A stretch of 64,000 nt of DNA from Candidatus Zixiibacteriota bacterium (GTDB lineage Bacteria; Zixibacteria; MSB-5A5; GN15; FEB-12), in contig JACZXB010000005.1 in the NCBI GenBank assembly GCA_022571845.1, positions 1 to 64,000 on the forward strand. Direction: 5' to 3'. A model generated the notes under the pieces. The model searched no databases. It was not told the DNA's origin and saw only the letters and a program-made list of their open reading frames with translations. The position numbers and the translations under genes were made by a program. Positions 1 to 64,000 of this stretch are shown here, piece after piece. The number at the start of each line of letters is the position of its first letter. Position 1 is the first letter of the stretch.

Positions 1-608
1 GCCACTGTCACCGCCGATGTATGTATTCTCCCTTGAGTCTCAGTCTGCGGTACTCTCTGTACGCGATGAACTCCGGATTCATACTTCATATGGCCGTAGC
101 TGTCGTCTCCGGAAACTGAAAATATAATTTCCTTAAAGCCGCCGACCGCCGTAGGGCTGGTACTCAGCGCTTCAATCGTCCAGCCTTTGGAATCTGCAAA
201 ATGCTGATACATCTTAAACAGGTCAGCTGCAAACAGTCCGGCCTCGTCTCCGCCGGTTCCCGCACGAATTTCAACAATCGCCGCCTTGTCGTCATCGGGG
301 TCGCGGGGGAGAAGCTTTAGTTTGAGTTCAGTTTCAAGCTTTTCAAACTCCGGCTCGTACTCGGCCAGTTCTTCGCGAGCCAGGGCTACCAAATCCGCGT
401 CTTCACCAGAATTGATAATCTGCCGCGCTTCATCGATCGCCTCTTTGTACTTACGATACTTTCTGCCGGTCTCAAGAGTACTTTCGACGCGCCGCCGTTC
501 GCGGTTTAGTTCTATCAGACTTTTGCGGTCATTGCTTGAGGCGTTATCGGACAGCTGCTGGTCTATCTCTTTTAGTCTGTTTTCGAGTCTTTCAATTATT
601 TCTAACAT
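1..608 (-). CDS. prfA: Peptide chain release factor 1, N-terminal part (cut by window edge)
   Basis: Release factor 1 recognises UAA and UAG in the ribosomal A site and triggers peptide release. About 202 codons are visible from an ATG at 608. The N-terminal helical domain is followed by RAGTGGDEAGLF (about residues 115-126) and ESGVHRVQRVPQTE, both characteristic of the RF1/RF2 family; the VQRVPxTE form points to RF1 rather than RF2. The catalytic GGQ loop lies beyond the window edge, so completeness cannot be judged. It follows a DUF1385 gene and rpmE on the same strand, a widely conserved neighbourhood that usually continues with prmC. Confidence 0.95.
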   Translation of the reverse strand, partial: MLEIIERLENRLKEIDQQLSDNASSNDRKSLIELNRERRRVESTLETGRKYRKYKEAIDEARQIINSGEDADLVALAREELAEYEPEFEKLETELKLKLLPRDPDDDKAAIVEIRAGTGGDEAGLFAADLFKMYQHFADSKGWTIEALSTSPTAVGGFKEIIFSVSGDDSYGHMKYESGVHRVQRVPQTETQGRIHTSAVTV

Positions 609-677
609 TTTATAATTCTAACTAAATTATTATTAAGTTGTTACAGAAGAAAAAAATTCCGGAAGTAAGTGGCGAAG

Positions 678-1646
678 CTAATATACCGGTGTGCGCTTGG
701 CCTCTATTTTTGATTCGGTGATGCCCAGAGCGGTCTCAAGCGCCACTATGGCAACTTCCAGCTGGTCAGAAGTCGGCTCTCTGGTAGTCAGTCTTTGGAG
801 CCATAAACCGGGTTGAATGAAAGCATTGACCAGCTTGTTTTCTCTGTTTTTGGCTGAAAATTTTAGGATCTCATAAGAGCCGCCGGCGACCAGAGGTAAA
901 AGGGATAAGTGAATTCCGAATCTGGTAAGTAGTTCCGGCGCCATACCGGTTATTGAAGCGTAGATCGAATCAGAAATAGCATATACAAAAATCGCAAATA
1001 GCGCCACTATCAGCACAAACGATGTTCCGCAGCGCGGGTGGAACCTGGTAAATTTTGCAGCATTTTTAGGGGTAAGTTCGCTTTTCATTTCATAGGCAAA
1101 TATAGCTTTATGTTCAGCACCGTGATATTGGAATATCCGCTGAAACTCTTTAGATAATGTCAAAGCCCAGACATAAGTCAGGAACATAGCTACCCTGAAA
1201 CCGCCGGCCAGCAGATTAAAGGCTACGGCATTTTTGTCGAACTCAAATAAATTCGAAATCGCCAGAGGGATAAAAAAGAAAATACCAATCCCAAGTCCCA
1301 TAGCGAAAATTGTCGTCAACCAGAGCCAGAGTGCATTGGAAGAATTTTTGGCTTCCTGATATTCTTCTCCTTTTTTGGCGGCTTCCTCTTTTTCAATCTC
1401 TCTTGAGGCTATCTCTGCTGAGAAGTTCAGGGTCTTAAAGCCCACTATCATCATTTCAAAAAAGGAAACAGCGCCCCTGATAATCGGGATTGCCAGAATT
1501 TTGTGGCGCTGCGTTATAGACTTAAAATATTCAGATTTTATGACAATTTCACCTGACGGAATCCGCACGGCTGTAGCTATTTTGTCGACCGAGCGCATCA
1601 TCACGCCCTCAATAACTGCCTGACCACCTATATTAAAGTCTGCCAT
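678..1646 (-). CDS. DUF1385 family integral membrane protein
   Basis: This 322-residue membrane protein belongs to DUF1385 (YqhQ-like); its molecular function is unknown. The family hallmarks are visible: GGQAVIEGVMMRS near the N terminus, HGAEHKAIFAYE near residue 177, and the FHPRCGTSF motif near residue 203. Hydrophobic segments lie at about residues 105-130, 143-165, 207-230 and 242-258. The charged stretch just before the first of them is probably cytoplasmic. It sits between rpmE and prfA on the same strand, the usual place for this family. It is probably co-transcribed with prfA, with a 69-base gap. Confidence 0.88.
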   Translation of the reverse strand: MADFNIGGQAVIEGVMMRSVDKIATAVRIPSGEIVIKSEYFKSITQRHKILAIPIIRGAVSFFEMMIVGFKTLNFSAEIASREIEKEEAAKKGEEYQEAKNSSNALWLWLTTIFAMGLGIGIFFFIPLAISNLFEFDKNAVAFNLLAGGFRVAMFLTYVWALTLSKEFQRIFQYHGAEHKAIFAYEMKSELTPKNAAKFTRFHPRCGTSFVLIVALFAIFVYAISDSIYASITGMAPELLTRFGIHLSLLPLVAGGSYEILKFSAKNRENKLVNAFIQPGLWLQRLTTREPTSDQLEVAIVALETALGITESKIEAKRTPVY

Positions 1647-1712
1647 AATTAATAATTAGAAGCTCTGTTTGAGATTGTTGACTCTGGCAGCCGCAAAGCT
1701 GCCCGAATGCGA

Positions 1713-1925
1713 TTATTCGCTTTTAGTTTCAAGTTTGTATTTGCGGCGGAATCTTTCCACACGACCGGCTGTATCTATCAGCTTTTGCTTACCGGTGAAA
1801 AACGGATGGCAATTGGCACAGATTTCTACTTTGATTACTTTCTTAGTAGAACGGGTCGGATATTTGGCGCCACAGGCACAGGTTACAGTAATTTCAAAAT
1901 ATTCGGGATGGATACCGGCTCTCAT
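1713..1925 (-). CDS. rpmE: 50S ribosomal protein L31, zinc-binding type
   Basis: A 70-residue L31 of the large subunit and intersubunit bridge. Cys16, Cys18, Cys36 and Cys39 form the zinc site of the C+ form of the protein, and [12 protein letters not shown] is the family signature. The start at 1925 has a strong upstream Shine-Dalgarno sequence (gaggtgataaa before ATG). Zinc-type L31 can act as a zinc reserve in other bacteria, but no zinc-free paralogue is seen in this window. The order rpmE, DUF1385, prfA suggests an operon. Confidence 0.96.
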
Positions 1926-2033
1926 TTTATCACCTCTTCAAAAATCTTTAACTCAATAAACCGCTTTCGGTTCCCTTACTAAATCAGTAAGCCCAAGAAT
2001 ATAATAAAAAATCTATCAATGGCAACGGCATAC

Positions 2034-2717
2034 TTAACTATCTGCTGGCAGGTGTGTTTTCTTTTGGTCAAGCAGCACCGACCAGTAGTATTCGTCATGT
2101 GTTAACTGATTGATACTGAAAGGTTTAGAAAACAGATCCAGCACTTCATTCTTTGCGAAATAGTTCTTCAAAATCGAAAACTCCTCGCCATCATCGAGCC
2201 GGCGGCACTTGAAATTGTTGCCGGATTCGTCGCTATGTAGAAAATTAGACTTTGCTCCCTCGGCCGGAGGGTTGTTATCAATCAGCCAAATTTGACCATC
2301 AGCCTTTAGCGGCTTTTTAATTATCTCAAAAAACTTGCTGTAGTTCTGTTTTGGCTCATGTGAAACCCAAAAGCCGATTATTATCAGATCAAAGGCAGCG
2401 CTTTTAAAAGGGAGGTCATAGATGTCGCTAATTATAAATGTTACAGCTGAATTATATTTTTTAGTCTTCGCCTCTTTTATCATCTCAGGGGCAATATCTG
2501 TGGCAATAACTTCTCTGGCATTTTTGGCAGCAGCCTGAGTCCAGTAACCGGTGCCACAGGCTAATTCCAGAACAGTTTTGCCTGCGGCAAGTTTTTCTAA
2601 AAATTCAAAATGGTCGGCAATTTCCTGTCGTCGCTGGGGGACATCACGATAGTAAATCTGTTCATACTCGGTGGCGCGGGCGCGGTAGTAGTCGACGATG
2701 GTTTTGTTATTTTTCAT
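2034..2717 (-). CDS. Class I SAM-dependent methyltransferase
   Basis: A 227-residue methyltransferase with one Rossmann-like domain. Motif I is VLELACGTGYW (about residues 49-59), followed by the acidic DIAPEM motif and FDLIIIGFWVSH as motif IV. The fold is the Methyltransf_11/25 type, but the substrate cannot be read from the sequence. Its start overlaps the 3' end of the upstream flavoprotein gene by 11 bases, which implies translational coupling within the run that includes the flavoprotein, ABC-F and BatA-like genes. Confidence 0.85.
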   Translation of the reverse strand: MKNNKTIVDYYRARATEYEQIYYRDVPQRRQEIADHFEFLEKLAAGKTVLELACGTGYWTQAAAKNAREVIATDIAPEMIKEAKTKKYNSAVTFIISDIYDLPFKSAAFDLIIIGFWVSHEPKQNYSKFFEIIKKPLKADGQIWLIDNNPPAEGAKSNFLHSDESGNNFKCRRLDDGEEFSILKNYFAKNEVLDLFSKPFSINQLTHDEYYWSVLLDQKKTHLPADS

Positions 2718-3330
2718 TTTTATGGTTTAATAGCTGGCCAAGTTTTTGTCCCAGCTGTTCGGCCTCTTCTAAATTTTTGGCGTCAGAAGCAACAGTCCCT
2801 TTTTTGTTAAAGTCAAGAGAACGATACCAGACCAGACCTTCATTGGTCACTTCAACCCACTTAAAAAAACCGGCGATTGAACGGCGGGGACCCTCTATCC
2901 AGCCGTCATTGTCTCCGACCAGCACTATCGCACCCGGTCGCTTACTTTCTAAAATTTTAATAAACCTGAACTCTTCCTGCTGGTCTTTGTAGTCCGGCGG
3001 GCGAAAACAATTGCACCTGTCCATAAACGCTTTCAACTGTGCCGAGACCGCATCAAAATAAATTGGGGAGCCGACTAATAAGCAATCGCACGCCGCCAAT
3101 AATTTATAGACATCGGTCAAAGCATCATCGAAAAAGCAGAAATTCGGAGCGGGAGCTTTACCGCAGGCCTGACAGGGGAGAAACATCAAGTCGTTTAATC
3201 TGACTTTATTGACTTCAACTCTGCTTGTATTTGGAATAGCGGACTTGATACTCTGCGCGATTCGGTCAAGAAGGATATCTGTCGAAGAGTCAACGACCGG
3301 CGAACCTGATATGGACAATACTTTAATCAA
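2707..3330 (-). CDS. Flavodoxin-fold NAD(P)H-dependent oxidoreductase
   Basis: A 207-residue protein of the NADPH-dependent FMN reductase / iron-sulfur flavoprotein-like family. SISGSP near residue 6 begins the FMN phosphate loop. The paired cysteines CQACGKAP and the later NFCFFDDA resemble the cysteine cluster of such flavoproteins. LLVGSPIYFDAVSAQLKAFMDRC is the typical core, holding the FMN ring-binding loop SPIYFD. It overlaps the ABC-F gene by 8 bases and the methyltransferase by 11. The electron donor and substrate are unknown. Confidence 0.85.
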   Translation of the reverse strand: MIKVLSISGSPVVDSSTDILLDRIAQSIKSAIPNTSRVEVNKVRLNDLMFLPCQACGKAPAPNFCFFDDALTDVYKLLAACDCLLVGSPIYFDAVSAQLKAFMDRCNCFRPPDYKDQQEEFRFIKILESKRPGAIVLVGDNDGWIEGPRRSIAGFFKWVEVTNEGLVWYRSLDFNKKGTVASDAKNLEEAEQLGQKLGQLLNHKNEK

Positions 3331-5206
3331 GCTCCAGCCCTTCTAACTCCCCGAGTCTGGCAATCAGCTTGAGAATCTTTTCCTCGATCATGCCTTTAGT
3401 TTCAGAGGCATCGTTTAAATTTTCCCAGTCAGTTTTAGGGATTTCTGAACTAATCTGTGCCTCGATTTTTTTCAATTCTTTTTCAAGCTCTGCCAGTTTA
3501 CTCCTGGCAGACTTGATTCCCTTTTCGTGTTTGGATTTGCGCTTTGATTTTTCCTTAAAAGCGAGATAAGCTTCTTTTGAACCAGTAGATTTCTTGCCAA
3601 CGTATTGTACTATTCCGGCCGTCTTCTCCTTAAAATCAGAATAGTTGCCGTCGTAGGCTTTCAAACATTTGTTATCTATATGCAAAATCTTGTTGGCAAC
3701 TTTATCTAAAAAATATCTATCGTGACTGACTATCAGGCAGGTGCCCTGATACTCAAGCAAGGCTTTCTCCAGAGCTTCGCGGCTTTCGAGATCGAGATGA
3801 TTTGTCGGCTCGTCCATAATAATAAAGTTAGCAGGATGATACAGCAGCAAAGCCAGCGACAGTTTGGTTTTTTCACCGCCCGATAGTGACGACACTTTAC
3901 TGAGTGATTCATCGCCAGAAAAACCAAAGCGGGCCAGATAAGACCGAATTTTGCCGGACTCTGCCTGCGGCTCAAGCTGCCAGGCGCTCTCAAGTACTGT
4001 CAACTCCGCATTGAGGTTGTCCAGTTCCTGGTCAAAGTAAGCAATCTCCACATTATTGCCAATACGAACTTCACCTGCTGTCACGCCAAGTTCACCTGTC
4101 AGCGCTTTTAGTATAGTTGTTTTTCCGGAGCCGTTTCTGCCGATTAGAGCGGCTTTATCGCCTCGAAACAGATCAAAACCCGCCTGTTCTATTATAATAT
4201 TATCAGCATAAGCCAGAGTAACGTTGTCTACTGAAACAACATGTGCAAACGAACGCCCCGAAGTTGCCATACTGATAGTCGCACCGCCGCCATCAGCTTT
4301 GGGTGCTTCAATCCGTTTGATTCTGGCCAGATATTTCATTTTGGACTGTGCCTGCTTGGTCTTTTGCCCGGCCATATTACGCCTTATATATTCTTCTATG
4401 CGTTCAATCTCCTGCCTCTGGTGAATGAACTTGTGCTGCTGAATCTCCCGGCGTTTGATTCTCTCAACAAGAAACTTGTCGAAGCCGCCACTGTAAAATT
4501 CCAGCCGGCCTAATGTCAAATCCCAGATTTTTCTGACAGTTGCCTGCAGAAAGGCGCGGTCATGCGATACTATTATATAGGCTTTATCGCTCTTGTTAAT
4601 AAACTCTTCAAGCCAGATGGTGGTTTCTATATCGAGATGGTTGGTTGGTTCGTCCAGCAACATGAGATTGCCCTTGCCGGCCAGAATTTTGGCCAGCGCC
4701 GCCCGGTTTTTTTCTCCGCCGGAAAACTTTTTCAAGAGGTCATGATGACGGTCCGGCTCAAATCCCAGGCCGTCAAGTATAGCTGTTATTTGACTCTCAA
4801 GACTGAAACCTCCGCCTGTCTGGAACCTGTTATGCAACTCCCCAAGTTTCTCAACTTTCAGTTTATCTTCAGGGTTTGTGCTCACCAGATGTTCTAACTT
4901 TTCAATTTCATCTTTAAGTTTCAGCAAGTCGCTGCGTGCCGCAGCTACGTATTTAAAGAGGCTCAGCTCTTTTGACGGTAGGTTCTCCTGCTCGGTGTAT
5001 TCTATAAAACAGTTTTTAGCAATATTTAGCGAGCCTGCGTCCGGGGAGATATTACGCATCAGAATTTCAAATAGAGTAGTTTTGCCGGTGCCGTTTTTTC
5101 CAACCAGGCCGATTCTTGCGCCTGAATTGATGCTAAACGAAACTTTGTCCAATATGATTTTATCAGCAAACTTTTTGGACAGACCATCCGCTGTCAAAAG
5201 AGTCAT
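3323..5206 (-). CDS. ABC-F family ATPase (Uup/EttA-like)
   Basis: A 627-residue soluble protein with two ABC ATPase domains and no membrane segment, as in ribosome-associated ABC-F factors. Walker A motifs are GLVGKNGTGKTT and ALIGRNGSGKTT; signatures are FSGGEKNRAAL and LSGGEKTKLSL; both Walker B motifs read DEPTNHLD. The arginine/lysine-rich linker and the C-terminal charged coiled coil (from about residue 535) resemble Uup. Its stop overlaps the start of the flavoprotein gene. Its ATG overlaps the stop of the BatA-like gene (ATGA). Members rescue or regulate ribosomes; the exact subfamily is uncertain. Confidence 0.93.
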   Translation of the reverse strand: MTLLTADGLSKKFADKIILDKVSFSINSGARIGLVGKNGTGKTTLFEILMRNISPDAGSLNIAKNCFIEYTEQENLPSKELSLFKYVAAARSDLLKLKDEIEKLEHLVSTNPEDKLKVEKLGELHNRFQTGGGFSLESQITAILDGLGFEPDRHHDLLKKFSGGEKNRAALAKILAGKGNLMLLDEPTNHLDIETTIWLEEFINKSDKAYIIVSHDRAFLQATVRKIWDLTLGRLEFYSGGFDKFLVERIKRREIQQHKFIHQRQEIERIEEYIRRNMAGQKTKQAQSKMKYLARIKRIEAPKADGGGATISMATSGRSFAHVVSVDNVTLAYADNIIIEQAGFDLFRGDKAALIGRNGSGKTTILKALTGELGVTAGEVRIGNNVEIAYFDQELDNLNAELTVLESAWQLEPQAESGKIRSYLARFGFSGDESLSKVSSLSGGEKTKLSLALLLYHPANFIIMDEPTNHLDLESREALEKALLEYQGTCLIVSHDRYFLDKVANKILHIDNKCLKAYDGNYSDFKEKTAGIVQYVGKKSTGSKEAYLAFKEKSKRKSKHEKGIKSARSKLAELEKELKKIEAQISSEIPKTDWENLNDASETKGMIEEKILKLIARLGELEGLELD

Positions 5207-7278
5207 GGTTGTTCCCGGGCAGGAGCTGAGCGCGATATCAGAAGTTCAATCAAAATCAGAAATGCTGCAATCCACAAAAATAGCTGCCATAGTTCTTTAC
5301 CGAAACGAAACTGGGCAATTTCTGCCTGAAGGACAGCCGAACTATTTAAAATATGATAATTGTCGATGCCGGAAGCTTCTGCAAACTGCTGGGGTGAGGC
5401 AGTAGAAAGATTACCTTCAAGCGGGTCGATGTTGACGGCAAATCTGTCAACCTCTCGGCGGTCGAAGAAAGCTCGATAAATTCCCGGTAGATTAGGGGAA
5501 ACTACATTATAAGTTACGGCGCCCTGTCCTTCTTCCGGCGCCAGATAGAGCACCGTCGAATCCGGTTTGACAAGTTCTATCGACTGGTTCAAAGCCCCGC
5601 TGGCAGAAAAACTTCTGGAGAGGCTGCTGCCTGTTCTTAATTCAGTTTCAACAGCAGAAAGCTGCGATGCTAAGTATTCATTGATTCTGGCCATAAACGG
5701 CACAAAGAAAGCGTGACCGGCCAGGTCGCTATAGGCCGGGGACATTGGTCCGGCAAAAGTCAGCACCCGGCCGGCAAAATAACTGTTTTCAATCAAAGCC
5801 GGCCTGCCTCCGGTGAAGCGCATTATAACTTTGCTGTTTCCGATAGTGTGCGTTTTTGGAAGTGTGAAGAATTTCAGATCCGGAAGTTTATTTTCATCCA
5901 GATTAAAGACGGAGAATACCGGATGATTTATATCTACATAACCGAGTGAATAATATCCGGCTCCGCTGAAATTTTTATCCATAGGGGCTTCAAATTCAAC
6001 TCCCGTAAGTTCGCCCCAGGTCTCATTAAAACTGGCAATATCGGTTGCCTCGCCATAGCTGATAAACAGCGACCGACCGCTCTTGACAAAAAGTTTGAGT
6101 TTGGAAACTATCGAATTGTCAAGTCGGGGCGCTCCGGCCAGCATGACAACATCATAGTCGCGAAAATTTATGCCCAGAAGGTTATCCGGTCTGGCTTTTT
6201 TGACAGACCAGTACTGTCCGGTTGTCTGTGACGGCACCAGTGCTAATTGCATCAGGTCACTTATAGGATCGCCGTCAATTATCAGCACATTAAACTGCTC
6301 CGGAATATTGAAACTGAAATAGCAGCTGTTGTCAGCGGCAAATTTATCATCTGAGAGCTGCACCAGTCCTGAATGAAAGCCGCCACGCGACAAAGTGTGA
6401 CCAAATCTGACGACTTTTTCTTTGCCGGCTGCTATCTTTACAGATACTTGAGATACTCTGTTGCCGTTGACAAACAAAGATGCTATGACATCATCATGAT
6501 TTCTGCCGCCCTGATTTTTTATAGTCGCTGTTATTTCAAACGGCTGGCCGGGGATAAGAAGTTTGCCTCCTAAGCTGACACCTGTAACAGTGAGGTTATC
6601 GTTCTCTTCAATTGCAAGCTCCACAAAGTACAGGCTGACGCTGCTATCAGCGATCAGTTGTTCTTCAGGCAGGGAATTTCTCTGAAGGTCACTAAGTATG
6701 TAAATTTCTTTGTTTAGGTTTATAGCCTTGTCCAGCAGCTCCAGCGCGCTTCTTAAGCCGGACTCTAACTTAGTCGGGCCATATCCCGGAGAAATAAGCA
6801 GAATTTTTTCATTAGCAGCAGCAGGACTGGAGAATTCAATTTTGCCGCTTTCTGAAGAACTAATTGCCGAACTGACAATAGCGATCTGGTCACCTTCACC
6901 AAAGCTCTGCATCAGCTCTGTGGCCTTGTCTTTGGTTAAATCAAAAAGATTGCCGTCTTTAACATAGCGGTTCATTGATGCAGAATTGTCAAAAATGATG
7001 ACAGCCGAAACCGAAGCGTGCGAGCCGATATTGCCTCCGGTCGTGGTCGGTTCAGCAAAAGCCAGCACCACCATCAGGATAATCAGCATGCGTAAGATTA
7101 GCAGCAGCAACTGCCTTATTTTTAAACGCCGTACCTGTCGGCGCTGCATCGCTTTTAAATGCTTCAGCGACGAAAAATCTATCAGCTTAACTTTTCTCCT
7201 GCTGAAAAGATGAATGATAAGCGGAATCAAAGCTGCTGCTGCAGCAATTAAGAATCCGGCATTCAAAAAACTGAACAT
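5203..7278 (-). CDS. BatA-like membrane protein with von Willebrand factor A domain
   Basis: A 691-residue protein. The N-terminal 90 residues match the double-transmembrane BatA domain: a hydrophobic segment, a basic stretch SRRKVKLIDFSSLKHL, and a second segment ending in AEPTT. A VWA domain follows, with DNSASM as a metal-dependent adhesion site. The middle is a long extracytoplasmic beta-rich and glutamine-amidotransferase-like region (FNVLIIDGDP, YDVVMLAGAP), and a final helix near residue 665 anchors the C terminus. Such proteins are common in the Bacteroidetes/FCB group, near MoxR and Bat operons. Here the partner is the TPR gene that starts upstream and ends 8 bases before this start. 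Confidence 0.85.
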   Translation of the reverse strand: MFSFLNAGFLIAAAAALIPLIIHLFSRRKVKLIDFSSLKHLKAMQRRQVRRLKIRQLLLLILRMLIILMVVLAFAEPTTTGGNIGSHASVSAVIIFDNSASMNRYVKDGNLFDLTKDKATELMQSFGEGDQIAIVSSAISSSESGKIEFSSPAAANEKILLISPGYGPTKLESGLRSALELLDKAINLNKEIYILSDLQRNSLPEEQLIADSSVSLYFVELAIEENDNLTVTGVSLGGKLLIPGQPFEITATIKNQGGRNHDDVIASLFVNGNRVSQVSVKIAAGKEKVVRFGHTLSRGGFHSGLVQLSDDKFAADNSCYFSFNIPEQFNVLIIDGDPISDLMQLALVPSQTTGQYWSVKKARPDNLLGINFRDYDVVMLAGAPRLDNSIVSKLKLFVKSGRSLFISYGEATDIASFNETWGELTGVEFEAPMDKNFSGAGYYSLGYVDINHPVFSVFNLDENKLPDLKFFTLPKTHTIGNSKVIMRFTGGRPALIENSYFAGRVLTFAGPMSPAYSDLAGHAFFVPFMARINEYLASQLSAVETELRTGSSLSRSFSASGALNQSIELVKPDSTVLYLAPEEGQGAVTYNVVSPNLPGIYRAFFDRREVDRFAVNIDPLEGNLSTASPQQFAEASGIDNYHILNSSAVLQAEIAQFRFGKELWQLFLWIAAFLILIELLISRSAPAREQP

Positions 7279-7286
7279 ATATCCTG

Positions 7287-9188
7287 CTATTGCCTAAACG
7301 GTTCTTGGAGCAGCCTGCGGGCTTCATCTTGATGATACAAGGCAGACTCCGCCGACAAAACCTGGCTGTAATAGTTTTCGGCAGATTGTCTGTTATTTGA
7401 AATGTCGGCAGTTTTGCCCAGCCATAAATTGATCATACCAATATAGAACGGACGGCTTTCCAAAAACAAGGCCAGTTCCAGCTGGTCCCGGGCGTTTTCG
7501 GCGTCACCCAGACCGATCAAAGCTATTCCCGACCACATATAGGGAGTGGCCAGAGCCGGATTGGATTGTTGCTGCTGTGAGAATATTGAAAGCGCTACTG
7601 TGAAATAATCACGCGCCTGCATCGTGTCCTCGGCTTTATCGGAGTCTTTTAAAATATCTCCCAGCATAACCCTGCATTCTGCCTGAATTTGTCCGGCCCT
7701 ACTTCTGCCAATCAAATTATTTAACGACTGCACAGCCAAAAGAGTGTCACCTGATAGCAGCTGGTTAAGTACCAGATTGAAACCCACTATGGCATTGAGT
7801 GAATCCAAAGCATGTGACCTTATTAAATCAGCAGAAGCGATCTCAATTTCGCCGTTCATCATTCGAAAAGTTGCCAGTCCGAGCCAGGAATCATAATTCT
7901 GCGAATCTATTTTGACCAGAAGTTCCTGAGTCTCTGAAGCGTTGTAATAATCGCCATTAAAGAAATAAGCGCGTGACAGCTGATTATAACGATAAAGAGA
8001 ATCAGCTTTTGAAACAGCCCCCGCTGCAAACTTTTTTGTATACTCAAGCATTAAGGGATAGTTAAACATCTGCTCGGCACGTTGGGCAAATTGTCCGTAT
8101 TGCCTGTTATCTATGGTGACAGTATCTACATAATCAAGCCAGCCTTTTTCAAGCTCACTTAGCGGCAAGTTGTAAATATCAATTAACAGCTGCTTGAGAT
8201 TGTTATCATCTGCCCTTTCATAAAGTAGCACGAACTTGTCAAAAGTATATTCATCAATCAGGAATCGGACAAACGTGGCGCTGGTGACGTCAGCGAGCAG
8301 CGGATCTGCACTTAAGTAACTTTTTGTATTCAGCATGTCGCCAAGCGGCAGGCTCGTTTTATCAGCAACTGCCTGCTTCATACTGCTAATCGCCAGAGAA
8401 AAATAGTTCGCAAATCCTTCGCTCAAAAACAACGGCGCATAGCCGTAACTGCGAAGTACTGCGCCATGAATCAGCAGAAATGGGTCGGCAGTATTCATAC
8501 CAGACCTATACAAGGCATAGACGTTGGAACGGGTCGGGTCAAACGAGCTGCCGAATCTCTTGTCCCACATGGTCGAGTAGCCCTGACAGGGAAACAGATA
8601 AAGGTCCTGTTTGCCGGCCAGCTTAAAATGAAAAAAGTCCCTGAACTGGCGGTACTCTGTCTCGATTAAACTCTTTATAGAAACCGCATGATAATCTGCC
8701 AGAGACTGGGGCAGATGGTGCAGGTCCAAATTGGCCGAAGGTGTTATCGAAAAATCGCTGCTACTGTTATGGTTGTATGAACATTGCCGCAGATCCACTT
8801 CGGTCTCTGTCAGCGGTACAAAAGATATTGAGTGAAAGACATTCGTTTTGACTTCTATGCCGCCAATTATTCCGGGAAGTTCATAGGCCGATTTGAAGCG
8901 CTTGGCAAAAGTTTTTGCCTGAGGGCCGAGTGTAATCAAATGAACATTATATTCCACACCAGCCGAATCTACCTTGGTCAGTTTCAGGTCAACCGAAACA
9001 CCAAACAAAAATGCCGAGGACGACATATTTTTTACTAACGTAGTCGTATCAGAATAGAGCAGGACTTTTTGTCCGTTATCCTGACCTGTATGATAGACGG
9101 ATATCAAAAAATCAGCGGCCTCGGCGGACAGTGAATTTCCGGCAAGTAGAAGCCCGAACAGAATTTGTGTCAAAATTTGTTTAATCAT
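7287..9188 (-). CDS. Secreted TPR protein with a degenerate gluzincin (peptidase MA-like) region
   Basis: A 633-residue protein with a signal peptide (cleavage near residue 23, LSAEA). Residues about 200-330 resemble peptidase_MA-like gluzincins: a region that should hold HExxH reads HGAVL, followed by LFLSEGFANYF, which matches the conserved EG(L/F)A element. The zinc-binding Glu and second His of HExxH are therefore missing, so activity is doubtful. Residues about 390-625 form tetratricopeptide-like helical repeats. The 8-base gap to the BatA-like gene suggests the two act together in the envelope. The role is unknown. Confidence 0.7.
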   Translation of the reverse strand: MIKQILTQILFGLLLAGNSLSAEAADFLISVYHTGQDNGQKVLLYSDTTTLVKNMSSSAFLFGVSVDLKLTKVDSAGVEYNVHLITLGPQAKTFAKRFKSAYELPGIIGGIEVKTNVFHSISFVPLTETEVDLRQCSYNHNSSSDFSITPSANLDLHHLPQSLADYHAVSIKSLIETEYRQFRDFFHFKLAGKQDLYLFPCQGYSTMWDKRFGSSFDPTRSNVYALYRSGMNTADPFLLIHGAVLRSYGYAPLFLSEGFANYFSLAISSMKQAVADKTSLPLGDMLNTKSYLSADPLLADVTSATFVRFLIDEYTFDKFVLLYERADDNNLKQLLIDIYNLPLSELEKGWLDYVDTVTIDNRQYGQFAQRAEQMFNYPLMLEYTKKFAAGAVSKADSLYRYNQLSRAYFFNGDYYNASETQELLVKIDSQNYDSWLGLATFRMMNGEIEIASADLIRSHALDSLNAIVGFNLVLNQLLSGDTLLAVQSLNNLIGRSRAGQIQAECRVMLGDILKDSDKAEDTMQARDYFTVALSIFSQQQQSNPALATPYMWSGIALIGLGDAENARDQLELALFLESRPFYIGMINLWLGKTADISNNRQSAENYYSQVLSAESALYHQDEARRLLQEPFRQ

Positions 9189-9237
9189 TTTTCTTTATAC
9201 TGTTAAGATAGATTTAAGATGAGTCGGGGCAAGCTGA

Positions 9238-9966
9238 TTAGTTCTCATCTATTATTAATCGTCCGTCGATTAAGACCGGCCGTATCGGCATTGAGTCAAC
9301 CTCAGTGGCTGTGCCAATATCATCCTTAAATCCGATACTAATCAGAAACCGGGCATGTTCCCCTTTCTCGATCGTCTCGTACAGGGAGCCAGAATTATTT
9401 TGATATAGCTGCCAGGCCATCGAAGCTGCATCATTTAGATTATGGCCGCCTGCTCCATTTGAAAAAATCCGCTCAATTATCAAACCGCCGCACAAAGTAT
9501 CCTCGATAGAAAAATTCCCCTGACGGCCGCTGCAGGCTATTACCAGATCTTTGCCGTTTTCTGTTATCTTTTCTACAATTTTTGAAGCATTGACCAGTCC
9601 GCCGGCCAGCACCTGCCAGGCTTTGGCCGTCTTTTTAAACATGGACGTGCCGTTGGTGGTGGTCATTACCACAAACTTGCCGCCGACGGTCTCTTTAGTG
9701 AACTCTGCCGGAGAATTCCCCAGATCAAAATTATCTATCCGTACTCCGTCGCGCTCTCCGGCCAGAACCGTTATATTTCTGCCAAGTTTGGCGCGAAGCT
9801 CAGCCGCCTCACCGGATTCCGCAGTCGGGATTACCCCTTTGGCGCCCGCCATCAGAGCTGCACAGGCCGAAGTTGAAAAACGGAGAACATCAATTACAAC
9901 CACCGTCTTTTCAGCAAGGTTGGCGTCTGCAAAAGGGAGAGGTGTCAGATAAAGTTCAATGTTCAT
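9238..9966 (-). CDS. comB: 2-phosphosulfolactate phosphatase family protein (ComB)
   Basis: A 242-residue member of the ComB family, which dephosphorylates 2-phosphosulfolactate to sulfolactate. Family motifs include VVVIDVLRFSTSACAAL near residue 20, LAGERDGVRIDNFDLGNSP near residue 72, TTTNGTSMF near residue 103 and ACSGRQGNFSIED. Each is rich in the metal-binding and phosphate-binding residues of the family. No comA or other coenzyme M gene is visible, so a role in sulfolactate metabolism is an inference; the substrate could differ. About 50 bases separate it from the TPR gene downstream. Confidence 0.85.
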   Translation of the reverse strand: MNIELYLTPLPFADANLAEKTVVVIDVLRFSTSACAALMAGAKGVIPTAESGEAAELRAKLGRNITVLAGERDGVRIDNFDLGNSPAEFTKETVGGKFVVMTTTNGTSMFKKTAKAWQVLAGGLVNASKIVEKITENGKDLVIACSGRQGNFSIEDTLCGGLIIERIFSNGAGGHNLNDAASMAWQLYQNNSGSLYETIEKGEHARFLISIGFKDDIGTATEVDSMPIRPVLIDGRLIIDEN

Positions 9967-10024
9967 AAAGTCATCTCAATTTTCAATCAGTCTTTCTAAG
10001 CCTGCCTGAATAAGCTATCCTGAA

Positions 10025-10115
10025 TTTGTTTCAATCAGTCATCCTGATCACGCCAGAATTAGTCATCCTGAGCGGACAAAGTCCCGCCAAGGGAGTCGAA
10101 GGACCGAAGGATATC
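10025..10115. repeat. Dispersed repeat cluster with TCATCCTGA cores
   Basis: The sequence between comB and gcvT contains three copies of TCATCCTGA within about 60 bases, then AGTCGAAGGACCGAAGGA. Related sequence (TCATCCTGAGCGGA...GTCGAAAGG) recurs at 11350-11375, and CCTGAGCTTGTCGAAGGG occurs at 12829. It reaches up to the gcvT stop codon. No gene is visible here. Confidence 0.6.
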
Positions 10116-11231
10116 TCATCTATGCGAGGCCTTCTTATAAAACGGAGGTTTAACGACTGTCGCCGTAAACCGTTTACCGCGAATCTCAATTTCAACCGTC
10201 GAACCGGACTTCGACAGCCGTCTGGGAACATAACCCAGCGCAATCGGTTTTTGAAGCGTTGGTGAGAAAGTTCCCGACGTCAATTTTCCGATTTGTTCGG
10301 CACCGTCAAATATATCATAGCCCTGTCTGGGAAAAACGCGGCCTTCGAGCTCTAAGCAGACCAGTCTCCGCGTCGGTTTTTCTTCTTTTTGTTTTAGGAG
10401 CACATCTTTACCGATAAATTCTTTTTCAAAATCAACAATCCAGCTCAGGCCGGCTTCAATTGGAGTAGTAGTGCTGTCGATGTCATTGCCGTATAACGCC
10501 ATTTTCATTTCCAGGCGCAAAGAATCACGCGCACCCAGGCCAATCAGTTTCATATCATATTTTTTACCAGCTTCGGTAATCGCATTCCACAATATGTCGG
10601 CATGTTCGGGTGCGATATAAAGCTCAAAGCCATCCTCACCGGTGTAGCCGGTGCGCGAAAAGAGAATGTCAATTCCGGCAATCTCGGCTAAGGCCCAGCT
10701 GTAATATTTCATACTCTCTAAATCATAGTCCGTGATTTCTGATAAGACTTTCAGAGCGTTGGGGCCTTGCACCGCCAGTAAACTTGTCTCAGCAGATTTG
10801 TCGGTCAGTTTGACATCGAACCCTTCGGTTTGCACACTCAGCCAGTCAAAATCTTTTTCGATATTTGAAGCATTAACCACCAGCATAAAGCGCGTCGGCA
10901 GTTTATAAACCAATAGGTCATCAACAATGCCGCCATCGGGCAGACACATACAGTTATAAAGACATTGGCCAATGTTCATCTTAGATACATTGTTGACAGT
11001 AGTATACTCCAGAAACTCGAGCGCCTGCGGTCCGTTTACCTCAAACTCCCCCATATGCGAGAGGTCAAACATGCCCACATTTTCGCGCACAGCTATGTGC
11101 TCAGCCGTAATGCCTTTATATTGCACCGGCATAAGAAACCCGGCAAACGGCACCATCTTAGCCCCGGCTTCGACATGAAAGTCGTAGTAGGGGGTTTTAA
11201 TCAGGCTTTCTGTAGCTGTTTCTCCGCTCAA
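10116..11231 (-). CDS. gcvT: Aminomethyltransferase, glycine cleavage system T protein
   Basis: A 371-residue GcvT, the tetrahydrofolate-dependent step of glycine cleavage. Recognisable elements are FAGFLMPVQY, VGMFDLSHMGEFEVNG, LPDGGIVDDLLVYKL, LSRTGYTGEDGFELY and GLGARDSLRLEMKMALYGNDID, followed by the C-terminal barrel domain ending in ALGYVP. The start is a TTG at 11231 preceded by GGGAGA; no better ATG exists before the conserved IKTPYYDFH. The other glycine-cleavage genes (gcvH, gcvP) are not in the window. No glycine riboswitch could be recognised upstream; that region is repeat sequence. Confidence 0.95.
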   Translation of the reverse strand: MSGETATESLIKTPYYDFHVEAGAKMVPFAGFLMPVQYKGITAEHIAVRENVGMFDLSHMGEFEVNGPQALEFLEYTTVNNVSKMNIGQCLYNCMCLPDGGIVDDLLVYKLPTRFMLVVNASNIEKDFDWLSVQTEGFDVKLTDKSAETSLLAVQGPNALKVLSEITDYDLESMKYYSWALAEIAGIDILFSRTGYTGEDGFELYIAPEHADILWNAITEAGKKYDMKLIGLGARDSLRLEMKMALYGNDIDSTTTPIEAGLSWIVDFEKEFIGKDVLLKQKEEKPTRRLVCLELEGRVFPRQGYDIFDGAEQIGKLTSGTFSPTLQKPIALGYVPRRLSKSGSTVEIEIRGKRFTATVVKPPFYKKASHR

Positions 11232-11259
11232 ATCTTCTCCCTAACAAGGTAGTTGTCAA

Positions 11260-11380
11260 TAGCTTGCCCCCTTTAGGGGGATACGTTCTGTGGCGAAGGA
11301 GAATAACGGGAGAGGGGAGTGGATTGTCAAGAGGGGATGTAAATTCGGAGTCATCCTGAGCGGAGTCGAAAGGTGATGTC
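11260..11380. repeat. Intergenic dispersed repeats upstream of gcvT
   Basis: Two repeat-like segments separate gcvT from the accessory cassette: a hairpin CCCCCTTTAGGGGG followed by a GC-rich stretch, and TCATCCTGAGCGGAGTCGAAAGG at 11350-11373, related to the sequence beside the gcvT stop codon. The hairpin could also terminate transcription of the RNase H-like gene reading leftwards, but it lacks a T-tract. Confidence 0.5.
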
Positions 11381-11444
11381 ACAGAGTAGGTCAAAAGCCC
11401 TGCGCGTTCGACATTGAAGTAATTTGCTATTGAGTCGGAATATC

Positions 11445-11924
11445 CTATTGTACTTTTCTTAGATATTTGTGAGCAAGCTCGTCTGCTTCCTGCGCTAGAG
11501 AATTGCTTCGATTATGATGAAAATATTCTACACTCTTGTATCTTGTTTCTAATGATTTTACTTTATCAAACAATGGCTTTAAATTCTCGGCTTTCAATCT
11601 ATAAGCGCCAGTCATATGCTTAACGATAAGTTCACTATCAAGCCAAACTTCAATGGAATTGCGACAATGGTTACTTGCGTTATCTAATGCCAGTATTAGT
11701 CCATTGTATTCAGCTTCTGGTACGGTCATTTCTCCTAAGTACTTTCCTGTTTCTCCAACTTTCTCAGAAAGCTCTTTTTCTTCACTCAAATAGATTACAC
11801 CACATGCTGCTTTTCCTTTGCCTGCTCTATTTTGTTTATGTGCGTTTTCAATGATGCAGCAAGCATCGGTTACAATAACTAACTTTGAAATGTATTTGTT
11901 TTTTGATTGAGCTAGGTTAGACAT
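11445..11924 (-). CDS. RNase H-like (ribonuclease HI family) protein
   Basis: A 159-residue protein with the RNase H fold. The likely acidic catalytic set is Asp in VIVTDACC, Glu in PEAEYNGLILAL, Asp in VWLDSELIVKHM and Asp in AQEADELAHKY, in the order and spacing expected for RNase HI. The first strand lacks the usual DGSxxxNPG motif and carries a longer loop, as in the RnhA-like subgroup of reverse-transcriptase-type RNases H. It is the last gene of a three-gene cassette and starts 7 bases after the ribbon-helix-helix gene. It may cut RNA in RNA-DNA hybrids; a role in defence or plasmid biology is only speculation. Confidence 0.75.
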   Translation of the reverse strand: MSNLAQSKNKYISKLVIVTDACCIIENAHKQNRAGKGKAACGVIYLSEEKELSEKVGETGKYLGEMTVPEAEYNGLILALDNASNHCRNSIEVWLDSELIVKHMTGAYRLKAENLKPLFDKVKSLETRYKSVEYFHHNRSNSLAQEADELAHKYLRKVQ

Positions 11925-11931
11925 TAGTAAA

Positions 11932-12150
11932 TTAGAGGAATATATGTTCTAATTGTTTAGTTTCATCAGCACTTTTGACTAATATCTTGTTGCCTTCTGA
12001 TCGCTGAGTAATAAACCAACTGTAAAGCCGTAATGCGTTTCGAACTACTTCTGCGCGCGTCGATGCGCCAGCCTCAACTTTCAGTTTATCTAGTTCACTC
12101 AAGGCTTCCTTTGTAATATCAAACTGAAGCCTAAACTTTGATTTGTCCAT
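11932..12150 (-). CDS. Ribbon-helix-helix (CopG-like) DNA-binding protein
   Basis: A 72-residue protein from the ATG at 12150, chosen because AGGAAACAAA precedes it; an in-frame ATG at 12189 has no ribosome binding site and would overlap the upstream gene. FRLQFDIT is the DNA-contacting strand, followed by ALSELDKLKVEAGASTRAEV and VRNALRLY as the two helices of an RHH domain. The C-terminal 30 residues are charged. It is probably a transcriptional regulator of its own cassette, or an antitoxin-like DNA-binding protein. The partner is unknown. Confidence 0.72.
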   Translation of the reverse strand: MDKSKFRLQFDITKEALSELDKLKVEAGASTRAEVVRNALRLYSWFITQRSEGNKILVKSADETKQLEHIFL

Positions 12151-12163
12151 TTTGTTTCCTGTC

Positions 12164-12580
12164 TTATTTTTTGGGTCCATACAGAACACATATCAAGTAT
12201 CCAATAAGTGGTCCCACTACTGCCCACCAAATGCCTGCTGATTCCGGAATTCCAAGCATTTTCCCGAATGTAAGCAGTACCGCCTCTATCGCAAGTCCCC
12301 CGATTATTACATTTCTTGCCAAGAGACGCTTAAATTTTCTTTCGAGTTGTGTTTCCTCTAAATCAGCTTTGAGTTGCTCTTTAGTGAACCACTCCTCTAT
12401 GTTCTCTGGTTTAAGTTTCTGGAGATTTCCATCATCGGCCTCTGGCTCGGAGATCCCCTCAAAAAGTTTGTTTTGGCGTTCCATTTCCAAACAATCCTCC
12501 CAAACTGAGTGAAGCACTTTATTGTGCTTTGCACTACAGTAGATAATTGAGTTGGTTTCATATCCTTTGCCTCCATACAT
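12164..12580 (-). CDS. Small membrane protein of unknown function
   Basis: This 138-residue protein was not recognised. Residues about 1-90 are hydrophilic and acidic, with a coiled-coil-like stretch just before the membrane part (LKADLEETQLERKFKRLL). Two hydrophobic segments follow at about 90-108 and 116-133, and the tail is YGPKK. It resembles a cytosolic domain tethered by a C-terminal helical hairpin. It is the first gene of the cassette read from the promoter at 12602-12629, and the RHH gene begins 13 bases after its stop. Confidence 0.55.
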   Translation of the reverse strand: MYGGKGYETNSIIYCSAKHNKVLHSVWEDCLEMERQNKLFEGISEPEADDGNLQKLKPENIEEWFTKEQLKADLEETQLERKFKRLLARNVIIGGLAIEAVLLTFGKMLGIPESAGIWWAVVGPLIGYLICVLYGPKK

Positions 12581-12601
12581 TGGTTATTGGTTACGGAGTT
12601 A

Positions 12602-12629
12602 AATATAAGTAATATTGCTGTATTGTCAA
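12602..12629 (-). promoter_or_regulatory. Sigma70-type promoter of the accessory cassette
   Basis: On the minus strand TTGACA (12629-12624) and TATATT (12607-12602) are separated by 16 bases, matching the consensus closely. Transcription would begin about 15-20 bases before the ATG of the membrane-protein gene at 12580, so the leader is short. The surrounding DNA is AT-rich. Confidence 0.65.
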
Positions 12630-12730
12630 CTCATTTATTAAGTATTTTTGCATAAAAAGTTATAATTTGTGAGAGAACCTAAATGGTTACAGACTTATGA
12701 TTTAGGCTATTAATCGCCGAAAATACGGCC

Positions 12731-12801
12731 CTACTCCACCATACCCCGCAGCACCGTCTGAAGAATTCCGCCGTTGTTATAGTAGTCGACTTCGATTGGG
12801 G
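12731..12801 (-). pseudogene. Remnant of an aconitase 3' end
   Basis: About 71 bases match the last codons of acnA (13460-13532) at roughly five of every six positions. The remnant encodes [20 protein letters not shown] followed by GMVE and a stop, against [20 protein letters not shown] and GMVG in the intact gene. Homology ends abruptly on the 5' side, exactly where the composite repeat terminus (CAGCTTGCTG, GGTCGCCCAC) begins. It is therefore a truncated duplicate of the acnA tail or the last trace of a second aconitase gene. Confidence 0.8.
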
Positions 12802-13110
12802 TGGGTCGCCCACAGCTTGCTGCATAGTCCTGAGCTTGTCGAAGGGTGGGATCATACCACCCACAGATTAACCCACAAATCACAGCAAAATACCCAGTCA
12901 GACCCTAATGCAAAAGGCTATTTATTATAGCAAATTCACTACAAACCCTATTAGGAGGAAAGTAAAATATGACAAAACGAACCCATTTGCCACCCTTGGG
13001 GGATTTTACTTACAAGGTCCGTGGACCATTTGAACTCACTCAGCCGGGGTATCTCTAAAAAAAGATGTTAAGATATAACAAAACGAACCCATTCGTACGC
13101 GAGGGTCCGT
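12800..13110 (-). repeat. Composite dispersed repeat, copy 1
   Basis: About 300 bases match 29168-29430 in inverted orientation. Read on the minus strand it has ATGGGTTCGTTTTGT plus AACATCTTTTTTT (near 13098-13060), a variable middle, a second ATGGGTTCGTTTTGT (near 12986), a long AT-rich module ending in CTGGGTATTTTGCTGTGATT, and the terminus GCAAGCTGTGGGCGACC. Two GGTCCGTGGACC palindromes (13016 and 13103) occur only in this copy. The long module is about three-quarters identical between copies. No open reading frame of interest is present. Confidence 0.75.
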
Positions 13111-13181
13111 GGACCATTTTTGCCGAGCCTAAGAGTCAGCAAAACATTTGAGAACACCGTTTTGGGGTAAACGAGCCGCGA

Positions 13182-13428
13182 TTAGTCATTGCGAACCCTG
13201 ATGAAATCAGGGTGTGGCAATCTCGTATTAGACTATTGAGATTGCCGCGTCACCCTATAAAAATCGGGGCTCCTCGCAATGACGGAATTTCTGCAATCGT
13301 ATTACCGACTGGATCCCGGAACCCGCCCCAGCGGACTTTCAGCAAGTCCGGGATGACGACCTTAGGAAAATCGAAAGGTGCTTTACAAAGTCGAAACCGT
13401 CCCGAGTTCGTGTGGTTTCAACCTACTC
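13182..13428. repeat. Cluster of short dispersed hairpin repeats
   Basis: Three repeat types lie side by side upstream of the acnA stop. At 13182-13285, TCATTGCGA / TGGCAATCTC-type sequence forms a long imperfect inverted repeat. At 13310-13358, GGATCCCGGAACC is paired with AAGTCCGGGATGAC. At 13389-13428, TCGAAACCGTCCCGAG and TGTGGTTTCAACCTACTC match a second copy at 29487-29524. The block holds no gene. Including the composite repeat and the aconitase remnant, the interval 12581-13459 is entirely non-coding. Confidence 0.65.
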
Positions 13429-13459
13429 AAGAACTGACCAAAGCCGTGAAGAGTGCTTC

Positions 13460-16249
13460 TTACCCCACCATTCCCCTTAGCACTGTCTGAAGGATGCCGC
13501 CGTTGTTGTAGTAGTCGACTTCAATCGGCGTGTCGAGGCGGGCAATTACACTAAAGGTCTTGTTGCTTTTTGATGGGTTGTCAGGAACGTTGCCGCCTTC
13601 GTTTTCCCAATCGCCAAGAATCTCAGACTTTGACTTACTTTCGGATTTGCTCTGAGGAGCGTCCCCTTTCGACCCTTTCCGCCGTGGCGGACTCAGGGTG
13701 ACAGCCTTGACTGTCAGTTCATGCTTCGGTCCTAAGTCGCCGGGTAGTTCGATAGCAAAAGTTTCGTGGCCGCTCAGGCCGAGTGATTCGCGCGACTCTC
13801 CCGGCATAAACTGCAGCGGCAGCACTCCCATTCCAATCAGGTTGCTGCGGTGAATGCGTTCAAAGCTTTCAGCAATCACGGCTTTTATGCCCAATAGAAA
13901 AGTCCCCTTAGCGGCCCAGTCGCGCGATGAGCCCATGCCGTAATCTTTGCCAGCCAGTACAACCAGCGATGTGCCGTCAGATTTATATTTCATGGCAGCT
14001 TCATAAACCGTCATCTGTTCACCGCTCGGCAGATAAATAGTCAGGCCTCCCTCGGTGCCGGGTGCCAGCAGATTGCGCAGCCGCACGTTGGCAAAAGTCC
14101 CGCGCGTCATGACCCGGTCGTTGCCGCGGCGCGAGCCATAGGAATTAAAATCTTTGAACTCGACACCGGTCTCAATCAGGTACTTACCCGCCGGGGAATC
14201 TTTCATGATAGCGCCGGCCGGGGAGATATGGTCGGTCGTTATCGAATCACCCAGCATACAGAGCACCCGGGCGTCTTTGATTGAGGCAGCGCCGGGCGAT
14301 TTTAATGGCATATTTTCGAAAAACGGCGGATTCTGAATATAGGTCGAACTTTCTTCCCAGGGGTAGAGGTCGCCGCCCTTAGCGGGAATGGCATCCCAGG
14401 CCGGGTTGCCGGAAAATACTCCGCTATAGCGTTTCTTGAACATCTCAGGAGAAACTGAGGCCGCGACAATCTTCAGAATCTCACTCTGCGCAGGCCAGAT
14501 ATCTTTTAGATAAACCGGCTGACCGTCAGAGCCTGTGCCCAGCGGCTCTGTGGTCATATCAATATCGGTCGTGCCTGCTAAAGCATAGGCGACAACCAGC
14601 GGGGGTGAAGCTAAGTAATTAGCTTTGGTCAGCTGATTGATGCGTCCCTCAAAATTGCGGTTTCCGGAAAGCACCGCCGAGGCTATCAGATTACCGCTTT
14701 CGATAGCCTTTACTACCGCGTCCGAAAGCGGCCCGGAGTTGCCGATACAGGTCGTGCAGCCAAAACCAACGTTATGAAAGCCAAGCTGCTCAAGCGGCTC
14801 CATCAGTCCGGCTTTATTCAGATAGTCAATGACCACCCGTGACCCGGGCGCCATTGAAGTCTTAACATAGGGTTTGACATTTAATCCTTTTTCAACCGCC
14901 TTCTTAGCCAGCAGCCCGGCGGCTATCAGTACCAGCGGGTCAGAAGTATTAGTGCACGATGTAATAGCCGCAATGACCACTACCCCATGACTAACTTTGG
15001 ATTTGTCGCCGTTTTGAATCTCAACTTGCTTGCCCAGTTCATCCTGCGATAGCTGAAAGCCGCGCTCTGTAAACGGTTTTGTCAAAAGCTCATTAAAATC
15101 TTTCTTCATGCTTCTTAGAGGAACTCTGTCCTGCGGACGTTTGGGACCGGCTAAACATGGCTCGACAGTTGAAATATCAAGCTCAAGAAAATCTGTAAAC
15201 TCAGGCTCAGTTGATGCATCGCGAAAGAGCATTTGCTCTTTGGCATAGCGCTCTACCAAGTCAATTTGCTCGTTGCTTCTGCCGGTAAGTTTCAAATAAT
15301 CAAGGGTGTGCTGGTCAATAGGGAAAAAGCCTATAGTCGCGCCATACTCCGGCGCCATATTTGAAATCATGGCCCGTGACGGCAGCGGCAGCTGGTCAAG
15401 GGCCGGGCCGTAGTACTCAACAAACTTGCCAACCACTCCTTTATTGCGAAGCATCTGGGTGATAGTCAAAACCAAATCTGTACCGGTAACGCCATCCTTT
15501 AGCTGGCCGGTCATCTTAAAACCGATTACTTCCGGAGTAAGCATATAGACAGGCTGACCTAACATGGCCGCCTCGGCTTCGATTCCGCCGACACCCCAGC
15601 CGACAATCCCCAGGGCGTTTATCATAGTGGTGTGGCTGTCGGTACCAACCAGCGTATCCGGCAAAGCCAGGCCGTTTTGATTTATTACACACTTACCCAG
15701 ATACTCCAGATTTACCTGATGACAGATTCCGGTAGCAGGCGGGACAACTTTGAAATTCTTAAAGGCTTCTTTACCCCAGTGTAAAAATTCATAGCGTTCG
15801 TAGTTTCTTTCAAACTCTTTTTTGGCGTTTATCTCGAGTGCCTGCCCGGAAGCAAAGGCATCGACCTGCACCGAATGGTCAACCACCAGATCAACCGGCA
15901 CCAGCGGATTTATCCTCTGCGGGTCGCCGCCAATCTTTTTCATAGCGTCACGCATAGCCGCCAGGTCTACTACTAAAGGCACGCCGGTAAAGTCCTGCAA
16001 TAATACTCTGGCCGGGCGGTAGGCAATCTCGACATCGCCGACATTTTTAGCATTATATCCGGCCAATCTTATTACATCATCTTCGGTTACAGAATTACCG
16101 TCGATATTGCGAAGCAGATTTTCCAACAGAACTTTGATAGAATAGGGGAGTTTGTCTATTGAGCCGAATTGATTGAGCGTATCAAGGCGATAAATTGTCA
16201 ATTCACCGATGCTTGTCTTTAGTTTGCCTTTTGCCTCAATACTGTTCAT
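13460..16249 (-). CDS. acnA: Aconitate hydratase, AcnA type, with an extra segment near the C terminus
   Basis: A 929-residue aconitase that interconverts citrate and isocitrate in the TCA cycle. The 4Fe-4S ligands are in [10 protein letters not shown] and [26 protein letters not shown] and [12 protein letters not shown] are AcnA signatures. The ATG at 16249 (AAAGGG upstream) is preferred to one 36 bases earlier, which lacks family homology. The swivel domain carries about 45 unusual residues (852-896) between LTVKAVT and [12 protein letters not shown]. They begin [11 protein letters not shown], encoded by a dispersed palindromic repeat, and continue into a Ser/Lys/Glu-rich stretch. The frame stays open, and the final [18 protein letters not shown] is intact. 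Confidence 0.95.
13673..13706. repeat. CCGCC-palindrome dispersed repeat inside acnA
   Basis: CTTTCCGCCGTGGCGGACTC followed by AGGGTGACAGCC lies inside the acnA reading frame and encodes LSPPRRKG on the minus strand. The same core occurs between genes at 29242, 30182 and 42401. Confidence 0.8.
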
Positions 16250-16366
16250 AAATCCCTTTCGATTTCTCTGAACTTTGTAGAACAAATGTATATTTATTTG
16301 TTATAATAATTATAACGGCAGCACAAGGATAAAGTGCTGAGCTTGTGAAAAAGGAAACTTTCTTTT

Positions 16367-17311
16367 ATGCTCATAAAGCAATTATCAAAAGACTTCATAG
16401 AAATTCACGCCCCGGCCAAAATAAATCTGTTTTTGCAAGTACTTGGCAAACGCCCCGACGGCTACCATAATATTTACTCCCTGATGCAGGCAATCACCCT
16501 TTTTGACCGGCTAAAAATAAAGAAAATTGATAAAGCTGAATGTAGAGTCAAGCTGACCGGTAATTTGGGCTCAACTCCCATAAAAAATAATCTGGTCACC
16601 CGGGCTTATGAGCTATTCAAGAAAGAGTTTGGGCTCAAAAGTGGTATAAAAGTTGATTTGGACAAGAATATTCCTATTGCAGCGGGTCTGGGAGGAGGGT
16701 CTTCGGATTGTGCCTCAAGTATGATAGCCATTAATCGGCTATTTGAATTAAGACTGTCCAATCGGCAACTTGCTCAAATATCTGCTGAATTAGGCTCAGA
16801 TATCCCTTTTTTTTTCTACAAAGGACAGGCTGTTGTCTCCGGGAGGGGAGAAATAGTTGAAGAAACCAATTTTCCGGTCGATTATAACATTATTGTGGTA
16901 TCGACGGGCATTCCAGTATCTACGGTTCAAAGCTATAAAGCTTTGAATTTGAAGTTGACAACAAATAAAAGCACTTCTACGTTAGAAACTTACTATGGAT
17001 TAGAAGGCTACATTGAGTTGTTGAAAGAACTTAGAAACGGTTTCGAAGCAATTCAATTTGAGCGTACTCCTAATTTACTGGCAATAAAAGAACAACTATT
17101 GAAAAGCGGCGCATTGCTTGCCAGAATGAGTGGGACTGGACCTGCTATGTTTGGAATATTTTTGGATAATTGTAAAAGAGAGCGTGTCAGCAGTATTAAC
17201 TTCCCCGATTGTCATCTGTACACGGTTAAGCCATTTCTCCTGCGAGAACGGGAAATGGAGCAACAAGAAGGGAAATCAAATGGAGATTACAGAGATTCGG
17301 ATCACCATTAA
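16367..17311 (+). CDS. ispE: 4-diphosphocytidyl-2-C-methyl-D-erythritol kinase
   Basis: A 314-residue GHMP kinase of the non-mevalonate isoprenoid pathway. It has APAKINLFLQVLGKRPDGYH at the N terminus, the glycine-rich ATP loop PIAAGLGGGSSDCAS at about residues 104-118, and ARMSGTGPAMFGIF near residue 250. The 3' end overlaps spoVG by 32 bases. The last 25 residues, rich in Glu and Lys, are not conserved. A divergent copy of the 3' third lies at 17583-17822. Downstream spoVG, tRNA-Gln, prs and rplY follow in an order seen in many bacteria. Confidence 0.95.
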   Translation: MLIKQLSKDFIEIHAPAKINLFLQVLGKRPDGYHNIYSLMQAITLFDRLKIKKIDKAECRVKLTGNLGSTPIKNNLVTRAYELFKKEFGLKSGIKVDLDKNIPIAAGLGGGSSDCASSMIAINRLFELRLSNRQLAQISAELGSDIPFFFYKGQAVVSGRGEIVEETNFPVDYNIIVVSTGIPVSTVQSYKALNLKLTTNKSTSTLETYYGLEGYIELLKELRNGFEAIQFERTPNLLAIKEQLLKSGALLARMSGTGPAMFGIFLDNCKRERVSSINFPDCHLYTVKPFLLREREMEQQEGKSNGDYRDSDHH

Positions 17312-17543
17312 GAACGAAGAACGTCTGAAGGGATTCGCTAATATTACGTTTGACAGCAGTTTTGTTGTACGGGGCATGAAGATTATTGAGGGGAACACCG
17401 GGCTTTTTGTATCTATGCCCAGCCGCAAACGTCCTAACGGCAGTTATCAGGATATAGCCCATCCTATAAATCAGGATATGCGCGAGAGTATCGAGGGTCA
17501 GGTTCTAAAGGAATATGAGGAAGAAATCAAAAGAAACTCTTGA
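17280..17543 (+). CDS. spoVG: SpoVG family RNA-binding regulator, copy 1
   Basis: An 87-residue SpoVG, a small site-specific nucleic-acid-binding regulator. MEITEIRITI, LKGFANITFDSSFVVRGMKI, FVSMPSRKRPNGSYQDIAHP and an alpha-helical tail (MRESIEGQVLKEYEEE) match the whole family length. The ATG at 17280 lies inside the 3' end of ispE, preceded by GAAGGGAAATCAA. A second copy, about 85 percent identical, lies 290 bases downstream. In spore-less bacteria the role is general post-transcriptional control. Confidence 0.95.
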   Translation: MEITEIRITIKNEERLKGFANITFDSSFVVRGMKIIEGNTGLFVSMPSRKRPNGSYQDIAHPINQDMRESIEGQVLKEYEEEIKRNS

Positions 17544-17582
17544 TTTTGAGTAACCTTTTGCTTTAATTGAATTGCTTTAAGG

Positions 17583-17822
17583 AGTTGAAAACGACTTTGA
17601 AGCAATTTAATTTAAGCGTACTCCTAATTTACTGGCAATAAAAGAACAACTATTGAAAAGCGGCGCATTGCTTGCCAGAATGAGTGGGTCTGAACCTGCT
17701 GTTTTTGGAATTTTTATCGATAATAGTAAAAGAGGGCGTGTCAGCAGTGTTAGCTTCCCAGAATGTCATCTGTACACGGTTAGGTCATTTCTCCAGCCGA
17801 AACAGGGAATACCGCAAAACTA
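17583..17822 (+). pseudogene. Duplicated ispE 3' fragment
   Basis: This stretch is a copy of ispE 17019-17270, nearly identical between 17610 and 17695 and more diverged later. In the ispE frame it reads NLLAIKEQLLKSGALLARMS and then SGSEPAVFGIF, with an in-frame TAA just before (GCA ATT TAA) and a stop at 17821. It lacks a start and the kinase core, so it is a non-functional by-product of the duplication that created the second spoVG. Confidence 0.88.
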
Positions 17823-17834
17823 GGGGGAGTTACA

Positions 17835-18104
17835 GTGGAAATTACGGAAATCCGAGTAACCCTAAGAAACGAAGAGCGCTTGAAGGGATTCGCTAATATT
17901 ACTTTTGACAACAGCTTTGTTGTCAGGGGGATGAAAATAATAGAGGGGAATAATGGCCTTTTTGTCTCTATGCCCAGCCGGAAACGCCCAAACGGCACCT
18001 ATCAGGACATAGCCCACCCGATTCATCAGGATATGCGGGAGGATATTGAAACTCAGGTCCTGAAAGAATATGCTGAAGAAGTCAAAAGAAACTCTTCAAA
18101 TTGA
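17835..18104 (+). CDS. SpoVG family RNA-binding regulator, copy 2
   Basis: An 89-residue SpoVG starting at a GTG preceded by GGGGGAGTTACA. It differs from copy 1 by mostly conservative changes (for example RVTLRNEE for RITIKNEE), has no frameshift or stop, and keeps the SMPSRKRPNG core, which indicates selection after duplication. It arose with the truncated ispE fragment directly upstream. It is followed by tRNA-Gln. Two SpoVG proteins could form hetero-oligomers or divide targets; nothing in the sequence decides. Confidence 0.92.
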   Translation: MEITEIRVTLRNEERLKGFANITFDNSFVVRGMKIIEGNNGLFVSMPSRKRPNGTYQDIAHPIHQDMREDIETQVLKEYAEEVKRNSSN

Positions 18105-18133
18105 CTTATTTATTGCTTTTATTGCCAGTGCCC

Positions 18134-18208
18134 TGGGGCGTCGTCAAGTGGTAAGACACCAGCCTTTGGAGCTGGCATTCCCAGGTTCGAATCCTGGCGC
18201 CCCAGCCA
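18134..18208 (+). tRNA. tRNA-Gln (anticodon TTG)
   Basis: A 75-base cloverleaf with acceptor stem TGGGGCG/CGCCCCA, D arm with AAGTGGTAAGACA, anticodon stem-loop CCAGC CTTTGGA GCTGG with anticodon TTG, and T loop GGTTCGAATCC. The 3' CCA is encoded. It sits between the second spoVG and prs. Confidence 0.96.
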
Positions 18209-18291
18209 ATTTTTGCTTATATTAAAATCTGCTCTCATTCCCAAATTTGAATGAGAGCAATTTAGTGCTGGAAATCTTGAAGGACCGTTAA

Positions 18292-19251
18292 ATGATTGTC
18301 AGAAGCGATTTGAAGCTGGTCACGGGAAATGGAAATTATCCCCTGGCTCAAAAAATTGCCAAGTATCTGGGCAAAGAGCTGACCAAGTGTACTGTCAGCC
18401 GCTTCTCAGATGGTGAGATATTCGTACAGATCGAAGAAAATATCAGAGGGCATGATCTATTCATAATTCAGCCTACTAATCCGCCGGCTGATAATCTGAT
18501 GGAACTGCTTATTATGATTGAAGCTGCCAGAAGAGCCTCGGCCATGAGAATCACCGCTGTCCTGCCCTATTACGGCTACGCCAGACAGGACAGAAAAGAT
18601 AAGCCGAGAGTTGCCATTACTGCCAAGTTAGTGGCCAATCTTATCACCACCGCCGGAGCCGATAGAATTATTACAATGGACCTTCATGCCAGTCAGATAC
18701 AGGGATTTTTTGACCTGCCGCATGACCATCTGTATTCTTCAGTTTTGTTTAATAAATATTTCCGCTCGCTGAAACTTGAAAATCTTTGTATTGTTTCACC
18801 CGATGTTGGTTCTATTAAACTGGCGCGCGCAACTTCGGCCTCGTTACATGCCGATATTGCCATAGTTGACAAAAGGCGACCAAAAGCAAACGTCGCCGAA
18901 GCAATGAATTTGATTGGCAGCGTGGAAAACAAAAATGTTTTGATCAGAGATGATATGATAGATACCGCCGGTTCGATCGCGGCGGCAGCAGAGTGCGTGA
19001 AGCAAAACGGCGCTCTGGACATTTATGCAGCAGCTACGCATGGCGTACTGTCGGGACAGGCTTTAGAGAGAATTGAAAAATCGCCCATAAAAAAACTTAT
19101 TATTTCAGACTCAATAAACCAGTCAGAGCGAGCCCTGCCTGATAAGATAGAAGTTTTGACTTGTTCTGAACTAATAGGAGAAGCAATTAAAAGAATTGCT
19201 GATGAGGAATCTGTCTCATCGTTATTTGAAGATCAACCGATGGTAGTTTAA
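18292..19251 (+). CDS. prs: Ribose-phosphate pyrophosphokinase
   Basis: A 319-residue PRPP synthetase that transfers pyrophosphate from ATP to ribose 5-phosphate, feeding nucleotide, histidine and tryptophan synthesis. It has the family start LVTGNGNYPLAQKIA, the flexible ATP loop YYGYARQDRKDKPR, ITMDLHASQIQGFFD and the PRPP-binding VLIRDDMIDTAGS (DDMIDTAGT is usual; Thr to Ser is conservative). The C-terminal tail after ELIGEAI is short. rplY follows 43 bases later, which suggests co-transcription. Confidence 0.97.
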   Translation: MIVRSDLKLVTGNGNYPLAQKIAKYLGKELTKCTVSRFSDGEIFVQIEENIRGHDLFIIQPTNPPADNLMELLIMIEAARRASAMRITAVLPYYGYARQDRKDKPRVAITAKLVANLITTAGADRIITMDLHASQIQGFFDLPHDHLYSSVLFNKYFRSLKLENLCIVSPDVGSIKLARATSASLHADIAIVDKRRPKANVAEAMNLIGSVENKNVLIRDDMIDTAGSIAAAAECVKQNGALDIYAAATHGVLSGQALERIEKSPIKKLIISDSINQSERALPDKIEVLTCSELIGEAIKRIADEESVSSLFEDQPMVV

Positions 19252-19294
19252 TTATTTTTTAGTTAAATGAGAGTAGGAAGGAATTGAAAGAATT

Positions 19295-20026
19295 ATGAAA
19301 GAAATTGTATTAGCAGTTGCTTCGCGTGAAGGTACCGGCAAGGGCCATGCGCGTAGAGTAAGAATGAGCGGAAATATTCCCGCAATAATTTATGGTCCCC
19401 AGACCAAGCCAATATCTGTTCAGGTCAGCCTTCGGGAATTTCAATCGGCCTGGAAAACAGCCGGCGGCAGCAGCGCTATCTATAATCTGGACCTCGGCGG
19501 AAAATCCAAAAAGGTACTTATTAGAGAATTGCAAAGAGACCCGGTAACAAGTGAGATAGTCCATGTAGATTTTCACGCAATTTCGATGACAAAACCGATT
19601 CACCTTTCTGTGCCGATCAGGCTCATAGGCATCCCGGTCGGTGTTAAAACCGACGGCGGAATTATGCAGACAACAATGCGCGAGTTCGAGATTGCCTGCT
19701 TACCTGCAGACATTCCTGAGCATATTGATATTGATGTCGAAAGCCTGCATATCGGCGAATCTATCCATGTTAGAGATATAAAGATTGAAAAAGCAAAGAT
19801 TCTTGATGAAGAACAGCGGACAATAGTCGTTATCTCTGCTCCGACAGTAATGAAGTCGACTGAAGAAGAAGCTGCCGAAGCTGCTGAAGATGAAGCAGCT
19901 GCCGAAGAAGCCGAAGCTGCTGCTGGCGGTACTGAAGCAGCCGAAGGTGCCAAGAAAGAAGAGGGCACGGAAGACCAAGATAAAAAAGACAAAGACAAGA
20001 AAGACAAAGGGAAGAAAGAAAAATAA
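19295..20026 (+). CDS. rplY: 50S ribosomal protein L25 / general stress protein Ctc
   Basis: A 243-residue long-form L25 that binds 5S rRNA. Residues 1-95 are the L25 domain (GKGHARRVRMSGNIPAIIYG, RELQRDPVTSEIVHVDFH). Residues 100-185 are the TL5/Ctc C-terminal beta domain (VPIRLIGIPVGVKTDGGI, ADIPEHIDIDVESLHIGESI). The last 60 residues are low-complexity, first Ala/Glu-rich and then Lys/Asp-rich. The pth gene that commonly follows is absent; a bidirectional terminator and priA on the other strand come next. Confidence 0.95.
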   Translation: MKEIVLAVASREGTGKGHARRVRMSGNIPAIIYGPQTKPISVQVSLREFQSAWKTAGGSSAIYNLDLGGKSKKVLIRELQRDPVTSEIVHVDFHAISMTKPIHLSVPIRLIGIPVGVKTDGGIMQTTMREFEIACLPADIPEHIDIDVESLHIGESIHVRDIKIEKAKILDEEQRTIVVISAPTVMKSTEEEAAEAAEDEAAAEEAEAAAGGTEAAEGAKKEEGTEDQDKKDKDKKDKGKKEK

Positions 20027-20054
20027 GCCAATAATTCATCTGAATATTTTTATT

Positions 20055-20086
20055 AAAAAACCGCCTTTGGCCAGAGGCGGTTTTTT
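20055..20086. terminator. Bidirectional terminator between rplY and priA
   Basis: AAAAAACCGCCT and AGGCGGTTTTTT pair around TTGGCCAG, giving a GC stem flanked by A and T tracts. It can serve both converging genes. Confidence 0.9.
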
Positions 20087-20091
20087 AATGA

Positions 20092-22305
20092 CTACATCAT
20101 ATCATATGGGTCGACGTCGACTACAACTTTTATCCCCGACGGCATCCTAAAGCGGCTCTCGTTCTCTTCCCAAACTTTTAGCATCTGCACGAATTTTACA
20201 ACCTGCTTAGTCTTTACAAAGAGATGCCGCCTGTAATTTTTCCTTAAGAAATACATAGGACAGGGCGCTGGTCCTAAAAGCTCAGCTTTGAGATGGCACT
20301 TAACTATTTTGCTTTTAAGTTTTTTGCCGAACAGGAGTGCATTTTCTTCTAGTCTCAGTTCATCGGTTCCTGAAAGAACAAAATTTACAATTCTTGTGAA
20401 AGGGGGATAGTTAAATTCACGTCGATTCAATATTTCTTGTTCATAAAAAGAGATATAATCCTGTTTGGCAGCATTTAGTATCACGTCTCTTTCGGGATAG
20501 TAAGTCTGTATCAGCACCTGTCCTTTGTTATCAGACCTGCCTGACCGGCCCGAGACCTGCAGAAGTCTTGAAAAAGATTTTTCAGTCGCTCGGAAATCCG
20601 GCAAGTCCAGACTTTGGTCGGCAGAAAGCACACCTACCAAAGATACTCCCGGCAAATCCAGCCCCTTGGTCACCATCTGTGTCCCCAAAAGCATATTATG
20701 TTTTCTTTCGGCAAAGTCTGACAGGATTTTGTAAGCTTTGGTTCTGCCTCTGGCACTGTCGGAATCAAGGCGCGACGGTTTCCCGCGTTCAAATAAAAAT
20801 CCTAAGCTTTCTTCTACTCTTTGAGTACCAACACCGCGGAATTCGAAGGCCGTGGCGCCGCAGTTGGGGCAGATATCATAATTCGGTTCCAGATTTCCAC
20901 AATAGTGGCAGGTGAGCTTCTGTCCCGACTTGTGGAAAGTCAAATTTACTCGACAGTCAGGGCATGACGGTACAAAACCGCAGGAGTCACACTTAATATA
21001 GGGAGAGTAGCCTCTGCGGTTTAGATAAAGAATAATTTGCTGATTCTTCTCCAGACGGTTCTCGATTTCTTTTTTTAGAGGATAGGACAGATAATTAAGG
21101 TCTCCGCCAAGCCTGTGTTTTTGCATATCTATTATTTGAACTTTGGGCAATGTTGCCTTTCCCGGTCTCCCGGTCAAGGCATGCAATTCAGATCTGCCGG
21201 TTTTGGCATTGTGGTAAGACTCAAGCGATGGAGAAGCTGAACCGAGCAGTATTGGTATGTTATTAATTTTTGCCCTCATTATGGCTGAATCGCGCGCCTG
21301 AAAACGCGGAGCTGGTTCATCCTGCTTGTAGCTGTCGTCGTGCTCTTCGTCAACTACGATAAAGCCGATATTCGGTAGCGGCGCAAAAAGCGCAGACCGC
21401 GGACCTACTGCTATTTTGTACCTGCCGGACAGTATGCCCCGCCAGCTCTCCATCCGCTCAGTATTGGTCATCGCCGAATGTATTACAGCTACTGCGTCTC
21501 CAAAAAATCCTCTCAAGTAAGACAGGGTAGTGCCCGCCAGAGTTATTTCCGGAGTCAGCACCAATACAGTTTTGCCTCGTTTAATAACTTCAGCTGCCAG
21601 ATTGCAGTATACTAATGTCTTACCGGAGCCGGTTACGCCATGAAGGAGATGAACCCGGTGGCCTTGGGTTAGTGAGGGAACTATTTTGTCAAAGATATTC
21701 TGCTGCTCGCTTGTTAGCGATATCTTTTTAACACCCGATCGCCCTTTGATAAAACTTAAGGGAATCTCAGACTCTGAACCGCCAGCTGAATCAAGAAAAT
21801 CAGAGCTGGTATCATCCGGCCAGATTTCTATAATGGCGTTTTCTTTTTTGAGCTTGTTTAAAAGACGGGAGTCGAGTTGCCTGATAGTTTTTAGTGTCGA
21901 TGCTGACAGTTTTTTCCCTGTCTTAACTTTTGGGAGAAGTTCAGGCGGGATCGAATTAGTTATTTTCTGCCAGATGAGCTGTGATGACTTACTTTTTCTG
22001 ATGGCAGCAGGCAAAGCAGTAGCCAGAACATCGGCCGGATTACAAAAATAATAGTCCGCTATCCAGAGACAAAGCTGAAAGAGTTCCTTTGAAAAAAGTG
22101 AGGAGTCATCAATTTTTCTGGCAAGGCTCTTAATCTCAATACCGGGCTTATCAGATGTTTTACCTAAGTAGAAGCCGATTTTGCTGTTCTTTCCAAAAGG
22201 AACCAGTACTCGCTGCCCGCAGGCAAGAACTGACATACTTTGCGGGACAGAGTATACGAATGTTTTTCTAAGAGGGCCGGCTACGGCAATTTCAGCAAAA
22301 TTCAT
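20092..22305 (-). CDS. priA: Primosomal replication protein N' (PriA helicase)
   Basis: A 737-residue PriA that reloads the replisome at stalled forks. The N-terminal DNA-binding domain (residues 1-105) is followed by the helicase core: Walker A GVTGSGKTLVY, DEEH box VVDEEHDDSYKQDE, and LNRRGYSPYIKCDSCG. The zinc-binding region has CDSCG, CPDC, CHYCG and CPNCG. Motifs GTQMVTKGLDLP and QVSGRSGRSDNKG are motifs V and VI. Length is normal. It starts at ATG 22305, after the terminator of the upstream TPR gene. Confidence 0.96.
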   Translation of the reverse strand: MNFAEIAVAGPLRKTFVYSVPQSMSVLACGQRVLVPFGKNSKIGFYLGKTSDKPGIEIKSLARKIDDSSLFSKELFQLCLWIADYYFCNPADVLATALPAAIRKSKSSQLIWQKITNSIPPELLPKVKTGKKLSASTLKTIRQLDSRLLNKLKKENAIIEIWPDDTSSDFLDSAGGSESEIPLSFIKGRSGVKKISLTSEQQNIFDKIVPSLTQGHRVHLLHGVTGSGKTLVYCNLAAEVIKRGKTVLVLTPEITLAGTTLSYLRGFFGDAVAVIHSAMTNTERMESWRGILSGRYKIAVGPRSALFAPLPNIGFIVVDEEHDDSYKQDEPAPRFQARDSAIMRAKINNIPILLGSASPSLESYHNAKTGRSELHALTGRPGKATLPKVQIIDMQKHRLGGDLNYLSYPLKKEIENRLEKNQQIILYLNRRGYSPYIKCDSCGFVPSCPDCRVNLTFHKSGQKLTCHYCGNLEPNYDICPNCGATAFEFRGVGTQRVEESLGFLFERGKPSRLDSDSARGRTKAYKILSDFAERKHNMLLGTQMVTKGLDLPGVSLVGVLSADQSLDLPDFRATEKSFSRLLQVSGRSGRSDNKGQVLIQTYYPERDVILNAAKQDYISFYEQEILNRREFNYPPFTRIVNFVLSGTDELRLEENALLFGKKLKSKIVKCHLKAELLGPAPCPMYFLRKNYRRHLFVKTKQVVKFVQMLKVWEENESRFRMPSGIKVVVDVDPYDMM

Positions 22306-22330
22306 AAGTTAAATTAGTCAAATTCTCATC

Positions 22331-22366
22331 ATAAAAAAAGCGGCAGGATAGTTTTTCCTGCCGCCT
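22331..22366 (-). terminator. Rho-independent terminator of the TPR gene
   Basis: GCGGCAGGA and TCCTGCCGC form a perfect stem (22340-22364), followed on the minus strand by seven T residues. It lies 57 bases after the stop codon at 22423. Confidence 0.9.
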
Positions 22367-22422
22367 TGAGTATATTCTTTTTATTAAGAACTCTATATCA
22401 CATTTGTTTAATGTCAGAGAAT

Positions 22423-23787
22423 CTAATTGCTCAGACGCTTGAGGTTTCTCTCGGCTTCGGCTTTTTTGGCGGCGCTGGCACGGATTTCGGTGTATAGGTC
22501 GCTTAGCCGCTCCCAGATTATGCTTCTTTCGCTGTTAATCTCAACTACTTTTTCATAAGCAAAAACAGCTTCTTTGAATTTTTGCAGCGTCAACAGGCAG
22601 TCGCCCAATGAGATCCAGTGTTCGATATTGTCAGGCTCCATGCCGGTGAGCTTTTCGTACGTTGTCGCGGCTATATCGTAGCGCCCTCTGATAAAGCTTA
22701 TCAGGGCGTACTCTTCGTGCCCTCTAATTGAATCAGGATTTATGGTTATGAGCTTTTCATAATATGCTGCCGATTTATCAAACAGTTCGTTGGCCTCTTC
22801 ACGGATTTTAACTGCCTCATCCGGGTTATCTCCGCTGATTTCAGAAGCCTTTTTCAATGTCAAACCGGCTTCTCGTCTGTAAAAATCGCCGAGTCCGACC
22901 AGCGCATCCGGGTAAGCAGAGTCAACTGCCAGCATCTTTTCAAAGACCGGCATGGCCGAGTCCATCATATCGCAGCGGATATAACAGATTGTCAAATTAC
23001 TGGCATTTGAGAGATCATTGGGATTTGCACTTAGAAATTTGGAAAAATATGGGGCTGCCTTGCAGTATTCATTTAGATTAATGTAATCATAGGCTATGGA
23101 AAGCAGCAGCGAGGAACTGTCCTCGGTTTGTGCCATAGCATTTTCTAGCCAGATGATAGCATCTTCAAATTTATCCTGTTTTTCATATAGTGAGCCAACG
23201 GCAACATACGGGCGATGATCTGTGGAGTCTAATTGAATTGCCAGTTTCATATTCGAAATACTTGAATCGGCTTTGGCGGTAATAGAAGTCGTATAAAACT
23301 CCAGCATATCAGAGTCAGAGGTATTCTTTTGTTCGCTGAACATCTCTTCAACAGAGTTAAGCTGTTCTATGCCTCTGTTATAGAACTCTCTCCAGTATTT
23401 GACTTTGGTGGAGTCGGCTTCTTCGAGCAGTTTATCACAGTTTTTGCGGTATTTCTTTTTGATATCTTTGTTATTGCAGCACATTCTCAAAGTATCAAAA
23501 TATGCTATCATCTGGTTGACGTAAGGAGACTTATCATCTGCAGTTGTTTTTGATTCAATAAAGTCTACCATAATCTGTCCCATCAGGCCCAGTCCCTGAG
23601 AATGGGGACCGTAGAAGAAGAATAGCGAGTCAAGCATAGCAACTGCTTCTTCCGGGCGATTATCAATCACATGTATTTTGGCGCTGGTAATGTATGCTCC
23701 GGCCGGAAGTTTACGAGCAGCTGAAATGCTGTACGAAAACAGCAGAAAAGCCAGCGGAATCAATATCTTATAAGAAAAACTTTTCAA
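22423..23787 (-). CDS. Secreted tetratricopeptide-repeat protein
   Basis: A 454-residue protein with an N-terminal signal peptide (hydrophobic residues 7-23, cleavage near SISAA). From about residue 195 to the end it is built of 34-residue TPR units, for example AYVAVGSLYEKQDKFEDAI-type and ALVGLGDFYRREAG. Helical repeats of this sort scaffold protein complexes. The N-terminal 190 residues have charged helices of unknown role. It is a single-gene unit with its own terminator. The partner is unknown. Confidence 0.72.
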   Translation of the reverse strand: MKSFSYKILIPLAFLLFSYSISAARKLPAGAYITSAKIHVIDNRPEEAVAMLDSLFFFYGPHSQGLGLMGQIMVDFIESKTTADDKSPYVNQMIAYFDTLRMCCNNKDIKKKYRKNCDKLLEEADSTKVKYWREFYNRGIEQLNSVEEMFSEQKNTSDSDMLEFYTTSITAKADSSISNMKLAIQLDSTDHRPYVAVGSLYEKQDKFEDAIIWLENAMAQTEDSSSLLLSIAYDYINLNEYCKAAPYFSKFLSANPNDLSNASNLTICYIRCDMMDSAMPVFEKMLAVDSAYPDALVGLGDFYRREAGLTLKKASEISGDNPDEAVKIREEANELFDKSAAYYEKLITINPDSIRGHEEYALISFIRGRYDIAATTYEKLTGMEPDNIEHWISLGDCLLTLQKFKEAVFAYEKVVEINSERSIIWERLSDLYTEIRASAAKKAEAERNLKRLSN

Positions 23788-23859
23788 TATCCCCTCCTGT
23801 ATATACTCAAAATTTTCAGCAAATTATAGCCCGATAATGTTTCTGTCAACGTAAGACAT

Positions 23860-25212
23860 TTAGCGATAATTATAGCGGACTTTATACTTAACAACTACTT
23901 TTTGGTTCGCCTTGGCCTTTATGACGAATTTGATGGTATTGGCGTCCTTTTTCTCATACTTAAAATCGGACTCCAAAATCTCCCAGAAACCATATAGCTT
24001 TTTGACTATCTCTATAGTTACTGCTTCAGCCTTGCGATTGCGAATTTCTATCTCCATTTCGCGGTCTTCGACTTTGTTGGAAATCCGGTTCTGGTTCATG
24101 GTGCGTTCTTCGGCCGCGATATCAAAAGCGTTGCCGACAGTAATATTAAGCTCTTCATCTATGGGTGTATGTTTGATTCTGTCTTCGCCAAGCAAAATCC
24201 GAGAGCCGTCATCGTCGGCCTTAAATATGCGGATTCTGCCTGCTGGAAGCGGCATGCCCAGACCGGTTTCCTGGGAATTTTTGAAACGTAATTTTACCTG
24301 TACCTGTTTGGGGTTTCTTTCGGGTTCAAATACGAATACTTTTTTAATTTTTGCATGTGCCGGTTCAAATAAAGAGATTTGTTTTATCTCTTTGTCGGCC
24401 ACGGTTGCTTTGCGGGGCAGAGTGTAGAGATGGTATTCAAAAAACACTTTTTCCTGAAATCCGGGAGCGGCCGCGCCCTTCGCCGAAAACTTTAAAGCTT
24501 CTGGACGGCCACCTCGAATATATAAATCTTGCGCCCGATGGATATCACCCGCAATGAGTTTTAGCTTGGCGTCTCTGTATGTTTTTCCGGAGGTATTGTT
24601 AATAGCTGCCCAGCCGGACAAATCTAACTGGGTCTCTTTCGAATTTAATAGTCCGACATATTCGGCGCTCCAGCTTATGCCAGAAGTCTGATAGCTGACT
24701 TCACAAAGCGCTTCACCCGAAAAATCAGAATTATATTTCCAGAAAAGAGTCGGGCGGGTGATAAGTCCGTCGGGGAGACTGGGGAAATTGACTTCGACGA
24801 CATGAGACAACAGTACAATTTTTATCCTGCCGGATTTTTCCTGAATCGTAACAGCCCCGCCGCTAAAAGCTAAAAGAATGCCCTGGTAGAGCTTGCCTTC
24901 TTTATCAATCAGTTCAATCTCTTTATCAATATACTTCTGATACATTTTGTCCGGGCTGACCAGGTCAAAGGCATAGTTCTGCTCCAAAATTGAAACATTG
25001 CGATTGCCTTCGACTGTGAAGCCGACCGAGTTGGCATCTATCAAAGAAGGGACATCACGAAACTGTAACCGGCCGATGCCTTTATCAAATTTCAATGTCC
25101 GCTTTTCGCTTATAACGCCGAGGTTGCTGTTATAGACGGTGACTGCTATTTCGTCAGCAATGGCGACGGATGAGATTAAAAGCAGCGATGTAATAAAAGT
25201 CAGCTTTTTCAT
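23860..25212 (-). CDS. DUF4139 domain protein, exported
   Basis: A 450-residue protein with a signal peptide (cleavage near IA-DE, residue 20). EIAVTVYNSNLGVISEKRTL and RLQFRDVPSLIDANSVGF are the N-terminal signature of DUF4139-type proteins. Aromatic-rich segments such as KYNSDFSGEALCEVSYQTSG follow, then a beta-rich C-terminal domain with NRKAEAVTIEIVKKLYGFWE. These proteins are envelope or periplasmic with no known activity. It is a single gene in its orientation, 72 bases from the TPR gene. Confidence 0.75.
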   Translation of the reverse strand: MKKLTFITSLLLISSVAIADEIAVTVYNSNLGVISEKRTLKFDKGIGRLQFRDVPSLIDANSVGFTVEGNRNVSILEQNYAFDLVSPDKMYQKYIDKEIELIDKEGKLYQGILLAFSGGAVTIQEKSGRIKIVLLSHVVEVNFPSLPDGLITRPTLFWKYNSDFSGEALCEVSYQTSGISWSAEYVGLLNSKETQLDLSGWAAINNTSGKTYRDAKLKLIAGDIHRAQDLYIRGGRPEALKFSAKGAAAPGFQEKVFFEYHLYTLPRKATVADKEIKQISLFEPAHAKIKKVFVFEPERNPKQVQVKLRFKNSQETGLGMPLPAGRIRIFKADDDGSRILLGEDRIKHTPIDEELNITVGNAFDIAAEERTMNQNRISNKVEDREMEIEIRNRKAEAVTIEIVKKLYGFWEILESDFKYEKKDANTIKFVIKAKANQKVVVKYKVRYNYR

Positions 25213-25308
25213 TTTGGTCTCCTAATGATTATACAGCCTAAGGCTGCAAATATTATCATGTCGAAGTATATACCAAAAAGAGGGGAGAATCTTCCAGAAA
25301 AAACTATC

Positions 25309-26244
25309 TTAAACAGCTTTGAAATTCTTGACCGTAAAGTCAATCTGCTTCTGGACTTCGGCCGGAGTCGGGTTCAGCTCTGCGGTTGAAAAAGAACCAT
25401 TTGCGCAGTCTATTTTGTCAAATATCTGCATATAGAGCGAGTAAATCAGGTTAAGGCTGAGCTGATATTTGGGTTTAAGATAGGGAATAGTATCGTTAAC
25501 AGATTTTAAGGCCCTTTTTCGGTAGTAGTCAGCCAATCTCTTATAATCTGTAAATAGCGAACGGACTCTATCGTCAACAATACCGTTCATACAAAGATTC
25601 TGGATTTCAGCCGCTGTCAGACTATGCCGTTTCAAAATATCGTTCGGGAAATAGTTCAGGTTTCGGGTCTGGTCTTTTTCGTAGTCTCTCATTATATGCA
25701 CCAGATAAGAGAAAACTGCCAGTGGCCGGGCGGCTTTGCAGATATCGAACTTTGGCAGGCTGAACTCCTGACCTGACTGAGATACTCCGCAAAGATGCAT
25801 AAATACTGAAGCCGGCGATATGGCTGCTCCCTCGGTGTAACGGCGGAAAGTCATAAAGCTATCAAAGCCGTCATTTTTGATATCATAGATCATTGCTTTG
25901 GCAAGTCTCTGCCAGGGCCAGAGAGGAATCTTAAATTTCTGAATAACTTCCAAGAGCATGCGCAGGGTCCTGCCGCCGGACTCAGTCTTGACCAGGCCGC
26001 CTATGAGTTCGTTTATATTTTCAGTATAGCTTTTTTGTTCGGCCGGGCTGAATGTCTGGCCGTCAACTTTGCGGTCATCGACCAGGTCATCAATTTCTCG
26101 CATAGACCGGTAACAGACCTTGAACGCCTGATACCTGTCTTCGTCCCAAAATCGTGCCGCTATATCCAGAATAGGGTTGGTCAGAATAGACTCAAAATCT
26201 GAGTCGACAATTACCAAATCCTGATAGTCTTCAGTATGACTCAT
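25309..26244 (-). CDS. Squalene/phytoene synthase family protein
   Basis: A 311-residue head-to-head prenyl synthase relative. The first aspartate-rich motif is REIDDLVDDRK (about residues 49-59), and the second region is HIMRDYEKDQTRNLNYFPND near residue 186, matching RDxxEDxxxGRxYxP with substitutions (Lys in place of Glu, Asn in place of Gly/Arg). It may make squalene or a related C30/C40 precursor of hopanoids or carotenoids. No other genes of those pathways lie in the window, and the altered second motif leaves substrate and activity uncertain. Confidence 0.78.
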   Translation of the reverse strand: MSHTEDYQDLVIVDSDFESILTNPILDIAARFWDEDRYQAFKVCYRSMREIDDLVDDRKVDGQTFSPAEQKSYTENINELIGGLVKTESGGRTLRMLLEVIQKFKIPLWPWQRLAKAMIYDIKNDGFDSFMTFRRYTEGAAISPASVFMHLCGVSQSGQEFSLPKFDICKAARPLAVFSYLVHIMRDYEKDQTRNLNYFPNDILKRHSLTAAEIQNLCMNGIVDDRVRSLFTDYKRLADYYRKRALKSVNDTIPYLKPKYQLSLNLIYSLYMQIFDKIDCANGSFSTAELNPTPAEVQKQIDFTVKNFKAV

Positions 26245-26323
26245 CGGGTGAAATGTAGTTATTTTGAAATTAGATGTCAGGAGATATTATCCGAACAGCA
26301 TTGCTTGAATAATCACTACTAAA

Positions 26324-27157
26324 TCAAACGCCATCCACCCGGCGGGGGTAGCTGCCGAGGACTTTGATAAAATGAGTTATCTCGGCCAGATGGTCCAGGG
26401 CGTGATTGACCCGTTCTTCGCTTATATGGCCGCTAAAATCGGCATAAAAATAATACTGCCAGGCCTTTTTGCGCGACGGCCGCGATTCAATTTTGGTCAA
26501 GTCAATATCGCGAAGTGCGAAAACAGACAGTGCTTTAAACAAGACCCCGGGGCCGTTTTTGAGCGAAAATACAATCGAAGTTTTGGCTTTGCCTTTAAAT
26601 GCGGCAGCTTTTCTACCCAACAATAAGAAGCGGGTAAAGTTCGTTTTTTCATCTTCGATTGCTTTTTTGACCTTTTTCATTTTATAAATCTCAGCAGCAT
26701 AGGGAGAGGCCAGAGCCGCTGAATTTTTTAGTCCTGACTGCGCCAGCATCTTAACCGCACCGGCTGTGTCGTAGTATGAGATTGGCGCGATAGTTTTATT
26801 TCTTTTAAAAAAATTACGGCACTGGTCCAGAGCCATCGGGTGCGAATAAACTTTGCTGATATGCTTAAAAGAAACTCCCGGCGGAGCAATCAGACAGTGC
26901 GAAACGCGAAGCTGGATTTCATCTATGACTTTCAGTTCATGCTCAAGGAGTAAATCATAAATCTTGTGGATCGAACCTACCAGAGAGTTTTCTATGGGAA
27001 CAATTCCAAAATCCGCTTTCTTATTTACTACAATCTGAAAAAGAGTTTCAAAACTATCGCAGGGGACGGGTATGATTTTTTTGCCCAGAAGCTCTCGCGC
27101 CGCTACTTCGGAGTAGGCCCCGCGCTCTCCCTGAAATGCTACTTTTTTACCAGCCAT
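26324..27157 (-). CDS. pheA: Prephenate dehydratase
   Basis: A 277-residue enzyme that converts prephenate to phenylpyruvate for phenylalanine synthesis. It has KVAFQGERGAYSEVAA at the start, FGIVPIENSLVGSIHKIYDLL, the KTNFTRFLLLGR catalytic Thr-Arg-Phe motif (TRF), and a C-terminal ACT domain (KNGPGVLFKALSVFALRDID, ESRPSRKKAWQYYFYADFSG) that binds phenylalanine for feedback inhibition. The chorismate mutase domain of fused PheA proteins is absent. Confidence 0.95.
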   Translation of the reverse strand: MAGKKVAFQGERGAYSEVAARELLGKKIIPVPCDSFETLFQIVVNKKADFGIVPIENSLVGSIHKIYDLLLEHELKVIDEIQLRVSHCLIAPPGVSFKHISKVYSHPMALDQCRNFFKRNKTIAPISYYDTAGAVKMLAQSGLKNSAALASPYAAEIYKMKKVKKAIEDEKTNFTRFLLLGRKAAAFKGKAKTSIVFSLKNGPGVLFKALSVFALRDIDLTKIESRPSRKKAWQYYFYADFSGHISEERVNHALDHLAEITHFIKVLGSYPRRVDGV

Positions 27158-27212
27158 AATTCACCTTATCGGAAGCAAAATTGAACCCTTAACCGCCAGA
27201 ACTTGTCAGCAC

Positions 27213-27596
27213 TCAAAACGCCCCGGTATCCAGCATTACCAGAGTACAGGCCATGACTACTTCTATTTTGGCACTTTCCAAAACTTCTGCCAGTTCTTCA
27301 TTCTCTGCACCCGGGTTAAAGATTACGCGTCTGGGGTTTAGTTTCAGGATGTCATCTTTTAGGCGATTTGAAATTTTTGAATTTACGTAAAAGGTCAAAG
27401 TGTCAACTGGTTGGTCAATTTCGCTTAAAGATTTAAGACCTGGAACTCCATCGACAGAATGTCCGGCCGGGTGAATGGGAATTGGCTTATGACCATGTTC
27501 TTTGAGCAGGCGCATAGCCTTGAATGCAAAGCGTTCTTCTTTAGGTGAGGCGCCCAGTACAGCAACCCGGGAACCGGCTGGTGCCAGTGTTGTCAA
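27213..27596 (-). CDS. CoA-binding protein of the YccU type
   Basis: A 127-residue protein with a single Rossmann-like CoA-binding domain. VAVLGASPKEERFAFKAMRLL and HKPIPIHPAGHSVDGVPGLKSL match the family, as does RRVIFNPGAENEELAEVLE followed by VVMACTLVML with the conserved Cys. Such proteins bind CoA and may protect it or other thiols; the substrate is unknown. The gap to pheA is 55 bases, so they may be co-transcribed. Confidence 0.85.
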   Translation of the reverse strand: MTTLAPAGSRVAVLGASPKEERFAFKAMRLLKEHGHKPIPIHPAGHSVDGVPGLKSLSEIDQPVDTLTFYVNSKISNRLKDDILKLNPRRVIFNPGAENEELAEVLESAKIEVVMACTLVMLDTGAF

Positions 27597-27663
27597 TTTT
27601 CTTCCTCTTTATTTTCTTTTTTCTAATATACTCTAATTGGTATCTGTTGCAAAAGTATGTTAC

Positions 27664-27694
27664 AAAAAAACAGCCCGCCAAAAAAAGCGGGCTG
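27664..27694 (-). terminator. Rho-independent terminator after the VOC gene
   Basis: CAGCCCGC (27671-27678) pairs with GCGGGCTG (27687-27694) across an A-rich loop; on the minus strand seven T residues follow. It is 27 bases beyond the VOC stop codon. Confidence 0.9.
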
Positions 27695-27720
27695 TAAAGA
27701 ATCAAAATATTTGATTCAGA

Positions 27721-28167
27721 CTAAAACGGGATTTTGGACGGGTCAAAATCAGCAACATTTTGTGCCAGAGTCCATTTGTGCCCTTCGGGACAGCTGAAGG
27801 TGCAGGTGCGGTCTCCCCAGAACTGGTCTTTTACCGGCTGAAGTTCTTTGGCACCGGCCTGCTTTGCCTTTTCGTAAGACTGGCCAACGTCATCTACATA
27901 AAGATAAAAGGATACCGGCACTCCCTTTCCGGCGTATTCCGATGGCGCCTTATCTTCGGTGTTAGGTCCTTCCGGACCCACCATAATAACGCTGTCTTTG
28001 TGACCCATCTCAGCGTGCATGATATTGCCTTCTTTGTCGGGCATGGTCATTCTGGTTTTAAAACCAAATGCTTTTTCATAAAACTCAAGTGAGCCTTTGA
28101 CATCCTTGACGGTGATGTAAGTGTTGAGCCACTGCATTCCTTCGGCTTTAGGGTTTCTCTGTGACAT
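27721..28167 (-). CDS. VOC superfamily (glyoxalase/bleomycin resistance-like) protein
   Basis: A 148-residue protein with two beta-alpha-beta-beta-beta modules. LNTYITVKDVKGSLEFYEKAFGF begins the first; MHAEMGHKDSVIMVGPE and VSFYLYVDDVGQSYEKAKQAG begin the second half; FWGDRTCTFSCPEGHKWTLAQ carries the conserved metal-side residues. It resembles the PhnB/YfcI-like subgroup. A dioxygenase, isomerase or binding role cannot be assigned. Confidence 0.85.
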   Translation of the reverse strand: MSQRNPKAEGMQWLNTYITVKDVKGSLEFYEKAFGFKTRMTMPDKEGNIMHAEMGHKDSVIMVGPEGPNTEDKAPSEYAGKGVPVSFYLYVDDVGQSYEKAKQAGAKELQPVKDQFWGDRTCTFSCPEGHKWTLAQNVADFDPSKIPF

Positions 28168-28312
28168 AAAATACTCCTCCAGTAGCGGTCTTGATTATAG
28201 ATTAATGAAAAAACTATTTAGCTTTGTCTACGATATTATATGAAAAAGGTTCACTTTCGGCAATCGCATTAAAAGAAATTCGATCAAAAGTGATGCAGGA
28301 TTTGCGTCCTAA

Positions 28313-29071
28313 TCAGACTATCGGAAGTACGTTTTCGGGATCAAATTTGGCTTTGACTTTGCGGTTGTAAAGAGCATTGGTTTCGCTGTTTGATTCGTCG
28401 AGCATGTCGATAAGTCCTTTGCGGTCAACCTCTTTCATCTTGATATCCCGATATTCTATCTCGGCCGTAATGGGGAAAACCCGAAAAGTTGCGCTTACAA
28501 TAAGTCCCAAAAGCCCCCAGGAACCGGCAAAGATCTTGACGACATCGTAGCCCGAAACAGACTTAAAACAGGCCGAACCCGGGCTGATTATCTGCCCCTG
28601 CGGGGTGACTATTTCAGCCTTAATAAAATACCGTTTCAAAGGTAAATCATGACCGACGTTTTCTGCACTAAGATTAACTGCAATGCTTCCGCCGACAGAG
28701 CCGACATAAGGCAGCCGCGAATGCGGCATGAACAGATTCTCGGCTTTCAAATCATCGTTTAGTTCTCTTAGCGGATAGCCGGAACCAACTTTAACATAAA
28801 AATCCGGGGCATTCAGCTCGTGCAGTTTGTTCAGCCGGTCGGTGCGGATTGAAATCATATTGACAAACGGTTTTCCCTGCGGGTCGATATTATTGCCGAA
28901 ACCGGTGATAAACAGGCGTTGGGAATGCTTGTTGGCCAGGGTAATAAGAGCTGCCGCATCTTCTCCGTTTTCCGGATGAAAGGTGGGCACATTCTTTTGC
29001 CAGGTCAGCCGGTCTTCGGGAAACTCCGACTTGATGATATCAATGAACTGGTCGATTCGAGACTGTGACAT
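28313..29071 (-). CDS. FAD-binding (PCMH-type) oxidase domain protein, GlcE-like
   Basis: A 252-residue flavoprotein that contains the FAD-binding_4 domain: ITLANKHSQRLFITGFGNNID, MPHSRLPYVGSVGGSIAVNL and KSVSGYDVVKIFAGSWGLLGLI, the last being the classical FAD-binding signature. The tail VKAKFDPENVLPIV resembles the end of glycolate oxidase subunits, but the central cap domain is missing, as in GlcE. No GlcD or GlcF partner is visible, and the electron acceptor is unknown. Confidence 0.8.
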   Translation of the reverse strand: MSQSRIDQFIDIIKSEFPEDRLTWQKNVPTFHPENGEDAAALITLANKHSQRLFITGFGNNIDPQGKPFVNMISIRTDRLNKLHELNAPDFYVKVGSGYPLRELNDDLKAENLFMPHSRLPYVGSVGGSIAVNLSAENVGHDLPLKRYFIKAEIVTPQGQIISPGSACFKSVSGYDVVKIFAGSWGLLGLIVSATFRVFPITAEIEYRDIKMKEVDRKGLIDMLDESNSETNALYNRKVKAKFDPENVLPIV

Positions 29072-29635
29072 AGGGGGATGATAATGAATTTATGCAAAAG
29101 AGCCAAGCCTGTTACTTGTAGGTCAGGAACCTTGTGTTCCTGACGATTCGAGCTGATCGACGGGGTTGTGACGAAATGGGTTCGTTTTGTCATAATTAAC
29201 ATCTTTTTTTGGATTTCTCTTTATAGGCAATCGACCGCACCCTTTCCGCCGAGGCGGACTCAGGATGACGGTCGAAATGGGTTCGTTTTGTTATAATTAA
29301 CTTTTCCTCTAATAGGTCTTGTAGTGATTTTGTCATAATGGATAGCATGTCGTATTAGGGTTGAACTGGGTATTTTGCTGTGATTTGGGGGTGAATTTGA
29401 GAATCCCACAGCAAGCTGTGGGCGACCGGGTCCCAAGTATTGTACATGTAGGTCAGGAACCTTGTGTTCCTGACTATTTGGATTTGTCGAAACCATCCCG
29501 AGTACGTGAGGTTTCGACCTACTCTTTAGAAAAAACTATTGCACAAAAATTCAATTATTTCGTTATTGTAGATACAGGTAGAGATTATCCGGAAAGTCTC
29601 TTAACTTTGACAATCAAGATTTCGGGGTAGGATTT
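29072..29635 (+). repeat. Repeat-rich gene-free region with composite repeat copy 2
   Basis: This 560-base block holds no gene. At 29119-29144 and 29449-29474 lie identical hairpins (GTCAGGAAC and GTTCCTGAC arms, preceded by TTGTAG or ATGTAG). Between them is composite repeat copy 2 (29168-29430), with two ATGGGTTCGTTTTGT modules, one CCGCC palindrome (29242-29261) and the terminus CAGCAAGCTGTGGGCGACC. At 29487-29524 a hairpin with TCGAAACC and GGTTTCGA arms repeats one at 13389-13428. A copy of the composite lies inverted at 12800-13110. Confidence 0.8.
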
Positions 29636-30079
29636 ATGCGCAAAATATCGGTTATTCTAATCATCGGCTTGTTATTGGGCTGTTCAGGCAGCGATAAGCC
29701 GCTGGCACCGACGGTGCCGGAAAGCCTGATTGGGGAATATACAGGTACAGTTTCATACTGGCGGTTTAGGAGTACCGACAGCACCATTACAGCATCAGCT
29801 GAAATTGAAATTAGTTTCGATTCTGATTCGACTTACTCGTACTTTGTGTCTATCGAGGATGGTTGTGGCGGTTATTTTGGTACTTGGTATGACTATGAGA
29901 ATGGTGCTTTGGAACTTAGTAGCATCACGATGGTAGCGATGCTTTGTCTTTTTAACCCGCTTGAAGAATTGTACGGTGAGTTCCGGGTGACTGGCACTAA
30001 GTCATCCGTTTTGTTTTATCAAGAGTTGCCAGAGTTAGATTTGGTACGGACGATAGAATTAAACAAGGTTTCCCAATAG
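29636..30079 (+). CDS. Small lipoprotein of unknown function
   Basis: This 147-residue protein was not recognised. The signal peptide ends in LLLGC at residues 12-16, a lipobox. The mature part is beta-rich and acidic (EYTGTVSYWRF, SAEIEISFDSDSTYSYFVSI), with a CGGYFGTW element and a hydrophobic patch near residue 105. It resembles lipocalin-like extracytoplasmic lipoproteins that are common in the FCB group. The upstream DNA is repeat sequence, so no clear promoter is visible. Confidence 0.6.
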   Translation: MRKISVILIIGLLLGCSGSDKPLAPTVPESLIGEYTGTVSYWRFRSTDSTITASAEIEISFDSDSTYSYFVSIEDGCGGYFGTWYDYENGALELSSITMVAMLCLFNPLEELYGEFRVTGTKSSVLFYQELPELDLVRTIELNKVSQ

Positions 30080-30084
30080 AAGAT

Positions 30085-30203
30085 GGATTCCGGCCTGCCC
30101 CCCCTCGGCTCCCACGGGACTTCGTTTTCGTGGGCGGCCCGCCACGGCGGGTCCTCATCTGCCTTCTGATAGAAACCCACCCTTTCCGCCGAGGCGGACT
30201 CAG
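30085..30203. repeat. Dispersed repeats downstream of the lipoprotein gene
   Basis: GATGGATTCCGGCCTG, CTCCCACGGGACTTCG (also at 39381-39396) and CCGCCACGGCGGG precede another CCGCC palindrome (CCTTTCCGCCGAGGCGGACT at 30181-30200). They fill the gap between converging genes. Confidence 0.6.
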
Positions 30204-30239
30204 AACTATGTCATAAATGATGGCCACCCTGCCTGGACT

Positions 30240-31096
30240 TTATTGATCAAGTTTGTCAAAGGGAAGAGGAGGATTAAAATCGACATGTCCAAATTTTACA
30301 AGCAAAGATAAATCTAATTCTTTTCCAATCCAATGCTCTGGAATTTGTTTGAGCTCCCAGCTCTTTTCAGGAAGTTCCAGATTAGAAACTCTTATTGGGA
30401 GTCCTTCTACGACTGGAATTACGTTTGATAAGCTTTCTTCACCTTCTGCCATGTCTCCGAAGTCCCAACCAACACAATTTACTCCTATGATCTTACCATC
30501 TTCAGTAAATACAGGACCACCCTTGCCCCGCTTCGGATCTCAATGGTTGTTTCCAAATATCCGCAGGGCATCATAGGATCTTCAGGTACTGGTACGTATC
30601 TGAGAAGCTTCCCAGTGAAATAATTTCCCTTGATTTCGTTCAAGTTTGCTTTGTCTGAAAAATCTAAAGTTCTATTTTCGGGATAAGCATAAGTAACCAA
30701 TTTGCTTCCAATCTGCGGTAGAACTCCTGTCAAAGTTCCTCTAAGGTTCATCAGTGGTTTGTTTGGTAACTTGCGTGCATAATTTTCTGCTTGACCTATC
30801 GCAAGATCAGAATTTTTATAACGGTGAAAACACAATATCTGACGAAAATGTACTTTGTTATTAGCTCCTAGGTGGACAACAAATCCTCTTGAAATTAACT
30901 CTCCTTTTTCATTATGCATGTCATCAAGCACATGGCAAGCGGTCAAGAACAAGCCATATCTAGTTATGTAAAATCCTGTTCCGACAACAATCAGTTTTTT
31001 GCCTGCGATTTCCTTAAGGATAGGCACAATGCCATCACCTGGATGAATGGTTTTACCGTCTCCCGTTAATGCTTTTGGCTGGGTCTTGTTCATCAT
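30240..31096 (-). pseudogene. Cytoplasmic trypsin-like serine protease, frameshifted at the active-site serine
   Basis: Two reading frames make one protease. The first (31096-30523) has GTGFYITRYGLFLTACHVLDD with the catalytic His, NSDLAIGQ with the Asp, and ends in EIRSGA. The second continues in the -1 frame as GGPVFTEDGKIIGVNCVGWDFGDMAEG to a stop at 30240. One missing base near 30521-30525 would restore RSGASGGPVF, so the lesion lies in the GxSGGP serine codon. There is no signal peptide. Either this is a decayed gene or a sequencing error; the rest of both frames is intact. Confidence 0.8.
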
Positions 31097-31148
31097 ATTT
31101 ATATACGGACAAAATGGATTACTACAATCACATTCTTACTAATTTGTT

Positions 31149-31185
31149 AAAAAAAAGCCCCGGGCAATGTCGCCGGGGCTTTTTT
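31149..31185. terminator. Terminator-like hairpin between groEL and the protease gene
   Basis: AAAAGCCCCGG and CCGGGGCTTTT pair around GCAATGTCG, with A and T tracts on both sides. It lies downstream of groEL and of a second hairpin at 31267-31303. Confidence 0.85.
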
Positions 31186-31199
31186 GTATATAATAGTCG

Positions 31200-31232
31200 A
31201 AGATGGATTCCCGATTTCTCGGGAATGACAGG
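31200..31232. repeat. Short dispersed hairpin
   Basis: GATGGATTCCCGA and TCGGGAATGACAGG form an inverted repeat of a kind also seen at 30081 and 13310. It is not part of a terminator. Confidence 0.45.
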
Positions 31233-31266
31233 TTGAGTCTTTGTGCGCTCAGGGTAACTTGTTCGC

Positions 31267-31303
31267 AAAAAAAAGCCCCCGATGTAATCGGAGGCCTTTT
31301 TAT
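31267..31303 (-). terminator. groEL terminator
   Basis: GCCCCCGAT and ATCGGAGGC form a stem with one mismatch, followed on the minus strand by eight T residues, 18-50 bases after the groEL stop codon. Confidence 0.85.
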
Positions 31304-31320
31304 AGAATATATACTTGCTA

Positions 31321-32955
31321 TTAGTACATGCCGTCCATGCCGCCCATGCCACCCGGAGGCATAGCCATTCCGGCCTTTTTATCTTCGGGCTTCTCGGACA
31401 CCACAGCTTCGGTGGTTAAAAGAAGTCCGGCGATTGAAGCCGCATTTTCAAGAGCAGTGCGGGTGACCTTGGTCGGGTCAATCACGCCTGCCTTGAACAG
31501 GTCTTCGTACACATCAGTCTGAGCATTGTAACCAAAGGCATCTTTTTCAGCCATTACCCTGTTGACCACAATTGAGCCTTCCATGCCGGCATTATTAGAA
31601 ATCTGTCGAATCGGCTCTTCGAGCGATTTGCGCACAATGTCAACACCGACTTTCTCTTCGCTGTCGACTTTAAGAGTGTCAAGCGCACTAATTGCACGGA
31701 GAAAAGCAACGCCGCCACCCGGGACAATGCCTTCTGCGACAGCCGCACGGGTAGCGTGCAGGGCATCTTCAACACGGGCTTTCTTTTCTTTCATCTCAGT
31801 TTCAGTAGCAGCGCCGACATTGATAACCGCCACACCGCCGGCCAGCTTGGCCAGACGTTCCTGAAGTTTCTCTTCGTCGTAGTCTGAAGTAGTATCTTCG
31901 ATCTGCTTTTTGATCTGAGCAATGCGTCCCTGAATATCCTCAGTTTTGCCGGCACCTTCAACTATGGTGGTGTCGTCTTTGTCAATAGTGACTTTCTTGG
32001 CAGTACCGAGGTCTGAAAGAACAGCGTTTTCAAGTTTGAAACCGACTTCTTCAGAAATGACTTTGCCGCCGGTCAAAGTAGCGATATCGTCAAGCATCGC
32101 TTTGCGGCGGTCGCCGAATCCGGGAGCCTTCACCGCTGCAACCTTGATAGTGCCGCGAAGTTTATTGACTACCAGCGTGGCCAGCGCCTCGCCATCGATA
32201 TCTTCAGCAATAATCATCAGAGTCTTACCTTGCTGGGCGACTTTCTCTAATATCGGCAGAAGGTCCTTCATCGTAGAAATCTTCTTATCATAGATGAGAA
32301 TCATGGGGTCTTCCAGCACCGCTTCCATCGAATCCGGATTGGTTACGAAATAAGGGGAGAGGTAACCGCGGTCAAACTGCATACCTTCAACAACCTCAAG
32401 AGTTGTTTCGGCAGTCTTGGCCTCTTCAACTGTGATAACGCCGTCTTTGCCTACTTTTTCCATAGCTTCGGCAATCAATTCGCCAATGACCGCGTCACTG
32501 TTGGCAGAGATCGTTCCAATCTGAGCAATTTCTTCTTTGCCTGAGACCGGACGGGACATTTTCTTAACAGCCGCGGTAACAGCTATAACAGCTTTGTCAA
32601 TACCGCGCTTGATAGACATCGGATTGTGACCGGCGGTCACGTTTTTGACGCCTTCGCGGAAAATTGCCTGGGCAATCAAAGTTGCGGTGGTAGTGCCGTC
32701 ACCGGCGTCGTCGGATGTTTTGGAAGCAACTTCCTTGACCATCTGGGCGCCGATATTTTCTACCTGATCTTCAAGTTCAATTTCTTTGGCAACCGTCACA
32801 CCGTCTTTGGTGATAGTCGGTGAGCCAAATTTCTTTTCGATAACAACATTACGGCCTTTGGGGCCAAGAGTTATCCTGACCGCGTTGGCCAGCTTGTCAA
32901 CGCCGGCTTTGAGCTTGTTTCTGGCGCTGGCATCATAGTCTATAGTTTTTGCCAT
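31321..32955 (-). CDS. groEL: Chaperonin GroEL (60 kDa)
   Basis: A 544-residue GroEL, the ATP-dependent double-ring folding chamber. It shows [20 protein letters not shown], the nucleotide loop [22 protein letters not shown] (here [18 protein letters not shown]) and the C-terminal Gly/Met repeat [12 protein letters not shown]. groES lies 22 bases upstream on the same strand, and a CIRCE element precedes both, so HrcA-type heat-shock control is expected. One groEL copy is visible. Confidence 0.98.
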
Positions 32956-32977
32956 TTGTTTTATCTCCTAATGGTTC

Positions 32978-33265
32978 TTATTTCTGGATAATGGCGAAAA
33001 TATCAGACTCACGCATAATGAGCAGATCTTCACCTTCAATTGATACTTCGGTACCGGAATATTTGCCGTACAAAATCCTGTCACCTTTTTTGACTTCAAG
33101 AGACATCTTTTTGCCGTCATCAGTTACCCGGCCGGAACCAACTTCGATGATTTCACCTTCCACTGGTTTTTCTTTAGCTGTATCCGGTATAATGATGCCG
33201 CCTTTGACTTGCTCTTCTTCGACCGGTCTGACAACTACTCTGTCGTACAAGGGTTTAACTTGCAT
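32978..33265 (-). CDS. groES: Co-chaperonin GroES (10 kDa)
   Basis: A 95-residue GroES cap. [25 protein letters not shown] is the N-terminal core with the mobile loop ([10 protein letters not shown]), and [14 protein letters not shown] is the conserved C-terminal part. It starts at ATG 33265 with AGGAGGAA upstream. It forms a bicistronic unit with groEL under a CIRCE operator. Confidence 0.97.
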
Positions 33266-33327
33266 TGTTTCTTCCTCCTAATTGCTTCTTGCATTTAGTT
33301 TATTGTCAATATATTTACTGTTACTAT

Positions 33328-33354
33328 TTAGCAGTCCCTATCGTCGAGTGCTAA
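33328..33354. promoter_or_regulatory. CIRCE operator of groESL
   Basis: TTAGCAGTC, nine spacer bases, then GAGTGCTAA: the consensus TTAGCACTC-N9-GAGTGCTAA with a single mismatch in the left arm. It lies about 60 bases upstream of groES, where the HrcA repressor normally binds. hrcA itself is not in the window. Confidence 0.93.
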
Positions 33355-33495
33355 CAATAATCATAAACTATCAATTTGTCAAGAGGTTCCAGCTAAAAAG
33401 TGAAGATATTGTGATTTTTTTCGCTATCTCGCGTGAATGAGAAAGTTTAAGTTGTTATTAAGTAATGGTTTAGTCGAAAGTAGAGGGAGCAGGTC

Positions 33496-34806
<1,311 letters not shown>

Positions 34807-34970
34807 TTACGATAATAACAGTTATCGGCAGAAATTATCAGATTGCTCTCGTTTGGGCAAGGGATAATTCTGAATAGTGGATAGTAAGAAGAGAGTGGGA
34901 ACTTTAAATAGAAGAATGTCAAATCAGGGACACAGAGCAGGCGTGGGGCTACTCACATTTTAAGTTTTGA

Positions 34971-35960
34971 TCAATAATAGCATGATGGCAGAGCTGCACC
35001 GCCTCTGAAAATGAAATCCACTAAATAAGTAAGGTCTAAAATATTGGCCGAAGCACCGTCGTTGTTAACGTCAGTTTCTTCAGGGCAGTTGCCGGAGTCA
35101 CCGCTTCCCCGAAATATGAAATCAACTAAGTGAGTCAAGTCCAGCACGTTGCCGTCGTCGCCGTCTTCATTAAAATCGCCGCGGTTACTCAAACAGCAAA
35201 TGATTATCGGTTCTACTGACACAACATATTCAGTTTCCCCATAAAAAGTCACAGTAGGTACAAGTGAACTATCTGGAGGTGAGGACTGTGCAGGTGCGAA
35301 ATTTGACCAATTCATTAATACCGGCCGCCGAAGCGTGGAGGAATCTACGGTGATAAAAACCTTCGCTGTCACAGTTGAGTCCTCGGGTGCGAAACCGAAG
35401 GGGTAAAAACCAAATAACAGCACTCTGCCATCTGCTGAATCAATTGCATAACCTGATGCATTATTATCAAAAGATTCTAAGTCTATTGAATCAATCTGAG
35501 GTATGTCATCGCCCACACGAATCTCAAGAGGCAAAATGACGGTATTTAAGGTTTTTTCTGTAAAAAGTTCTACTGTTAATATAGCTTGGCTAAGCTCGGC
35601 CTCAACCCACTTAGTGTGAGAGATCTTAAATGCAGAATCCTGTTCCACTTGATAGGGAGGCAGCAAGTTAGAGCAATTTGGTGCCGGACCGCCACAGCAA
35701 ACATAGGCATTATAAAAAGTTAAATCTAGTGGTGTCAGATTCTCGTAACCATCGATTTCTGCTGCCGACAGATCAACAGGCTGCGGCCCACCTTGGTAAA
35801 AATATGAAGCCAAGTACACTAAGTCCAAGATGGTTAAATTATTGTCCCCATCGATGTCGCCGCAGAGCTGTGAATTGGCGGCGATTGGCGATAATGCGAG
35901 GCAGAAGGCGGTGAGGAAAAAAATCTTAGCTAAAAAGCAGACACTTTTGTGTGCCGTCAT
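34971..35960 (-). CDS. Secreted protein with dockerin-like repeats at both ends
   Basis: A 329-residue protein with a signal peptide (hydrophobic residues 10-29). Residues 33-95 form a diverged dockerin-like pair (GDIDGDNNLTILDLVYLASY, and a second half with LDLTFYNAY and CCGG). Residues about 105-250 are a beta-rich domain of unknown function. The C-terminal 75 residues are a regular pair: NRGDFNEDGDDGNVLDLTHL, LVDFIFRGS, CPEETDVNNDGASANILDLT and LVDFIFRGGAALPSC. The central domain is loosely reminiscent of cohesin-like beta sandwiches, but this is weak. It is a single gene. Confidence 0.8.
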   Translation of the reverse strand: MTAHKSVCFLAKIFFLTAFCLALSPIAANSQLCGDIDGDNNLTILDLVYLASYFYQGGPQPVDLSAAEIDGYENLTPLDLTFYNAYVCCGGPAPNCSNLLPPYQVEQDSAFKISHTKWVEAELSQAILTVELFTEKTLNTVILPLEIRVGDDIPQIDSIDLESFDNNASGYAIDSADGRVLLFGFYPFGFAPEDSTVTAKVFITVDSSTLRRPVLMNWSNFAPAQSSPPDSSLVPTVTFYGETEYVVSVEPIIICCLSNRGDFNEDGDDGNVLDLTHLVDFIFRGSGDSGNCPEETDVNNDGASANILDLTYLVDFIFRGGAALPSCYY

Positions 35961-36089
35961 TAGTTATGCCTCCCAAATTTAGTTTGGTATATAGCACAAC
36001 AATGTAGCTCTTGTCCATATTTGTGTCAAGCTTTTTAATTTGTAATCGATTATAGAGTGAAAGCTACTATCTGCCAAGTCGATAGCTAA

Positions 36090-37757
36090 CTATCCACATG
36101 CGCCGGGTGCCGGGCCGCCGCGGAAGATAAAATCTACCAGGAAAGTCAAATCCAGGATGTTTGACGAATCACCGTCGCCATTTAGGTCGGCTTCGGCCGG
36201 GCAGGCGGCGGCAATTCCGCCACGGAAAATAAAATCTACAAGGAAAGTTAAGTCCAGAATGTTGGCATCTTCACCATCGTTATTTGCGTCACCTCTGCTA
36301 CCTTCACAGCATAGTATCGCTTCTTCGCAGGCGTCGCCGATGCCATCGTTGTCGATATCGCTCTGGTCGGGATTGAAGACAGAATTACAATTGTCGCTGC
36401 CGTTGACTATACCGTCGCCGTCATAATCTCCAAAATCTTCGATAGTTACATCTACTGTTAACTCCGCAGTCATGCCATGCCCAGTGTGGACGAGCGGAGT
36501 TACCGAAACCCCGATGACGCTGTCGGTATAAGTGTTACCGTATTCTAAAAGAGTCACGCGATTATTATTCTGGTTGTCTGAATTTGTCAGCGGAGGCATA
36601 TCGAGCAGAAAATTATCGAAACTTGGGTGAATAAATGCGCCCGCTTTCATTCCAAACAGTCCGTCAACTCTGGTATAGTCCCATATGTCGAATACAAATA
36701 AAGAATCATAATCTATTGGCTCTCTGAAGTGATAGTAATAAAAAGCGCTGTCACGCGGGATGCGTAAAACTTTTAATCCGTCCGGACCATGAATGGGTGA
36801 GAGTGTATAAACACCGCTTTCTGTTATAGTTTTGAGCTGGTCGCGGTCAATCCAACCCATTTTTTCTTTTACTCTGGGGTTGAGGTCAGCAACCCCACCA
36901 TACCTGTCCCCTATGATACCGTAACTGCAGGTAGAATCTGACAGATCCGGCCAAACGCTGTTTAATTCACAGTACCAGCCGTTGCTATGTCTAATATGAA
37001 GAGTGTGAAGAAACTCATGTATCGTTATTCCAAAAAGACGCATCACACCGTTGGTCCAGGCGATGTCGCCTATGCGAACTCCTCCCTGAGTACAGTTCCT
37101 ACAATCATGGTATTGAGGATGGATTATAATGAGCCTGTCGTAGTCACCGCCGGTGTACATTGGGACAGGATTAGCTTCATAGCTGATATTGTAGCCATCG
37201 GATATTGCCGAATCCATAGCCGTACCAAATAATTGATAGAACCAGTCGGTACTGTCCAAATTTTCCAGAATATAAGGCCCGGCGAACTCTCCGGTTATTC
37301 TCATACGGTCATTGGAAACATAGCGGATAAAATCATTAAGCGATATGCCGTCGTAGTTCTCCCAATCAAAGACATCGTCAGTTACAAAGTCGGGCGTCCG
37401 GGGCGGTCCGGGGAATCGGTCATCAAATATAAGAGTGTCGGCCATCTCCATCGTAATTGGTTCGGGAAACTTATAGCTATTGCCGTGGGCTGCGTATTCG
37501 ACCTGCTCAGTCGAATCTTGCGAAGCAAACCGGCACCAGATAACCAAAACAGTATACTCTCCCAGAGCAGGAATAATGGGCAGAGAGTCAGAAACAGGAC
37601 CCTCTACCAAGCGCCCGCTTTTATCAACAGTCGGATTATTAAAACTGCCACCGCAGCCAAGTTCTGGTTCGAAAGACTGTTCAACTTCCTCTGCGAAAGA
37701 AAGAGATAAAGCAAAGCAAGTGAACGTGAAGAGCGTCACAACTAATTTGAGTTTCAT
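36090..37757 (-). CDS. Secreted metalloprotease-like protein with TSP3-type and dockerin-like repeats
   Basis: A 555-residue protein with a signal peptide (about 22 residues). The zinc site is HEFLHTLHIRH near residue 245, an HExxHxxHxxH arrangement like that of M6 or metzincin-type peptidases. YGIIGDRYGGVADLNPRVKEKMGW follows as in immune-inhibitor-A relatives. Near residue 450, DYDGDGIVNGSDNCNSVFNP and DQSDIDNDGIGDACE form thrombospondin type 3-like calcium repeats. The end carries two regular dockerin repeats (GDANNDGEDANILDLTFLVD, LNGDGDSSNILDLTFLVDFI) and ACG. It is secreted and probably anchored through the dockerin tail. Confidence 0.85.
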   Translation of the reverse strand: MKLKLVVTLFTFTCFALSLSFAEEVEQSFEPELGCGGSFNNPTVDKSGRLVEGPVSDSLPIIPALGEYTVLVIWCRFASQDSTEQVEYAAHGNSYKFPEPITMEMADTLIFDDRFPGPPRTPDFVTDDVFDWENYDGISLNDFIRYVSNDRMRITGEFAGPYILENLDSTDWFYQLFGTAMDSAISDGYNISYEANPVPMYTGGDYDRLIIIHPQYHDCRNCTQGGVRIGDIAWTNGVMRLFGITIHEFLHTLHIRHSNGWYCELNSVWPDLSDSTCSYGIIGDRYGGVADLNPRVKEKMGWIDRDQLKTITESGVYTLSPIHGPDGLKVLRIPRDSAFYYYHFREPIDYDSLFVFDIWDYTRVDGLFGMKAGAFIHPSFDNFLLDMPPLTNSDNQNNNRVTLLEYGNTYTDSVIGVSVTPLVHTGHGMTAELTVDVTIEDFGDYDGDGIVNGSDNCNSVFNPDQSDIDNDGIGDACEEAILCCEGSRGDANNDGEDANILDLTFLVDFIFRGGIAAACPAEADLNGDGDSSNILDLTFLVDFIFRGGPAPGACG

Positions 37758-37856
37758 CGAAGAATTCCTCGTGTATGGCGGCGCTTCAAAAGTAAGTGAA
37801 GAGTACTTAAGAAAGTATGGATTCTTGAAACATTTGCAAGTGAAATTTTGATATAC

Positions 37857-38501
37857 TTAATCTGAACCGGCGTTGAATCTTGCCAGGATATCAATCCGGA
37901 TATTGGAGTAGCTGACTTCGCTAAATGCAGCAAAGGCATGAAAGTTCGCATTAAAAGTTGACATCTTTCGATGCTGGTATCCGATACGCAAGGCAAGCGG
38001 ACTAAAAATGAATTCCTTAACTGTAACATCGACAGCATAAGACACAAATACGGCATCTTGGTTTCTGCCCCGGACAATTCGCGTAGTCAGTCCCTTTGAG
38101 CTCAAATCAAAATCCGCGACACCAACGGCCCCGCCCAAATCCAGCCGCATCTTATTTCCTTCTACCAGTGCATGATAAAGAGAGAATTCGTACATTTTGA
38201 CATTGAGGTCGGAACGAATCAGCTCCCAAGTCAATTCCACTTCAGGCGGTATTAAACCGCCCGTCATAGTTCCTATAAATGTAATGCTGTTGTCCAGCCT
38301 GCTGAAAGAGAACCGCACTGACATTTTCTGTGAAAGGCTTTTAGAAAGATAAAGAGTCCAGCCCTCGGGGTTTTCCAGAAAGAAATTATCCGACCAGCCA
38401 GTTTGACGGGCGTAGCCGATATCAATTTCTGCTTTTGAAATGTTACCAAGAGTTAGCAGAAAAACGAGAACCGAAATCGTAATCTTAAAAAAACGCTTCA
38501 T
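37857..38501 (-). CDS. Putative outer-membrane beta-barrel protein
   Basis: This 214-residue protein was not recognised beyond its type. A signal peptide ends near residue 24. The rest alternates hydrophobic and polar residues (SVRFSFSRLDNSITFIG, MYEFSLYHALVEGNKMRLDL, EFIFSPLALRIGYQHRKM), as expected for a small barrel of about eight strands. The last residue is Asp rather than Phe, so canonical sorting is not shown. It is a single gene close upstream of the dockerin protease. Confidence 0.5.
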   Translation of the reverse strand: MKRFFKITISVLVFLLTLGNISKAEIDIGYARQTGWSDNFFLENPEGWTLYLSKSLSQKMSVRFSFSRLDNSITFIGTMTGGLIPPEVELTWELIRSDLNVKMYEFSLYHALVEGNKMRLDLGGAVGVADFDLSSKGLTTRIVRGRNQDAVFVSYAVDVTVKEFIFSPLALRIGYQHRKMSTFNANFHAFAAFSEVSYSNIRIDILARFNAGSD

Positions 38502-38656
38502 ATCTCAACTCCCCAATATGCATGACTGAAAAATCTGTCTTACTTATTTAATGACGGGTATAATTGAATTTTGTGCAAGGCGCAATTCTGTGCAAAAGAG
38601 GCAGATGCGGACATCTGCATAATTCAAAGGTGCAAAGTGCCGGGCTGGGTTTTCCT

Positions 38657-38950
38657 CTATCGATTCAAGAGTGTGGTTATGTCTTTTCCTTCAACCATAA
38701 CATCACAAACTAATTGTCCTCCGGTAGTCGTTTTGGGATTTTTAAGTTCAACGTCTTTGCCCCTGATGATACTTTCTAAACCATCCTTGGCCTTTTGAAA
38801 TCCGGACTGTCCCGGTTCCGGGGCACTATAGCCGTTGATCTTAATAGTATCGCCTTCTTCTTTACCCGTTGACTGCCAGTGAGGTGTGACCCTAAAGGTG
38901 CCAGCGTTGATTACTTCCGTCACGGTAACTCTCGTTTTTTTGAGTTCCAT
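38657..38950 (-). CDS. SNase-like OB-fold protein without catalytic residues
   Basis: A 97-residue protein resembling the staphylococcal nuclease (thermonuclease) fold: VTEVINAGTFRV, GDTIKINGYSAPEPGQSGFQ, KAKDGLESIIRGKDVEL and VMVEGKDITTLLNR align with the family. The catalytic positions are changed: the DGDT Asp is Gly, the first Arg is Lys, the Asp before APE is Ser and the GR Arg is Gln; only the Glu of APE remains. It probably binds nucleic acid or protein without cutting. The upstream TAGGAGGCAACC gives a good ribosome binding site. Confidence 0.6.
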   Translation of the reverse strand: MELKKTRVTVTEVINAGTFRVTPHWQSTGKEEGDTIKINGYSAPEPGQSGFQKAKDGLESIIRGKDVELKNPKTTTGGQLVCDVMVEGKDITTLLNR

Positions 38951-39448
38951 GGTTGCCTCCTATTCTTGATATAGGAAAAATCCATTTAATACCACGACAC
39001 TTCATCACCTTAATTATTTTGGAGATAACTCTCCGTTTGATAACTATCGAATTCGGATATTGCAGTCAACATAAAAAAAGTGAGTGGGGTGCTTGAGAAA
39101 CCTTCTGAGGGCTATGCAAAGGGCAGCCAACTAGCCGGAATGTGGCTCTCTGAGGGGCTTTTCATCTACTTTTCGCTATTTCGGTTCCCCATGGTCATTC
39201 TGGCGCCGCTTTCATAATTCCGGACTTGATCCGGAACCAGCGGGGGGATATGTGCAGATTAGTAAAAGAATTAAGGGAAATAGAAACTCACGATTAATGG
39301 TGGGCCACCCGTCCATCGTCTAATTGTATTAGACTTGAAGAGTTGAGTTTTCTCTATAACGTAACGAACCAACTTCTCGACTCCCACGGGACTTCGTACG
39401 CTCGGGACCATGGTCAGGACCTTGCCGCAAGCGGTGGACGACCAGCCT
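38951..39448. other. Gene-free region with dispersed repeat fragments
   Basis: About 500 bases without a supported gene. It contains a TTCCGGACTTGATCCGGAA palindrome at 39218-39236. CTCCCACGGGACTTCGTACG at 39381-39400 shares CTCCCACGGGACTTCG with 30109-30124. A GGTCAGGACCTTG segment near 39412 is reminiscent of the 29119 hairpin. Short reading frames here look random. Confidence 0.6.
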
Positions 39449-40054
39449 TTATTCCTCTACTTTCAAATGAACAGTACGTTCGAAGTAGTTTCCGACCATG
39501 CCCTCACTTGCTTTTCCCTTTACAGTTTTCCCGCTGGTTAACATTACCTGCAGTGTAACTGTTGCATCTCCGGCCGCATCTGTCGGTCGAACAGTCATTG
39601 GCAGCAGGGTCCCTTTGGTACCCGGGTATGAATCGAGATTATCCCCTACCAGGCGGCAGGCCATCGGCAGGTTAATTTCCCAACCCGGTGCGAACTTGGA
39701 TAATGAGGAAGTTTTTATTCTATCGGGCGCAACATAGAGCCAGCCGTTGCGGTAGGGAATCAGTTGCTCATCATCCGTTTTGTATCCGATAACAGTCAAC
39801 AGGGTGGCGCTTTGGCCGCGCTTGACTGAGAGCAGAAAGCTGCCGTCAGATTGTCTGAGCGATAATCCTGATTCTTTTTCGACGATGTCAATTACGAGGT
39901 CAGGCCCGTCATGCCAATCGCCGTTGTCAACATGGCAGCTAAGGCAGTTCTCCGACTTTCCCAAAATTCCGACGGCGGGGGGATAAGCCAGTGAGTTTGC
40001 GACTACCACAGCCGCGACTGTGACACTTGCGAGAAAAATTCTCTTTGATTTCAT
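39449..40054 (-). CDS. Exported monoheme c-type cytochrome-like protein
   Basis: A 201-residue protein with a signal peptide (cleavage near NSLA-Y, residue 23). A single heme-attachment motif CLSCH lies near residue 37, preceded by PPAVGILGKSE. The remaining 160 residues are beta-rich with no second heme and resemble an Ig-like domain (SATLLTVIGYKTDD, ATVTLQVMLTSGKTVKG). A role as a small electron-carrier or heme sensor is inferred. Upstream, TGGGATACATATA is shared with the YceI promoter region. Confidence 0.7.
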   Translation of the reverse strand: MKSKRIFLASVTVAAVVVANSLAYPPAVGILGKSENCLSCHVDNGDWHDGPDLVIDIVEKESGLSLRQSDGSFLLSVKRGQSATLLTVIGYKTDDEQLIPYRNGWLYVAPDRIKTSSLSKFAPGWEINLPMACRLVGDNLDSYPGTKGTLLPMTVRPTDAAGDATVTLQVMLTSGKTVKGKASEGMVGNYFERTVHLKVEE

Positions 40055-40100
40055 CTATTTCTCCTTATTCCCGGGGCTTTAGCGACTAATAAGAGGGGCA

Positions 40101-40118
40101 TGGGATACATATAAAACT
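40101..40118 (-). promoter_or_regulatory. Shared upstream motif, copy 1
   Basis: TGGGATACATATAAAACT (40101-40118) is matched with one mismatch at 40874-40891; read on the minus strand it is AGTTTTATATGTATCCCA. It lies 47-64 bases before the monoheme gene, so it could be a promoter or regulator-binding site. Confidence 0.5.
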
Positions 40119-40182
40119 TTTATCGAAGCGAAATTATTCACAATGTATGCTGTATGCAAATAAAACAGCCCGGTTCGAATAG

Positions 40183-40734
40183 TTATTGCTGTTCCAATGC
40201 CTCAATATCGATTATGATAAATACTTCATTACCAACTACAATTCCACCTTTCTCTAAGTCGCCGTTCCAACTAACGCCGAATTCGTGGCGATTGATTCTC
40301 GTTATTCCATGAAAGCCGACTCTTGAAATAGGTCCTTTATCTACGCCGTCTTCCCAAAAGGGTGTGTTCCACTTGCCCACATATTTCATATCCAAGGCTA
40401 CTTGTTTTGTAACCCCCCGAATAGTCAGGTTACCGGTAACCTTACTTTCATGCTTGCTGACTACATCAATTTTTGTGTTCTTAAACGTTATCGTAGGATG
40501 GCTCTTTGCATCAAGGAAATCTTCACTGAGCAAATGATCATCTCGCATTTTATCACCGGACCAAAAATTCTTAACAGTTATAGTCATTTCAACTGAAGTC
40601 ATGCCTGGATTTTCCGGGTCGAACTCCAGAGAACCTTGGACGTTATTGAAAAAACCTCGCAGCCAAGTAACCATCATATGCTTGACGCAGAACTCCGCCG
40701 ACGAATGACCTGGTTCAAATGTCCACTTTGCCAT
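40183..40734 (-). CDS. YceI family lipid-binding protein
   Basis: A 183-residue member of the YceI family, which folds as an elongated lipocalin-like barrel that binds polyisoprenoid or amphiphilic ligands. MAKWTFEPGHSSAEFCVKHM, FNNVQGSLEFDPENPG, MRDDHLLSEDFLDAKSHPTI, VTGNLTIRGVTKQVALDM and GITRINRHEFGVSWNG are the family motifs. There is no signal peptide, so it is probably cytoplasmic. It lies upstream of the monoheme gene on the same strand and shares an upstream motif with it. Confidence 0.93.
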   Translation of the reverse strand: MAKWTFEPGHSSAEFCVKHMMVTWLRGFFNNVQGSLEFDPENPGMTSVEMTITVKNFWSGDKMRDDHLLSEDFLDAKSHPTITFKNTKIDVVSKHESKVTGNLTIRGVTKQVALDMKYVGKWNTPFWEDGVDKGPISRVGFHGITRINRHEFGVSWNGDLEKGGIVVGNEVFIIIDIEALEQQ

Positions 40735-41238
40735 ATTTTGTCTATTTCCTATTTTTATATAAATTTAGGCTGGTTGTCCCCTCCGCTGGCGGCGGTTTTC
40801 CGTAACCACCTTAATATTTGTATCCCTCAAGCTCAAGTACTATTTTTTCATAAAGAATATTATGCGGGGGACCTGGGATACATATAGAACTATGCTAAGT
40901 ACGGAATTCTACGATTATTACAAGATTCAGAAATGGAAAAAGCATGCTTAGCATGCGGAAAGGCAGGGATTCTCCGTGTGCCTTTGCTGCTAACTTCTTA
41001 CTATACTGGAATTTAGGCATAATTCGTTGCCCTGTCAAATGTTAAGTAGATGCAAGTAGGAGCAAGTAGAGCCAAGTAGAAGCAACTTACTCGAAGTAGA
41101 TTGTTAGAAAATCGTTAGAAAGGAAAAGTTGATTATTTGGCAAATAGAGCGAGAGTTTAGTCATAGTCTCTAATCCCACCGCACAATGATTTTAACTAAC
41201 AATCACAAGAACAAATTCGTCTTTGTTCTCCATATTAT
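40735..41238. other. Gene-free region upstream of the YceI gene, with a 10-base tandem repeat
   Basis: About 500 bases without a supported gene. It holds the shared motif TGGGATACATATAGAACT (40874-40891) about 140 bases before the YceI start. At 41044-41103 there are six 10-base units in register, four starting AAGTAG and ending GC or CC, then a divergent unit, then AAGTAGATTG. At 41106-41120 TTAGAAAATCG and TTAGAAAGG form a pair of related words. Confidence 0.6.
40874..40891 (-). promoter_or_regulatory. Shared upstream motif, copy 2
   Basis: TGGGATACATATAGAACT matches 40101-40118 with one mismatch. It lies 140-157 bases before the YceI start codon. Confidence 0.5.
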
Positions 41239-41370
41239 TCAGCACGTGCCTGGAGTTAACCCACTTCTAATTATATAGTTTACCAAAAATTTCAATTCAA
41301 GAATGTTGGGGGTTGTACTTCCATCGCCGCTAACGTCGGCTTCTTCCGGACACGGGGGCACGGTCACCAT
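41239..41370 (-). CDS. 43-codon orphan dockerin-like ORF coupled to proC
   Basis: Starting at ATG 41370, which overlaps the proC stop as TGATG, this frame encodes PPCPEEADVSGDGSTTPNIL, followed by ELKFLVNYIIRSGLTPGTC and a stop. It is the second half of the dockerin-like tail seen elsewhere in the window (NILDLTFLVDFIFRGG), with Glu for Asp, Lys for Thr and Asn for Asp. It has no signal peptide and no first repeat, so it is probably the remnant of a lost secreted protein that now happens to sit behind proC. Confidence 0.6.
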   Translation of the reverse strand: MVTVPPCPEEADVSGDGSTTPNILELKFLVNYIIRSGLTPGTC

Positions 41371-42215
41371 CAGCGGTCTTCGCCCTTACCCAGTTGACTG
41401 GCTATCCGCGCAGCTTCTTCGACAGCTCGGGCCAGGGTCGAACGAATCTTGCCGTCTTCCAAAGTAAGTAAAGCACCAATCGTACATCCTGCTGGCGTGG
41501 TGACATCGTCTCGGAGTCTGGCGGGGTGCCAACCCGTTTTGTGAACCATCGTGGCCGCCCCAAGTACTGTTTGAGCCACAATTGTCAGCGCAAGATTCCT
41601 TGGAATACCGACATTTACTCCGCCGTCGGCGAGTGCCTCTATCACTAGATAGATATAGGCCGGGCCGCTGGCTGACAGCCCTGTCATGGCGTTGCACAGC
41701 GATTCATCCAGTTCAATCACACGACCCACCGACTCGAATATTGCCCGCGCTGTCGCCAGGTGTGTCTCGGAAGCATTGGGGCCACAACACAGAGCTGTCA
41801 TTCCTTCGCCCACGAGACAGGGAGTATTAGTAATCGCCCGGACAATAGGGTTGTCAGGGAGACTTTCCTGCATAGCGCTGGTAGTCACACCGGTTACGAT
41901 AGAGATCACGAGCGAAGATGTTGAAAGTCCCTCATGGCGAAGTTGCGAAAGTGCGGACAGGTACTGGTTGGGCTTCACACAGAGCAAAACTATATTGGTC
42001 TTCTTCAGTAGACCATCGTACGATTCATGCAGGCATATTATGCCAAGCTTTTTTTCTACGATTTTTGCGCTGTCCTGGGTACGAGTTGTACCCCACAGAT
42101 CCTGTCTATCTACGATTTTCCGGTCGAGGAGAGACTTTGCGATCGCCTGTCCCATAACGCCGGCGCCGATAATGCCTATTTTGCCCGCGGTGATGTTTGT
42201 ACTCGATTTTGCCAT
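41370..42215 (-). CDS. proC: Pyrroline-5-carboxylate reductase
   Basis: A 281-residue ProC, the last step of proline synthesis, using NAD(P)H. The Rossmann motif is GKIGIIGAGVMGQAIAKSLL (residues 11-30). VLLCVKPNQYLSAL, ITNTPCLVGEGMTAL and the C-terminal LSASGPAYIYLVIEALADGG and TTPAGCTIGALLTLEDG are hallmarks. Its stop overlaps a 43-codon orphan dockerin-like ORF. The tRNA-Ser gene lies just upstream on the same strand, with a 74-base gap. Confidence 0.96.
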   Translation of the reverse strand: MAKSSTNITAGKIGIIGAGVMGQAIAKSLLDRKIVDRQDLWGTTRTQDSAKIVEKKLGIICLHESYDGLLKKTNIVLLCVKPNQYLSALSQLRHEGLSTSSLVISIVTGVTTSAMQESLPDNPIVRAITNTPCLVGEGMTALCCGPNASETHLATARAIFESVGRVIELDESLCNAMTGLSASGPAYIYLVIEALADGGVNVGIPRNLALTIVAQTVLGAATMVHKTGWHPARLRDDVTTPAGCTIGALLTLEDGKIRSTLARAVEEAARIASQLGKGEDR

Positions 42216-42289
42216 AAACTGCTCTCACAGATATATCGGCAAAATCGGCCCGGTTATAAAGCCTGCCGGTCGAGCTGTGGATTTCAATG

Positions 42290-42374
42290 CGGAGGAGGTA
42301 GGATTCGAACCCACGGTACCTTGCGGCACAACGGTTTTCAAGACCGCCGCTTTCGACCACTCAGCCACTCCTCC
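42290..42374 (-). tRNA. tRNA-Ser (anticodon TGA)
   Basis: An 85-base tRNA with acceptor stem GGAGGAG/CTCCTCC, a long variable arm (TTGTGCCGCAAGGTACC region), anticodon loop CTTGAAA with anticodon TGA, and T loop GGTTCGAATCC. The 3' CCA is not encoded, unlike in the tRNA-Gln of this window. Confidence 0.94.
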
Positions 42375-42395
42375 ACGTCAATTATTTCAGCCCAT

Positions 42396-42430
42396 GTCTC
42401 CTTTCCGCCGCGGCGGACTCAGGGTGACGT
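42396..42430. repeat. CCGCC-palindrome dispersed repeat near tRNA-Ser
   Basis: CTTTCCGCCGCGGCGGACTC (42401-42420) then AGGGTGACGTG, a near-exact match to the element inside acnA. It lies between the tRNA and the next terminator. Confidence 0.8.
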
Positions 42431-42490
42431 GCGCAGGACAGGCCAAAACTATGAGAAATCGTCTCGAGGTCAAGTTAATATATGAGCCAC

Positions 42491-42521
42491 AAAAAAAGGC
42501 GCCCTGCGTTAGGCGCCTTTT
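42491..42521 (-). terminator. Rho-independent terminator of the lipoprotein gene
   Basis: AAAAAAAGGCGCC and GGCGCCTTTT pair around CTGCGTTA; on the minus strand seven T residues follow. It is 26 bases after the stop codon of the lipoprotein gene. Confidence 0.88.
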
Positions 42522-42546
42522 ACAAAATATATCGAAAAATGCTAAT

Positions 42547-43479
42547 TTAGAACTCGCGGGTCCAGCTTGATGTACCACTAGCCTGTGTTCCACTATCACA
42601 AGGCTCGGTGATATTCCAAACCGTTGTACCGTCAGAGATAGTCAGTGCTACGCTGCCGTCGGAAGCATAGACGCCGGTAGCTGTCCAGACACCTGTTACT
42701 GAGATAGTATCAACTCCGGCACCAAGATCACCAATACAGGACATATCTATTGTCGCTGTTACGCTGACTGTTCCTGAAGTTGGGCAATCGATTGTTCCGC
42801 CTTCGGAAATCATTAAATTTGTTGCACTAAGCACGTTGCTAAACGAAAAATCACAAACGAGAGTAGAATCGCCATCAGAGCCGGTAGCAGTTTCTGTTGC
42901 CGTACCGTTGATTGTGACAGGGGTTACCATATCGATCGTAATGCCTGTGATTGTTAGCGCACCATCTGAATTGGCAGAAAATGATCCACCATTTTCACTA
43001 ATACTAAAGTGAGACCTGATTCTCAATTCATCCAAAGTTGAGTCTGGAACCTGCAGCGTTTGTCCGCCAGACAATGTTTGAAGAGAATCAATACCAGCGA
43101 TAGTTATAGTATCATTATAAATAGTGTCAATAACGAACCCGGAAAACGAGAACACATGCCAAACACTGTCGTAGGTGTAGCTTAGTGAATCAAAAACCAA
43201 AATTTCATCACCGCCACCCAAAGCCTGTCTTGACATTGCATTTTTCGGCGAGAAGGTAGCGCCTGGAATAGAATCGATAATAATAAATGACAAATCGAAA
43301 GAATTAGCAATTGCTTCAAATGCTTCAGCGCCAACGAGATTTTCAGCCAACTGAAAGTCGATTGAGTTAGTATCGCCCTGAATTAGATTTGTAACGGCGT
43401 CATCTGTGCTGCAGCCGGGCAGCATTGTTATGAACGCTCCTAGTGACAGCAGTGTGAATAAAAGAGTAAATCTTTTCAT
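42547..43479 (-). CDS. Lipoprotein of unknown function
   Basis: A 310-residue protein with a lipobox MLPGC at residues 19-23 (signal MKRFTLLFTLLSLGAFIT). The mature part is Ser/Thr/Gly/Asp-rich and beta-rich, with repeating strands (SYTYDSVWHVFSFSGFVID, GALTITGITIDMVTPVTING, GTVSVTATIDMSCIGDL). It is likely outer-membrane or surface attached. No conserved domain was recognised. It is preceded by an AT-rich promoter region with no clear motif and followed by a strong terminator. Confidence 0.6.
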   Translation of the reverse strand: MKRFTLLFTLLSLGAFITMLPGCSTDDAVTNLIQGDTNSIDFQLAENLVGAEAFEAIANSFDLSFIIIDSIPGATFSPKNAMSRQALGGGDEILVFDSLSYTYDSVWHVFSFSGFVIDTIYNDTITIAGIDSLQTLSGGQTLQVPDSTLDELRIRSHFSISENGGSFSANSDGALTITGITIDMVTPVTINGTATETATGSDGDSTLVCDFSFSNVLSATNLMISEGGTIDCPTSGTVSVTATIDMSCIGDLGAGVDTISVTGVWTATGVYASDGSVALTISDGTTVWNITEPCDSGTQASGTSSWTREF

Positions 43480-43616
43480 TTGAAATCCTCCAATTGTTTA
43501 ATAAAGATAATCTCTTTTAATAATCGGAAGACTTAGCTCTTTATTGAGTGATATTGTTCACTTTTTTATCAATTATAAATGATCAATAACAAATTTTAAT
43601 GTTTTGAGAAAAACGA

Positions 43617-44837
43617 TTATTGGGGCTGTTTGGCAGCTTGAGGCCCGCCGTAAATGCCTATATGCGAATGAGTTCCATCTGGGTTGTAGATAGCAGTATC
43701 GCCTGAATTCCAGAGCGGAGAATCGGGCAGATATTTGAAATTGCTTTCCGGGAGAAACTTGGGGTCCGTATTCAGATTGCCGTTTAAGTCGGCCTGGTCA
43801 AAGATATTTTCGTATTCGCCCTCTTTATTATTCCAGACAAGATTATTAGCAAACTGCCATTTGGCCCAGTCGCCGTTGTTCCAGACTCCCACGCAAGGGC
43901 AGACCCACTCTTTGCGCCAGCCGTTTTCGGTGATGACGTTGTTGACTATGCGTCCGCGGCTTTCGTTAGACCAGGGCGCCACCCCGCAGTTACCATTGTG
44001 ATGGACTATATTATTGGCAATATCCATATACGATTGACCGGTAGCAATAATTCCCCAGCCAAGATTATCATGCACGCTGTTATTTCGGGCGACCACCCAT
44101 GAAGTTCCGAAGGCTCCTATCCCTTTCCAGAAACCGCTGATGTCGTTTCGAAAGGCGCTGCAGGAAGCATCCCAGGTGACACCGATACCGGCGCCGCGTC
44201 CATCTTTGATAACACAGTCGGTTACCAGTGCAGTAGCGCCGCGATAAAGAGCCACACCATCCCAGCCGTTGTTGGTAATATTGCAGTTTCTAATGGTAAT
44301 ATCGGCGCCTTCGCGTCCAAAAACTCCACCAATACCTACGACAACTGTGGAATCGGCGTGTCTGTTATCGTTGTCGCGAATGTCAACTTCTTCAATTAAA
44401 ACGCGCGAGTTGCGAACGACTATGGCAGCATCGGTGGCGTTGCCGTCAGCATCGCGCCTGCCGCCGGTAATGGTCAGATTTCTGATAATGGAATTGGAAG
44501 AATTTACGAAATAAACTCCATAGCCACCCTTGGTGAGAAGAATAGTTTTTTGTCTATCGGTGCCAATAATAACCAGCGACTTATTCTTGATAATAAAACC
44601 GTAGCTGGCAGCTACTTCAGTCCTGGGGTCAAGACAGTTGCCGCACAGTGAATCTGTAAAAGCAATTGGAGCGGCGTCATAAACTTTAGCAGAAAGTAGT
44701 ATGGTATCACCGCTTGACGCGAAATTAATTACAGCTTGAAAGTCGCTGCCGCGCTCAACCGTAAGAGTTGCGCTATTGGTCAAAGCAGCGAATAAGAACA
44801 GAAATACTAAGCTGCCACAAATTCGTAAAGTCTTCAT
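43617..44837 (-). CDS. Secreted right-handed parallel beta-helix protein
   Basis: A 406-residue protein with a signal peptide (cleavage near NSA, residue 22). From about residue 30 to 370 it shows short beta-helix coils with Asn ladders: IIRNLTITGGRRD, ITIRNCNITNNGWDGVALYR, NSVHDNLGWGIIATGQSYMD, IVHHNGNCGVAPWS and IVNNVITENGWR. This is the pectate-lyase-like / DUF1565 or NosD-like fold. The N-terminal AVINFASSGDTILLSAKVYD is typical of such proteins. The substrate is unknown; a polysaccharide-related role is a guess. It has no dockerin tail. Confidence 0.75.
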   Translation of the reverse strand: MKTLRICGSLVFLFLFAALTNSATLTVERGSDFQAVINFASSGDTILLSAKVYDAAPIAFTDSLCGNCLDPRTEVAASYGFIIKNKSLVIIGTDRQKTILLTKGGYGVYFVNSSNSIIRNLTITGGRRDADGNATDAAIVVRNSRVLIEEVDIRDNDNRHADSTVVVGIGGVFGREGADITIRNCNITNNGWDGVALYRGATALVTDCVIKDGRGAGIGVTWDASCSAFRNDISGFWKGIGAFGTSWVVARNNSVHDNLGWGIIATGQSYMDIANNIVHHNGNCGVAPWSNESRGRIVNNVITENGWRKEWVCPCVGVWNNGDWAKWQFANNLVWNNKEGEYENIFDQADLNGNLNTDPKFLPESNFKYLPDSPLWNSGDTAIYNPDGTHSHIGIYGGPQAAKQPQ

Positions 44838-44892
44838 TTCATCAGCTAATTTAACAGGCGAAAAGCCTCATAACAAGCGGCCAAAATTTGTC

Positions 44893-44920
44893 TTGACAAA
44901 TTTGAGAGAACTCATATATT
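44893..44920 (+). promoter_or_regulatory. Sigma70-type promoter of the metal-uptake operon
   Basis: TTGACA (44893-44898), a 16-base spacer and TATATT (44915-44920). The expected start site, near 44927, falls on the first bases of the palindrome at 44926-44953, so a repressor bound there would block initiation or escape. Confidence 0.75.
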
Positions 44921-44925
44921 TACCG

Positions 44926-44953
44926 ATATTATTTAGGTAAACCTAAATAATAT
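44926..44953. promoter_or_regulatory. 28-base perfect palindrome, likely DtxR/MntR-type operator
   Basis: ATATTATTTAGGT, two A residues, then ACCTAAATAATAT: both 13-base arms match perfectly. The TTAGGT/ACCTAA cores are of the DtxR/IdeR/MntR operator type. It lies directly downstream of the -10 box and ends just before the regulator gene, which suggests autoregulation by the metal-bound regulator. Confidence 0.75.
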
Positions 44954-44969
44954 GTTAGGTTTAATTAAC

Positions 44970-45638
44970 ATGATATTAAGCGAGTCAATAGAAGATTATC
45001 TGAAAGCAATTTACGCTCTCAAGAAAGAGGTCGGCAAGGTTGTGACCACACAACTCGCTGAACGTCTTGAGGTTAAGCCGGCATCGGTGACCGGCATGGT
45101 TCGCAAACTGGCTGATATGAAACTGGTTACTTACAAGCCCTATCAGGGAGTGGCTTTGACTAAAGCGGGTCAAAAGGTAGCTCTGGAAGTAATCAGGCAT
45201 CATCGGCTTCTGGAATTATATCTCAATGAAATAATGGGGCTACCCTGGGATAAGGTTCATCAGGAGGCTGAAAAGTTGGAACACGCTATCTCTGAAGAAT
45301 TGGAAGACCGAATAGACCAGTTACTTGGTCATCCGACTACTGATCCGCACGGCTCTCCGATTCCTTCAAAGGCCGGAAAAGTTAATAACTCTTCATCGAA
45401 AAAACTATCGGAAATGAAAAGAGGGGAGAAAGCAAAGATTGCGGAGGTAAGAGATGAAGATTCGGAGCTACTTAGATATGTCGGGGAGCTTGGGTTATTT
45501 CCGGGAAAATCATTTGAAGTTGTTAATGTGGCACCTTACAAAGGTCCCATGACTTTGAAAATTAAGAGCAAAAAAATTATAGTCGGCCGCGAAGCCGCTA
45601 AGCAGATACTGGTCAATAAGATCAGTGCTTGGAACTAA
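44970..45638 (+). CDS. DtxR/MntR family metal-dependent transcriptional regulator
   Basis: A regulator of 222 residues from the ATG at 44970; an in-frame ATG at 44952 overlaps the operator and is less likely. The winged helix (IEDYLKAIYALKKEVGKVVT, VKPASVTGMVRKLADM) is followed by the dimerisation and metal domain: HHRLLELYL and VHQEAEKLEH. Glu replaces the DtxR Cys102, as in MntR, so manganese or iron is likely. The last 70 residues form an SH3/FeoA-like domain. It heads the operon with heme-porin and TroABCD-type genes, and the next gene begins within 60 bases. Confidence 0.9.
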   Translation: MILSESIEDYLKAIYALKKEVGKVVTTQLAERLEVKPASVTGMVRKLADMKLVTYKPYQGVALTKAGQKVALEVIRHHRLLELYLNEIMGLPWDKVHQEAEKLEHAISEELEDRIDQLLGHPTTDPHGSPIPSKAGKVNNSSSKKLSEMKRGEKAKIAEVRDEDSELLRYVGELGLFPGKSFEVVNVAPYKGPMTLKIKSKKIIVGREAAKQILVNKISAWN

Positions 45639-45692
45639 AAGGAATTGTCCGCGGAAAACAGGACTGATGTTTTTACAGATGAGAGCGAGAAA

Positions 45693-46862
45693 ATGAACGG
45701 AAGAAGAGTCTTTGTTGACAGAATCTTTATTGTAACTCCTTTAGTTATTTTGGTGGCCATGATGTTGTCTTTCCAATTACAGGAGGCGCACGGAGTGCCA
45801 TATTTTGCGCGCAAGTATGACCTAAACTGTAACAGTTGCCACATCATGCCTCCGGCGCTGAACCAGCAGGGTGAAAATTTTGTAGCCAACGGTTACAAGC
45901 CCGTCGGGCCTACAGAGGCGAAAGCGACGTGGCCTTTCGCTTTGTGGTTGACGCAGCGCGGTGAGGTACAGCATTCGAATGATCTGGATAAGGCGTTTCC
46001 GAATAAGGTGGAGTTGATATCCGGAGGGCCGCTCGGCGATTCGCGGGCGAGTTATTTTCTGGAGTGGCGGATTCTCAGTCTGCAAGTGAGTTCTGACGGC
46101 AGTTTGAAGGACCGAAGCGGCAGGTTTGAGGATTTGTTTATTACATATGATGTTTCGAATTCTGTAAACTTGAAGGCGGGTCAATTTCGGCTCTTGAATC
46201 AGATTGATGATTCCCGAAAACTGGGACTTTCGACTCCGCTGGTGATTGGTGCGAAGATTTCCGGCAGTGGCGCCGGCAGCGCCAGAGAACTATCACTCAG
46301 GGCGTTTGCGCCGAACGGTCGTTCTCCGTCTGTCAGTCTCCAGCATCGTTCACTGCCGGGGGCGCATGCGGCTAACGGGTGGTTTAATATTGTGAGTCTT
46401 GTTTTTCCCGGTGAATTCTCTATTCCGATTACGGATGAAGCGCGGGAAGAGGCCAGTTTTGAATTTGAATCAGATCCCAAAGGTGTGTTTTTGGAGTCGT
46501 TTTACAAGAGGGGTCTGAGTTCTGTAGGGGCGCACTTGTTTGTGGATGACGGCAGGAGTATGGGGAGTCTGATCGGCGTTTACAATCGGGGTCGCTGGTT
46601 TTCACGGCTGGGTTTGGGTTACGGGCGATTTGCCGGGGAAACTAATCTGAGAATCACACTCGAGAGCGAGTTTATACCGTATGATTTTCTCTCTGGTGGT
46701 GTTCGTCTGGATCATCAGACTGAAGTGGACAACGGCACATCGTTTGTGCCAAACGTGAATTTTCAATGGCCGCTTACCGTATGGACTTTGCGTCTGGTGG
46801 TGGAACACAGAGTGCGTTCTGACAATAATTTGACAGTGGGTGAATTGAGTCTGGTGTTTTGA
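45693..46862 (+). CDS. Monoheme outer-membrane porin, Cyc2-like architecture
   Basis: From the ATG at 45693 (389 residues) it has a signal peptide with hydrophobic TPLVILVAMML, then VPYFARKYDLNCNSCHIMPP and ALNQQGENFVANGY; CNSCH is a c-type heme site (residues 46-50). About 300 residues of amphipathic beta strands follow, ending in LSLVF with the C-terminal Phe of outer-membrane proteins. This fused heme-porin plan matches Cyc2-type proteins. A TTG at 45645 is a less likely start. It lies between the metal regulator and the importer, so a role in outer-membrane electron transfer or metal passage is plausible but unproven. Confidence 0.72.
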   Translation: MNGRRVFVDRIFIVTPLVILVAMMLSFQLQEAHGVPYFARKYDLNCNSCHIMPPALNQQGENFVANGYKPVGPTEAKATWPFALWLTQRGEVQHSNDLDKAFPNKVELISGGPLGDSRASYFLEWRILSLQVSSDGSLKDRSGRFEDLFITYDVSNSVNLKAGQFRLLNQIDDSRKLGLSTPLVIGAKISGSGAGSARELSLRAFAPNGRSPSVSLQHRSLPGAHAANGWFNIVSLVFPGEFSIPITDEAREEASFEFESDPKGVFLESFYKRGLSSVGAHLFVDDGRSMGSLIGVYNRGRWFSRLGLGYGRFAGETNLRITLESEFIPYDFLSGGVRLDHQTEVDNGTSFVPNVNFQWPLTVWTLRLVVEHRVRSDNNLTVGELSLVF

Positions 46863-47064
46863 TTCGTTACGTTTTGGTGGGACGACGCTCGGATCAGTCG
46901 TCGCCGGTTATCGGGCGCTCGGCGTTTTCGTGTCCAAAAGACCCAGGCCCTTTGTGTCATGACGCTTCCTGTGAATACTTCGGTGATGATTGCCAAATGC
47001 CTTTCGCTGGTGAATCGATTGATGTTGATGGGGTAGCTTTACTTTTTCAAGGGAGTTTTTAAAA

Positions 47065-48009
47065 ATGACTGACCGCTTCGATTTTTATTACAAAAGAATG
47101 ATTTGTCTGATTTTATTCACGCTTGCGTTTTTGGTTTTATCCTGCAGTCAAATTTCCCATAAGGAATCCGGTAAACTAAAGGTTGTCACCACCATCGGCA
47201 TGCTGGCCGATGCTGTTAAAGTAATAACTGCCGACTCAGTTGAAGTTACGGGACTAATGGGACCGGGAGTAGACCCTCATCTTTATAAAGCAACCAGCGG
47301 TGACGTAAGTCTGCTTGATAAAGCCGACCTGATTGTTTATAACGGACTTAATCTGGAAGCCAAGATGACAGTTATTTTCAAGAAAATGTCGGCTTCCAAA
47401 AGAACGTTGGCAGTAGCCGAACGAATTGACAGCTCACTACTGCGGTTTCCGGAATATTTTAAAGGGCATCCGGATCCGCATGTCTGGTTCGATGTTTCGA
47501 TGTGGAAAACCGTCGTGGCAGCAACAGGCGCTGTATTAATGGAAATGGACTCTGCCAACCAAAAGTTATATCAAGAAAATCTGTCGGGCTATCTTCATGT
47601 CCTTGATGAACTGCATAAGTGGGTAAAGGCACAGATGGCAACTATTCCCGAAGAAAAACGGATTTTGGTAACAGCACACGATGCCTTCGGGTATTTGGGG
47701 CGGGCCTATGATATTGAAGTACGAGGACTACAGGGAATTTCTACTGTAACCGAAGCCGGCTTGTACGATCTGACTCACATGATCGATATGCTGGTCGAAA
47801 GAAAAATCAAGGCGGTTTTCGTAGAATCGTCAGTGCCGCGAAAAGCGATTGAGGCGGTAGTAGAAGGCTGCCGGCAGCGGGGGCTTGATATAGAAATTGG
47901 CGGCGAACTATTTTCCGATGCTATGGGTGAAGGGGGTACACCGGAGGGAACCTATATCGGGATGGTCCGTCACAACGTTAATACTATCGTAAAAGCATTG
48001 AGTAAATAA
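47065..48009 (+). CDS. Metal ABC transporter substrate-binding lipoprotein, TroA/YtgA type
   Basis: A 314-residue periplasmic binding lipoprotein with lipobox VLSC (Cys27). The metal ligands typical of TroA are His72 (DPHLY), His139 (DPHVWFD), His205 (TAHDAFGY) and Asp285 (GGELFSDAMG). The stretch AHDAFGYLGRAYDIEVRGLQ followed by GISTVTEA closely follows TroA. His rather than Glu at the third site favours the TroA/ZnuA subtype over PsaA. It is followed by the ATPase after 5 bases. Metal choice (Zn, Mn or Fe) cannot be settled from sequence. Confidence 0.92.
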   Translation: MTDRFDFYYKRMICLILFTLAFLVLSCSQISHKESGKLKVVTTIGMLADAVKVITADSVEVTGLMGPGVDPHLYKATSGDVSLLDKADLIVYNGLNLEAKMTVIFKKMSASKRTLAVAERIDSSLLRFPEYFKGHPDPHVWFDVSMWKTVVAATGAVLMEMDSANQKLYQENLSGYLHVLDELHKWVKAQMATIPEEKRILVTAHDAFGYLGRAYDIEVRGLQGISTVTEAGLYDLTHMIDMLVERKIKAVFVESSVPRKAIEAVVEGCRQRGLDIEIGGELFSDAMGEGGTPEGTYIGMVRHNVNTIVKALSK

Positions 48010-48014
48010 TAAAT

Positions 48015-48788
48015 ATGACAGACAATAGAAACAACGCTGCTCCCATTGAAGTTCATGATTTAACCGTGGCCTATCGCAAAAAGCCGGTGCTCTGGGACAT
48101 CGATTTTAGTCTGCCCGAAGGTCAGCTGATTGGCATGGTTGGTCCCAACGGCGCCGGTAAATCGACACTTATTAAAGCAATTATGGGGTTGCTGCCGCTA
48201 TCCTCAGGTTTTATCAAAATATACGGCAAGCCGCTTGAGATTCAGCGCGAATTGGTCGGCTATGTGCCGCAGCGTGAGTCGGTCGATTGGGATTTTCCGA
48301 CTGACGCTCTTGACGTTGTAACAATGGGACGCTATGGCAAGCTGAGCCTTTTTGGACGTCCGTCGAAAGAAGACAAAGAAATTGCCATGGACGCTCTTGA
48401 AAAAGTAGGCCTGGCAGATTTCGCCAAACGGCAGATAAGTCAATTGTCGGGTGGGCAGCAGCAACGTGTTTTTCTGGCGCGGGCGCTGGCTCAGGATGCT
48501 GTAATATATCTGATGGATGAACCATTTGCCGGTGTTGATGCGGCTACCGAAAAAGCCATCATAGAACTGCTGGGAGAACTCAAAAATAAAGGCAAGACTC
48601 TGCTGGTAGTGCATCATGACTTAAATACCGTAGCCGAATATTTTGACTGGGTTATGCTGTTAAATCTGAGGCTGATAAAACTTGGTCCTGTTCAGGAAAT
48701 TTTTAATAACGAAAATCTGAGAACTACTTATGGCGGCAAGTTAAATCTGCTTTCGGAGATGGCAGAAAAGATCGGCAAAATGCCTTAA
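48015..48788 (+). CDS. Metal ABC transporter ATP-binding protein, TroB/YtgB type
   Basis: A 257-residue ATPase. Walker A is GPNGAGKSTL, the Q-loop region GYVPQRESVDWDFPTDALDV is distinctive for metal (manganese/zinc/iron) importers, the signature is LSGGQQQRVFLARAL, Walker B is IYLMDEPFAGVD, and the H-loop is VVHHDL. It starts 5 bases after the binding-protein gene and ends 11 bases before the permease gene, consistent with an operon. Confidence 0.95.
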   Translation: MTDNRNNAAPIEVHDLTVAYRKKPVLWDIDFSLPEGQLIGMVGPNGAGKSTLIKAIMGLLPLSSGFIKIYGKPLEIQRELVGYVPQRESVDWDFPTDALDVVTMGRYGKLSLFGRPSKEDKEIAMDALEKVGLADFAKRQISQLSGGQQQRVFLARALAQDAVIYLMDEPFAGVDAATEKAIIELLGELKNKGKTLLVVHHDLNTVAEYFDWVMLLNLRLIKLGPVQEIFNNENLRTTYGGKLNLLSEMAEKIGKMP

Positions 48789-48799
48789 GGTTTTCTTAT

Positions 48800-50113
48800 A
48801 TGGATATCTGGGATCTGACAGTCAGGTTTTTCTCAATGACCGATGCCAACGTACGCTATGTGGTGGCAGGATCGGTCCTTTTGGGCGGCATCGCAGGAGC
48901 TTTCGGCACCTTTGCTTTTTTGCAAAGACGCTCATTAATTGGTGATGCTATCGCACATGCCACTCTGCCCGGAGTGGGCTTTGCCTTTCTGATATTGGGG
49001 CGCAAAGAGCTGCACTGGCTGCTTTTGGGTGCGGCCATATCAGGCTGGGCAGGCGCTCTGGCTATTGATGCTATCACTCGCCATTCTCGCCTGAAACTCG
49101 ACGCCGCTTTAGGAATTGTGCTCTCAGCATTTTTCGGACTGGGCATTGTCATTCTGACATATATCCAGAAAACCGGGGCCGGGGCCCAGTCGGGACTTGA
49201 CAAGTTTTTGTTCGGACAGGCGGCTGCTATCGGCCGACAGGACGTTATAGTCCTGGCCGTCATCGGAGCTATTATGGTGACGGTGCTGCTGTCCTTATTT
49301 GCAAAACTCAAAATCATGACCTTTGATGCCGGTTTTGCGGCATCAGCCGGGTTAAACACAGGTCTTTTGCAGTTTGTGCTGACGACCATGCTGGTGGTCA
49401 CGGTAACAGTCGGCTTGCAGGCGGTAGGGGTAGTGCTGATGGCGGCAATTCTTATTATTCCGGCTGCCGCGGCCAGACAATGGACCGATAATCTTAAAAT
49501 AATGTTGGTGCTGTCGGCCTTATTCGGGATGATTTCAGGTGTTACTGGTGCTTACATTTCGTTTTTAAAGCCTCACTTTCCAACCGGACCGTGGATAGTC
49601 GTCTCAGCCTCTCTTATTTTTATTTTTTCGATCATGTTTGCAACCAAACGAGGTATAGTCGTCCGCCTGGTAAGACAGCTTAAAAACCGCAGAAAGATGA
49701 CTGAAGACCACGTACTGAAAGTTTTATTCAAAGCCGGCATGGACAGTCGCAACTGGAGAGCCTTATACCCGCCGCTGCATATTTCTCAGCTATGGTCGTT
49801 TGGAGCGGCAGAACTAAAAAGGGGACTAAAAAGACTGGTGAGCAGAGGCGAACTGGAAAAAGAGGGAGGCATGTACCGTCTGACAGAGAACGGTGTCAGC
49901 TCCGGCGCTCGGGTAACGCGACTTCACAGATTATGGGAGGTTTATCTGGAGCGCCATCTGGAACTGCCCCCGGATCACCTGCACCGCGATGCCGAAGAGA
50001 TGGAGCATATTATTACGCCCGAAGTAGAGAAGAGGCTCGAAGAAATGCTGGGGCATCCTGTATTGGATCCGCACCACCAGGAAATTCCTTATTTTGATAA
50101 GGCAAAGAGCTGA
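48800..50113 (+). CDS. Metal ABC permease fused to a DtxR-like regulator domain, YtgCR type
   Basis: A 437-residue fusion. Residues 1-285 form an ABC-3 family permease with about eight helices (RRSLIGDAIAHATLPGVGFA is the family motif). Residues about 297-437 are a DtxR-like module: a winged helix (EDHVLKVLFKAG, AAELKRGLKRLVSRGELEKE), then HRLWEVYLERHLELP and HLHRDAEEMEH, retaining His376, Glu380, His395, Glu399, Glu402 and His403 as probable metal ligands. This is the layout of chlamydial YtgCR, in which cleavage releases a repressor. Cleavage here is not known. Confidence 0.9.
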   Translation: MDIWDLTVRFFSMTDANVRYVVAGSVLLGGIAGAFGTFAFLQRRSLIGDAIAHATLPGVGFAFLILGRKELHWLLLGAAISGWAGALAIDAITRHSRLKLDAALGIVLSAFFGLGIVILTYIQKTGAGAQSGLDKFLFGQAAAIGRQDVIVLAVIGAIMVTVLLSLFAKLKIMTFDAGFAASAGLNTGLLQFVLTTMLVVTVTVGLQAVGVVLMAAILIIPAAAARQWTDNLKIMLVLSALFGMISGVTGAYISFLKPHFPTGPWIVVSASLIFIFSIMFATKRGIVVRLVRQLKNRRKMTEDHVLKVLFKAGMDSRNWRALYPPLHISQLWSFGAAELKRGLKRLVSRGELEKEGGMYRLTENGVSSGARVTRLHRLWEVYLERHLELPPDHLHRDAEEMEHIITPEVEKRLEEMLGHPVLDPHHQEIPYFDKAKS

Positions 50114-51009
50114 TGTCGCCGGAACTCTGGGTCATTTTTACTGCTATTTTGGCCGCCTCGGCCTGTGCACTAATTGGTGCCTTTTTGGTCTTAAGGCAGG
50201 GCGCCATGCTGGGCGACGGCATTTCGCATGCTGTTTTACCCGGCTTAGCTCTGGCCTTTATTATTACCTCAAGCCGCGACGTTTTGCCAATGCTTATCGG
50301 AGCAGGAGCGATGGGACTTTTAACAGCTTTTCTAACAGAGTTTTTATCCCGCACTGGCAGGTTGTATCGCGACGCTTCATTGGGGATCGTCTTTACAGTT
50401 TTGTTCAGCATTGGAGTTATTTTGATAGCCGGTTTTGCCGGACAGATTGATCTGGACCAGGAGTGCGTACTCTATGGCGAAATTGCCTACACTCCCTGGG
50501 ACACATTTGTAGTAGGCAACACAAATCTGGGACCAAGAGCGTTCTGGGTTCTCGGAGTGGTTTTCATTTTCAATATAATTTTTATATCTCTATTTTTCAA
50601 ACAGCTAAAGATTACATCTTTTGATCCGGCACTGGCTAGGACAGTCGGCATATCTGACAGGCTATGGCACTACTTGCTGACTTCGGTAGTGGCGCTGACA
50701 GTGGTAGCCGCCTTTGAATCGGTTGGTGCAATTTTAGTAGTGGCCATGCTTACAATTCCGGGCGCCACAGCCTTTCTAATTACCAGAAATTTACAGCTAA
50801 TGCTGATTTTATCAGTCTTAGTTGGGGTGGCCTCGGCTCTTGGCGGATATTATGGGGCGACGCTTACAAATACATCTATTGCCGGGTTTATGGCTGTGGC
50901 CGGAGGGGTTATTTTCGCTCTAACCCTGATTATTAGAAATGTGATTGACAAAACTCAGGCTTTAAGCACAGTTTCACTTCAGAAGCAGGCGATTACGCCT
51001 ATTAACTGA
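50113..51009 (+). CDS. Metal ABC transporter permease, TroD/YtgD type
   Basis: A 298-residue ABC-3 family permease with about nine hydrophobic segments. SACALIGAFLVLRQGAMLGD with ISHAVLPGLALAF, and GRLYRDASLGIVFTVLFSIG, are the family signatures. Its ATG overlaps the stop of the fused permease (TGATG), so the two are translationally coupled. It pairs with the permease half of that fusion to form the transmembrane dimer of the importer. It has no regulator domain. Confidence 0.94.
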   Translation: MSPELWVIFTAILAASACALIGAFLVLRQGAMLGDGISHAVLPGLALAFIITSSRDVLPMLIGAGAMGLLTAFLTEFLSRTGRLYRDASLGIVFTVLFSIGVILIAGFAGQIDLDQECVLYGEIAYTPWDTFVVGNTNLGPRAFWVLGVVFIFNIIFISLFFKQLKITSFDPALARTVGISDRLWHYLLTSVVALTVVAAFESVGAILVVAMLTIPGATAFLITRNLQLMLILSVLVGVASALGGYYGATLTNTSIAGFMAVAGGVIFALTLIIRNVIDKTQALSTVSLQKQAITPIN

Positions 51010-51039
51010 AATTTTAAATCAATAAGTAACAGTCAGCTC

Positions 51040-52146
51040 TTGTCAAAGAATGCAGCAATAATTCTATCTCGCCAACATTTGCGGCCATCACTCGCAGATG
51101 AGTGGGTTAGAAAGCTAAGAGATGCGGTTCAGTTTGTTAAGAGAGAAAATCTAACTCTTTTTTCATCTGTAGGCAGCCGTAACTGGGAGATAATAACAGC
51201 CTGCGCGGTGCTTAATAATGTTCCGCTAAGGCTGCTGATGCCGGCTCGGGAATCATCAAGTTTCGAAGCGCTTAAATCAAAAGCATCCAGGCAGTATTGT
51301 TTGACAGCTAGCAGAGTGAAGTATGAAAAAATCACTGAAGAAAATTTAAACGACTTAACACCTCTGCAACTTGCAAATATCCGGGACGAAACTATAATCA
51401 AGCAGGCGAATATTCTGATTCCGGTTTCTGTCAGGCCAAGAGGCAATATGTCTGAGCTATTATCAAAATCAGGCGCAGACGGCAAGACTATTGTCAGAGA
51501 ATTTGAAACTGAATTTGAAAAAAAGAAAAGCAAACTCGCTTACCAAATCGACATCAGCGCTCTTTCAAAAAAGATAAAGGCAATAGCTGAGTCATTTTTG
51601 ATTCACTGGACCCGGGCAACAAACTGCCGCTGGCCCGATGAAAACGAACTCGAATTTTACAGGATGATATTTAGCTCAGATAAATACCGGCGCACGGCAT
51701 TCGATACCTTGCGCAAAATTCTAAACACTGAATTAATCATTGCATCGTCTAAGAACATGCCGACCAATACCAGAACAGTTTGTTTTTCAGGTCTTGTCCC
51801 TAAGGAGGCCATACGTTTGATGAAATGGCGTGCCAGATATTGCCAGATGTCTTTTGAACCGTTCGGAATTGGCATAGAACGAAATTATGCAATGGCACAC
51901 GGCATCAAAGAGGTGCACTATTATGATCTTTCTCAAAAAAAGCAAAAAGACGGACAGGATAACTGGTTGTGGCAGTCGGCCGGTAAGAAAACAGACTGGG
52001 GGAACGAAAGAGAATTCAGGCACAAAGGTGATTTTGATTTTTCAAAAGTACCAGATGAAAAACGGATTATCTTTTGCCATTATAGAAGACAGGCAAGTTT
52101 AGTACAAAATCTAACAGGCCTGAAAGCGATGTCGTTCTATAATTAA
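51040..52146 (+). CDS. Conserved-looking protein of unknown function downstream of the metal importer
   Basis: A 368-residue soluble protein that was not recognised. It starts at TTG 51040 with no obvious better start. LTLFSSVGSRNWEIITACAV followed by LNNVPLRLLMPA looks like a Rossmann-type alpha/beta N-terminal domain. A C-terminal part with CFSGLVPKEAIRLMKWRARY, FGIGIERNYAMAHGIKEVHY and WGNEREFRHKGDFDFSKVPD resembles the DUF2971/AbiGi type of fold only loosely. It begins 30 bases after the permease gene, so it may belong to the operon, but a function cannot be inferred. Confidence 0.6.
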   Translation: MSKNAAIILSRQHLRPSLADEWVRKLRDAVQFVKRENLTLFSSVGSRNWEIITACAVLNNVPLRLLMPARESSSFEALKSKASRQYCLTASRVKYEKITEENLNDLTPLQLANIRDETIIKQANILIPVSVRPRGNMSELLSKSGADGKTIVREFETEFEKKKSKLAYQIDISALSKKIKAIAESFLIHWTRATNCRWPDENELEFYRMIFSSDKYRRTAFDTLRKILNTELIIASSKNMPTNTRTVCFSGLVPKEAIRLMKWRARYCQMSFEPFGIGIERNYAMAHGIKEVHYYDLSQKKQKDGQDNWLWQSAGKKTDWGNEREFRHKGDFDFSKVPDEKRIIFCHYRRQASLVQNLTGLKAMSFYN

Positions 52147-52163
52147 GCTGAGGAACAGCTCTG

Positions 52164-55022
52164 CTAATAGCCCGGACAGGCAATTGGGTCGGCTCCACCT
52201 CTAAAAATAACATCAACCAAATAGGCTAAATCTGTTGCGGTTGGATCCGGAGCGGAGCTTCCATTCAGGTTGGATTCCTGTTTGCAAACCGGACCCGGCC
52301 CCCCACGGAAAACAAAATCAATCAGATAGTTCAAATCCGAAATATTCGTCTCTGGCGCCAGATCATTATTTATGTCTCCAGTCAATTCAGTACAGCACCC
52401 GTTTATAAGTGAATCATAAACGGCCAGAGCAGCAGCTGCACTGTTTTCAATTTCGGCCATAGTGTTACCGGCTATGATTGCGAATGAGACTATTTTGCTT
52501 TCTCCGGCAGGAATGCTGATAGGTCCGACAGATATCACCTGAAACAGATCAGATTTGGCAGTATCGTAGTCAGTGGCCGAGCCAAATCCGGCGGTCAAAG
52601 CCAGAAACTTTTCAGACTCAGTATAACCTTCGGGATAAAAAACCTCCGAGCCAAGATCGGTTAGAGTTCCCGCCTGGAGTCCGTCTAAGACGACAGTGGC
52701 GCGGAAGTCTTCTAATAATCCGCTGGGTCCGTTGTAAGCCATCCAGCTGATGCCTGTAGAGCTTTCATAGCCTCCGGCGTTGGAAGTGTACGGGAAAATA
52801 TCCCAGTCGAAGTATAATCCAACGTAAAGAGGGCTTAACAAAAACAGGTTATCATTGGTCAGAATATATCTGAGAATTACAAAATCGTCATTTTCCGGTT
52901 CAGGGAAGGTATAGCTAAACTGCCTGACGCTAACTCCAATCGGGTTTTCGGCGCGGCTGTCATCAAAGATAGCTCTGGTCTTTTGCGCTGTCTCTGACCC
53001 CAGTAAATCGATCTGAATATTTCCGCCCGGAAGAACCCGGAAATCGCCATCGGGCTCTCCTATAGAATTGCGGATGCCGTCTGAGACATGCTGCGCATCA
53101 GTTGCAATCAGCAGTCCGCCCTCAAACAGATCATTAGAGCCGCTATTGTAAGTGAATCCCGGTCCTCCAATTGGAAAGAATGAACCAAAACCTGCCGGAC
53201 CAAGTCCGTAAGTGCCGAAGTTGCTGACTCCGAATTCTATATTGCCAACATTGTGCGACACAAACGATCTTTTAGTCGGCTCACCGACAGAAAAATAAAT
53301 TTTGGTGGTGTCGGTGTAGGTTGAGCCATTTGTAATTTCAAGATCAAGAGATAACAAAGCGCCGTCTTGTACTGCATCAGACAGAACTACAATAATACTG
53401 TCGTTGGAACTTACAGTATCATTGGCATTTATATCGCCGAAGAATGCCGAACCGCTGGTCACTGATAAATCAGCATCACTGCCAATGATACTTGCTGAGA
53501 TAGCAGTAACATCGGCTCCCAGATTCTGAAGTATTAACCTGCCTCTGAATGTTCCGCCTGCAGAAACAGCCTCATGATTGTAAGAGTAAACTCGCAGATT
53601 GGGGTCAGGGCTGGCTGCTGGAATTGAGTCAAGGGCAGCCATACAGTCAATTACTCCCCAGCCAAAAGTATTATCGGGAAGGGGCAGGCCAAACTTTTGA
53701 GTCGAAGTTAATATTGCTGTCTTGATTTCAGCTACGGTGGCATTGGGGTTTTTCTGCCGCATCAGGGCTACTAAACCGGAAACGTGCGGAGCAGCGATAG
53801 ATGTTCCCGAAAGTGAGGCATAGCTGTCGTTCGGTGTAGTAGAGCGAACGCTCTGTCCCGGCGCTGTCACATTTGGCTTTATAGCGCCGTTGCAATCTGA
53901 TGGGCCTCTTGAAGAATTGGACCAAATAGTGGTAGGGGTAGTTAACTGAACAGCACCAACTGCAAAGCAGTCGATTGAATCCAGAGCACGATTAGCCGGG
54001 TTACGAATAGTGGATGCTCCAGCGCCATCGTTACCAGCCGCGAAAATATTTACAATCCCCAGAGCTTCAAGATTCTCTATCAGTTCGTAAAAAACTTCCT
54101 GACAGCCAATATCTCTAATTCCCCAGCTATGATTTATAACATCAGGAACGTCATCCATCGAATTGGGGTCGCCGTCGGGATTGGCCGCCCACTCAAAAGC
54201 ATCAATATAAGAGGCGCCATGTATATCAACTATTGCAGCAGAAATCCATTTTGCATCTAAGGCAACTCCAACTGTATCCATTGAAGCATCATCATGCCCG
54301 ACCATCAATCCCATAGTATGAGTACCATGTACATCTCCCAGAGTATTATGAGGAAACGACTGACCATCGCGGGGGTCAAACCAGGCGGCGGCGGAGTCGC
54401 CATCGTGTCCTTTCCAGCTGTTAAAAAGAGCCGGGTGGTCGCCATCGACTCCCGTATCAAATGAGCATATCAGTCGTCCAGCGCCTGTATAACCTGCCAG
54501 CCAGGCCTGGTCGGCGTTGATATAAATAAGATTTGGTTCAATGCCGGCTGAGAGCGCGGGCGACTTTTGCGGCTGCGTGTTATCAGCCTTTATCAGAGTA
54601 AGCTCCGGTACGTTGTATATGGTTTTGATATCTGACCTTTGGGCCAGTTTTTCTAATTCACCGGCTGCAATTTTTGCTTCGACAACATTGGCCAGCCAGC
54701 TTGACTTTATTTCTGTAGACTTGCCGCCAGCCCTCAGCCGCTTAAGGCTGCCCAGCAGCTGCTGTTGCGAGGCTTGGTGCGCAGACTTCAAGAAATTGTA
54801 TTTCTGATTATATCTTTCAGCTCTGGTTGTCAAAGCTGCCGATTTTGATTTCTTGATAGAGACAGATTTTACTTTTGGAAGTTGTATCCAGACAGATACC
54901 AGCGAATCTTTAGTCATGGTTGATATTTCAGATGACAGCTCAGGTGACAATTTTCCGGCCATTACAATCGGCACATAAAGAAGCGAAATAGCAATTGTCA
55001 GTATGAACGAATTTGTTTTCAT
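52164..55022 (-). CDS. Secreted subtilisin-like (S8) protease with dockerin-like tail
   Basis: A 952-residue protease. Signal peptide to about residue 22, then a pro-domain of about 120 residues. The catalytic triad is Asp189 (CSFDTGVDGDHPAL), His232 (HGTHTMGLMVG) and Ser408 (GTSIAAPHVSGLVAL), with the oxyanion Asn331 in AAGNDGAG. Residues about 470-860 are beta-rich C-terminal domains. The tail has TGDINNDLAPETNISDLNYL, LIDFVFRGGPGPVC and a second repeat ending DVIFRGGADPIACPGY. It likely degrades extracellular protein. Confidence 0.94.
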   Translation of the reverse strand: MKTNSFILTIAISLLYVPIVMAGKLSPELSSEISTMTKDSLVSVWIQLPKVKSVSIKKSKSAALTTRAERYNQKYNFLKSAHQASQQQLLGSLKRLRAGGKSTEIKSSWLANVVEAKIAAGELEKLAQRSDIKTIYNVPELTLIKADNTQPQKSPALSAGIEPNLIYINADQAWLAGYTGAGRLICSFDTGVDGDHPALFNSWKGHDGDSAAAWFDPRDGQSFPHNTLGDVHGTHTMGLMVGHDDASMDTVGVALDAKWISAAIVDIHGASYIDAFEWAANPDGDPNSMDDVPDVINHSWGIRDIGCQEVFYELIENLEALGIVNIFAAGNDGAGASTIRNPANRALDSIDCFAVGAVQLTTPTTIWSNSSRGPSDCNGAIKPNVTAPGQSVRSTTPNDSYASLSGTSIAAPHVSGLVALMRQKNPNATVAEIKTAILTSTQKFGLPLPDNTFGWGVIDCMAALDSIPAASPDPNLRVYSYNHEAVSAGGTFRGRLILQNLGADVTAISASIIGSDADLSVTSGSAFFGDINANDTVSSNDSIIVVLSDAVQDGALLSLDLEITNGSTYTDTTKIYFSVGEPTKRSFVSHNVGNIEFGVSNFGTYGLGPAGFGSFFPIGGPGFTYNSGSNDLFEGGLLIATDAQHVSDGIRNSIGEPDGDFRVLPGGNIQIDLLGSETAQKTRAIFDDSRAENPIGVSVRQFSYTFPEPENDDFVILRYILTNDNLFLLSPLYVGLYFDWDIFPYTSNAGGYESSTGISWMAYNGPSGLLEDFRATVVLDGLQAGTLTDLGSEVFYPEGYTESEKFLALTAGFGSATDYDTAKSDLFQVISVGPISIPAGESKIVSFAIIAGNTMAEIENSAAAALAVYDSLINGCCTELTGDINNDLAPETNISDLNYLIDFVFRGGPGPVCKQESNLNGSSAPDPTATDLAYLVDVIFRGGADPIACPGY

Positions 55023-55125
55023 TGAAATAGAATAATACTCAGTATATCATTATACTATCGATTATAACGTACGGCTGTCAAATTTTGTTCAATTAGCAGT
55101 ATTGGCCAGACAACTTAGCTTTATT

Positions 55126-56088
55126 TTAACCGGCAGCTTTAGAGACAGTTTCTGTTTCCGCGGCTGTAGAACTGAAGAATTCAACGGTTCTCTTGAGGCC
55201 CTCAAGAAATCCTACCGACGGCTTATATCCGTGAGCGCCTAACTTGGAAATATCCGCATAAGAATGAAGTATATCTGCCTGCCGGGGGGGATCATATTTG
55301 GGCTCTACTTTTTTGCCCATAACATATCCCAGATTATCCAATAGCTGGTTAAGAGTGAACTGAGCGCCGCAGGCAACGTTATACTCAGTCCCCACGATTT
55401 CATCATTTGCGGCAGCAAGTAAATTAGCTTCTACGGCGTTATCGATATAAGTAAAATCGCGAGATTGTTCACCGTCGCCAAAAACAACCGGATTTTCACC
55501 ATTCATAATGGCTGATATGAATTTGGGAATCACAGCAGCGTACTCGCTGTCCGGATTCTGGTTGGGGCCAAATATATTGAAATACCTGAGAGATACAGTC
55601 GGGAATTTGTACAGTTCCCAGTAGACCCGGCAGTAGTGCTCGCCGGTCAGTTTAGTTACGGCATATGGAGAAAGCGGATGAGGCTCTAATTTTTCATGTT
55701 TAGGAAGAACTTCGGATTCACCATAAACTGAGGATGATGAAGAAGAGACAACTTTTTTGACTCCGGCGCGGCGACATGCTTCAAGCACGTACAAGGTTCC
55801 GTTTACGTTAACTTCGTTTGAAGCCAAAGGGTCCTTTATAGAACGTGGTACCGATGGCAGAGCGGCCAGATGAAAGACACAGTCGGCGTTCTGGACGGCC
55901 TCTGAAACTGTTTCAAAATCACAAATGTTGCCGCGGCGAATTTCTATTTTATCTGCTATGGCAGCTAAGTTCTCTTCGCGTCCGGAAGAAAAATTGTCCA
56001 AAATTCTAACCTTGTGACCATCTGCGACCAGTCTGGCAGCTATGTTAGAGCCAATAAATCCGGCACCGCCGGTAATCAAGTATTTCAT
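55126..56088 (-). CDS. NAD-dependent sugar-nucleotide epimerase/dehydratase
   Basis: A 320-residue extended short-chain dehydrogenase of the UDP-glucose 4-epimerase type. The NAD loop is TGGAGFIGSNIAARL (residues 6-20), LAALPSVPRSIKDPLASNEV is the family signature, and the catalytic pair is Tyr and Lys in SPYAVTKLTGEH. RYFNIFGPNQNPDSEYAAVI and FGDGEQSRDFTYIDNAVEAN complete the fold. It lies near a membrane glycosyltransferase gene (gap 96 bases), hinting at a role in envelope polysaccharide. The sugar is not determined. Confidence 0.92.
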   Translation of the reverse strand: MKYLITGGAGFIGSNIAARLVADGHKVRILDNFSSGREENLAAIADKIEIRRGNICDFETVSEAVQNADCVFHLAALPSVPRSIKDPLASNEVNVNGTLYVLEACRRAGVKKVVSSSSSSVYGESEVLPKHEKLEPHPLSPYAVTKLTGEHYCRVYWELYKFPTVSLRYFNIFGPNQNPDSEYAAVIPKFISAIMNGENPVVFGDGEQSRDFTYIDNAVEANLLAAANDEIVGTEYNVACGAQFTLNQLLDNLGYVMGKKVEPKYDPPRQADILHSYADISKLGAHGYKPSVGFLEGLKRTVEFFSSTAAETETVSKAAG

Positions 56089-56184
56089 TTAATCAAGTCT
56101 CTTTAATTTATTAAAGTTGGTGACTTCTGTTACTATTTCAATATCGGTTATTTTTGGTTAATCGTAAACAGGCTTTCTAAATTA

Positions 56185-57600
56185 TTATTTGTTGCCTTTG
56201 AGACGGTATAAATTATGCCGGATGCTCTCATTCGCGCCAAATTTCTTTACCAGTTCATATTCGCCAAGAAATACCGGGTTTTGAGCGAATCGGCCGGTAA
56301 TTCTGGAGGGGGCCGCTACCACCCAGTCCGGTCTGTTGTCCAGTATAAAGCCCAGATAATCCCTCTGCCTGTTATATGAGGCGGCAGACGGAGTTACCAG
56401 CCCGTCCCGGTCCAGAACATAGAGATTACTATAATAGCCGGTATTGCCAATATACCGGGCGGCTACTACAGCCTCCGGCTCAGCATTATCCCTGAGATAC
56501 AAGCCGATTGACTGATGGACACTTGTAAGATATTGGCCGTATTCTTGATAGTAGCTCAGCTGCCGGAAGCCATAGTAGCCCAAAGTCAGGCAGATAATGA
56601 CCCAGAATCCGATTGTCACAGGCCGGTAGAATTTTGCTCCGGCAAAAACTTTGTCCCACAAGAATGGCATAGAAGCAGTTGCCAGAAGCAGATAGACCGG
56701 ATATATCGGTACCGGATACCAGAAGAAAAGAGCAGTCTTGCTGAATGTAAAGAAGGCTATCATCGCCAAGAGCCAGATAATTTCGAATCTCCCAAAATTC
56801 TGCTTAGCCAGCAGCCACCAGGAGCCAAAGATAGCAGCCAGGCAAAGCAGCCAGCCCAGCGGATTATGCCAGCCCAATAGATAAACCAGTTTCTCTAAAG
56901 CAGAGTCCGTCTGGAGATGAGCATACAAAGCCAGCTTGCCGGTAATAGAGCCGGGGACAATCGATCCAAAATAAAAATATGAAAAGGCTAACCAGGGGAT
57001 AAGAATCGATAGAGGAATGATAAAGTAGGCAGAAATATTTCGTCTGTCTTGGTAGCAGTTTAGTGCAAATAAGAGAGCCAGCAGCAAAGCGCCTTCCGGC
57101 CGGGTCAGAGTGGCCAGCGTGGCCAGGGCTAAGCTGTAAATTCGCATTTTTCTAAATTGAAAATAGAAAGCAGCAATTATCAAAAGTGAAAAAAGAGCGG
57201 TTTCCATGCCGCTGGTGTCAGCAACAATAGAACGCGGCCACAGAATATATACAAGCAGGGGCAGCAGTGAAAATTTTCCAAATCTCAATCTTTGTGCAAA
57301 GCGATAAAGAATTATTGAAGTCAGCCCCGAACAGACAAGCGAGATAAGCAAGGCGGCGCTGTGGGCTGTTAACTTAAAAAGCATCAACAAAGAAATCAGA
57401 AAAGTGAACAACGGTGTGGTTGTGCCGAGTACTTTTTCGCCAATGTTGTAGACAAAGCCGTGGCCCGCTATAATATTTTCGGCGTAGCGGAAAGTAATAA
57501 GGGCGTCATCGGCAGTAAAACCTGACAGCCAATAAAAAGCGATTCTAATTATAACTGTGGCTAAGAAAATCAGTGCGAAAGTTGTTTTTTGAGAAGACAC
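56185..57600 (-). CDS. Membrane glycosyltransferase-like protein (GT39/arabinofuranosyltransferase-like)
   Basis: A 471-residue protein with about ten to eleven hydrophobic helices. The N-terminal loop carries TADDALITFRYAENIIAGHG and FVYNIGEKVLGTTTPLF, a DDA-Tx-RY-N motif shared by polyprenol-dependent glycosyltransferases (GT-C). The C-terminal 90 residues are soluble and periplasmic (YLRDNAEPEAVVAARYIGNT). It would use lipid-linked sugars and add them to an envelope acceptor. Donor and acceptor are unknown. Confidence 0.8.
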   Translation of the reverse strand: MSSQKTTFALIFLATVIIRIAFYWLSGFTADDALITFRYAENIIAGHGFVYNIGEKVLGTTTPLFTFLISLLMLFKLTAHSAALLISLVCSGLTSIILYRFAQRLRFGKFSLLPLLVYILWPRSIVADTSGMETALFSLLIIAAFYFQFRKMRIYSLALATLATLTRPEGALLLALLFALNCYQDRRNISAYFIIPLSILIPWLAFSYFYFGSIVPGSITGKLALYAHLQTDSALEKLVYLLGWHNPLGWLLCLAAIFGSWWLLAKQNFGRFEIIWLLAMIAFFTFSKTALFFWYPVPIYPVYLLLATASMPFLWDKVFAGAKFYRPVTIGFWVIICLTLGYYGFRQLSYYQEYGQYLTSVHQSIGLYLRDNAEPEAVVAARYIGNTGYYSNLYVLDRDGLVTPSAASYNRQRDYLGFILDNRPDWVVAAPSRITGRFAQNPVFLGEYELVKKFGANESIRHNLYRLKGNK

Positions 57601-57641
57601 GTTAAAAGTAAAACAGCCGGTTTTCTAAGACCAGCTTCTGG

Positions 57642-59039
57642 TTATTTTTTAAACGGCTTATGAAGTCCCTGTTCTCTTTCCGTCATATATTTTTTAGAAA
57701 TTTTAACGACTACTCCCGAAAGAGCAATCAGCCCGATCAGGTTGGGTATGGCCATCAGTCCGTTGGCGGTATCTGCAAAGGCCCAGACTGCCTGCAAATC
57801 AAAGCGGGCGCCTAAGAGAGTGAACAGAATATAGACCCACTTGTAAGGAAGTTTAGCCGCCGTTCCGCCTATATATTCAATTCCTTTTTCTCCATAATAA
57901 GACCAGGCTATTACCGTAGAAAACGCAAAAAGCATTATACCCACTACTACCATCCAGCGTCCGTAAATCGGCAAGCCCTGATCGAAAGCGTTCATTGTCA
58001 GAACAGCGCCGGTATCTCCGCTTGACCAAATACCAGTAGAAATAATCACCAGTGCAGTCATAGTACAAATCACGATTGTATCTATGAACGGTCCCAGCAT
58101 GGCCACTAAACCTTCGCGTACCGGTTCGTCAACTTTGGCAGCCGAATGCGCCATGGCTGCAGAACCCTGCCCGGCTTCGTTAGAAAACATACCGCGCCTG
58201 AGTCCCCAGGTAAATGTCATCCAGACGGTAGCGCCTCCGGCCGCGCCGCCTACTACCGCAGTCGGGTTAAAAGCGTGATAGAATATCAAATTGAAAGCCG
58301 GTATGACTTGCTCAAAGTTGATCACCAGAATAATAAGAGCGCTGACTACATATACCACAGACATGACCGGTACCAGATAGGAGGCGACCTTGCCGATTCG
58401 CTTTATACCTCCGATAATAACCATGCCCACCAGCCCGGCAGTTACAAAACCTATAATCCAGCGTACGGTGGTTTCGTTAGCGGGAGAAACTTCAAAGGCG
58501 TCAATGATCGAGTGTGCCATAGTGTTTGACTGCACCATATTGCCGGCGCCAAAGGCAGCTATGGCAGTACAGATGCCAAACATCCAGGCCAAAGGCTTAA
58601 AGTATTTAGGCATGCCATGTTCAATAAAGTACATCGGGCCGCCGCGGACGTTGCCGTCGGGGTCGATTCTGCGATACTTTACCGCCAGCGTGCACTCGGC
58701 ATATTTGAGCGCCATGCCAAAGAAAGCAGTGACCCACATCCAGAAAATTGCACCCGGACCTCCCCAATAAATAGCAATCGCCACACCTGCTATATTTCCG
58801 ATGCCTATGGTAGCCGAAAGCGCTGCAGATAATGCCTGAAAATGTGTAAGCTGGCCTTTGTGCGAGGGGTCGTCATATTTTCCGGTGGCGATGCCAATGC
58901 CGTGGGCGAAGCCGCGAACCTGAATCAATACTGTTCTGACCGTAAGTATCAGTCCGGCCGAAAGCAGGATCAAAGCCATGGGCGGGCCCCAGACAAAATC
59001 TGAGACTTCGGTTAAAAACGTATTGATAAGTTCTGCCAT
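57642..59039 (-). CDS. Sodium:alanine/glycine symporter (AGCS family)
   Basis: A 465-residue transporter from the ATG at 59039 (MAELINTFLTEVSDFVWGPP), about eleven helices; a longer frame from 59123 adds 28 residues that do not resemble the family. ALSATIGIGNIAGVAIAIYW with GGPGAIFWMWVTAFFGMAL is the AGCS core signature, and RRGMFSNEAGQGSAAMAHSA is the second. It imports small neutral amino acids with Na+. No regulatory riboswitch was recognised upstream, although AGCS genes often have one. Confidence 0.93.
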   Translation of the reverse strand: MAELINTFLTEVSDFVWGPPMALILLSAGLILTVRTVLIQVRGFAHGIGIATGKYDDPSHKGQLTHFQALSAALSATIGIGNIAGVAIAIYWGGPGAIFWMWVTAFFGMALKYAECTLAVKYRRIDPDGNVRGGPMYFIEHGMPKYFKPLAWMFGICTAIAAFGAGNMVQSNTMAHSIIDAFEVSPANETTVRWIIGFVTAGLVGMVIIGGIKRIGKVASYLVPVMSVVYVVSALIILVINFEQVIPAFNLIFYHAFNPTAVVGGAAGGATVWMTFTWGLRRGMFSNEAGQGSAAMAHSAAKVDEPVREGLVAMLGPFIDTIVICTMTALVIISTGIWSSGDTGAVLTMNAFDQGLPIYGRWMVVVGIMLFAFSTVIAWSYYGEKGIEYIGGTAAKLPYKWVYILFTLLGARFDLQAVWAFADTANGLMAIPNLIGLIALSGVVVKISKKYMTEREQGLHKPFKK

Positions 59040-59249
59040 GGTTGGTCGTAGATAACATATCTCGAATACTTGAGCAAGTGAAAAAAATCGTAATTCTTGC
59101 GCCAGGATTTGCAGCTGGCGCATATATCAATTGACCGATTGACAAGAAGTATTATGTTAAAAGTAATTGCGGCGGAATCTTGTGGCTTGTTTTCGGCGCT
59201 AACTAGCAATACTCATACATAGACCTGCCACCCAAAAAGGAGCAACTCA

Positions 59250-61514
59250 ATGGGTAATCGTTATTGCATGTTTGTTCTTGTATTTGTGCTTTTTCTTTGC
59301 GCTCAGACTTTCGCTACTTCCAGTTTAGAGCCACCGACTAATATAAGAATCACCAATATACCACAGCTCAATAACGAAGAGCAGGTATGGATCTGTCCCA
59401 CCGACAGCAACATCATAATAGCCAACTGGCGGGATTTTAGACACGGCTACAGACAAGTTGGAATAGGACGTTCGACCGATGGCGGTCAGACCTGGACCGA
59501 TTCACTTATCAGTATTGGCATGCAGATATTTTTTGGAGACTCAAAACAGTCCGACCCTACCATGACTGTTGACAGGCTCGGCAATTTCTATATGTCGGTA
59601 CTTGACTGGGACGCCTTTGGATTCACCGGTGGTTCCTATATCGCTTTTTATAAATCGACAGATAAAGGCGTTTCGTGGACCGGACCGGTGCCTCATCTAT
59701 CTGTAATCAATACAAGTGTTTTTGAAGACAAGCAGTTTATAACAACTGACCGCACAAACGGAGTGCATGATGGTAATTTGTACTGTGCCTGGGCAAGATT
59801 TAATGCCGCCACCGGCAGCGGACCAAATCGAATGGCCTTTGTTCGTTCAATAGACGGCGGAGCCTCATTTGAGGACACGATAATAGTCGCTCCCCCGCAG
59901 ACTTCGACCGGCTGCGGAGAATCCGGCATAAGCGCCGGACAGTTTCCGATACCGGTAGTTACGTCAAACGGAGATGTGCATGTTTTGTGGGCAGGCTGGG
60001 TGCTTGACTCTGGAGTTATCTGCACCGGATTTCAGGCCATCAAACATGTTGTCTCGACCGATGGAGGACAAACATTTAGTGCAGAAAATATTGTCAGCCC
60101 TGTATTCGGCTGGATGATAGCGAGCAATGGCACCAACACCTACCCGCAACCTGCCACGGATGCCGATATTACAGGAGGTCCTTTCGACGGCTTTATGTAT
60201 ACAGCCTTTACCAATATCGGTTCGGAAGATAATTTTCGAAGCGATGTTGATTTTGTACTCACAACAGATAACGGCGATACCTGGACTGAGAGAGTTCAGA
60301 TCAACGATGATGCCAACTCAGACCTGAATGAATCTTATCATCCCTGGCTGATTGTTAACGAAGAGGGAGTGATTATTGTAATCTTCTATGACACCCGCTT
60401 TGACGCACCTAACTATTTTCTCTTCGATCTTATGGCTGCCTATTCTTTTGACGGAGGCCAGACTTTTACCAGCAATCATCGTATTTCATCTGTTTCATCG
60501 AGCACTGCTGATTTAAAGAACTTAGCCGCCTTTGATCCAACTGAAATTAACAAGCCCGAGAGTAACACACCGATATTATCATCGTCTCGTGCCGGGCTAA
60601 TCGGCGAATATATAGGCGTGACGGCATTTCATGATAAAATAAACGCAGTCTGGACAGATTCACGAGACGGCAACTCCGAAGTTTACACTGCTAACTGGTA
60701 TCTGCCTATTTTAGAACCAAGGCTCCAAAGTCCTGGCGACGGCATTTTTACAAATACTAACCCAACTTTCAGCTGGGCCACAGCCTGGAAAAGCGACCAG
60801 GACAGATATCGTCTTGAAATTGCTGCTGATTCCAACTTTACATCTATACTCAGCACTTATTTACCTGATTCCAACTTCTTTTTGCCGATTATAGATATTC
60901 CCGAGGGCGACTACTTTTGGCGGGTGAAGTCTTTGACAATCTCTGGAACCGACAGCTCTGAGTATTCCGAAACAAGAACTTTGACCATCGATAGAACTGC
61001 GCCCGATGCAGTAACACTTTTGGCTCCTGCAAACAATTCAACCATTCTTGATTCAATTCCGGAATTTGACTGGAGCGATGTTACCGGAGGAGCGCCGGTT
61101 CTGTATGACTTGTATCTTTCAACAGACTCAAACTTTCCGGTAGGTGTCGGTACTACTCTGTATTCCGATTTGACTGAGTCAAACTTTGTGCCACTCGACC
61201 CGGTAGAGCCAAATGCAACGACTTACTGGAGAGTTGTCGCACGCGACTTGGCAGGTAATGGCTCGACATCAGAAACGTTTTCGTTTACTTACGCTATCTT
61301 CTTCTGTGGTGACGCCAACAATGACGGTTCGGAAATTCCCAACATTCTCGATTTGACTTTCCTGGTAGACTTCATCTTCCGGGGAGGTCCGCCGCCGGAT
61401 ATCCCTGCCGCCGGCGATCTGGACGGCTCCGGCGGCAACCCGAACATACTTGATTTGACGGCAATGGTTGATTTCATATTCCGTGGCGCCCCCTTGCCGA
61501 CCTGCGGCTTGTGA
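59250..61514 (+). CDS. Secreted Asp-box propeller protein with dockerin-like tail
   Basis: A 754-residue protein with a signal peptide (about 23 residues). Six Asp-box (BNR) motifs of the form SxDxGxTW are visible: STDGGQTWTD, STDKGVSW, SIDGGASF, STDGGQTF, TTDNGDTW and SFDGGQTF, as in sialidase-type propellers. From about residue 490, two fibronectin-like beta modules follow. The end has FCGDANNDGSEIPNILDLTF and LVDFIFRGGPPPD, then a second repeat ending IFRGAPLPTCGL. It is likely a surface glycan- or protein-binding protein; sialidase activity is not shown. Confidence 0.82.
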   Translation: MGNRYCMFVLVFVLFLCAQTFATSSLEPPTNIRITNIPQLNNEEQVWICPTDSNIIIANWRDFRHGYRQVGIGRSTDGGQTWTDSLISIGMQIFFGDSKQSDPTMTVDRLGNFYMSVLDWDAFGFTGGSYIAFYKSTDKGVSWTGPVPHLSVINTSVFEDKQFITTDRTNGVHDGNLYCAWARFNAATGSGPNRMAFVRSIDGGASFEDTIIVAPPQTSTGCGESGISAGQFPIPVVTSNGDVHVLWAGWVLDSGVICTGFQAIKHVVSTDGGQTFSAENIVSPVFGWMIASNGTNTYPQPATDADITGGPFDGFMYTAFTNIGSEDNFRSDVDFVLTTDNGDTWTERVQINDDANSDLNESYHPWLIVNEEGVIIVIFYDTRFDAPNYFLFDLMAAYSFDGGQTFTSNHRISSVSSSTADLKNLAAFDPTEINKPESNTPILSSSRAGLIGEYIGVTAFHDKINAVWTDSRDGNSEVYTANWYLPILEPRLQSPGDGIFTNTNPTFSWATAWKSDQDRYRLEIAADSNFTSILSTYLPDSNFFLPIIDIPEGDYFWRVKSLTISGTDSSEYSETRTLTIDRTAPDAVTLLAPANNSTILDSIPEFDWSDVTGGAPVLYDLYLSTDSNFPVGVGTTLYSDLTESNFVPLDPVEPNATTYWRVVARDLAGNGSTSETFSFTYAIFFCGDANNDGSEIPNILDLTFLVDFIFRGGPPPDIPAAGDLDGSGGNPNILDLTAMVDFIFRGAPLPTCGL

Positions 61515-61548
61515 TTTTTGCTTACTGCAAATACAAATTTTGATCACG

Positions 61549-61577
61549 AAAAAACCCCGGCATTGCGCCGGGGTTTT
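61549..61577 (+). terminator. Terminator after the Asp-box gene
   Basis: AAAAAACCCCGG and CCGGGGTTTTT pair around CATTGCG. It follows the stop codon by 35 bases and lies between converging genes. Confidence 0.9.
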
Positions 61578-61629
61578 TATTGATAATTGTAAACGGCAGA
61601 TTTGTTGTTCTGCTACAGCTATTTTCTTA

Positions 61630-62526
61630 CTAAGATTCTATATCAATCGTGTTTGTCTGAGTAGAGGTAAGTTCGTTATACATCTTCAAGAACTTGTCGT
61701 AGGCTGTGCCATTTCCGCTTGGTTCGGAAAGCTCGGGTAGTATCGAAGTTTCCTCAAGCGAAGCGATAAGAGCTTCCATTTCACTCTCGAAACTTGCTAT
61801 TAGATTTGCAATAAATGCTTCACCGTCTATAACCGCTTCTTCTTCAGTCGCCGGTTCATCCACAGAAAATTCAGTTGTTGTCTGTTCACCTTCGGGGGCA
61901 ACAACAGCAGTAAACTCGATAACACCTTCGGGTTCGGTTGTCTCTGCGGTGGTCGTTTCTTCGCCAATACCCAGTGCACTATTTAAGGCTTCAATAAGAG
62001 CATCGAAATCCGACTTAAGTTTTGCAATTGCATCATCGGTTGTGGCTGATTCTACAGTTGCAGAAAGTGTTGCAGTTGTAGTCTCGCCGGAAATAAAGGC
62101 GTTCAGACTATCCGTTATACTTGCAATCGTTTCTTCATCAAGGCCGTCTGTGGTCAGAAAAGCTTCTACTTCGCTAGATATTGTACTGGTAATTTCAGTT
62201 ATTTCGGCAGCTGTGACTTCGGCGAGACTGGCAGCTTCGAGTGCGGCTATTTCTTCCTGGAAGTTTATGCGAAGGCGTACATCCGAAACGCCTCTAAAAT
62301 GACCGCTGAGCAGATTCTTGATAACACCTTTTTGTCCGTCATCTTCTTCGTCACCTATCAAGACAACAGTTTCGGTTGCAGCAGCGTTTTCCGGTTCCTG
62401 GCTGGCTTCTTCGGTTTCTGCTACCGCAGCTTCGCCGTCGTCAGATGCGACAGTCGGTTCTTTTGGTTCGGTATTTAGAACTGTGTAACTGCTTATTACT
62501 GTAGAGTCAATCGATGTAATACTCAT
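61630..62526 (-). CDS. Acidic Thr/Glu-rich protein of unknown function
   Basis: A 298-residue protein from the ATG at 62526, which has GGGGACCCTACAA before it; an in-frame ATG 108 bases earlier precedes a terminator and is unlikely. The product begins MSITSIDSTVISSYTVL and is strikingly rich in Glu, Thr, Ala and Ser, with two matching segments (STISSEVEAFLTTDGLDEET and AFISGETTTATLSATVES). The C terminus is helical, reminiscent of repeats in surface or filament-associated proteins. No signal peptide was found. The function is unknown. Confidence 0.55.
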   Translation of the reverse strand: MSITSIDSTVISSYTVLNTEPKEPTVASDDGEAAVAETEEASQEPENAAATETVVLIGDEEDDGQKGVIKNLLSGHFRGVSDVRLRINFQEEIAALEAASLAEVTAAEITEITSTISSEVEAFLTTDGLDEETIASITDSLNAFISGETTTATLSATVESATTDDAIAKLKSDFDALIEALNSALGIGEETTTAETTEPEGVIEFTAVVAPEGEQTTTEFSVDEPATEEEAVIDGEAFIANLIASFESEMEALIASLEETSILPELSEPSGNGTAYDKFLKMYNELTSTQTNTIDIES

Positions 62527-62632
62527 TTGTAGGGTCCCCTGTTTATAAAATGAACAATCGTCTTCATTTTTTATCGACAATTCCTTGAGATTCTTTGATA
62601 AAAGCTTGCGATTAATTTGGAATATTTTTCCC

Positions 62633-62667
62633 ACAAAAAAACCCCGGCTGTGACACCGGGGTTCCTT
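62633..62667 (-). terminator. Terminator after the Cys/Met-rich exported protein gene
   Basis: ACCCCGG and CCGGGGT form a stem with loop CTGTGACA (62641-62662); on the minus strand six T residues follow. It is about 45 bases from the stop codon at 62707. Confidence 0.88.
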
Positions 62668-62706
62668 TGTTTAGTCTTCTTGACTTAGCTGATTTGCTTA
62701 GTCGTT

Positions 62707-63192
62707 TTAACCTTCCTCGCTGTCGCCGTTGGCCGCTTCCATCTTGGCCAGTTCGTCTATGGTTTTCTGAGCAAAGACATGAATTTCCTCAACTATCTTT
62801 TTATCGGTTGAAGTCATTAGTGAAACTTTACCGGCCTTGGTCGAAAAATGCTCCTTGTTAACTCCAGCCTTAGCCAGTTCGCCATGTCTGGTGCAGAACC
62901 CGCAGAGATACATTTCTTCGCCGGCTTTCAGTTTTTCCACGGTCTCCATCATAGTTTTATGGGAGGCTTCATATTTCTCTTTGTAGCCGTCGGCAATAGT
63001 AGTCACAGTCATCATGCCGTTTTTAGTCAGGTAATGATCCCAGGTCATGTTTTCCATCAGACCTTCCTGCGCCATCATTCCTGTGCACATTTCACATTTT
63101 TCCAGGTCAAACCAGGGTTTATCATCAGCGACAACAAATGCAGCAACTGCTATTACCATCGCCAAAAGCAACCCAATTCTCAATGCTTTCAT
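62707..63192 (-). CDS. Exported Cys/Met-rich protein of unknown function
   Basis: A 161-residue protein with a signal peptide (cleavage near VVADD). It has two CxxC motifs, EKCEMCTGMM near residue 34 and YLCGFCTRHGE near residue 97, plus several methionines (MMAQEGLMENMTW, NGMMTV) and His residues. The pattern suggests a metal-binding or redox-active periplasmic protein, though no family was recognised. The C terminus is a charged helix. It precedes rpsD on the same strand but with its own terminator. Confidence 0.6.
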   Translation of the reverse strand: MKALRIGLLLAMVIAVAAFVVADDKPWFDLEKCEMCTGMMAQEGLMENMTWDHYLTKNGMMTVTTIADGYKEKYEASHKTMMETVEKLKAGEEMYLCGFCTRHGELAKAGVNKEHFSTKAGKVSLMTSTDKKIVEEIHVFAQKTIDELAKMEAANGDSEEG

Positions 63193-63320
63193 TTTCCTCT
63201 CCTTGTAATTGTTATTCTCAAAGATTCGTGAGTTGTTAAAAATCCATTCACTTTTTTTCTTGAGTACTTATAAATTTAGCTGAATTGAGCTCTACTATGC
63301 AAGCAAATTTTACTCGGCAG

Positions 63321-63352
63321 AAAAAAAGCCCGAATATTGTGGTATCCGGGCC
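63321..63352 (-). terminator. rpsD terminator
   Basis: GCCCGAATA and TATCCGGGC form a stem with one mismatch and on the minus strand seven T residues follow. It is 25-56 bases after the rpsD stop codon. Confidence 0.85.
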
Positions 63353-63376
63353 TTCGTAAACTATGTCAGAAAGCTG

Positions 63377-63994
63377 TTATAGGCGTCCGTAAAATTCGAT
63401 AAAGAAGCGTTTTTCAAAGGGAAACGGGACATTATCCACACCCGGTTCTTCGTTTAAGAGTCCGACCGGATTTCCGCCTTCAATAACTTTCCCCAGATAA
63501 TCTGGCATATCCAGGCGGGGGTTGCTTCTGGCCTGCAGAAAGCTGCCGGAACTATAGCCTTTTTTAGTCAAACTGACGCGGTCCCCTTTTTTCAAAATAT
63601 AAGAGGGAATATTAACTTTTTTGCCGTTTACCAAAACGTGTTTGTGAGAAACCAGTTGTCTGGCCGAGGGCATGCTGGGGGCGAAACCAAGCCTGAAAAC
63701 ATTGTTGTCGAGTCTGCGCTCAAGCATACCGCAGAGCGTATCTACCCATTCGCGCTCACGGTATTTCTTTGATACTTTGATCCATTTACGAAGCTGGCCT
63801 TCGCGAATGCCGTAGTGAAACATCAATTTCTGCTTTTCACGCAGGCGGATGCCATAATCTGAAACTTTTCGGCGCATTCTCTGGCCGTGCTGACCGGGAC
63901 CGTAGTTGCGTTTCTCCAGCGCACCCGGTTTGCCCAATCCGGGCAATTCTACATTCAGCCGGCGCTGAATCTTAAACTTGGAACGGTTCCCCAT
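63377..63994 (-). CDS. rpsD: 30S ribosomal protein S4
   Basis: A 205-residue S4, which nucleates 16S rRNA folding and borders the mRNA entry site. GPGQHGQRMRRKVSDYGIRL, EKQKLMFHYGIREGQLRKWI, LERRLDNNVFRLGFAPS and the S4 RNA-binding domain RQLVSHKHVLVNGKKVNIPS are present. The N-terminal zinc-finger cysteines of some S4 proteins are absent (C- form). The start codon ATG at 63994 is 6 bases from the window end, so upstream context is cut off; neighbours such as rpsK or rpoA are not seen. Confidence 0.96.
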   Translation of the reverse strand: MGNRSKFKIQRRLNVELPGLGKPGALEKRNYGPGQHGQRMRRKVSDYGIRLREKQKLMFHYGIREGQLRKWIKVSKKYREREWVDTLCGMLERRLDNNVFRLGFAPSMPSARQLVSHKHVLVNGKKVNIPSYILKKGDRVSLTKKGYSSGSFLQARSNPRLDMPDYLGKVIEGGNPVGLLNEEPGVDNVPFPFEKRFFIEFYGRL

Positions 63995-64000
63995 TGTTGT

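Follow-up and report, generated by a model that had tools for sequence, protein, structure and literature searches.

Why would a gene for a protein built like the outer-membrane cytochrome Cyc2 lie inside an operon for metal uptake? The question is raised by a 64,000-nucleotide stretch of DNA (the window), part of contig C4 of the Zixibacteria genome G000, whose relatives are named Candidatus Zixiibacteriota. According to Keffer et al. 2021, a Cyc2 has at least 365 residues, a CXXCH motif with PXFAR[QK][TY] shortly upstream and PXL four residues downstream, and a porin barrel; its heme plug is thought to lie where the pore opens into the periplasm, accepting electrons from dissolved Fe2+ (PMC8406198).

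The original prediction described a signal-like leader, one CNSCH motif, a barrel-like tail and a terminal Phe, and all of these are confirmed in an open reading frame that is real and intact (Table 1). The leader, MNGRRVFVDRIFIVTPLVILVAMMLSFQLQEAHG, contains RR and, by eye, a hydrophobic stretch. The single CXXCH is CNSCH at residues 46-50, within PYFARKYDLNCNSCH, and the chain ends in GELSLVF. Upstream of the heme site stands PYFARKY, which fits PXFAR[QK][TY], and the leading A of AXPXFAR found in Cyc2 is G here. In the six-frame translation of the window, the combination of PXFAR[QK][TY] with a CXXCH close behind it appears a single time, and it appears in none of 100 shuffles. The order CNSCH-IMP-PAL places PXL about four residues past the CXXCH, and the length of 389 residues exceeds the Cyc2 minimum of 365. 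The same single CXXCH, flanking motifs, length above 365 residues and barrel-like remainder characterize Cyc2 of Acidithiobacillus and Mariprofundus and Cyt572 of Leptospirillum, so that the published sequence criteria, together with the tail, support the proposal of a Cyc2-like fused cytochrome-porin. The putative barrel is supported by two properties of residues 71-389: this 319-residue tail has no cysteines, and its beta-type amphipathic periodicity (z=4.1, with 17 candidate strands) was the strongest among all proteins tested, compared with z<0.2 in all nine soluble or inner-membrane controls. An AlphaFold model, computed from an alignment of only six near-identical rows, had a pLDDT of 28.7. 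No Pfam or NCBIfam model matched the protein, and neither it nor a 34-member profile matched a solved structure in sequence searches of the PDB. In the plug domain, R40, C46, C49, H50, G60 and G67 are invariant among 34 aligned relatives, and the alignment did not reveal a conserved second ligand for the heme. Every copy that covers this region keeps the CXXCH and its flanking motif, those of Ignavibacteria among them. Purifying selection (dN/dS 0.13-0.22 in pairs from four genomes) shows that the protein is constrained. The MtrCAB, MtoAB and PCC complexes likewise combine heme electron transfer with an outer-membrane barrel, but they do so with separate multiheme cytochromes, whereas here there is one heme in one chain. 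A multiheme porin-cytochrome complex of the MtrAB/PCC type was ruled out, as the protein has one heme motif and the window has no multiheme gene.

Table 1. Features of the operon and of the cytochrome-porin gene, in window coordinates.
Feature	Position	Strand	Basis or remark
Sigma-70-like promoter TTGACA-16-TATATT, predicted	44893..44920	+	Best regional match, 11/12 consensus bases; consensus only, regional number of matches at shuffle level
DtxR/MntR-type operator, predicted	44928..44951		Perfect 11-bp inverted repeat ATTATTTAGGT-AA-ACCTAAATAAT
DtxR/MntR-family regulator (dtxR) with C-terminal FeoA domain	44952..45638 (start may be 44970)	+	Pfam PF01325, PF02742, PF04023
Monoheme cytochrome-porin (Cyc2-like)	45693..46862	+	389 aa, intact ORF
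Signal-peptide-like leader, predicted	45693..45794	+	By eye, about 34 residues; family alignment
Cytochrome plug domain	45795..45902	+	CNSCH at 45828-45842, PXFARKY before, PAL after
Putative beta-barrel, residues 71-389	45903..46859	+	Beta periodicity
Fossil 3' end of replaced heme-less porin	46973..47062	+	29 codons and stop, between cytochrome-porin and znuA
ZnuA/MntA-type metal-binding lipoprotein	47065..48009	+	Pfam PF01297, 1.6e-74
ABC ATPase, Mn/Fe type	48015..48788	+	Pfam/NCBIfam
ABC-3 permease fused to DtxR metal-binding/dimerisation domain	48800..50113	+	PF00950, PF02742
Second ABC-3 permease	50113..51009	+	Pfam; last 71 bp kept in L005 as a stub

Does the gene belong to the operon that surrounds it? 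The neighbours are those described earlier, a DtxR/MntR-FeoA regulator upstream and a ZnuA-type protein, an ABC ATPase and two ABC-3 permeases downstream; the best NCBIfam match of the regulator is of the MntR type, below cut-off. Immediately 5' of dtxR, downstream of the promoter match, is a perfect 24-bp palindrome, ATTATTTAGGTAAACCTAAATAAT. The exact sequence TTAGGTNNACCTAA has its sole copy in the window in this predicted operator, which is identical in the related locus L005 and partly conserved in L004, and a box of the same type precedes dtxR in L112, an operon with a heme-less porin. The cytochrome-porin gene is co-directional with dtxR and starts 54 bp past it. Co-transcription of dtxR, the cytochrome-porin gene and znuA is likely, if unproven, because the operator lies solely before dtxR and no terminator was called in either of the two gaps. 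With its co-directional orientation, the lack of an internal operator and its place in the slot that a porin otherwise fills, the gene appears to be a member of a DtxR/MntR-controlled metal-uptake operon. We found no report of a cytochrome-porin inside an uptake operon in the open-access literature, and no redox partner gene adjoins it in the operon of the window. The fused DtxR domain of the permease at 48800-50113 makes metal sensing by the permease itself possible. Upstream, on the minus strand, lies a gene for a right-handed beta-helix, NosD-like exported protein (43617-44837); this kind of protein also accompanies dtxR-znuA operons of other genera (L090, L091) and adjoins a ZnuA gene in L094. 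Further upstream, a small exported monoheme protein and a gene that is YceI-like by eye adjoin each other (39449-40054 and 40183-40734, both minus strand).

Cyc2-like cytochrome-porins are common in Zixibacteria and Ignavibacteria. With the window protein as query (E<=1e-6), 36 of the 132 Zixibacteria genomes and 135 of the 391 from the Ignavibacteria-side class yielded cytochrome-porins that share its N-terminal domain. These proteins share the IPXFARKY-CXXCH domain and the barrel plan of about 400 residues, but their overall identity to the window protein is about 15-25%, and they are partnered with multiheme, diheme or oxidase-linked cytochromes. One group, with CTTCH, adjoins a tetraheme cytochrome, another, with CNMCH, a diheme peroxidase, and wherever we read the neighbourhoods of other subfamilies, electron-carrier genes adjoined them. 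The operon of the window differs from these, and from the setting of the Cyc2 and Cyt572 proteins named above, in having a metal importer and not electron carriers. The placement in a metal-uptake operon had been called unusual, and this comparison agrees, the more so as a heme-less porin otherwise fills the slot. In a tree without bona fide Cyc2, the window protein falls into a separate, well-supported clade with the copies of G002, L005, the Ignavibacteria locus L006 and G169 (39% identity), and this clade stands on a long branch relative to the other cytochrome-porins in the tree. G043 has a C-terminal fragment with 90% identity and, about 5 kb further downstream, a gene that looks ferritin-like by eye (L104:3772-4272, minus strand). 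No relatives were found by tblastn against plasmids or in a scan of viral contigs. The orthologue of L006 (L006:308-1507) has one in-frame TAA and is followed by genes for a DHOR diheme protein, a Rieske protein and a porin-like protein. G000 itself has a paralogue on contig C6 (G000:C6:148463 region, L046:6682-12834), which follows a COX4-cytochrome c fusion and is separated by two non-heme genes from a 6-heme protein encoded downstream. If this organism respires by iron oxidation of the Cyc2 type, the paralogue is the better candidate.

What occupied the slot before? In L111 and L112, from distant families of the phylum, the gene order is dtxR, heme-less porin, ZnuA, ABC and permease, and L113 preserves the C-terminus of the porin followed by ZnuA and the remainder of the operon. 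The slot porins of these three loci have no CXXCH, and one of them matches Porin_O_P weakly, short of the cut-off (E=0.002). In the sister species G001 we found neither the cytochrome-porin nor any ZnuA; at the corresponding place in its chromosome stand the first 63 codons of dtxR, with 84% identity, then a heme-less porin that is 40-43% identical to the slot porins just described, and 18 codons of the last permease. The window carries the end of such a porin as a fossil, EYFGDDCQMPFAGESIDVDGVALLFQGSF-stop, identical in 22 of 29 residues to the end of the G001 porin, EFFRDDYQMPFFGESIDVNGVVLFLQGSF-stop, and the fossil is present in L004 too. Because the heme-less porin occupies the slot in relatives, stands at the G001 site and persists as a fossil in the window, these comparisons show that the ancestral order was dtxR, heme-less porin, mntABC, and that the cytochrome-porin replaced the porin. 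The two share the slot, a similar length and a C-terminal Phe or Ile, whereas the CXXCH is absent from the heme-less porin (L111, L112, L113, L114). Did the old porin simply gain a heme domain? We rejected this, since profile comparison detected no homology between the barrels (hhalign probability 4.8% and 0.3%), which favours gene replacement.

The homology between L005 (JADFPZ010000044.1) and the window extends from window position 42491 to 46863, ending just beyond the stop codon of the cytochrome-porin, and picks up again at 50939, 71 bp short of where the last permease ends. Between the two blocks, where the window has mntABC, are genes for a DtxR-FeoA-FeoA protein and FeoB. At a later stage, then, MntABC gave way to FeoA/FeoB in this relative, and dtxR and the cytochrome-porin stayed. 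FeoB and the MntABC/ZnuABC families both carry reduced divalent metal.

The cytochrome-porin itself seems to be young at this site. Its dS is 0.14 to L005 and 0.28 to L004; within either genome pair, all the neighbours compared have higher values, 0.24-1.10. Its G+C content is 50% against 45.5% for the window, although the first permease is equally high, and in another family of the order the cytochrome-porin copy is 90% identical while ZnuA is 57% identical. Based on the low dS, the higher G+C and this disparity in identity, the gene probably arrived and spread recently and horizontally. The insertion site is unstable and has been repeatedly deleted or rebuilt. The assembly G002 contains two versions of the locus, L004 (G002:C8) with the operon and L115 (G002:C494) without it, probably as a strain mixture; in L115, codon 48 of dtxR is joined to codon 180 of the permease and all between is deleted.

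What could a heme-carrying porin do in this position? We lean towards the view that it is a Cyc2-like cytochrome-porin in the porin slot of a metal operon, serving as an outer-membrane channel for Fe(II)/Mn(II) with the heme as a redox-active plug. Fe(II) or Mn(II) would cross the outer membrane through the channel into the periplasm, where it would be taken up by the MntABC importer, or by FeoB in the relative L005, and the covalent heme would plug the periplasmic end of the pore. The sequence features, the place in the operon, the replacement of a heme-less porin and the later change of importer are shown; co-transcription, the barrel and the channel for metal are inferred from them, and the direction of electron flow and any reduction of metal by the heme are guesses. 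Because both types of importer carry reduced divalent ions, the useful direction would be outward, with Fe(III) or Mn(III/IV) reduced at or in the pore. Such reduction would, as a guess, explain why a cytochrome is there, and it would need a periplasmic electron donor, none of which is encoded nearby. Redox-dependent metal acquisition, which the original prediction had suggested, is a reasonable reading of the putative function, strengthened because the cytochrome-porin was kept through the exchange of Mnt for Feo. The complete version, a redox-gated importer whose heme plug reduces Fe(III) or Mn(III/IV) and passes M(II) to MntABC or FeoB, an iron-oxidase scaffold reversed for nutrition, is possible, and we put it forward only tentatively. 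MnoP and the OmpU-type porins have been proposed to provide an outer-membrane Mn(II) route that feeds a dedicated importer (PMC9334652), and the likeness is one of proposed role; those porins have no heme. Against uptake of metal speaks the fact that the association with a metal operon is known in one clade and probably goes back to one insertion. No metal operon was seen beside the L006 orthologue, which adjoins a diheme oxidoreductase and a Rieske gene, or on the short contigs of the G043 and G169 orthologues. The lack of an adjoining redox partner gene and the poor AlphaFold model of the barrel also count against it, and the low dS relative to the neighbours would be compatible with an arrival so young that the role may not be settled. 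Co-occurrence with ZnuA across the phylum gave no signal either way, ZnuA being common (92 of 132 genomes).

Could the protein instead be a conventional iron oxidase of the Cyc2 type, for respiration or detoxification, which hands electrons taken from Fe(II) outside the cell to carriers in the periplasm and simply landed downstream of dtxR, gaining metal-responsive expression? The members of the Cyc2 family tested so far do oxidise Fe(II) (PMC8406198). Cluster 3 Cyc2 genes dominate in communities in which Zixibacteria and Ignavibacteriales carry iron-oxidation genes (PMC8478452). The surroundings of the L006 orthologue would also suit such an enzyme. However, no electron-carrier gene stands next to the cytochrome-porin of the window, unlike in the other subfamilies, and Fe(III), the product of oxidation, would be useless to FeoB or MntABC. 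The protein took the place of a porin and persisted through the importer swap, and the genome has its better respiratory candidate in the C6 paralogue. We therefore regard an iron oxidase as rather unlikely here.

It may also be that the gene is a hitch-hiker, recently transferred into a recombination hot spot and functionally unconnected to the operon. The dS values, the disparity between the 90% and 57% identities and the history of deletion and rebuilding at the site all fit this. Against it, the gene replaces the porin exactly, in co-directional order 54 bp past dtxR, is under purifying selection and was retained in the L005 rearrangement, and we consider this explanation improbable. Least probable of all seems a metal-uptake porin in which the heme domain plugs the pore for structural or sensory purposes and does not conduct electrons. 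The heme-less porin in relatives suggests that heme is dispensable for the basic job, and the plug domain offered no conserved second ligand, but the CXXCH and the surrounding motif stand in every copy spanning that part, even in those of Ignavibacteria.

We conclude that the cytochrome-porin represents, as far as sequence and gene order can tell, a distinct clade of Cyc2-like cytochrome-porins in a metal-uptake operon. It may act as an electron-using outer-membrane metal gate, a possibility raised by its replacement of an ordinary porin in a clade of uncultured Zixibacteria and by its retention in L005, whose operon changed to an iron importer. The locus is a natural experiment: of the old porin one genome preserves a fossil and another the whole gene, and behind the same heme-porin Mnt and Feo importers have been exchanged; electron-assisted metal uptake is thereby made directly testable. 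Cyc2 genes serve to mark a metabolism that oxidises iron, and FeGenie lists cluster 3 under probable iron oxidation and possible reduction (PMC7005843). The replacement of a metal operon's porin by a Cyc2-like protein suggests that some homologues have a role in metal nutrition, and that the Cyc2 marker can mislead.
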